From a virus: a stretch of DNA of 24,444 bases. The notes beneath the pieces were generated by a model. That model had not been told where the DNA came from. It worked only from the letters and a program-made list of their open reading frames with translations, and searched no databases. The translations under genes and the position numbers were made by a program. The stretch covers positions 1 through 24,444 of the IMG/VR virus record IMGVR_UViG_3300009481_000096; one strand, 5' to 3'. This document shows positions 1 to 24,444 of this stretch, piece by piece. Each line of letters begins with the position of its first letter. Position 1 is the stretch's first letter.

Positions 1-1
1 A

Positions 2-133
2 TTACCACGGTGCGACTTGAGAAACCTCGGGCCGCCATGCTCGAAATTCGACCCCGAGACGTTGGAACGGATACTGAAGGCTGGGCAGTCGGCCCGCAAG
101 AAATCCCGGTCGAAACGCTCGAAGAAGCGATAA
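2..133 (+). CDS. 3' end of an unidentified gene upstream of the terminase (partial, reading frame uncertain)
   Basis: The first bases of the window are open in two frames. The frame used here has no start inside the window and ends at a TAA at 131-133; its last 43 residues finish in a strongly basic tail (AGQSARKKSRSKRSKKR). It leaves 28 nt before the terminase ATG, enough for a ribosome binding site (GGAG at 144-147 or GCGAGGG at 154-160). The other open frame, 1-174, would overlap the terminase start by 13 nt and encodes an acidic end instead. A small terminase subunit would be expected at this position in many phages, but nothing in either fragment lets me identify one. The frame choice rests only on spacing and the plausible basic C-terminus. 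Confidence 0.4.
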   Translation, partial: LPRCDLRNLGPPCSKFDPETLERILKAGQSARKKSRSKRSKKR

Positions 134-161
134 TCTTGGGAATGGAGATACAGGCGAGGGA

Positions 162-1847
162 ATGCCCAAGATAACCTATACTGACGAGGTAGACGCGAGG
201 TTTGGCATCCCGTGGACTGATGACCTCAAGTATGACAAGGGCGAGCTTGTATGCGCGTTGAGCGAGGAGGAGATTGATCGCTTGACCATCGAAGACCCCG
301 AGCGCGCAGAGACGCTCACACGCTTGCTTATGGATCAACCTACCAGCGAGAAGGAAGATCCCATACAATGGGGATGGACTCTGCCCGGATGGAGACGGGT
401 GATGGAGAGATTCGACAAGGACAAGATCCACGTGATACTTGGAGGCAACCGCAGCAGCAAAACCATGATGGCCTCCCGTTTGCTCGTACACTTGGCTCAG
501 AGCATTCCCGAAGCGGAAATACGCAGTATGCACGTAACTGAGGAGCGCAGTATTCAAGATGCGCAGAAAACGATTTGGCAAAACTTGCCCATGCGGTACA
601 AGCGTTCCAAGAAGAAGAGCGCGAATCATAGCTTGCAATATAATCAGAAGAACGGATTTAATTCAGCAAAGGCAATCCTTCCACCGACAATCGCAGGCGC
701 TGAACGAGGAAGCACGATATATTTCAATAACTACCGCCAGTACATGGCAGACCCGCAAATCTTCGAGGGATGGTCTGCTCATGCAATCCACCTTGATGAG
801 GAAGTGCCTCAAAATATTTTCGAGACGTTACTAGGGCGCACCGCAGATTACCACGGTAGGTTGATTTTGACTTTCACCACGCTCCAAGGATGGACACCAT
901 TGATCAATAGTTTACTCAAGGGTGCGGAGACGGTGAGGACGAGATATAGCGAACTCTTGCAGAAGGAATTGCCCATTGAACAAATCTCTGCGAATTGGCC
1001 TGACTGTAGGATACATTACTTTTGGTCAGAGCAAACTCCATTCATTGATTACAAGGAACTAGTACGCACTTATTCCAAGCAACCGCAGGAGGTAAAGCTT
1101 GCCCGCCTGTACGGTATCCCGTCCAAGTCGTTCGAGGGACGCTTTCCAAAATTTCAGCGCGAGACAAACGTTATCCCACATGAGAGGATTCCGTTCATTG
1201 CCGATCCATCGCTTAACGTCACGAAGTATTTCGTATGCGATCCGGGCGGGAGCAAGCCTTGGGTTGCGATATGGGCGGGTGTGGATACCCAAGGGCGAAT
1301 CTACGTATATCGCGAGTTCCCTGACAGTACGATGGGAGCATGGGCGTTGCCCCACGTAAACAATGCCGGAAAGAGCGTGGGCAAACCCGGCCCTGGACAG
1401 AAGCCCTTGGGGTGGGGATACAATCAATACAAGGAACACTTCGAGGACTTGGAAGACGAGGAGGATATATTCGAGAGAATAGTAGATCCGCGCATGGGAT
1501 CGGCAACGGTGCGCGAGAAGGAGGGCGAATCCAACATCATCACAACGATGAGCAACCTCGGATTCGTATTTCGTCCCGCGCCAGGTGTGGACATAGAAGC
1601 GGGAATTGCAAAGATCAATGACGCTTTGAGTTGGGACGATACCGAACCCATGACCGATCAGAACACTCCTCGCTTGTTTGTGAGTGACAGATGCGAGAAC
1701 TTTATCACCTCGATGATCGAGTATAGCGGGCAATCCCGCCAGGAACATTTCAAGGATTTCGTGGATTGCATACGCTATTTAATGGTCAGCGGAGCGGATC
1801 ACGTGACCAAGCGCGACCTCATGATCACGGGAGGCGGAGGATATTGA
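162..1847 (+). CDS. terL: Terminase large subunit (DNA-packaging ATPase and nuclease)
   Basis: This is the motor that cuts concatemeric phage DNA and pumps it into the prohead through the portal. The 561-aa length is normal for the family. The ATPase domain shows a Walker A motif, GGNRSSKT at residues 94-101, and a Walker B motif with its catalytic glutamates, AIHLDEE at 208-214. The C-terminal RNase H-like nuclease domain shows the usual spaced acidic residues: D360 in VCDPGG, D443 in IVDPRMGS and D536 in FVDCIRY. The ATG at 162 is the first start after an in-frame stop near 78. The gene is followed without a gap by the queD-like gene (TGA then ATG), so the modification cassette is probably translated from the same message. 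The nuclease domain looks intact. Identity is secure; the packaging type (cos or headful) cannot be read from the protein alone. Confidence 0.95.
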   Translation: MPKITYTDEVDARFGIPWTDDLKYDKGELVCALSEEEIDRLTIEDPERAETLTRLLMDQPTSEKEDPIQWGWTLPGWRRVMERFDKDKIHVILGGNRSSKTMMASRLLVHLAQSIPEAEIRSMHVTEERSIQDAQKTIWQNLPMRYKRSKKKSANHSLQYNQKNGFNSAKAILPPTIAGAERGSTIYFNNYRQYMADPQIFEGWSAHAIHLDEEVPQNIFETLLGRTADYHGRLILTFTTLQGWTPLINSLLKGAETVRTRYSELLQKELPIEQISANWPDCRIHYFWSEQTPFIDYKELVRTYSKQPQEVKLARLYGIPSKSFEGRFPKFQRETNVIPHERIPFIADPSLNVTKYFVCDPGGSKPWVAIWAGVDTQGRIYVYREFPDSTMGAWALPHVNNAGKSVGKPGPGQKPLGWGYNQYKEHFEDLEDEEDIFERIVDPRMGSATVREKEGESNIITTMSNLGFVFRPAPGVDIEAGIAKINDALSWDDTEPMTDQNTPRLFVSDRCENFITSMIEYSGQSRQEHFKDFVDCIRYLMVSGADHVTKRDLMITGGGGY

Positions 1848-2204
1848 ATGAAAACAAAACTAACGGAAGAGTTTAGCTTTGAGGCGGCTCATAGGATACG
1901 GAACAAACGCAAGGAATATGGGGAATTGCATGGACATTCCCATAGAGTCTTCGTGACCCTAAGCGGACAACCCGACCCGGAAGTCGGATGGTTGATTGAT
2001 CAGCAGGAATTCCGTGAAATTGTTGGTCGAGTAATTGAAAGACTCGATCATAGATACTTGAACGAGTTCCTTGAGCAAACTACCGCAGAATCAATCGCAT
2101 TGTATCTATTCAAGGAGATCGGAAAGAGTCTTTGCTTTAACGAATTAAAACTTGATTCGGTCAAGGTTTGCAAAACAACCACTCAAGCGGAGGTGTGCGC
2201 ATGA
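1848..2204 (+). CDS. queD: QueD/PTPS-family protein (6-carboxytetrahydropterin synthase-like), with an altered active site
   Basis: Classical QueD turns dihydroneopterin triphosphate into 6-carboxytetrahydropterin, the second step towards the 7-deazaguanine preQ0. The 118-aa protein has the family's three zinc ligands, H15 (in FEAAHR) and H28 and H30 (in LHGHS), plus the D67-H68 pair in ERLDHRYLN. Two features are odd. The catalytic cysteine of QueD (CxxxHGH in the E. coli enzyme) is Tyr24 here (YGELHGH), and the glutamate of the C-terminal KET motif appears to be Thr110 (KTT). The segment between the first His and HGH is also about two residues shorter than in E. coli QueD. The fold assignment is therefore firm, but the reaction may differ or be slow. 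The gene directly abuts the terminase stop, with GGAGGCGGAGG upstream as ribosome binding site. It overlaps the next gene by 4 nt, in a three-gene unit ending in a DpdA-like transglycosylase, which supports a role in DNA base modification. Confidence 0.85.
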   Translation: MKTKLTEEFSFEAAHRIRNKRKEYGELHGHSHRVFVTLSGQPDPEVGWLIDQQEFREIVGRVIERLDHRYLNEFLEQTTAESIALYLFKEIGKSLCFNELKLDSVKVCKTTTQAEVCA

Positions 2205-2617
2205 TCAAAAGTAGATTGGTTTATCTTGCTGGCCCGATTTATGAGCAAGACGATATGTGTATTCGATGGCGAGATACTGCCGCGCGTTTGCTGAAGCGTA
2301 AGAACATCATGTCGCTCAAGCCGACCGATTCGGATTATCGGGGCAAGGAGACTTATGCAGGCATGGCAGAACGGATCGTCCAAAAGGACAAGGGTGACAT
2401 TGTTTATTGCGACACGATATTGGCTAAGTGTGACTTCCCGAGCTACGGAACGGCAATGGAGATAATGTTCGCATGGAGTTTGCAGAAGCAAATCGTTGTA
2501 GTAACTAACTCCAAGAGTCCTTGGATTCAATTCCATGCGGATCATATATTCTTAACTTTAGACGAAGCATTAAAGAATTTTGAGTTTCCCGACTTTGACG
2601 CAGGGGTAAGCGAATGA
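2201..2617 (+). CDS. Nucleoside 2-deoxyribosyltransferase-like protein
   Basis: The 138-aa protein has the layout of the nucleoside 2-deoxyribosyltransferase / DUF4406-like family, whose better-known members break or exchange the N-glycosidic bond of deoxynucleosides or nucleotides. Visible motifs are LAGPI at residues 9-13, an acidic segment DIVYCDTI at 66-73, and SYGTAMEI at 81-88. The glutamate of that last motif (E87) matches the usual catalytic nucleophile position. The ATG at 2201 is chosen over an upstream in-frame TTG at 2168 because it makes the ATGA overlap with the queD-like gene and sits just after a GGAGGT site (2190-2195). The gene is sandwiched between the queD-like and dpdA-like genes with 4-nt overlaps on both sides, so it probably belongs to the same pathway. 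It might salvage, clear or prepare a base or nucleotide for modification. That role is inference; the substrate cannot be read from the sequence. Confidence 0.72.
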   Translation: MIKSRLVYLAGPIYEQDDMCIRWRDTAARLLKRKNIMSLKPTDSDYRGKETYAGMAERIVQKDKGDIVYCDTILAKCDFPSYGTAMEIMFAWSLQKQIVVVTNSKSPWIQFHADHIFLTLDEALKNFEFPDFDAGVSE

Positions 2618-3255
2618 TTATTATGCCATCCAATAATTCCAAGGGCATTGTCCATTATTGGGCGGGACTCGGATACCCGGTTGGTTGGTTGTTCACCCCC
2701 GAGAATTGTGTAAGAGAACCTGTCCATTGGATGCCTTATGCAATTGATAACGGACGATTCAGCGTATGGTCAGCAGGTAAAGAATGGAATGAATTCGATT
2801 TCACAAAGATGCTGGACTACTACAACGAAACTATTCTTAAACCCCGATGGGTTGTCGTTCCCGACTCGGTAGGTAATCGAGACGAAACCCTCAGAGAATG
2901 GGACAAGTGGTATCCGATCCTCAAGCAATCATACGATCACGCTTGGGCATTCTGCGTACAGGACGGGATGACTCCCGAAGACGTACCTACTGAAGCGGAA
3001 GTGGTCTTTGTAGGAGGGACAAAAGAATGGAAACTCAGGAATTTGACTATGTGGACTGAATCCTTTGATCGAGTCCATGTTGGGGCAATAAATTCCTTTA
3101 AGGTTTTAATGCGATGCCAAGAACTCGGCGTCGAGTCAACTGATGGGACAGGTTGGTTTCGAGGCCCGAAAATGACAGAAGCATTAGAACGATATTTCAA
3201 AGTGCAGTCAGGGGAAATCAAATTACCAAAGCAAGTGGAGATGATATTAAGTTGA
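2614..3255 (+). CDS. dpdA: DpdA/TGT-like transglycosylase, probable inserter of a 7-deazaguanine into phage DNA
   Basis: The 213-aa protein resembles the short phage relatives of tRNA-guanine transglycosylase known as DpdA, which swap guanine in DNA for preQ0 or a related 7-deazaguanine. Motifs in order are AIDNGRF at residues 43-49 (comparable to the base-recognition DSGGF region of TGT), VVPDSVGN at 81-88, FVGGT at 132-136, HVGAINS at 155-161 and ESTDGT at 174-179, whose D177 is a good candidate for the nucleophile. It is much shorter than bacterial tRNA TGT (around 370 aa), and the Cys/His zinc-binding C-terminus of that enzyme is absent, which favours a DNA-acting enzyme. The start overlaps the previous gene by ATGA. 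The stop codon lies inside the -35 box of the portal promoter. The family assignment comes from recalled motifs, not from a search, and the exact DpdA subgroup is undetermined. Confidence 0.75.
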   Translation: MIIMPSNNSKGIVHYWAGLGYPVGWLFTPENCVREPVHWMPYAIDNGRFSVWSAGKEWNEFDFTKMLDYYNETILKPRWVVVPDSVGNRDETLREWDKWYPILKQSYDHAWAFCVQDGMTPEDVPTEAEVVFVGGTKEWKLRNLTMWTESFDRVHVGAINSFKVLMRCQELGVESTDGTGWFRGPKMTEALERYFKVQSGEIKLPKQVEMILS

Positions 3256-3280
3256 CCCGTAAGGCGAATTACCTTACAAT
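3252..3280 (+). promoter_or_regulatory. Predicted sigma70-type promoter of the portal unit
   Basis: TTGACC at 3252-3257 and TACAAT at 3275-3280 are separated by exactly 17 nt, the optimal sigma70 spacing. Transcription would be expected to start near 3286-3288. The spacer and the -10 box carry the dyad element listed separately, which is shared with the promoter at 6391-6419. The -35 box overlaps the dpdA-like stop codon, so the promoter is embedded in the end of the upstream unit with no terminator between them. Confidence 0.72.
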
Positions 3281-3287
3281 TTGCTAC
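3259..3287 (+). repeat. Operator-like repeat element, copy 1
   Basis: A 29-nt stretch recurs at 6398-6426 with a single mismatch (A or C at the 21st position). Its core GTAAGGCGAATTACCTTAC (3259-3277) is an inverted repeat with 6-nt arms, GTAAGG and CCTTAC, around a 7-nt centre, followed by a conserved TTTGCTAC. It lies between the -35 and -10 boxes and covers part of the -10, the classic place for a repressor or activator site. The recognising protein is not identified. Confidence 0.75.
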
Positions 3288-3292
3288 TCGCT

Positions 3293-5362
3293 ATGTTAAG
3301 TGCCGCTGATCCCGAACTTCTATACGTCTCGAAAGAACCGGACATTGCGTATCTGTCGCAGACCTACAAGCAAACGCAATCCGATCTAGGAGAGTGGCTT
3401 GACCGCAGGCAACGCGACTATGACGTTCGTAATTGCCAATGGTCAGGCAAGTCTGATGACTTCAAGAAACACTCATCCTTATCATCTACTGGCGAAGTAT
3501 TCCCTTGGAACGGAAGCTCAGACCAAGAGGTAAGGCTAGCGGACGAGTTGATCGGATGTCGGGTAGCGATGGTGATGAACGCAATCAGACGCGCTCACAT
3601 CGTTGCGACCCCTACGGAATCCAATGACGTAGAACGAGCCTCGGTAGTGAGCAACTTCTTGCGTTGGTTGATCAACTCCAAGATGGACGAATTTTATCCA
3701 CAGATTGAACTGGGACTACAAAACCTCTTCGAGAAGGGGATGATGGTTCATTACACGTGGTACGAGCAACAAGACCTGAAACAACAACAAACGATCAAGC
3801 TTGAGGAGATTGCGCAAGTTTTGCCCGCCATTGCAGAAGTCATACAGGACGGATCAATGGATGATGAACTGAGCGAAACTCTCAAGCAACAATTCGGAGT
3901 GAGCAAGTCGAAAGGCCGAGCGATGCTCCGCGAGTTGAGAAAAGACGGTGAGACTACCGTTCCGGTTACGCGAGAAGTCGTGAGCCGCCCCAAGATCCGC
4001 TCGCTTGCGCCTGACGAGGACGTGTTTTGGCCTAACTATACGATTGATCCGCAGGAAGCGCCCTACGTATTCCACGTGGTCAATATGACCCCCGAGCAAA
4101 TACGTTCCAAGATAAATACGGAAAAGTGGGACAAGGAATTTTGCGAATCGGTAATTGATTTGACCAACAATGCGGAAGCGGATAGCAACCTATATAATAT
4201 CCGCGAGCAAGATCAGTTCGTGCATACTGACGATCAATACGTAAAGATCGTATATTGCTATCAAAGACTCTTGGACGAGGATAACATTCCGGGTATTTAC
4301 TGCACGGTATTTCATCCTGACGTTAGCGAGTCCTATGCCAAGCACCAGTTGATGGACTATGCTCATGGCAAGTATCCTTTCCAAGTAACCACGCTTGAGA
4401 AGACTTCCAAGCGTTTGTACTCGTCCAGGTCATACCCCGAGTTGATTGAATCGCTTCAGCAAGTACTCAAGGTGGAAACCGACTCTGCGATTGACGCTCA
4501 GTCATTGACCACTTTGCCTCCGATAGAACACCCCCTTGGTCGCGCCCCGACAAAGTGGGGGCCGGGTATTCGCATTCCTTATCGCACGCCTGGAGAGATC
4601 AGATTTGCCGACACCCCTCGCGGTTCAACCGTGAACGTCGAGCTACGCAGATACATCAAGGAACAAGCGGACAGATACTTTGGCAGAAACGCACCTGGGG
4701 TCGATCCCGTGGAAGCGCAGATGAAACAACAGGAAGTCATCGACAAGTGCTTCCAGCACCTCAAGCAAGTACTTGATCAGATATTCAGCTTATATCAGCA
4801 ATACGGGCCTGACCAAGAATACTTCCGTGTAACCGGAATGCAGGATATGCAGAAGTTTGCCAAGGGCAACTCCGGTGAACGCTTTGACTTTTACTTGCAA
4901 TTCGATGCCGCCACACAAGATCCAGCGCAAATGGTCGAGCGCGTAAAGGCAATAGCCGAACTTGGCGGTATGCTTGACAAGAACGGAGTGCTTGATACCG
5001 AGCGACTTCTTCAAGTTGCAGTCGGACAAATCTTACCGGGAGCGGCAGAGAGCATCATAGTACCCAAGGAAACTGCATCCCAAAAAGCAGTGGAGGAGGA
5101 AAGGCAGACAATTACCGAGATATATGCAGGCGTGCCTCCTAACGTTCGTCCGAATGACGCGCATGAGATGAAGCTTCAAGTATTTCAACAATGGTTGGCG
5201 CAACCCGACGTCACGCAAAAGGTACAACAAGATCCTGCTCTGCAAGAGCGTATACAGAACTACCTTCAGCAAAGACAGATGCAAGTCACGCAACGTCAGA
5301 ACGCTGAGATCGGAAGACTCGGAGCAGCCCCAACGCAATTCGGGGAAACCCAATCACAATAG
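3293..5362 (+). CDS. Portal protein (head-tail connector)
   Basis: A 689-aa protein lying after the terminase and before the scaffold and capsid genes, matching the size and position of portal proteins of podovirus-like phages. The portal is a ring at one capsid vertex through which DNA is packaged and ejected. The N-terminal part includes an FPWNGSSDQEVRLADELI segment (around residues 71-88), typical of large portals. Long helical segments follow, and a Gln-rich C-terminus ends near TQFGETQSQ. Start choice: an in-frame TTG at 3281 is rejected because it lies in the duplicated promoter element, upstream of the predicted transcription start. ATG 3293 has no Shine-Dalgarno site and would follow only about 5-7 nt of leader, so translation may be nearly leaderless. 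The next gene starts 12 nt downstream behind a strong AGGAGG. The portal call rests on order, size and general character more than on one diagnostic motif. Confidence 0.85.
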   Translation: MLSAADPELLYVSKEPDIAYLSQTYKQTQSDLGEWLDRRQRDYDVRNCQWSGKSDDFKKHSSLSSTGEVFPWNGSSDQEVRLADELIGCRVAMVMNAIRRAHIVATPTESNDVERASVVSNFLRWLINSKMDEFYPQIELGLQNLFEKGMMVHYTWYEQQDLKQQQTIKLEEIAQVLPAIAEVIQDGSMDDELSETLKQQFGVSKSKGRAMLRELRKDGETTVPVTREVVSRPKIRSLAPDEDVFWPNYTIDPQEAPYVFHVVNMTPEQIRSKINTEKWDKEFCESVIDLTNNAEADSNLYNIREQDQFVHTDDQYVKIVYCYQRLLDEDNIPGIYCTVFHPDVSESYAKHQLMDYAHGKYPFQVTTLEKTSKRLYSSRSYPELIESLQQVLKVETDSAIDAQSLTTLPPIEHPLGRAPTKWGPGIRIPYRTPGEIRFADTPRGSTVNVELRRYIKEQADRYFGRNAPGVDPVEAQMKQQEVIDKCFQHLKQVLDQIFSLYQQYGPDQEYFRVTGMQDMQKFAKGNSGERFDFYLQFDAATQDPAQMVERVKAIAELGGMLDKNGVLDTERLLQVAVGQILPGAAESIIVPKETASQKAVEEERQTITEIYAGVPPNVRPNDAHEMKLQVFQQWLAQPDVTQKVQQDPALQERIQNYLQQRQMQVTQRQNAEIGRLGAAPTQFGETQSQ

Positions 5363-5374
5363 GAGGACGCAGAT

Positions 5375-5488
5375 ATGCCAGGAGGTAAGGGAACGTACGG
5401 AAGCAAGGTTGGAAGACCACCTAAGAAGAAAGCAATGGCGCGCAAGAGAATGCCTGCCAAGATGACAAGGATGCGCAAGCGCAAGTGA
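5375..5488 (+). CDS. Very basic 37-aa small protein
   Basis: The ORF starts MPGGKGTYGSKVGRPPKKK and ends with repeated RM/RK residues; nearly half of its residues are Lys or Arg. AGGAGG at 5361-5366 lies 8 nt before the ATG, and the stop overlaps the GTG start of the next gene (GTGA). I recall similar short Gly/Lys-rich proteins near the portal in other environmental phages, without an assigned function. It is the first of three consecutive basic proteins, so binding to DNA or RNA inside the head is a reasonable guess, not a demonstrated role. Confidence 0.7.
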   Translation: MPGGKGTYGSKVGRPPKKKAMARKRMPAKMTRMRKRK

Positions 5489-5733
5489 GCATCATTTATC
5501 GCAAGGAAAAATTTGGCGGGTATAACAAGCCAAAGCGCACACCCGGCAAATCGAAGAAGTTTGCAGTCCTTGCCAAGGAGGGGGACAAGGTACGCTTAGT
5601 AAGATTCGGAGATCCGAACATGAAGATACGCAAGTCCGAGCCTGCAAGACGAAAGTCTTTTCGAGCCAGGCATAAGTGCGATCAGAAGAAATCCAAACTT
5701 ACGGCAGGATACTGGTCGTGCAAGAAGTGGTAA
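5485..5733 (+). CDS. Small basic phage protein with conserved Cys/Trp C-terminus
   Basis: An 82-aa, Lys/Arg-rich protein. It contains RLVRFGDPNMKIRKSEPARR (residues 37-56) followed by FRARHKCD (59-66) and an ending TAGYWSCKKW. This pattern is familiar from many environmental phage genomes, where it usually sits between portal and capsid genes. The two cysteines (C65 and C80) and aromatic residues may hold a small fold, perhaps with metal. The GTG start overlaps the previous stop by 4 nt, and only one base separates this gene from the next. Function is unknown. A nucleic-acid-binding or capsid-internal role is inferred from charge and location. Confidence 0.85.
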   Translation: MSIIYRKEKFGGYNKPKRTPGKSKKFAVLAKEGDKVRLVRFGDPNMKIRKSEPARRKSFRARHKCDQKKSKLTAGYWSCKKW

Positions 5734-5734
5734 C

Positions 5735-6082
5735 ATGCCCAAGGACGCTTGTTACAAAAAGGTCAAGAGAAGGGTAAAGGTATTTCCTTCTGCCCGAGCG
5801 TCCCAACAAATTGCAAAATGTCGAAAGTCAAAAGGTCAGGTACGAAAGACCAAAGCGGGTACTAGTCTGAAAAGATGGAAGTCCGAAAAATGGAAAGACA
5901 CGCGAACCGGAAAACCATGTGGGCAAGGAGGAAAGAACGAATATTGCCGACCTACCAAAAGAGTTTCTAAGAAAACGCCCAAGACGAAATCTGAAATGTC
6001 CAAGAGCCAGCTTGCGAAAAAGAAAGCTGAGAAGAAAAAAGTAGGCATGGGAAGACGAGTTAAATCCGTAAGGAGAAAATAA
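5735..6082 (+). CDS. Lysine-rich protein, DUF5872-like
   Basis: The 115-aa protein is extremely basic. Its central motifs, LKRWKSEKWKDTRTGKPCG (residues 45-63) and YCRPTKRVSKKTPKT, resemble what I remember of the DUF5872 family, found in phages and in large eukaryotic viruses. The N-terminal segment FPSARASQQIAKCRK fits the same family. The C-terminal third is a run of Lys/Arg-rich helix ending GMGRRVKSVRRK. It follows the basic 82-aa gene by one base and precedes the next start by one base, so all are co-expressed with the portal. A structural or DNA-binding role in the virion is likely but unproven; the family name is from memory and is less certain than the gene itself. Confidence 0.8.
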   Translation: MPKDACYKKVKRRVKVFPSARASQQIAKCRKSKGQVRKTKAGTSLKRWKSEKWKDTRTGKPCGQGGKNEYCRPTKRVSKKTPKTKSEMSKSQLAKKKAEKKKVGMGRRVKSVRRK

Positions 6083-6083
6083 T

Positions 6084-6323
6084 ATGCCCCGAAAGAAAAA
6101 GACCTACCACGAAATCGATCCCGAAGAAGCTATGCAAGCATTGAGCTTCCTCAAGGGAGAACCGAATTTTTTGAAGTATATCGAGATGCGCGAAGAGATG
6201 CGTGAGGAAGTGATCCGCCAGTTGCAGATACCCGAAGTCGTTGCCTGCACGAACAGACACTTCATGCTATGCGGAAAGCTCGAAGCGATAGACGAAGAGC
6301 TGGACACTTTTTACAAGCTCTAG
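6084..6323 (+). CDS. Hypothetical small helical protein, last gene of the portal unit
   Basis: A 79-aa protein with a short basic start (MPRKKKTYHEID) followed by mostly charged, helix-forming sequence with many Glu residues, ending EAIDEELDTFYKL. AAGGAG precedes the ATG at good distance (6070-6075). It is the last gene before the terminator at 6346-6389, so it belongs to the portal and basic-protein transcript. I do not recognise a family. The two Cys residues near the centre (VVACTNRHFMLCGK) show no obvious zinc-finger spacing. Confidence 0.78.
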   Translation: MPRKKKTYHEIDPEEAMQALSFLKGEPNFLKYIEMREEMREEVIRQLQIPEVVACTNRHFMLCGKLEAIDEELDTFYKL

Positions 6324-6345
6324 AACAGTTCATTCATAGGGGTAG

Positions 6346-6389
6346 CCCCCTTGCGAGATCCGCCACACTAGCTCGCAAGGGGGTTTTTT
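6346..6389 (+). terminator. Strong intrinsic terminator after the portal unit
   Basis: A perfect 12-bp stem pairs CCCCCTTGCGAG (6346-6357) with CTCGCAAGGGGG (6372-6383) around a 14-nt loop, followed immediately by six T residues (6384-6389). It lies 23 nt after the stop of the preceding gene and 2 nt before the -35 box of the scaffold promoter, cleanly separating two transcription units. Confidence 0.93.
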
Positions 6390-6390
6390 G

Positions 6391-6419
6391 TTGCCATGTA
6401 AGGCGAATTACCTTACACT
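6391..6419 (+). promoter_or_regulatory. Predicted sigma70-type promoter of the scaffold/capsid unit
   Basis: TTGCCA at 6391-6396 and TACACT at 6414-6419 are separated by 17 nt, with the same geometry as the promoter at 3252-3280. Transcription would start near 6425-6427, about 26 nt before the scaffold ATG. The promoter comes straight after the terminator, so it should be the main source of scaffold and capsid mRNA. Confidence 0.75.
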
Positions 6420-6426
6420 TTGCTAC
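6398..6426 (+). repeat. Operator-like repeat element, copy 2
   Basis: Second copy of the 29-nt element at 3259-3287, identical except for C instead of A at the 21st position. The GTAAGG/CCTTAC dyad (6398-6416) again fills the promoter spacer and reaches into the -10 box. Conservation stops soon after TTTGCTAC, although the two flanking genes are unrelated, so it is the element itself that is kept. Confidence 0.78.
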
Positions 6427-6452
6427 ATCTAGCGAAAAGAGCGCTAAGAATT

Positions 6453-7547
6453 ATGACAGTCGAATCAATCGAAACCGAAGTTGCTACCTCTGAACAAGCT
6501 GAGAGTAGTGAAACGCCAAGCGAGGGCAATCTGACTATCCAGGAGTATGCGAGCAATTTGCTCAAATCTCAGGAGACGGAAGAAGCACCCGAGCAATCTG
6601 AAGAAGAATCCGAATCCGCTGAAGAACAAGCTGCGGAAGAAGAGGAATCCGAGGAACAACAGTCTATCGAAGAACCGGATGAATCGGAGCAACCCGAGCC
6701 GCCCGCAGAACCTTCGACCGTTCTTTCTAAATACAATATCGACCTGGATGCTTTATCCGAAGAAGAAACCAAGGAGTTGGCTAAGTCTTTGTCTTTGAGC
6801 GCAGTAAAGAGGTTTGGAGATCTTACTGCTCAAAAGAAAGCGTTAGCCGCAGAGAATGCCGAGTTACAGGCGCAAGCCCAAGCAACGCCAAAATCTGACG
6901 AACAACCTGAGTTCCTAAAGGATAACGCATTGCATAACGTTAACGACGTCAACGCGCTGACTAAGGAAGTCGAGAACCTCACCACGCTCATCGAGTGGAC
7001 GGAAGAGGGACTTGAGAACGAAGTCGAGTATGATGATGACGGAAACGAGTACGTCGCTAAAGATGGAGATAAGACCTACACCAAGGCAGACCTTCGCAGA
7101 ATACGGGCTAACGCTCGCAAGATCCTGCGAAAGGATGCTCCCGCGAGACAGAAATGGATCGAGGAGCGCCAACAAAGCGACCAGCACGCAGTTCAGACCT
7201 TTTCCTTTCTAAGCGATGGGGAGAGCGAAGAGTACAAACTGTTTATGCAGACTAAGGACAACCCGCTTTACAAGCCTTTGCTTCAGCATCTGCCCAATGG
7301 AAACTTCGCTTTGGGATTGATGATCGAAGGAATGAAAGCGGTACAAGCGCGCCAGGTCGATTCGAGTAAACCGAAACCCAAGCCCAAAGCTCCAGTTGCT
7401 TCAGTCGAAGCCGGAGCAAGCAAGCCAAGGACGGAGAACTCGCAACGAAAGAAAGTTCTGCAAGCGGCTAAGGCCAAGTTCGAGGAATCGGGCAACATCA
7501 CAGACTATCAACACTACATAAAACTCAAGCGGGCAACCGCATCTTAA
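6453..7547 (+). CDS. Probable capsid scaffolding protein
   Basis: A 364-aa, strongly acidic protein directly upstream of the major capsid gene, the usual place of the scaffold that guides prohead assembly and is then removed. Residues about 20-100 are dominated by Glu, Ser, Pro and Gln and look disordered. A helical, coiled-coil-prone middle follows (around 115-150, with ALAAENAELQAQAQ), then a mixed central part. The C-terminus is basic, from a KPKPKPKAP stretch onward (around 310), ending in a helix rich in Lys; such tails commonly contact the capsid protein. The ATG at 6453 is preferred over the in-frame TTG at 6420, which lies in the conserved promoter element before the predicted transcription start. 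The upstream ribosome binding site is weak. The function is inferred from composition and position; no enzymatic motif, such as a protease, was seen. Confidence 0.8.
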   Translation: MTVESIETEVATSEQAESSETPSEGNLTIQEYASNLLKSQETEEAPEQSEEESESAEEQAAEEEESEEQQSIEEPDESEQPEPPAEPSTVLSKYNIDLDALSEEETKELAKSLSLSAVKRFGDLTAQKKALAAENAELQAQAQATPKSDEQPEFLKDNALHNVNDVNALTKEVENLTTLIEWTEEGLENEVEYDDDGNEYVAKDGDKTYTKADLRRIRANARKILRKDAPARQKWIEERQQSDQHAVQTFSFLSDGESEEYKLFMQTKDNPLYKPLLQHLPNGNFALGLMIEGMKAVQARQVDSSKPKPKPKAPVASVEAGASKPRTENSQRKKVLQAAKAKFEESGNITDYQHYIKLKRATAS

Positions 7548-7573
7548 TTTAACAAACCAAGGAGGATACCAAG

Positions 7574-8539
7574 ATGGCTTCAAGTACATCATACAACACC
7601 GCAGGTAATCGTGAGGACTTAACCTCAATTATCAGCGTGCTAGAACCTGAATCAACGCCTTTCGTCAGCATGATGAAAAAGGCTAACGCAACCGGAACAT
7701 TCGTAGAATGGCAGGCCGACAAGCTTTCCACTCCAAACTTTGACGGAGTTAACGAAGGCGAAGACGTTTCGAGCTTCAAGAACCAAGCTGAAGATCGCAC
7801 TCGTTTAGGAAACTACGTTCAGAAATTTAGAGATACTTTTCAAGTTTCCGATATTCAACAACTCGTTGACACCGCTGGAGTCGCATCTGAATTCGCAAAC
7901 GCTGAGTCCAAAGCAGTACGGAACGTCAAGCGTTCAATCGAGTCTGCATTCTGTTCCGCACAAGACCGTCAGGCAGAAGCCGGAAGTGGCACGCCTTACA
8001 AGACTCGCGGATTGCTCAAGTGGCTCGGATCGGGTGGACAACCTTCCGACGTCCCTGCCGCTTACCAAAGCGTTGCAAACGACACCACAGGCACGCAGAC
8101 CGAAGCTACCTTCAATAGCGTTCTTCAAGAACTCTATCAAGCTAACGGAATGCCCGGTGGACAGTTGACCTTGATTGCAGGCCCGAGCCTCAAGCAAGAG
8201 ATCAGCAACTTCTCACGTCAGCTTGCCGCAGCCAATGGCACTTACGTTGTCAACCAGGATGCCGAGTCCCGCAAGATCACGCTTACCGTAAATCTCTACG
8301 AAGGAGATTTTGGGAACGTGGCCATTGTTCCTTCGCTCTTTGTGAATCGGACGAGCGGATCTGACACGGTTGACGCTGATGCCGGATTGCTCGTTGATCC
8401 CGAATACGTCGGAATGCACTCGCTCAAAGCTGAATCCGCTACCGAGTTGGAAGACCAAGGCGGAGGACGCAGAGGTTTCGTAGACGTCATTGCCGGACTT
8501 GCCTGCTACGCTCCAAAGGCTCACGGGTTCTTTAACTAA
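7574..8539 (+). CDS. Major capsid protein, SU10/DUF5309-like
   Basis: The 321-aa protein forms the head shell. The N-terminal segment DLTSIISVLEPESTPFVSMM (residues 15-34) and the following ATGTFVEWQADKL are typical of SU10-type (DUF5309) HK97-fold capsid proteins. So is the central portion describing a fold with RGLLKWL and GGQLTLIAGPSLK, and the C-terminal IAGLACYAPKAHGFFN. Its length matches that family. A strong site, AAGGAGG (7559-7565), precedes the ATG by 8 nt, consistent with high expression. It follows the scaffold by 26 nt, and another well-expressed gene follows with its own AAGGAG. The capsid assignment is firm from context; the precise family is recalled rather than searched. Confidence 0.9.
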   Translation: MASSTSYNTAGNREDLTSIISVLEPESTPFVSMMKKANATGTFVEWQADKLSTPNFDGVNEGEDVSSFKNQAEDRTRLGNYVQKFRDTFQVSDIQQLVDTAGVASEFANAESKAVRNVKRSIESAFCSAQDRQAEAGSGTPYKTRGLLKWLGSGGQPSDVPAAYQSVANDTTGTQTEATFNSVLQELYQANGMPGGQLTLIAGPSLKQEISNFSRQLAAANGTYVVNQDAESRKITLTVNLYEGDFGNVAIVPSLFVNRTSGSDTVDADAGLLVDPEYVGMHSLKAESATELEDQGGGRRGFVDVIAGLACYAPKAHGFFN

Positions 8540-8567
8540 TCCATCTAACATCAAGGAGATTTAAGAC

Positions 8568-9038
8568 ATGGCTAATACCGATGTAACACTACCAAGCGCT
8601 CGCAAGAGCGTCCTCTCGAACCAAGAACGCGCACAAGGATACACGCACAAGTGGAAGATCCTTTACACCGACATTGACGAAGGCTCAGGGTCTTCCGATA
8701 CCGTCACCGTTGCTCTTGGAAACACACCAACAGACTTCGTTATCTCGAAAGCTATGATCAACGTCAGTACCGCAATGACTGGTACTGGTGCTTTGGCAGC
8801 TGAATTGGGAACGGACGGTGACCCGAATAACTTTATCGAGTCCACTTCCGTAACCGCAGTTGGCCCGATCATTGCCGCTCAAGGTGCAGTACCAAAGACC
8901 CTTGCCGGGACTTTTGCCGCTGCCGCTGATGCCTTGCAGATCAAGTTCACCAACTCCTCTTCCGGTTCGCCTTCCGCGCTTACCGCAGGCGAGTTGGACA
9001 TCTACTTGGCGATGCATAGCGCTAACGACGTAGGCTAA
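8568..9038 (+). CDS. Probable capsid decoration or head-fibre protein
   Basis: A 156-aa protein immediately after the major capsid gene, with its own strong ribosome binding site (CAAGGAGAT, 8551-8559). The sequence is rich in Ala, Thr, Ser and Gly, poor in charge, and reads as beta-rich. It has alternating short strands such as SDTVTVALGNTPTDFVISKA and a C-terminal ALTAGELDIYLAMHS segment. This composition and position are typical of cement or decoration proteins that bind the outside of the capsid. No specific family is recognised, so the role is an inference from context. The hairpin at 9057-9097 follows and may limit transcription beyond this point or stabilise the capsid mRNA. Confidence 0.7.
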   Translation: MANTDVTLPSARKSVLSNQERAQGYTHKWKILYTDIDEGSGSSDTVTVALGNTPTDFVISKAMINVSTAMTGTGALAAELGTDGDPNNFIESTSVTAVGPIIAAQGAVPKTLAGTFAAAADALQIKFTNSSSGSPSALTAGELDIYLAMHSANDVG

Positions 9039-9056
9039 TATATTTGTCGTTGTTCA

Positions 9057-9097
9057 GGGGTTGGATCGCGTTTTTCATATTTCCCGCGATCCGCCCC
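9057..9097 (+). other. Stable hairpin in the gap after the decoration gene
   Basis: GGATCGCG (9063-9070) pairs perfectly with CGCGATCC (9085-9092) around a 14-nt loop, and the stem can be extended by GGGG (9057-9060) with CCCC (9094-9097) across a small internal bulge. No T-run follows, so it is not a classical intrinsic terminator. It may attenuate transcription, protect the capsid mRNA 3' end or be a processing site. Confidence 0.6.
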
Positions 9098-9124
9098 GAC
9101 ACGGCAAGTTAACCCTTAACAACT

Positions 9125-9463
9125 ATGTCCGAGATTTTCATACCTAAGTGGAAAGAAGGAAACGGTTCGACGTTCATGAAAAACCTTGAACGTCATTTGC
9201 GTTACGAAGTTGACCTCGAAAAGTACGAGGCGAAGAAACGCGAAATAGAATGTGGCAAGGAGAACGAACAAGGTGGAATGATGGATGGGGTAGGGCAATT
9301 GAAAGCGACTATCCCTGCACGCGAATACTTCAGATGGCAACAGTTCAAACCTGGTTGCTGGCAAGACAAACAATTCGTCAAGGAGTTCCTGCGTGACAAT
9401 CCCGCATTGAAGACCAAATCATTTGACAAGAAGACTTTTCATGGAGGCTTGGGACTAGCATGA
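9125..9463 (+). CDS. Hypothetical protein between decoration and adaptor genes
   Basis: A 112-aa, charged, mostly helical protein. Recognisable stretches are MKNLERHLRYEVDLEKYEAK (residues 18-37), which could form a short coiled coil, and a C-terminal WQDKQFVKEFLRDNPALKTK. No clear Shine-Dalgarno site precedes ATG 9125, which is unusual for this genome. The stop overlaps the ATG of the adaptor gene by 4 nt, so the two are coupled. I do not recognise a family; the location among head-completion genes suggests a structural or assembly role. Confidence 0.72.
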   Translation: MSEIFIPKWKEGNGSTFMKNLERHLRYEVDLEKYEAKKREIECGKENEQGGMMDGVGQLKATIPAREYFRWQQFKPGCWQDKQFVKEFLRDNPALKTKSFDKKTFHGGLGLA

Positions 9464-10284
9464 GAAGAATAACGGTTTCAGCGCTCACTACTAATTTAAC
9501 TAACCTTATTGGGGTTGATTCCTTACTCACCGCAGAATCTACTGCGGCCTTGAGAAGCTTTAATCGTTTTGGACGCTTGGCATGGACTCGTACTGCATGG
9601 CCTTTCGTTTCACGCCTTACGCAAGTTGTGCCTGATCTTAGAGTAAGAAGCATAGACGTGGGTAGCGGAGGAGCTTCATACACTTCTGCTCCAACCGTTA
9701 CGGTAGCGGGAGCGGCAACTGCGACTGCGACCATCAATAGCGATGGGGAAGTAAATGGAGTTGCGGTGACTGCAAATGGCACGGGATACGTCTCTGCCCC
9801 TGCGGTAAGCTTCAGCGGAGGCTCAGGCTCGGGAGCAACTGCAACTGCGAATATGCTCAGTTACCTGGACTTTGGTACTACGATAAGCGAAGTATTCCGA
9901 GTGACTGACAAAGACCCCTATGGGGGTAGCAATTTTACAGACGTCGCGTTTAGAAACATATACGTCACGGGAGCGAGTGATTATGGGGAAGCTATCTTGC
10001 CCAACCGTTCGTCAACAAGCCCGGTGTGGGTATATTATCGCATACCTTTTCCCGAATACGCTTCTGACTCCGATGACTTTCCATACGTATTTGCAGAGTA
10101 TGTAGTACAAGCTGCGTATTCCGATTGGCTAACCGCAGACGGACAAGCAGAAAAAGGACAAGTTGCGCTTCAGCAAGCAGAACAAATTTTACAGATTGAA
10201 CTGGATATGCTCGAAAGACAAGAAGGACAATCCCAACCACTTTTAATTGAAACTTACGGAACGACAATAGCCGCTCCTGCATAA
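9460..10284 (+). CDS. Head-tail adaptor-like protein with an inserted beta-rich repeat
   Basis: The N-terminal part (residues 1-61, with STAALRSFNRFGRLAWTRT and WPFVSRL) resembles adaptor or connector proteins that sit under the portal in short-tailed phages. So does the C-terminal part (about 133-274, with YVFAEYVVQAAYSDWLTADG and a final helix QQAEQILQIELDMLER). Between them, residues about 62-132 hold a Gly/Ala/Thr-rich insertion with two copies of a motif: SYTSAPTVTVAG...ATATATI and GYVSAPAVSFSGG...GATATANM. Similar GY..AP.V repeats are known from phage and bacterial surface proteins. A GGAGG site lies at 9443-9447, upstream of the overlapping ATGA start. The adaptor role comes from position and general pattern and is less certain than the domain insertion itself, which is plainly visible. 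Confidence 0.72.
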   Translation: MRRITVSALTTNLTNLIGVDSLLTAESTAALRSFNRFGRLAWTRTAWPFVSRLTQVVPDLRVRSIDVGSGGASYTSAPTVTVAGAATATATINSDGEVNGVAVTANGTGYVSAPAVSFSGGSGSGATATANMLSYLDFGTTISEVFRVTDKDPYGGSNFTDVAFRNIYVTGASDYGEAILPNRSSTSPVWVYYRIPFPEYASDSDDFPYVFAEYVVQAAYSDWLTADGQAEKGQVALQQAEQILQIELDMLERQEGQSQPLLIETYGTTIAAPA

Positions 10285-10299
10285 CAAGGAATATACATT

Positions 10300-10560
10300 A
10301 TGGCATCTACAAGCGAATATAGAGGACTCGGTCTTAATGGGGGTGAGTACATCAATGATACTGCGGTACATACGGGCAATTGGTTTGCCATCCAGGCAAC
10401 GGAAACAACCGTGCTTGCCGCGCAAGCGAGTAACATCACGAACCTCGATGACATCTGTACCGGACAGGACGCAACCGAGCTTGCGGCAGGGATGGTTTTG
10501 TACGGCAACTTTACGAGCATCGATCTGACGAGTGGTGCGGTAATCGCTTACAACGTCTAG
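10300..10560 (+). CDS. Small structural-type hypothetical protein
   Basis: An 86-aa protein with AAGGAA upstream of the ATG. It starts MASTSEYRGLGLNGGEYIND and continues with HTGNWFAIQATETTVLAAQA, a small, probably beta-rich sequence without membrane or catalytic motifs. I recall comparable short proteins, paired with a Gly-rich neighbour, in head-tail regions of other environmental phages. It ends 2 nt before the LamG gene and is probably translated with it. A minor virion-component role is plausible; no function is established. Confidence 0.72.
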   Translation: MASTSEYRGLGLNGGEYINDTAVHTGNWFAIQATETTVLAAQASNITNLDDICTGQDATELAAGMVLYGNFTSIDLTSGAVIAYNV

Positions 10561-10562
10561 TC

Positions 10563-11375
10563 GTGGGTGAAGCGACCATAGCGCTTGGGCTTGGCTTGGG
10601 CGGAGGAAAAGCGTCAACCTCTTCGGGCAGACTGAGTGGTGGTAGTTTTGACCCATCGACCATGTCCGCAAGCATGGACGGCACTGATGACTATTTAACC
10701 GCAAACGAATCTAATCTAGCAACATCAGGTGATTGTACAATTTCACTGTGGTTTAACAGTGCTTCACTGCCAGGCAGTGGTGCGTTTGATTATATGTTTA
10801 GTCTCACGGACGGACGTGCAACAGGCAAGGATCGAGCTATAGGAATAAGAGGGACAGGAAGTGATGCACAAATAGTCGCAAACACCTACGCTTCAGGTTG
10901 GAATCTGCCGTTTACTAATACCTCAATATCTGCTGACACTTGGTATCATGTGGCAGTAGTTTTTACATCAAGTTCTGCACAGGTTTATTTTAATGGAGCA
11001 GATAAAGGGTCTAAGAGTGTAACGACAGCCACAATAGCCTACACGCAAACAGTTATAGGCGGTATGTTATATTCATCAGCGAATCATTTTAATGGTAAGA
11101 TTGATGAGGTAAGCGTTTTCCATTCTGCATTATCCTCAACTGATATTACTGCTATTTATAATAGTGGAGTACCAGCAGACATCTCTTCATTAAATCCGAA
11201 AGGTTGGTGGAGAAATGGCGATGGCACGGGTGACACGGACTCAGGTGGAGGTGCTCCAGCGAATACAGATACTATTGGTACAGTTGCAAATCAAGGGTCA
11301 GTTAATACAGGGTCAGGAGAAGGTAATATGACAGGAACTAACGGTCCAACCTTTTCAACCACAGTACCATCTTAA
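10563..11375 (+). CDS. LamG/concanavalin-like lectin-domain protein, possible virion surface or receptor-binding protein
   Basis: A 270-aa protein. A short Gly-rich start (LGLGLGGG at residues 8-15) is followed by a LamG/concanavalin A-like domain at about 36-200. The domain shows SMDGTDDYLTANESNLA, CTISLWF, DTWYHVAVVF, QVYFNGADKGSK and FNGKIDEVSVFHSAL in the family's usual order. The C-terminus is Gly/Ser/Thr/Asn-rich and probably flexible. Such domains bind carbohydrates or proteins on cell surfaces. The GTG at 10563, 2 nt after the previous stop, has no clear Shine-Dalgarno site, so translation may be coupled. Base composition is noticeably more A/T-rich from about 10650 (roughly 40% G+C in a sampled 60-nt stretch against 57% just upstream), suggesting that the lectin part was acquired separately. 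Its place in the virion is inferred. Confidence 0.8.
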   Translation: MGEATIALGLGLGGGKASTSSGRLSGGSFDPSTMSASMDGTDDYLTANESNLATSGDCTISLWFNSASLPGSGAFDYMFSLTDGRATGKDRAIGIRGTGSDAQIVANTYASGWNLPFTNTSISADTWYHVAVVFTSSSAQVYFNGADKGSKSVTTATIAYTQTVIGGMLYSSANHFNGKIDEVSVFHSALSSTDITAIYNSGVPADISSLNPKGWWRNGDGTGDTDSGGGAPANTDTIGTVANQGSVNTGSGEGNMTGTNGPTFSTTVPS

Positions 11376-11379
11376 AATT

Positions 11380-11625
11380 ATGAACAGAAACTACGTAATA
11401 ATCGACCAATCGGACGTATCATCCGTTGACTTTAGCCAAGTATGCGAAACGAGTGCCGACACTTTGCGGTGGAGCGTTAGTGCTGACGGATCGAGGGGTG
11501 ACAAGACTTTCGTCAAGTTCGAGGGTGACACTCCTAGCTTCCTTGATGGGAAGACTCAGTATACGCACTCCGAAATACTGACGATCCTCGACCAACCCGA
11601 ATGGTCACCAACTCCACCGGGATGA
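11380..11625 (+). CDS. Conserved-looking small phage protein
   Basis: An 81-aa protein starting MNRNYVIIDQSDVSSVDFSQ, with FVKFEGDTPSFLDGKTQYTH in the second half. I recall very similar short proteins next to adaptor and tail genes in environmental podovirus-like phages; none has a known function to my knowledge. It starts 4 nt after the LamG gene with no strong ribosome binding site, and it overlaps the next small gene by ATGA. Its composition returns to the more G/C-rich pattern of the main genome, which places the mosaic joint just upstream. Confidence 0.78.
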   Translation: MNRNYVIIDQSDVSSVDFSQVCETSADTLRWSVSADGSRGDKTFVKFEGDTPSFLDGKTQYTHSEILTILDQPEWSPTPPG

Positions 11626-11696
11626 AACGCTCGCACATGATACTTCTCGCAGATGGCATACTGTTGATAATCCTCGCATTACTCATAGGGGGATAA
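11622..11696 (+). CDS. 24-aa single-pass membrane peptide
   Basis: ATG at 11622 overlaps the previous stop (ATGA), and the frame ends with TAA at 11694-11696. The peptide begins MKRSHMILLADG and continues with a hydrophobic run ILLIILALLIGG, enough for one membrane segment. It is the first of five overlapping or nearly adjacent genes that all encode membrane segments, which supports it being a real gene despite its size. GGGGGAT near its end serves as ribosome binding site of the next gene. It may be a small lysis or anti-holin factor; this is inference only. Confidence 0.55.
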   Translation: MKRSHMILLADGILLIILALLIGG

Positions 11697-11700
11697 CCTG

Positions 11701-11919
11701 GTGGAAACCTACATATTCCTCGGACTCTCGGTTGCGGTAAGCGTAATCGGATTTTTTCTAAAGCGAATAAAGGAAGAAGTGGACGTGCAAAAAGCGAAGA
11801 ACGCAAAGTTGGAAATCGGAGTAGCCCGCCACTACGAGAAGATCCGCAACATCGAAAAGCTTGCCGAGGATCGGCGCGAAGACGTGAAGAGAATTTTTGA
11901 ACTGATAGGAAAGAAGTGA
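11701..11919 (+). CDS. Small membrane-anchored coiled-coil protein
   Basis: A 72-aa protein beginning at GTG 11701, 10 nt after GGGGGA (11688-11693 region). Residues about 4-20 (YIFLGLSVAVSVIGFFL) form one membrane segment, followed by a charged helix rich in Lys, Glu and Arg (KRIKEEVDVQKAKNAKLEIG and onward). This N-in, single-pass plus coiled-coil layout is common for small phage proteins near the holin, including spanin-like or holin-accessory proteins, but no lipobox or Pro-rich spanin feature is visible. It overlaps the next gene by GTGA. Confidence 0.72.
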   Translation: METYIFLGLSVAVSVIGFFLKRIKEEVDVQKAKNAKLEIGVARHYEKIRNIEKLAEDRREDVKRIFELIGKK

Positions 11920-12245
11920 GCGAAGAAGGAGAAATAAACGAGAACGCATCCGCCAAGGTGCAACTTGCGTTTGCCGCCAAGGTAATAGCTTTGGTCGGAA
12001 CTGCGGTGTGGGGGTATAGCGTTATCGTCAATCGCTTAAACACCATAGAGATGGACTTGGGGCGCATTCAACATGAGATGGAACTTAACACGGAGTTCCG
12101 CATTAAATGGCCTCGCGGGGAGATCGGAGCGTTGCCCGCGGACGCGCAGCAAGACATGAAGATTCTGCACCTTGAGGGCAGGGTTGATAAACTTGATGGA
12201 CACGTAGATAATCTTAGGTATGGGAACGGAAAGGTTGAGCATTAA
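11916..12245 (+). CDS. Small membrane protein with C-terminal coiled coil
   Basis: A 109-aa protein. An acidic N-terminus (MSEEGEINENAS) precedes a hydrophobic segment at about residues 16-38 (VQLAFAAKVIALVGTAVWGY). After it come helical, heptad-like stretches (NRLNTIEMDLGRIQHEMEL and LEGRVDKLDGHVDNLRYG). The GTG start overlaps the previous stop by 4 nt, and its own stop shares a base with the next ATG. The architecture repeats that of the preceding 72-aa protein at larger size, suggesting partner proteins that meet through their coiled coils at the membrane. The function is unknown; a role in lysis or in infection-related membrane organisation is possible. Confidence 0.75.
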   Translation: MSEEGEINENASAKVQLAFAAKVIALVGTAVWGYSVIVNRLNTIEMDLGRIQHEMELNTEFRIKWPRGEIGALPADAQQDMKILHLEGRVDKLDGHVDNLRYGNGKVEH

Positions 12246-12709
12246 TGTTCGAGCTTTTGACATTGTTCTTAACAGGAGGAGGGTCTGCCGCAATGGGGTC
12301 GATCCTCAAGGGTGTGTTTGGAGCAATGACGGATTCCCGTCAGCAGAAGTACGAAATGGAAATGGCGCGGGAGGCGCGGAATAATGAATTTGCAATTGAA
12401 TATCAGAAGAGTCTTAACTCAGGCCCAGGTGGTGCGTTCACTCGCGCTACTCGGAGGATGCTTGCTCTTATTGGGATGTCTACGCTCGCGTTCATCACCT
12501 GTATCACCACCGTCTACCCAAGCGTACCGCTCATCAGTACAACAAACATTACAGGAGAAGGGCGGAGAGAGTTTCTTTTCGGACTCCTCAGTTTTCCAGC
12601 AGAGCAAGCCCCTTTGGTCGTTACAACAGGACATATTGCGCTCTTCCAAGCAACCGTTGTCCTCCCCATGATCGTTGGTTTTTATTTCACACCCGGAGGA
12701 AGACGATGA
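12245..12709 (+). CDS. Multi-pass membrane protein, holin-like candidate
   Basis: A 154-aa protein with an N-terminal hydrophobic, Gly-rich segment (MFELLTLFLTGGGSAAMGSI), then a charged helix (RQQKYEMEMAREARNNEFA). Two clear membrane segments follow around residues 75-92 (MLALIGMSTLAFITCITT) and 128-147 (GHIALFQATVVLPMIVGFYF). Three hydrophobic stretches and a short charged tail (GGRR) recall three-pass holin or gene-transfer-agent-type membrane proteins, but I cannot place it in one family. It sits in the row of membrane genes at 11622-12855 and overlaps both neighbours (by 1 nt and by ATGA), so it is expressed with them. Pore formation for lysis is an inference. Confidence 0.7.
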   Translation: MFELLTLFLTGGGSAAMGSILKGVFGAMTDSRQQKYEMEMAREARNNEFAIEYQKSLNSGPGGAFTRATRRMLALIGMSTLAFITCITTVYPSVPLISTTNITGEGRREFLFGLLSFPAEQAPLVVTTGHIALFQATVVLPMIVGFYFTPGGRR

Positions 12710-12855
12710 TAGATAAGGATTGTTTGATTGGCATAGGGGGAACGCTCGCAACCTTTTCGGGTTCTTTGCATGAATGGATAGGGGTTGTGGCGGGTTCACT
12801 CACCATAGTTTTCATGTCGTTTAAAATTTGGCAGGAGTTCAAGAAGCGCAAATGA
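12706..12855 (+). CDS. 49-aa holin-like membrane protein
   Basis: ATG 12706 overlaps the previous stop (ATGA), with CCGGAGGAAGACG directly upstream as a good ribosome binding site. The frame ends at TGA 12853-12855 and overlaps the next ATG in the same way. The protein has a short start (MIDKDCLIGIGG), one or two hydrophobic stretches (GGTLATFSGSLHEW and IGVVAGSLTIVFMSF) and a basic tail (KIWQEFKKRK). Two short membrane segments with a positively charged C-terminus are typical of very small holins, which open the inner membrane at lysis. No endolysin gene lies nearby in this window. The gene is real by overlap and ribosome site; the holin call is probable. Confidence 0.72.
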   Translation: MIDKDCLIGIGGTLATFSGSLHEWIGVVAGSLTIVFMSFKIWQEFKKRK

Positions 12856-14492
12856 GCAGATACCGTTCATATGGATCGCTTGACGATCAGGTACTTAGCG
12901 AGGGGGATCGTGGATTTCGCGGTATCGATTCGTACCAGGAGAAGACTTCGCTCGAAGGTGGATTCGTAGAGACTTCCGAGAATATGCGATTGGTTGGTGA
13001 CTTGGCTGAGACGCGCAAAGGCATAGACTTCCTCGCTGGCGCAGTTACGCTTACCTACTCAGCAGGGACTGAACAGGTATTTGCATCAACGCTATTCAGC
13101 GACCCCGCAACGGGTGTAGAGTTTGTAGTAGTGGCAACCAAGGACAAAGCGATCATATGGAATGACGCGAACAATTCTGGCATTGCGATTGATTATCCCG
13201 GCTCGGAAGTAGTCGCTACCGCAGACGGAGCGAGTTTCGTACAATCGATGGAGAAGTTGATTTTGTTTCGTGGCAAGAACAAGACCCCGCTCGAATGGGA
13301 TGGGGACTATTCAAGCCCGACTGATTTCGTAGTGAAGGCAAACGCATCTCCTGGTAGCGGAAATATCCAATGTCCGAATACTGATTTTGGCGTATTTTTC
13401 AGAAACCGACTTATCATTCCGCAACCTACGGATTCCAAATATTCGATCTTGATGAGTAACTTGTTGGACACGGACGTCTATACTCCGGGTGACGCGCAGT
13501 TTAGAATCAACAAGGGTTCAGCGGATTTCCTCGTAGGATTTTATCCGTACCAAGAAGACCAGTTGATCGTGTTCATGCGTAATAGCATTCACATGATAAA
13601 CAACATTGCGACCGTAAGTGCCGCCAATACTTACGAGATCACTCGTCAGCATGGATGCGTAGCGAGGAAGAGTATCGCTCAGTCAGGCCCGCAAACCTTC
13701 TTCTTGAGTGATAACGGAGTTATCGTCCTTAGTCCCGGTACTGACCCTGCGAAGGGATTGGGGGTCGCGATAAGCAAGGTTACCGGAGAAACGATTCCGA
13801 TGACCCGCCAAATCCAAGATCAATTTGAGGACGTGAATTACGATCATGCGGACAAGGCGTGTGGCGTTGTGTATGACAACAAGTACTACCTTGCAGTACC
13901 TACGGGTAGTTCTACCGTACCTAATGCGATATTCGTATATAACTTGCTCACCTCCACTTGGGTAAGCGTTGACAGTTACCCTGCAATGTCTGGAAGCTTG
14001 GCATTCCACGTGGATGATTGGGTTGTCTGTATGCATGATAATGGGGTTGATCCACCTAGGCGCAGATTGTTCGCTTGCAACGATACGGGATGGTATTTGA
14101 TGCAAGAAAACGCTACTGACGATAGTGGACGCAAGATCGGAAGTTCGAGCGAGTCAGGAACTACCGCAATAGCGGGCAAACTCGTCACTCGCGCATACAC
14201 TTTGGGCAACCAGGAGGTCAAGCGTTGGAGGCGCGGACAATTGGGAGTCAACACGGTTAACAATGATGCGTTCAACATCAAGGTCAATACGCTCGATCCT
14301 GACGCTTCCACTACCGTCCTGAGTCATACCGCAAGCGGGACTGAAGAAGCCCTTCTGCGCTTCGGTACGGGACGCACAAGGGGGTATGGGGCGCAAGTCG
14401 AGATAAACGTTACTGCGGGCAGACCAAGCTTTAGACACGTCTCCTTGGATGCGATCCAAGATGGCGCGAATATCAGAACGGAGGTTGCATAG
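12852..14492 (+). CDS. Tail nozzle-like protein (beta-propeller type, tail tubular protein B-like)
   Basis: A 546-aa protein rich in short beta strands, of a size and position typical of nozzle or stabilisation proteins of short-tailed phages (T7 gp12 and P22 gp10 types), which extend the connector and carry the fibres. It starts MSRYRSYGSLDDQVLSEGD. Tell-tale stretches are KLILFRGKNKTPLEWDGDY, FFRNRLIIPQPTDSKYSILM, QLIVFMRNSIHMI, TYEITRQHGCVARKSI, TFFLSDNGVIVLSPG and YDNKYYLAVPTGSS. These are repeated units of the kind seen in propeller domains of these proteins. The start at 12852 is chosen over an in-frame upstream GTG at 12828 because it makes the ATGA overlap with the holin-like gene. 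The next gene begins directly after the stop. Assignment is from pattern, size and synteny. Confidence 0.8.
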   Translation: MSRYRSYGSLDDQVLSEGDRGFRGIDSYQEKTSLEGGFVETSENMRLVGDLAETRKGIDFLAGAVTLTYSAGTEQVFASTLFSDPATGVEFVVVATKDKAIIWNDANNSGIAIDYPGSEVVATADGASFVQSMEKLILFRGKNKTPLEWDGDYSSPTDFVVKANASPGSGNIQCPNTDFGVFFRNRLIIPQPTDSKYSILMSNLLDTDVYTPGDAQFRINKGSADFLVGFYPYQEDQLIVFMRNSIHMINNIATVSAANTYEITRQHGCVARKSIAQSGPQTFFLSDNGVIVLSPGTDPAKGLGVAISKVTGETIPMTRQIQDQFEDVNYDHADKACGVVYDNKYYLAVPTGSSTVPNAIFVYNLLTSTWVSVDSYPAMSGSLAFHVDDWVVCMHDNGVDPPRRRLFACNDTGWYLMQENATDDSGRKIGSSSESGTTAIAGKLVTRAYTLGNQEVKRWRRGQLGVNTVNNDAFNIKVNTLDPDASTTVLSHTASGTEEALLRFGTGRTRGYGAQVEINVTAGRPSFRHVSLDAIQDGANIRTEVA

Positions 14493-14894
14493 ATGGCAAT
14501 CTCAGCATCAGTCACAAGAGGGTTTACCTTTGCCACGGGCGTTGAGGTCACGGCTGCTGCGTTAAATCAGTTAGGCACACCTACGGTAAGCGTTGCAACT
14601 CCCATTGCAGTCTCCAACGGAGGTACGGGGAGCGCAAATGCGAGTGACGCTCGTACCGCATTGGGTCTAGGCACGATTGCCACGCAAGCGAGCAATTCGA
14701 TCTCCGTTACCGGAGGAGCGATGAGCGGTGTATTGATAACTCTTCCAAGTTATGCGGTAAGCGCATTGCCAAGCGCGGGAACTGCGGGGAGGGTAGTGTT
14801 CTGTACGGACGGAGACGGGGGGAGCAAGTGCTTGGCGGTAGATGACGGAACGAATTGGAAACGAGTGGCATTGGGAGCAACGGTAAGCACGTGA
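14493..14894 (+). CDS. Short tail-fibre-like protein
   Basis: A 133-aa protein. Its middle contains VSNGGTGSANASDARTALGL (residues 41-60), a motif common in tail fibres and collar fibres of many phages. The C-terminal AGRVVFCTDGDGGSKCLAVD resembles small fibre-tip or attachment domains. The whole sequence is Gly/Ala/Thr/Ser-rich and probably forms an elongated trimer. It starts directly after the nozzle stop, with CGGAGGTTGCATAG as ribosome site, and overlaps the next gene by GTGA. Because it is so short, it may be an adaptor segment to which a longer fibre binds, or a complete short fibre. The attachment role is inferred from the motif and from its place next to the nozzle gene. Confidence 0.78.
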   Translation: MAISASVTRGFTFATGVEVTAAALNQLGTPTVSVATPIAVSNGGTGSANASDARTALGLGTIATQASNSISVTGGAMSGVLITLPSYAVSALPSAGTAGRVVFCTDGDGGSKCLAVDDGTNWKRVALGATVST

Positions 14895-15229
14895 ACGTAC
14901 TACTCAAAGCGCTCGAACTATACGAGAAGATCGGAACGGATCTATTCAAGGACATTGCGGTGTACATGGATCGCGGATACGTGTTCAAGACTCCGCATAG
15001 CTTGATATTCGGAAAGCCCGTAAGACGCGACCAGGGCAATCCTGACGCGCAATGGGACGTGAAAGATCCTGATGCATGGTACGTCAGAACCGCAGTAGGT
15101 GAGGGCGCGATAAAAGAATTTATAGAACGAATGCCTTATCCACTTCCGTGGATCGGATGGATGAGGCACGTGAAGAACAAACCAGTAAAATACTTTAGTT
15201 GCGAACAAGTTAGGAGAAGAACGTTATGA
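14891..15229 (+). CDS. Hypothetical protein between fibre and ejection genes
   Basis: A 112-aa protein from GTG 14891, chosen because it makes the 4-nt GTGA overlap with the fibre gene; an upstream in-frame TTG (14855) lies inside that gene. It begins with a helix (VLLKALELYEKIGTDLFKDI). It continues with VFKTPHSLIFGKPVRRDQG and a Trp/Pro-rich section (MPYPLPWIGWMRHVKNKPVK) and ends in a basic stretch. No signal peptide, membrane segment or catalytic pattern is evident. It overlaps the next gene by ATGA. Its constant neighbourhood suggests a tail-assembly or virion role, but I do not recognise the family. Confidence 0.75.
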   Translation: MNVLLKALELYEKIGTDLFKDIAVYMDRGYVFKTPHSLIFGKPVRRDQGNPDAQWDVKDPDAWYVRTAVGEGAIKEFIERMPYPLPWIGWMRHVKNKPVKYFSCEQVRRRTL

Positions 15230-16920
15230 GTAGTCCCGATATCAATTATCCTGAGCAACCTTCCTATGGGGAAGGGATGGCAGAGGCGTTAAAGGCGCAA
15301 GCTGAGTTCCTCAAGGGAACGGGTGACTTTGCAGACGTAGGTAGCTTGGAAAGCTTGTTACCGCTTGAGCAGAGCATACGCGAAAAAACCGCCCAAGCGG
15401 ATACGGATATTCTGAGGCAGACGTTGTTGGGGGGAGAGACTGAAGAAGTCACGGGAACTTATGACGAGCAGGGAAGATTAGTCACGGGACAAAGAGACGT
15501 GCCGGGTGAAGCTACGACTGAGAGACAGCCACCAAACATTGAGTATATCAAAACAGGACAATCTGGAATGGGGGGGAAGTATGTTACTTACTCTGTTCAG
15601 GTACGGCATCCCCACACAGGTCAATTGCTTCATTCAGAATCTATTTCGGGTGAGGGTATTAATCCTCGTACACAATTTGAGAGAAGTGCTAGGGGACAGT
15701 CCTTCAAGAATGCAAGTTACGACGTTCCGACAGGGCAAACTGCGACTACTCAAGAACCCGTTTTCGCAACGGACGATCAAGGCAACATCATTACCGACCT
15801 GAGCAAAGCAGGACAGACCGAAACCATACCCTCTATGCGCCGAGGTGACGGGATGGTTGACATACTGGGTGACACTCGCGACCTCACAAGATTTGAAACA
15901 CGTATCGCAACGCAAGCGGACGTGGATGCGGGACTTGCAGACGAAGTAGGAGATACCTTTGTCGAAACCATACAAACGGATGATCAAGCAGGATTTAGAG
16001 AAGGAGAGTTTAAAGGACTTTCGACGTTAGCCGAAGACATACAACGAGGCAATCTATCCCGCCAAAGGGAAGCTGATTTGCAGGACGTGTCCCGCTTATC
16101 CGGTCTGTACCAAGACATCATGGAGGATTACAAACCAGGCACGCAAACTGCGATGCAAGGCGCGAAGGATCTCATCGAGGAACAAAAGGGCAACTTGCTC
16201 AGAGACGTCGGAATATCCGACCCCGAGAAAGTAGCGTCCCAAGGCGTGCAAGCAGATCCGTTACGCCAAGGACTCATGACACAAGCCCAAGAAGCGCTTG
16301 GTCAGGGACTGACTGAGCGTGAGAGGCGCGAGATTGCGGAAGCAGCGCGAGCAAGGTCTACGCTCATGGGTCGTACCTTTGACCAATCTGCGGCAATCGA
16401 TGAAGCGGAAGCTCGCGTACTGGAGGACAATCAGCGCAAGATGCAGAACCGCGCATTCGCACAATCCGTACTTGGTCAGGAAGCGGGCATACAAACCGCG
16501 GACGATACGCGCAGAATGGGAGCGGATCAATTCAACGTGGGTACGAAGATGGATTCCGAGAGACTGCGCGAAAGCTTGCGTATGCAAGGACTCCTCGGAT
16601 ACCTGGATGCCGCTTCGAGAATTCAGCAAATGGAAGATCGCGATTCACTCGATCCGTTCCAAGCGATACTGGGCAGAGGAGGAGGAACGGCATTGCAACA
16701 AGGACAAAGCGTATTTGGACAAGCCGGATACGGATTACAGTCTAGTCCGCAATACTTGAACCCGGAAGCGGGCTTGGGCTTTATACAGAACCAGGCAACC
16801 AATGCCGCGAACTTGGCGATTGCCGATCAAGCGGCAAAAGCAACTGCGCAAGCGGGTATATTTAGCGGTTTGGGTTCGCTAGGTGGGGGACTGACCACCG
16901 GACTTTTACTGAAGAAATAA
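15226..16920 (+). CDS. Internal virion (ejection-type) protein 1
   Basis: A 564-aa protein, the first of three long genes after the tail genes, in the position where short-tailed phages encode the proteins ejected into the cell to form a DNA channel. The N-terminal third is acidic and Gln/Thr-rich. Residues about 104-168 (from around PPNIEYIKTGQSG) look like a separate small beta-rich insertion with more A/T-rich codons. A long helical region follows, with LTERERREIAEAARARSTLM and AAIDEAEARVLEDNQRKMQN. The C-terminus is Gly/Ala/Gln-rich, including SSPQYLNPEAGLGFIQNQAT, familiar from related phages, and ends in a small hydrophobic stretch. The ribosome site AGGAGAAGA precedes the ATG, which overlaps the previous stop. 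The ejection role rests on order, size and composition. Confidence 0.78.
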   Translation: MSSPDINYPEQPSYGEGMAEALKAQAEFLKGTGDFADVGSLESLLPLEQSIREKTAQADTDILRQTLLGGETEEVTGTYDEQGRLVTGQRDVPGEATTERQPPNIEYIKTGQSGMGGKYVTYSVQVRHPHTGQLLHSESISGEGINPRTQFERSARGQSFKNASYDVPTGQTATTQEPVFATDDQGNIITDLSKAGQTETIPSMRRGDGMVDILGDTRDLTRFETRIATQADVDAGLADEVGDTFVETIQTDDQAGFREGEFKGLSTLAEDIQRGNLSRQREADLQDVSRLSGLYQDIMEDYKPGTQTAMQGAKDLIEEQKGNLLRDVGISDPEKVASQGVQADPLRQGLMTQAQEALGQGLTERERREIAEAARARSTLMGRTFDQSAAIDEAEARVLEDNQRKMQNRAFAQSVLGQEAGIQTADDTRRMGADQFNVGTKMDSERLRESLRMQGLLGYLDAASRIQQMEDRDSLDPFQAILGRGGGTALQQGQSVFGQAGYGLQSSPQYLNPEAGLGFIQNQATNAANLAIADQAAKATAQAGIFSGLGSLGGGLTTGLLLKK

Positions 16921-16932
16921 GGAGATAACAAT

Positions 16933-18291
16933 ATGGCTACACCATTCTTTAGAGGAAATTACGGATCAGCGCTATCACGGGTCGATACTCGACCAATCAT
17001 AGAAGCGGGACGCGCTCGCGGACAAATGTTCGCAGGGTTGGGGAAAGAAGTCGGGGGCATGATCAAGGAGTACGGGCTGAATAAGGAGAAGCAGAAGAAA
17101 GCTGATGCTCGCGTAAAGTCTGCGTTGAATGGAATGCCTGAGTACGTACAAGCAGGCGTTTTATCTCCCGAGCAAAAAACAATGGCGGAAGAGTATTTAA
17201 ATGATCCAAACAAATCTTCTGCTGAGAAGGTTGCGTTTATTGAAGAGCAAGAAAAAAGATTGTTTCAATTGCCGAAGGTTCTTTTGGCACAATCGCAAGC
17301 TGACATGGCAAAAACGCAAGCAAGGGTTGCAAATTTAACTTCTGAAAATGAAATAGCTACAAGTGGCTTAAAGATGGTTGCGCAAAATTATATCAATAAA
17401 AAGACAAAACTAGAGGCCGATCTTTTACAAACCCAAAGCGAAAACGAAAAAGAAAAAATACGTTCCCAACTTGATATTCTTGAAGAGCAAAAAAAACAAC
17501 TCTCCCAAGGAAACGAATTTTTCAAGAGAACATTTGAAGATCGAGCAGCTCAAGAAAAGTTGAAAACATCAGGCGCAGAACAAGCTTTGGCAAAGAACGC
17601 TTTAGAGATTTTACGATTAAATGATGAATTAAATAATTCGACAGACGCATTGGAAAGAGAAAAACTAGAAGCCCAAATTGAAAATCTCAGGGCAAACACT
17701 GCGAAGGAGTTAGCTGATGCTGGTTTCTTAAAAAGTCAAGATGAACAAATACAATCAGCACTTAGGGCTTCTGGCGCACCAACAGAAAGCACGGGCGAAC
17801 CTGTTGTTCAATTAGATGATATAGATGAAGCGGCACAAGGTGATTTAGCAGGAGTTTTCGAGAATTTGGTTAATAAGTTTACGGAATTTTTTGCTGGCGA
17901 ATCGTTGTTTGAAGAAAACGTGGAAGCTCGCGCGCAAGTAGAGGTACTAAATCAACAACTTCGGCCTGCATTTGTTAAGGCGCTTAGTGACAAAGGATCT
18001 GTCTACACGCAACAAGAGATAAATAAAATTTTACCACAAACATCTGATAGCAACCCGGTAATGAGAGCAAAAATGAAAGCTTTACCAGCTTTGCTAAGAA
18101 GACAAGTAGAAGCAGACCGGAAATTGATTTCTACGGGCATGGGGACTGAAACTCAACGGGCAGTAGCATTTTCTAACTTACAAAAACTTCCTGCCATAGC
18201 TGCATCTTTAGAACAAATAATCGAGCGAGATATTACGCAGGGTGAAGCGAAGACAGAAGAAGACCTACTTAGAAAATTTGACCCTAAATAA
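16933..18291 (+). CDS. Internal virion (ejection-type) protein 2, coiled-coil rich
   Basis: A 452-aa protein with AAGGAG ahead of its ATG. After a short start (MATPFFRGNYGSALSRVDTR) it is almost wholly helical. Long heptad-like, Gln/Glu/Lys/Ala-rich stretches run from about residues 115 to 265 (ADMAKTQARVANLTSENEIA, EEQKKQLSQGNEFFKR, LEREKLEAQIENLRAN), strongly suggesting a coiled coil. Composition changes inside the gene: the first 240 nt look like the rest of the genome, while from about 17170 onward the DNA is much more A/T-rich (sampled stretches of 33-38% G+C against 58% in the previous gene). This suggests replacement of the distal part by recombination. The position between two other ejection-type genes supports an internal virion role. 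Confidence 0.76.
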   Translation: MATPFFRGNYGSALSRVDTRPIIEAGRARGQMFAGLGKEVGGMIKEYGLNKEKQKKADARVKSALNGMPEYVQAGVLSPEQKTMAEEYLNDPNKSSAEKVAFIEEQEKRLFQLPKVLLAQSQADMAKTQARVANLTSENEIATSGLKMVAQNYINKKTKLEADLLQTQSENEKEKIRSQLDILEEQKKQLSQGNEFFKRTFEDRAAQEKLKTSGAEQALAKNALEILRLNDELNNSTDALEREKLEAQIENLRANTAKELADAGFLKSQDEQIQSALRASGAPTESTGEPVVQLDDIDEAAQGDLAGVFENLVNKFTEFFAGESLFEENVEARAQVEVLNQQLRPAFVKALSDKGSVYTQQEINKILPQTSDSNPVMRAKMKALPALLRRQVEADRKLISTGMGTETQRAVAFSNLQKLPAIAASLEQIIERDITQGEAKTEEDLLRKFDPK

Positions 18292-18292
18292 T

Positions 18293-21001
18293 ATGTATAA
18301 TATAAAAGATCGTAGAGAAGCGGAGATAATTGCCAAAGCAATCAACGATGGGAAGCTTACGGGTGAAGCAAGAGAGAATGCGGTAGCGGCTCTTCGTAAA
18401 TTTGATCGATTAAGTCAACCATCCACAACTGGAGAAAAAATAAAAACTTATGGTTTGCAGTTACAAACAGGACTGGTTACTTTACCTGGAAAAGCAGTTG
18501 ACTTAGCAAACTTTGTGCTTGAGAAGGTTGGACTTGTACCCGAGGGAAATGTTGCTTTTGGAAGCAGCCCAGCAATTGAATCAAATTTGAGGGATCTTGG
18601 CATGGCAGCGCCAAAAACAGAAGACTTGCCATTTGATCAAAGAGTATACGCTCGCGCAGGCAGAACAACAGGAGATACACTTGGTATGGCAGCACCTTTT
18701 TTTGGTGTATCATCGAGACTAAGCGCCGCTCAAGCTGCTGCACCAACCGTGGCAAGCGGATCTGTTGCAAAGAACATATTGACCGACATGGTCAAGGATA
18801 CTGCAAAATCACCTGGGCGTATGCTTGCACTTGAAGTAGGTGGTGCAGGAGGTGCAGGAGCAGGGGGAGCGCTCGCAGAGTCTGTCGCACCAGGTAATAA
18901 AACCGCAGGCTTGATCGGGGAGATAGGTGGTGGAATTCTTGCGCCATTGACCTTGGCGCGAGCTATGGCAAGAAAAACTGGTGATGCCGCACAAGCGTTT
19001 ACACCGGAAGGAAGGAACAGAAGAGCGGCAAAACTAGTCAAAGACAAATTGGAAGAGGGTGGATACTTGTCCAAAGATGATGCGTTGCTTGCTGATGAAC
19101 AAGTCATGACGCTCGCAAAGCAATTACGTGACGTGGATGAAGGTTTTTACGGAACGACTGCACAAGTTACGCAAGACCCCAAAGCTATGGATGTATTCTC
19201 AACGCTTGAAAGCACTTTATTAAAATCCCCTAACGTTCCTGCCAAGGTCAAATCCGACTTTGCCGAAGGAACGAAGAGTACTGCGCAAAAGTTTGACGAG
19301 GAATTTAGAAAAATGAACAACTCGACAGATCCTTTTGTAGTCAAAGCTGCTCAAGAGATGAGGATTGAATATTTTGGCAAAAATTTGGATAAGCGCCTTG
19401 ATAATGCCCGTAATCGTATGGATGACGCAATATCCAAGGCATTGACCAAGAACCCGGAGGACGCAGTCAAGGCAAGTGCGGAGGCAAGGTCGATCCTAGA
19501 CAAGGAATTGAAGCTCGCTCGTAGCACGGAGTCCAAGCTATGGAGCGAGGTGGACAAGAGCGTACCAAGTCCAACGGAGGACACCATAAGGGCTTTTAAG
19601 TCTATCAAGGACGAAATAAGCCCTGATGAACAAGTCATGAAACCCTTGGAGTCATTTATACAAGGTGTGATTAAACGATCTGAAGAAGGTTTGCAAATAA
19701 GCGCCAAGGAATTGTTCCGCAAAAGAAGTGTCGCATTGAGCCAAGCTAGGCAAGCTACTGCAACCGGAAGATTCAATGACGCGAGGATGTTGAACAAAAT
19801 TGCAGATGGTATGCTCTCTGATTTAAACAAGGTTACTGACGCAACAACCAAGGTAGCTCGCGAATTCTCCCGCGACCTCAATGAAAAATTCAATACTAAG
19901 TTTGTGAGGGGATTACGCAAGGAAGAGCCTGGCGTGTTGTTTGAAAAAGCTACGCAAGGTTCAGACGCTCAAACCGCATTTAATATGCAAGCCCTTAAAA
20001 GAACTACCGAGCGTTTGGTAGATCCTATGGAGGTAGCACAAACAAAACGAGCGATGGAAAAACTGCAACGAGACTTCATGGAGTCTGCCGCAGCCCGCAC
20101 AGTCGATCCGGTGACTGGTCAAGTAAAGCCAGCCGCTTTCTCCAAGTTCATCAAGAGCAATCAGTTGACACTCAAGGAAACTGGTATGCTTGACGATCTA
20201 ACAAATATAGACAAACAGGTTCAGCTTTCCAAGACATTACAAGATACCGCAAAGCGAGGACGTGCATTTGTCGAAAAGAAAAGCCTTGCAGCGCAGATTC
20301 GAGGTGGTAGCGATGATCTAAATGAGGTCGTTTCAAAAGCGTTTGACTCCCCTTATCAGGTAAATGCGTTTCGGGATCTTTCACGAACGGTAAAACGTGG
20401 CAAAAATGCAGATGCTATGGAAGGTCTTCGTCATGCTATATTTGACGAGCTAATACGCAGATCCACAACTAAGATGCCTTTCAAGCAATTAAGTGACGAG
20501 CCTATTGAATTGATTAGTGGCACGAAGCTCAAAGAGGTTTTGGAAACCGTTGCGCAAGGGAAGTCAGTTAGGCAAAACTTGCTCGACTCAGGTTTAATAT
20601 CAAGAGCGCAATCTGAGAATTTGGACAAGGTGATTGCCAAGGCCGAAGTGTTTGAAAGTGCTATGGGTAATAAAAAACGCATGGATGAATTGATAAACAC
20701 AGGGGATGGGTGGATTAATCTTCTTTCGAGGGGGGTTGGCGCGCAAATCGGAGCAAAAACAGTAGCGGGTAAAGGAGCGCCTCTTCTTATGGCGGGGGCT
20801 GGTTCTAGAACCGCACAAAGGTTATTTGAGAAAGTTCCTGCGCTCAAGATACAAGGAGTGCTTACGGATGCCATGCGTAACCCTGCGCTCATGTCAGACC
20901 TGTTGCGATACACTCCTAAATCACCCAAGCGTGCTTTGAGTCGAATAAACGCATACTTGCTCCAAGCCGGACTAACCGATCTTGACAACCAGGACAACTG
21001 A
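18293..21001 (+). CDS. Large internal virion (ejection-type) protein 3
   Basis: The longest gene of the window, 902 aa. The start ATG 18293 is one base after the previous stop and lacks a clear Shine-Dalgarno site; an upstream in-frame GTG (18242) would lie inside the previous gene, so coupling is the likelier explanation. The N-terminus is helical (MYNIKDRREAEIIAKAIND). Residues around 185-245 form a Gly/Ala-rich, partly hydrophobic region (GGAGGAGAGGALAESV, GLIGEIGGGILAPLTLARAM) that could insert into membranes. The rest, about 260-890, is long charged helix. No lytic transglycosylase or other catalytic motif is visible. This matches the large ejection proteins of short-tailed phages, which reach into the cell envelope. 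The first kilobase is A/T-rich like the end of the previous gene, and typical composition returns near 19340. The terminator at 21082-21106 closes the unit. Confidence 0.8.
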   Translation: MYNIKDRREAEIIAKAINDGKLTGEARENAVAALRKFDRLSQPSTTGEKIKTYGLQLQTGLVTLPGKAVDLANFVLEKVGLVPEGNVAFGSSPAIESNLRDLGMAAPKTEDLPFDQRVYARAGRTTGDTLGMAAPFFGVSSRLSAAQAAAPTVASGSVAKNILTDMVKDTAKSPGRMLALEVGGAGGAGAGGALAESVAPGNKTAGLIGEIGGGILAPLTLARAMARKTGDAAQAFTPEGRNRRAAKLVKDKLEEGGYLSKDDALLADEQVMTLAKQLRDVDEGFYGTTAQVTQDPKAMDVFSTLESTLLKSPNVPAKVKSDFAEGTKSTAQKFDEEFRKMNNSTDPFVVKAAQEMRIEYFGKNLDKRLDNARNRMDDAISKALTKNPEDAVKASAEARSILDKELKLARSTESKLWSEVDKSVPSPTEDTIRAFKSIKDEISPDEQVMKPLESFIQGVIKRSEEGLQISAKELFRKRSVALSQARQATATGRFNDARMLNKIADGMLSDLNKVTDATTKVAREFSRDLNEKFNTKFVRGLRKEEPGVLFEKATQGSDAQTAFNMQALKRTTERLVDPMEVAQTKRAMEKLQRDFMESAAARTVDPVTGQVKPAAFSKFIKSNQLTLKETGMLDDLTNIDKQVQLSKTLQDTAKRGRAFVEKKSLAAQIRGGSDDLNEVVSKAFDSPYQVNAFRDLSRTVKRGKNADAMEGLRHAIFDELIRRSTTKMPFKQLSDEPIELISGTKLKEVLETVAQGKSVRQNLLDSGLISRAQSENLDKVIAKAEVFESAMGNKKRMDELINTGDGWINLLSRGVGAQIGAKTVAGKGAPLLMAGAGSRTAQRLFEKVPALKIQGVLTDAMRNPALMSDLLRYTPKSPKRALSRINAYLLQAGLTDLDNQDN

Positions 21002-21059
21002 CCCTACTATCCTTTCCATAAGTTATTATGTTCTAGTCCAACATTAACTTGTTTAGTTA

Positions 21060-21077
21060 GCTACTGGGGACAGTAGC
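21060..21077 (+). other. Short GNRA-capped hairpin before the terminator
   Basis: GCTACTG (21060-21066) pairs with CAGTAGC (21071-21077) around a GGGA loop. It lies 4 nt before the intrinsic terminator stem. It may assist termination, stabilise the late mRNA end, or be a recombination arm site near the integrase gene. The function is not known. Confidence 0.55.
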
Positions 21078-21081
21078 ACTA

Positions 21082-21106
21082 AGCGGGGGAAACCCCGCTT
21101 TTTTTT
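21082..21106 (+). terminator. Intrinsic terminator ending the late structural region
   Basis: A 7-bp G/C-rich stem AGCGGGG/CCCCGCT (21082-21088 with 21093-21099) is capped by a GAAA loop and runs into eight T residues (21099-21106). It separates the ejection genes from the recombination region. The whole gene-free gap, 21002-21149, holds only this, the preceding hairpin and an A/T-rich stretch with a weak promoter-like TTGACT. Confidence 0.92.
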
Positions 21107-21149
21107 GCGCTAATTTCAAAAAACTCTTGACTGACCAATCCCTATCAAT

Positions 21150-22058
21150 ATGTGTGTAGACATGACTAGACAATGCAATGACTTATTTAGGGACTATGAA
21201 TTTAACCGCTTACCACTCGGAAAACAAGCGAGTGATGATACGAAAAGGATGGTAGTGACAACTATGAGGCGCGTGCTTGGGAAGTACGTGACCAATCCTG
21301 ACGAACGCCCGCTTACAATCTTTGCGAAGCAGAAGAACGGACTCAGCCTTCCTGAGCATTATGCAAAGAACTACTCTGCAAATGACGTTCGTATTGCTCG
21401 AAGCATATTCTCCAAAGGATGGATTAGGTTCTACGAGAAGCAAGGAGTGGACGTATCGTTGTTTTCGGACTGGGTGAATATGCAAGTAGCCTGTAACAAA
21501 GTAAAGCGCTTCTATGCGGACGAGAGGGAGCGCAACGCCATTGAGCGAGTATGCGGAGCGCTCAAGGATACGGACGTGGAATTGTACAAGGCTTATGCAC
21601 TTGCGTATGGACTCGGTCTGCGTAGCTCGGAGATCCAACGAGCGAAGTTTGGAGATTTTTGGGAGACTAGCGAGAACAAGGTCATTCGCATATGGTCGCC
21701 CAAGGGTGTGGATGATGGGGAAGTTGATGGTATGGGATACCAAGACAGACCATGCGATCCGGCATGGTGGAATGAGATCATGAGTTTTAAAACGTCGGAC
21801 GATGATTTAATAGTTCAAGTGCAGGAGGATCGCATCACCCGAGAGTTTCCGAAGATGCTCAGGGAACTATGCGGTATAACCGCTAGACAACCCGTACATC
21901 GCTTACGCAAGTATGCAGGGCATCGCATCATGAAAGCCCATGATGACAACCCGTATATCGCAAAGGAAGTGCTTGGACATTCAAGTGTCGAGCTGACTAC
22001 AAGAGTTTACGTAGGAATGCCTACGATCAAAATGGGAGTGATCCCGCAAAATAACTAA
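21150..22058 (+). CDS. int: Tyrosine recombinase (integrase-like)
   Basis: A 302-aa site-specific recombinase. The catalytic set of the family is complete: R158 in GLRSSEIQ, a likely K185 in IWSPKGVDD, H250 and R253 in HRLRKYAGHR, H277 in VLGHSS, and the nucleophile Y287 in TTRVYVGMP. The N-terminal 120 residues would form the core-binding helices. The length is normal. Such an enzyme would integrate the phage into the host chromosome or resolve genome multimers. The start is uncertain: ATG 21150 and the in-frame ATG 21162 are both without a Shine-Dalgarno site. It is the first gene after the late terminator and the SSB gene follows after 23 nt, so it heads the recombination and replication region. 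No attachment site could be recognised in the flanks, and no excisionase is certain, although the small HTH protein at 23622 is a candidate. Confidence 0.9.
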   Translation: MCVDMTRQCNDLFRDYEFNRLPLGKQASDDTKRMVVTTMRRVLGKYVTNPDERPLTIFAKQKNGLSLPEHYAKNYSANDVRIARSIFSKGWIRFYEKQGVDVSLFSDWVNMQVACNKVKRFYADERERNAIERVCGALKDTDVELYKAYALAYGLGLRSSEIQRAKFGDFWETSENKVIRIWSPKGVDDGEVDGMGYQDRPCDPAWWNEIMSFKTSDDDLIVQVQEDRITREFPKMLRELCGITARQPVHRLRKYAGHRIMKAHDDNPYIAKEVLGHSSVELTTRVYVGMPTIKMGVIPQNN

Positions 22059-22081
22059 TAAAAAAAGGAGAAAACATAACA

Positions 22082-22648
22082 ATGGGATTCTTAGATAATA
22101 TAGTGGCCAGCCCATCCGGTGGATCGGGTGGAAGTTACATGAAGTTCATCCAAGGGGAGAACAAGCTACGCATAGTCGGAGGGTCAGACACCGACCCTCC
22201 TGGGTTCATCCAAGGAATGATTGGGTGGACAACGGATGACGATAATAAGCGCAAGCCTCATCGTTGGAAGATTGGCGAAGATGTGCCAAAGGTCACTTTT
22301 AGTGACAAGCCCAAGGAGTTCTTTACCTTTGTGGTTTGGAACTATGCTGAAGAAGCGTTGCAAGTTATGGAGCTTACGCAAGCCGGACTAAAGGAGAAGA
22401 TCCTCGAACTTGCGAGGGATGAGGATTGGGGTGACCCAAGGAAGTATGATATCAGTATAATTCGTAATGGAGAGGGTATCGAAACCAGTTACGTCCTCAC
22501 TCCCAAGCCTCACAAGAAGCGGAGTGATGAGATAAATGAGGCAGTAGCTTCAATGAAGGTAAACCTCAATGCTCTTTACGAAGGAGGAGATCCTTTCGAG
22601 GAGCAAGCGGAAGAGGGCGGAGATGAACCCAGCAAAGATCCATTCTGA
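22082..22648 (+). CDS. ssb: Single-stranded DNA-binding protein
   Basis: A 188-aa protein with an excellent ribosome site (AAAAAAAGGAGAAAAC) ahead of the ATG. The N-terminus is small and Gly/Ser-rich (MGFLDNIVASPSGGSGG), then a beta-rich core (FIQGENKLRIVGG, FTFVVWNYAEEALQVMELTQ, YDISIIRNGEGIETSYVLTP) fits an OB-type fold. It ends in an acidic tail finishing EPSKDPF. Such acidic tips are typical of phage and bacterial SSBs and recruit partner proteins. It would coat single-stranded DNA during phage replication and recombination. It shares one base with the exonuclease gene start, a common pairing in phage recombination modules. The family is inferred from layout, tail and neighbour rather than from a specific motif. 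Confidence 0.82.
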   Translation: MGFLDNIVASPSGGSGGSYMKFIQGENKLRIVGGSDTDPPGFIQGMIGWTTDDDNKRKPHRWKIGEDVPKVTFSDKPKEFFTFVVWNYAEEALQVMELTQAGLKEKILELARDEDWGDPRKYDISIIRNGEGIETSYVLTPKPHKKRSDEINEAVASMKVNLNALYEGGDPFEEQAEEGGDEPSKDPF

Positions 22649-23625
22649 TGTTACGAACTGACATTAGCAACTCGGCCTATCATGGGTCGGGTGAATTGAG
22701 CAGGAGCGTGGCTTGGCAACTTGTCAAGTCATGCCCTGCCAAGGTTTGGCATCAGATGCAAAACCCCACGCCTTCTGACGCACCCCACTTCGTGGTAGGA
22801 GGGTGTACCCATACCGCAACTCTCGAACCACTCAAGCTCGATGACGAGTATGCGGTGAAGCCCGAGAGTATTGATGGCAACTCTTCAAGGACTAACGCAT
22901 ACAAAGCGGTATTTCAAGAGATGCAAGACCATGCGCCTGACAAGCGATGGTTAACCAAGAGCGACTACGATACATGCATGAAAATGGCAGACTCGGCAAG
23001 GGAGCATCCTTTGCTACAAACCTACCTTGATGATCCTGACACGATCATCGAAGGTACTGGCTACTTCGGGTATGAGGGTGCGGAATGCAAGGTGCGACCG
23101 GACTTGTTCAATACCAGGTCAGGGGTAGTAATCGATCTGAAAACTACGCAAGAAGGAGATCCGAAGGGTTTTCACCATTCGTGTCGAAGGTATGGTTACG
23201 ATTTCCAAACCGCATTCTATATGGAGGGGTTGAGGCGCATGGGATACAACCCAACGCAATTCATCTATCTATGCGTAGAGAAGAGCGCGCCCTATCTTAC
23301 AAGCGCTTATGAGATTGACCTTGCCCAAGTGTCTCGAATGAAGGTAAAGATGGGAGAGGCGTGCAGGACGTGGGTGAAGTGCATGGAGAGCGGAGTGTGG
23401 CCTGGATATGGCGATCACGTACAGACACTTTCATTCGGAAGCAAAACCGCAGACTCCAATCGTTTGTCAATCCAAGAGTTGACCAAGTACTTCAACGTAT
23501 CGCGCTCGTTTGTTTACAACAAAATACGAGACTTTGATTTGAAGACTGAAGTGTATGGGCGCAGAAGAACCGTTGACATGACTGAGTTCGCAAACACGCT
23601 CAACCCGAAGGAGGATAAGAAATGA
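22648..23625 (+). CDS. PD-(D/E)XK exonuclease (RecE/DUF3799-like) with C-terminal helix-turn-helix domain
   Basis: Residues 1-260 match the RecE-like/DUF3799 PDDEXK exonuclease pattern. SNSAYHGSGELSRS (8-20) and FVVGGCTHTATLEP (48-61) lead in. The catalytic core is VRPDLFN (D152) and VIDLKTT (D163, K165), followed by the YDFQTAFYMEGL helix (184-195) with its usual Gln and Tyr. Such enzymes digest double-stranded DNA ends to allow recombination by single-strand annealing. From about residue 272 an unrelated segment follows: LSIQELTKYFNVSRSFVYNK, then RRRTVDMTEFANTLN. It reads as an excisionase/MerR-like winged helix-turn-helix. This fusion is unusual for the family. The ATG shares one base with the SSB stop, and the end overlaps the next gene by 4 nt. 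No single-strand annealing protein is recognisable beside it. Confidence 0.85.
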   Translation: MLRTDISNSAYHGSGELSRSVAWQLVKSCPAKVWHQMQNPTPSDAPHFVVGGCTHTATLEPLKLDDEYAVKPESIDGNSSRTNAYKAVFQEMQDHAPDKRWLTKSDYDTCMKMADSAREHPLLQTYLDDPDTIIEGTGYFGYEGAECKVRPDLFNTRSGVVIDLKTTQEGDPKGFHHSCRRYGYDFQTAFYMEGLRRMGYNPTQFIYLCVEKSAPYLTSAYEIDLAQVSRMKVKMGEACRTWVKCMESGVWPGYGDHVQTLSFGSKTADSNRLSIQELTKYFNVSRSFVYNKIRDFDLKTEVYGRRRTVDMTEFANTLNPKEDKK

Positions 23626-23861
23626 GTGGCAAGGTAGTGAAGTTATTGACCTCCAAGAAAGCTATGGAACTTACCGGATACCGCTCCGTCAATAGCTTAA
23701 AGCAACTGCATGAATCTGAGGACGTGGCATTGACTTGTTACCGCTTGAAGGGCGGGATTGGCCAAGGAGGCGTGCAATGGGCGTGGAGCGAGAAGGAACT
23801 GAAAGCGTTTATGAAAAATCAAGGTAGTCATGGAGAGACTGAAAAATGGTTAGTCGATTAG
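23622..23861 (+). CDS. Small helix-turn-helix (excisionase/AlpA-like) DNA-binding protein
   Basis: A 79-aa protein starting MSGKVVKLLTSKKAMELTGY. This first part fits the helix-turn-helix of small excisionase or AlpA-type regulators, and the following RLKGGIGQGGVQWAWSEKEL fits a wing plus the C-terminal helix. It overlaps the exonuclease gene by ATGA, and a GGAGGATAAG site lies upstream. Proteins like this act as directionality factors for tyrosine recombinases or as small transcription regulators. An excisionase role is possible because an integrase lies 1.6 kb upstream, and it could also be a regulator of the duplicated operator. Neither is shown by the sequence. Confidence 0.72.
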   Translation: MSGKVVKLLTSKKAMELTGYRSVNSLKQLHESEDVALTCYRLKGGIGQGGVQWAWSEKELKAFMKNQGSHGETEKWLVD

Positions 23862-24049
23862 AGAGAATACGAAGATTGAAGCAAGGCGCGCAGTTTGCAA
23901 AGCAACATATTGAGAATGCCGATTGGACAAATGCGGCAGTTGTTCAACAAGCGCTTATCGAACAACTCATAGAATTGCTTGACGAGGATACTGGCGATCA
24001 AACAGATCCTGGTTTCACGATAGCATTCAAGGAGGTGGTCGATGAGTGA
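23846..24049 (+). CDS. Hypothetical small helical protein
   Basis: A 67-aa protein from ATG 23846, overlapping the HTH gene by 16 nt. The N-terminal part (MVSRLERIRRLKQGAQFAKQ) is basic and helical, the rest acidic (LIEQLIELLDEDTGDQTDPG). No family is recognised. It sits in the recombination region between the HTH gene and an unknown gene, and its end overlaps the next start by 8 nt. The length of overlap makes it somewhat less certain than its neighbours, but the codon pattern and packing fit a real gene. Confidence 0.6.
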   Translation: MVSRLERIRRLKQGAQFAKQHIENADWTNAAVVQQALIEQLIELLDEDTGDQTDPGFTIAFKEVVDE

Positions 24050-24444
24050 ATGTTATATGAATGAACACGCCCATGTACGTAACTCCGTTCTGACCAAGCA
24101 TCAAGCAATCAGAATGGGCAACTCAGCGGCTTTTCCAAAGCAAGTAAATAGACACTTGGCTATAGCAGGGGCGGCAACGAACCAGCAACTTGCGCTTTCT
24201 CGGATGCTTGGGAATAAAGAGAAAGGATTACCGGGCGATATGCCAATGGACTACGACGTGGTCTTGATGGGTACAAACAATAGAAGGCTCAACCCAAACC
24301 ATAAAGTTGCGCAGAACCCTAAGCGCGTCCACCTGATTGACAATCGCAAGGGAATGAGGGGTTGCCTCATTACTGATAGAATATGTGAAGCGATAGAGGA
24401 ACTATACGAAAAGTATGGTAACGTAAGGTTTACTATAAATTGCG
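24042..24444 (+). CDS. Unknown gene, cut by the window end (5' part only)
   Basis: An open frame runs from ATG 24042 to the edge of the window, 134 codons without a stop. GGAGGT (24031-24036) lies five bases before the ATG, a strong ribosome site, although ATG 24057 is a possible alternative. The sequence begins MSECYMNEHAHVRNSVLTKH and includes AIRMGNSAAFPKQVNRHLAI, LGNKEKGLPGDMPMDYDVVL and KRVHLIDNRKGMRGCLITDR. It is rich in Asn, Arg and His and shows no motif I recognise. Being in the recombination/replication region, it may act on nucleic acids, but no function can be claimed. Confidence 0.7.
   Translation, partial: MSECYMNEHAHVRNSVLTKHQAIRMGNSAAFPKQVNRHLAIAGAATNQQLALSRMLGNKEKGLPGDMPMDYDVVLMGTNNRRLNPNHKVAQNPKRVHLIDNRKGMRGCLITDRICEAIEELYEKYGNVRFTINC

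Follow-up and report, generated by a model that had tools for sequence, protein, structure and literature searches.

A compact three-gene cassette beside a phage terminase gene with a probable role in DNA-guanine modification

The window, by which we mean the whole 24,444-base stretch of the virus record analysed here, carries a tailed-phage gene set that includes genes for the terminase, the portal, the major head protein, a tyrosine-type integrase and an exonuclease VIII-like protein; no tRNAs or Rfam families were found in it. The initial annotation placed a queD-like, a deoxyribosyltransferase (DRT)-like and a dpdA-like gene directly behind the terminase gene, and three open reading frames on the same strand were indeed located there, joined by two inner ATGA overlaps. 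The terminase stop codon (TGA, 1845-1847) abuts the first of them, which begins at the next base with no overlap. The features of the block and its junctions are as follows.

1837..1845, plus strand: left copy, GAGGATATT, of a 9-base near-repeat at the junction, from blastn against the relatives L204-L207
1846..3248, no strand: 1,403-base insertion/deletion unit, absent from L204-L207 (blastn of the window against L204-L207)
1848..2204, plus strand: queD-like gene (gene 1), 118 aa; PF01242 (1.8e-26); PTPS/QueD fold, by alignment with E. coli QueD structures
2201..2204, plus strand: ATGA overlap of the queD-like stop and the DRT-like start, suggestive of translational coupling (from the sequence)
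2201..2617, plus strand: DRT-like gene (gene 2), 138 aa; PF05014, Nuc_deoxyrib_tr (1.7e-12); deoxyribosyltransferase/N-glycosidase fold
2614..2617, plus strand: ATGA overlap of the DRT-like stop and the mini-dpdA start (from the sequence)
2614..3255, plus strand: mini-DpdA gene (gene 3), 213 aa; predicted TGT-like TIM barrel
3240..3248, plus strand: right copy, GATGATATT, of the near-repeat, identical to the left copy at 8 of 9 positions

The block had been taken for an acquired cassette on the strength of its base composition, and it is the conclusion rather than the argument that stood. The G+C content was about 45-46% in the block as compared to 48-55% over the terminase gene, but values of 36-43% also occurred in the window, between 17.0 and 18.5 kb. 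Since other stretches of the window are more A/T-rich, the lower G+C content of the block is real but weak evidence, and we rejected it as proof of acquisition. Mobility is instead indicated by an exact empty site: in four relatives (L204-L207) with terminase proteins 97-99% identical to that of the window, the terminase and portal genes lie side by side and the block is missing. No QueD was found anywhere in the 39 kb contig of one of these cassette-free sisters (L204). The block is small (1.4 kb), and phages that carry it have natural counterparts that do not.

In other lineages, the block was located before the terminase gene, further upstream, or behind a terminase with only 31% identity. 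The order queD-DRT-dpdA was observed in about 35 of the 46 viral relatives that were found first, and it was kept even where the terminases were merely 28-31% identical. For pairs with measurable dS, the dN/dS values of the cassette genes were about 0.02-0.1, indicative of purifying selection. The three overlapping genes are real and are conserved as a unit, far beyond what is expected by chance. A deep-branching cassette (L069, 455-1895) encodes a mini-DpdA with 65% identity and a QueD homolog in which Leu stands at the position of the catalytic Cys. PADLOC yielded nothing useful. Genome contigs were searched for a prophage copy that would name the host; the sole close copy, on a contig of 4.4 kb from a metagenome bin of Verrucomicrobiota, is too weak for this purpose.

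The surroundings of the terminase gene also hold other genes for DNA modification. One relative (L210) contains a gene for an N6/N4 DNA methyltransferase between the terminase gene, which ends at 2323, and the portal gene, which starts at 3509, and this gene is preceded by a short apparent queD stub (MITRLTEGMS) that seems to represent the first codons of queD. Another (L206) contains a Mom-family DNA-modification gene (1574-2161) just upstream of the terminase gene (terL), and in a third (L037) a cytosine-5 DNA methyltransferase gene adjoins the cassette. The alternation of the cassette, DNA methyltransferases and Mom near the terminase supports DNA protection as the function, and makes the terminase-side cargo slot a place to seek further DNA-modification genes. 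A PAPS-reductase-like gene is located just upstream of the terminase gene in L207 (1831-2676). Together with the Mom gene of L206, it marks another variable slot immediately before the terminase gene; both phages are free of the cassette.

The product of gene 3 had no match in Pfam, and searches of the PDB sequences, whether with the single sequence or with a profile, yielded nothing. It matched PHROG 15826 (2.5e-26) and, weakly, PHROG 887 (0.012), which is the phage queuine tRNA-ribosyltransferase family. A structure search alone succeeded in relating it to solved proteins. The AlphaFold2 model, built from 43 homologues, had a pLDDT of 91 and a pTM of 0.88, and the best 50 matches to this model in a Foldseek search of the PDB all belonged to the TGT superfamily, with a probability of 1.00; these included human and bacterial TGT, archaeosine TGT, DpdA (7ui4), which inserts preQ0 into DNA, and the Cap10-CdnD complex (9ntn). 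The sequence contains the motifs D45-N-G, P-D84, Q116-D-G, G134-G135, H155 and D177-G-T, and an alignment with the 43 homologues and the DpdA proteins of Edwardsiella phage ZHS, Aminobacter phage Erebus and Escherichia phage phiG7 showed D45, D84, G134, H155 and D177 to be invariant. Gene 3 and the phage DpdAs hence have in common a DNG/DSG motif, a second Asp, a Gly, a His and a last Asp, which we equate with the TGT residues that act as general acid, recognise the base and serve as nucleophile. A His at the position of H155 is typical of DpdA. No Cys/His cluster of the TGT zinc domain was found in the 213-aa sequence, which argues for a DpdA-like protein rather than one of the tRNA-TGT type. 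Judged by the model, the structural matches and the motifs, the predicted product of gene 3 is a small enzyme of the TGT/DpdA superfamily. This agrees with the dpdA-like assignment in the initial annotation, and no profile search placed 2614-3255 outside the superfamily.

A DpdA of about 240 aa (phrog_887, 2e-66) replaces mini-DpdA behind the same pair of QueD-like and DRT-like genes in 12 distinct cassettes. Outside the cassette, mini-DpdA was encoded in 51 further loci (not de-duplicated), and in 31 of these queD or queC, sometimes along with queE, was located no more than about 5 kb away. We also considered that mini-DpdA might modify RNA, such as host tRNA, or some other target, so that the cassette would act in translation or in the takeover of the host and not protect DNA. 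Ranked by Foldseek E-value, the solved structures closest to mini-DpdA are those of tRNA transglycosylases, and a paralog of mini-DpdA coexists with a true DpdA in some phages, as would suit such a role. It is nevertheless very improbable, given that mini-DpdA is interchangeable with the DNA-type DpdA, that genes for a DNA methyltransferase and Mom use the slot as well, and that the protein lacks the zinc/RNA-binding domain of TGT. The phages with both proteins are phiG7 (L051, 5630-6288), R29Z (L048, 4767-5351) and Sonali (L188, 1394-2011), where a relative of mini-DpdA occurs along with an ordinary DpdA and the preQ0 pathway; the phiG7 copy extends across two overlapping reading frames and is apparently disrupted. 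Part of the family may therefore do something else, and in phages with both enzymes the additional transglycosylase could account for a second modified DNA motif.

The product of gene 1 is a QueD homolog by fold and zinc ligands, which upholds one half of the earlier assignment, while its active site speaks against the other half, a functional QueD. Similar to the 6-carboxytetrahydropterin synthase QueD of E. coli, it has the three zinc-binding His residues (H15, H28 and H30) and the catalytic Asp-His pair (D67-H68). However, Tyr24 replaces the catalytic Cys (C27 in E. coli QueD) and Lys replaces the Glu that anchors the pterin (E110); among the cassette copies C27 is exchanged for Tyr, Asn or Leu and E110 for Lys. 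The catalytic Cys was missing from 39 of the 58 distinct QueD homologs in the examined loci and retained in the other 19, and the copies without Cys were found in queD-DRT units. The full residue table showed the loss of Cys to be coupled to the Glu-to-Lys replacement without exception in all 39 distinct cassette copies. With both residues gone, canonical synthesis of CPH4 is unlikely. The dN/dS values of gene 1 were 0.06-0.11 in close pairs, and such purifying selection indicates that the gene is not decaying. Among phage isolates with QueDs that were either low-identity matches to the cassette QueD or members of known pathways, Cys was retained in most (Sonali, phiSM, RHEph06, BS162P1 and a fecal phage, L276), while another fecal phage (L275) appears to have none.

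Alternatively, gene 1 could be an ordinary QueD that raises the flux to CPH4, with QueE and QueC of the host completing the synthesis of preQ0, DpdA inserting the base and the DRT-like protein being a passenger. The retained fold, zinc ligands and Asp-His pair would fit this scenario, as would the canonical QueD adjoining mini-DpdA in other phages. We consider it improbable, since the 39 cassette copies with both residues replaced come with no intermediates, and since flux would rarely be limited by a QueD supplied alone. Another phage protein, DpdL, which Cui et al. reportedly presented in 2023 as a predicted 7-carboxy-7-deazaguanine decarboxylase, may resemble the cassette QueD in that both would be QueD relatives that tailor the base. 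As regards this likeness, the Glu-to-Lys replacement argues against an unchanged purine/pterin pocket.

For gene 2, called nucleoside 2-deoxyribosyltransferase-like in the initial annotation, the fold and the nucleophilic Glu agree with that name, but the active-site residues best fit DNPH1, a deoxynucleotide N-hydrolase. The model (pLDDT of 88) was matched by Foldseek to nucleoside deoxyribosyltransferases, DNPH1 and MilB, the closest being the nucleoside transferases rather than DNPH1. As in the enzymes from T. brucei, Chroococcidiopsis and Lactobacillus, which gave the best matches, the PF05014 fold is combined with Tyr8 and the nucleophile Glu87. Further features are Asp63, Ser81 at the phosphate-binding position and the motifs WR, DYRG and SPW. 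Glu87 and Asp63 were invariant in all 33 relatives examined. At six residues upstream of the nucleophile, the classical nucleoside transferases have an Asp that contacts the 5'-OH (Lactobacillus NDT), and DNPH1 has a phosphate-binding Ser. In the gene 2 relatives this position was Ser in 26 cases, Gly in 5, Tyr in 1, His in 1 and Asp in none, so that 31 of the 33 have Ser or Gly in place of the Asp of the transferases, suggestive of substrates with a 5'-phosphate rather than a 5'-OH. The nearest solved sequences in a search with a broad profile were YtoQ and DNPH1/Rcl, and D63, S81 and E87 were in register with DNPH1. Taken together, these residues point to 2'-deoxynucleoside 5'-monophosphates (dNMPs) as the substrates, and to an enzyme that would be more like DNPH1 than like a classical nucleoside transferase. 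The 2'-deoxynucleoside 5'-phosphate N-hydrolase DNPH1/Rcl shares the fold and has Asp, Ser and Glu aligned at the catalytic and phosphate positions, but gene 2 differs in being viral, about 138 aa in size, marked by the WR/DYRG/SPW signatures and located among genes for DNA-guanine modification.

The suggestion that gene 2 is a component added to the standard DpdA pathway was borne out by its recurrence beside dpdA and que genes in many arrangements. The gene order is queE-queC-queD-DRT-folE..dpdA in Aminobacter phage Erebus and queC-folE-dpdA..DRT in Edwardsiella phage ZHS; Rhizobium phage RHEph06 is syntenic with Erebus and has no DRT gene. Uncultivated viruses displayed miniDpdA-queD-DRT, queE-DRT-dpdA, DRT-miniDpdA and other orders, three contigs (L168, L169 and L171) contained a DRT gene with dpdA elsewhere, and HRTV-29 carries a DRT of the gene 2 group. 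No DpdA was detected with the DRT relatives in five loci (L172, L173, L175, L176 and L180), in a Moorella phage or in archaeal and Obscuribacterales genomes, which makes the association of DRT with DpdA strong but not absolute. The archaeal and Obscuribacterales relatives (L190, L192 and L193-L203) are located in metagenome bins, with no DpdA or que genes nearby.

Such relatives without DpdA, along with the wide distribution of DRT-fold genes in phages, would be in line with gene 2 being a general nucleotide-salvage gene with coincidental neighbors. This is unlikely: DRT genes adjoin DpdA or que genes in many independent arrangements, and matches to queE were present in just 344 of 50,697 phage isolate records, yet three of four distinct isolates with a DRT of the gene 2 group have DpdA. 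It is also conceivable that the DRT-like enzyme builds a modified deoxynucleotide by transferring a deazaguanine to a dNMP, which a kinase would convert to the dNTP for incorporation by the polymerase, with DpdA as a second route or corrector. The residues that fit 5'-monophosphates are compatible with such a scheme, and a gene for a deoxynucleotide monophosphate kinase (PF21448) is located directly upstream of queD in two cassettes (L013, 523-1026; L021, 4776-5312). Yet kinases of this kind are frequent among phage genes, most cassettes have none adjacent, and a DpdA-type enzyme is present in every cassette, so we regard the scheme as rather unlikely.

The genes for making the base were absent from the window, as the initial annotation had stated: the FolE, radical-SAM (QueE) and QueC families were not found there. 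Likewise, no QueC, radical SAM or FolE was detected in 21 tested records, which are possibly incomplete, while the controls were positive, and neither QueC nor radical SAM was found in six further cassette contigs of up to 38.5 kb, which may also be incomplete; contigs of 34-39 kb were among the cassette records covered. Provided that these records are typical, the host has to be the source of the base, and the modified base of the cassette is probably host-supplied. A host-made base has also been suggested for Salmonella phage 7-11 and HRTV-29 (PMC8651126, PMC6884629), the latter of which has DpdA without preQ0 genes (PMC8651126). In these singleton-DpdA viruses the base is likewise presumably that of the host, and HRTV-29 also resembles the cassette in having a DRT; the cassette differs in that the DRT-like and QueD-like genes are tied to the transglycosylase in one operon. 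With the DpdA/preQ0 systems of phages 9g, CAjan and Rosebush (Hutinet 2019, PMC6884629), the cassette shares a TGT-superfamily transglycosylase with DpdA motifs, a QueD-family protein near it and an anti-restriction context. In contrast to these systems, its transglycosylase has only 213 aa, no folE, queE or queC was found, the QueD homolog has a rebuilt active site, an extra enzyme with a DRT fold is present and the three genes form a compact, mobile unit.

We consider it moderately probable that the block is a mobile anti-restriction cassette for DNA-guanine modification in which the genes have the broad roles given here; any one precise function of gene 1 or gene 2 is less probable. In the marine phages that carry it, the block would most likely replace guanine in the DNA by a similar base of host origin and thereby shield the DNA from cleavage by bacterial restriction enzymes. 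As suggested by the observed fold and residues, mini-DpdA would excise guanine from the phage DNA via a covalent intermediate of Asp177 and deoxyribose, and would insert a 7-deazaguanine that presumably stems from the queuosine pathway of the host. The DRT-fold enzyme is predicted to make or break the glycosidic bond of free dNMPs, and would most likely release the rare 7-deazaguanine from modified dNMPs, as salvage or clean-up of the pool, for reuse by mini-DpdA. The cassette QueD would be a zinc enzyme that has retained the QueD fold but lost the pterin chemistry, and most likely tailors the host-made deazaguanine before or after its insertion. The module occupies a terminase-side cargo slot that is open to other DNA-protecting genes as well.

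A more far-reaching proposal, which we put forward tentatively and consider possible rather than probable, is that the cassette forms a branch of its own within viral DNA-guanine modification. The cassette QueD would then make an undescribed 7-deazaguanine from a host precursor, and the dNMP-specific DRT would be a general, unrecognised partner of DpdA that recycles the base or feeds modified dNMPs to the polymerase. Undetected 2'-deoxyribosyltransferases could not be ruled out according to a remark in Hutinet 2019 (PMC6884629), and the MED16 paper applies this term to DpdA itself (PMC8306585). No naming of DRT as a partner of DpdA was found in the part of the literature that was covered, and the novelty of the partnership is stated with reserve for this reason. 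DpdA systems, including host-dependent ones, were already known; with that reserve, the DRT-like enzyme and the rebuilt QueD appear not to have been recognised previously as parts of them. The cassette adds to phage 7-deazaguanine DNA modification two candidate components whose chemistry can be tested, namely a DpdA-associated, nucleotide-cleaving DRT and a QueD relative without the catalytic residues of QueD.

Elsewhere in the window, two very basic small proteins are encoded between the portal gene and the scaffold region (5485-6082), the second of which matches DUF5872 (1.6e-14).
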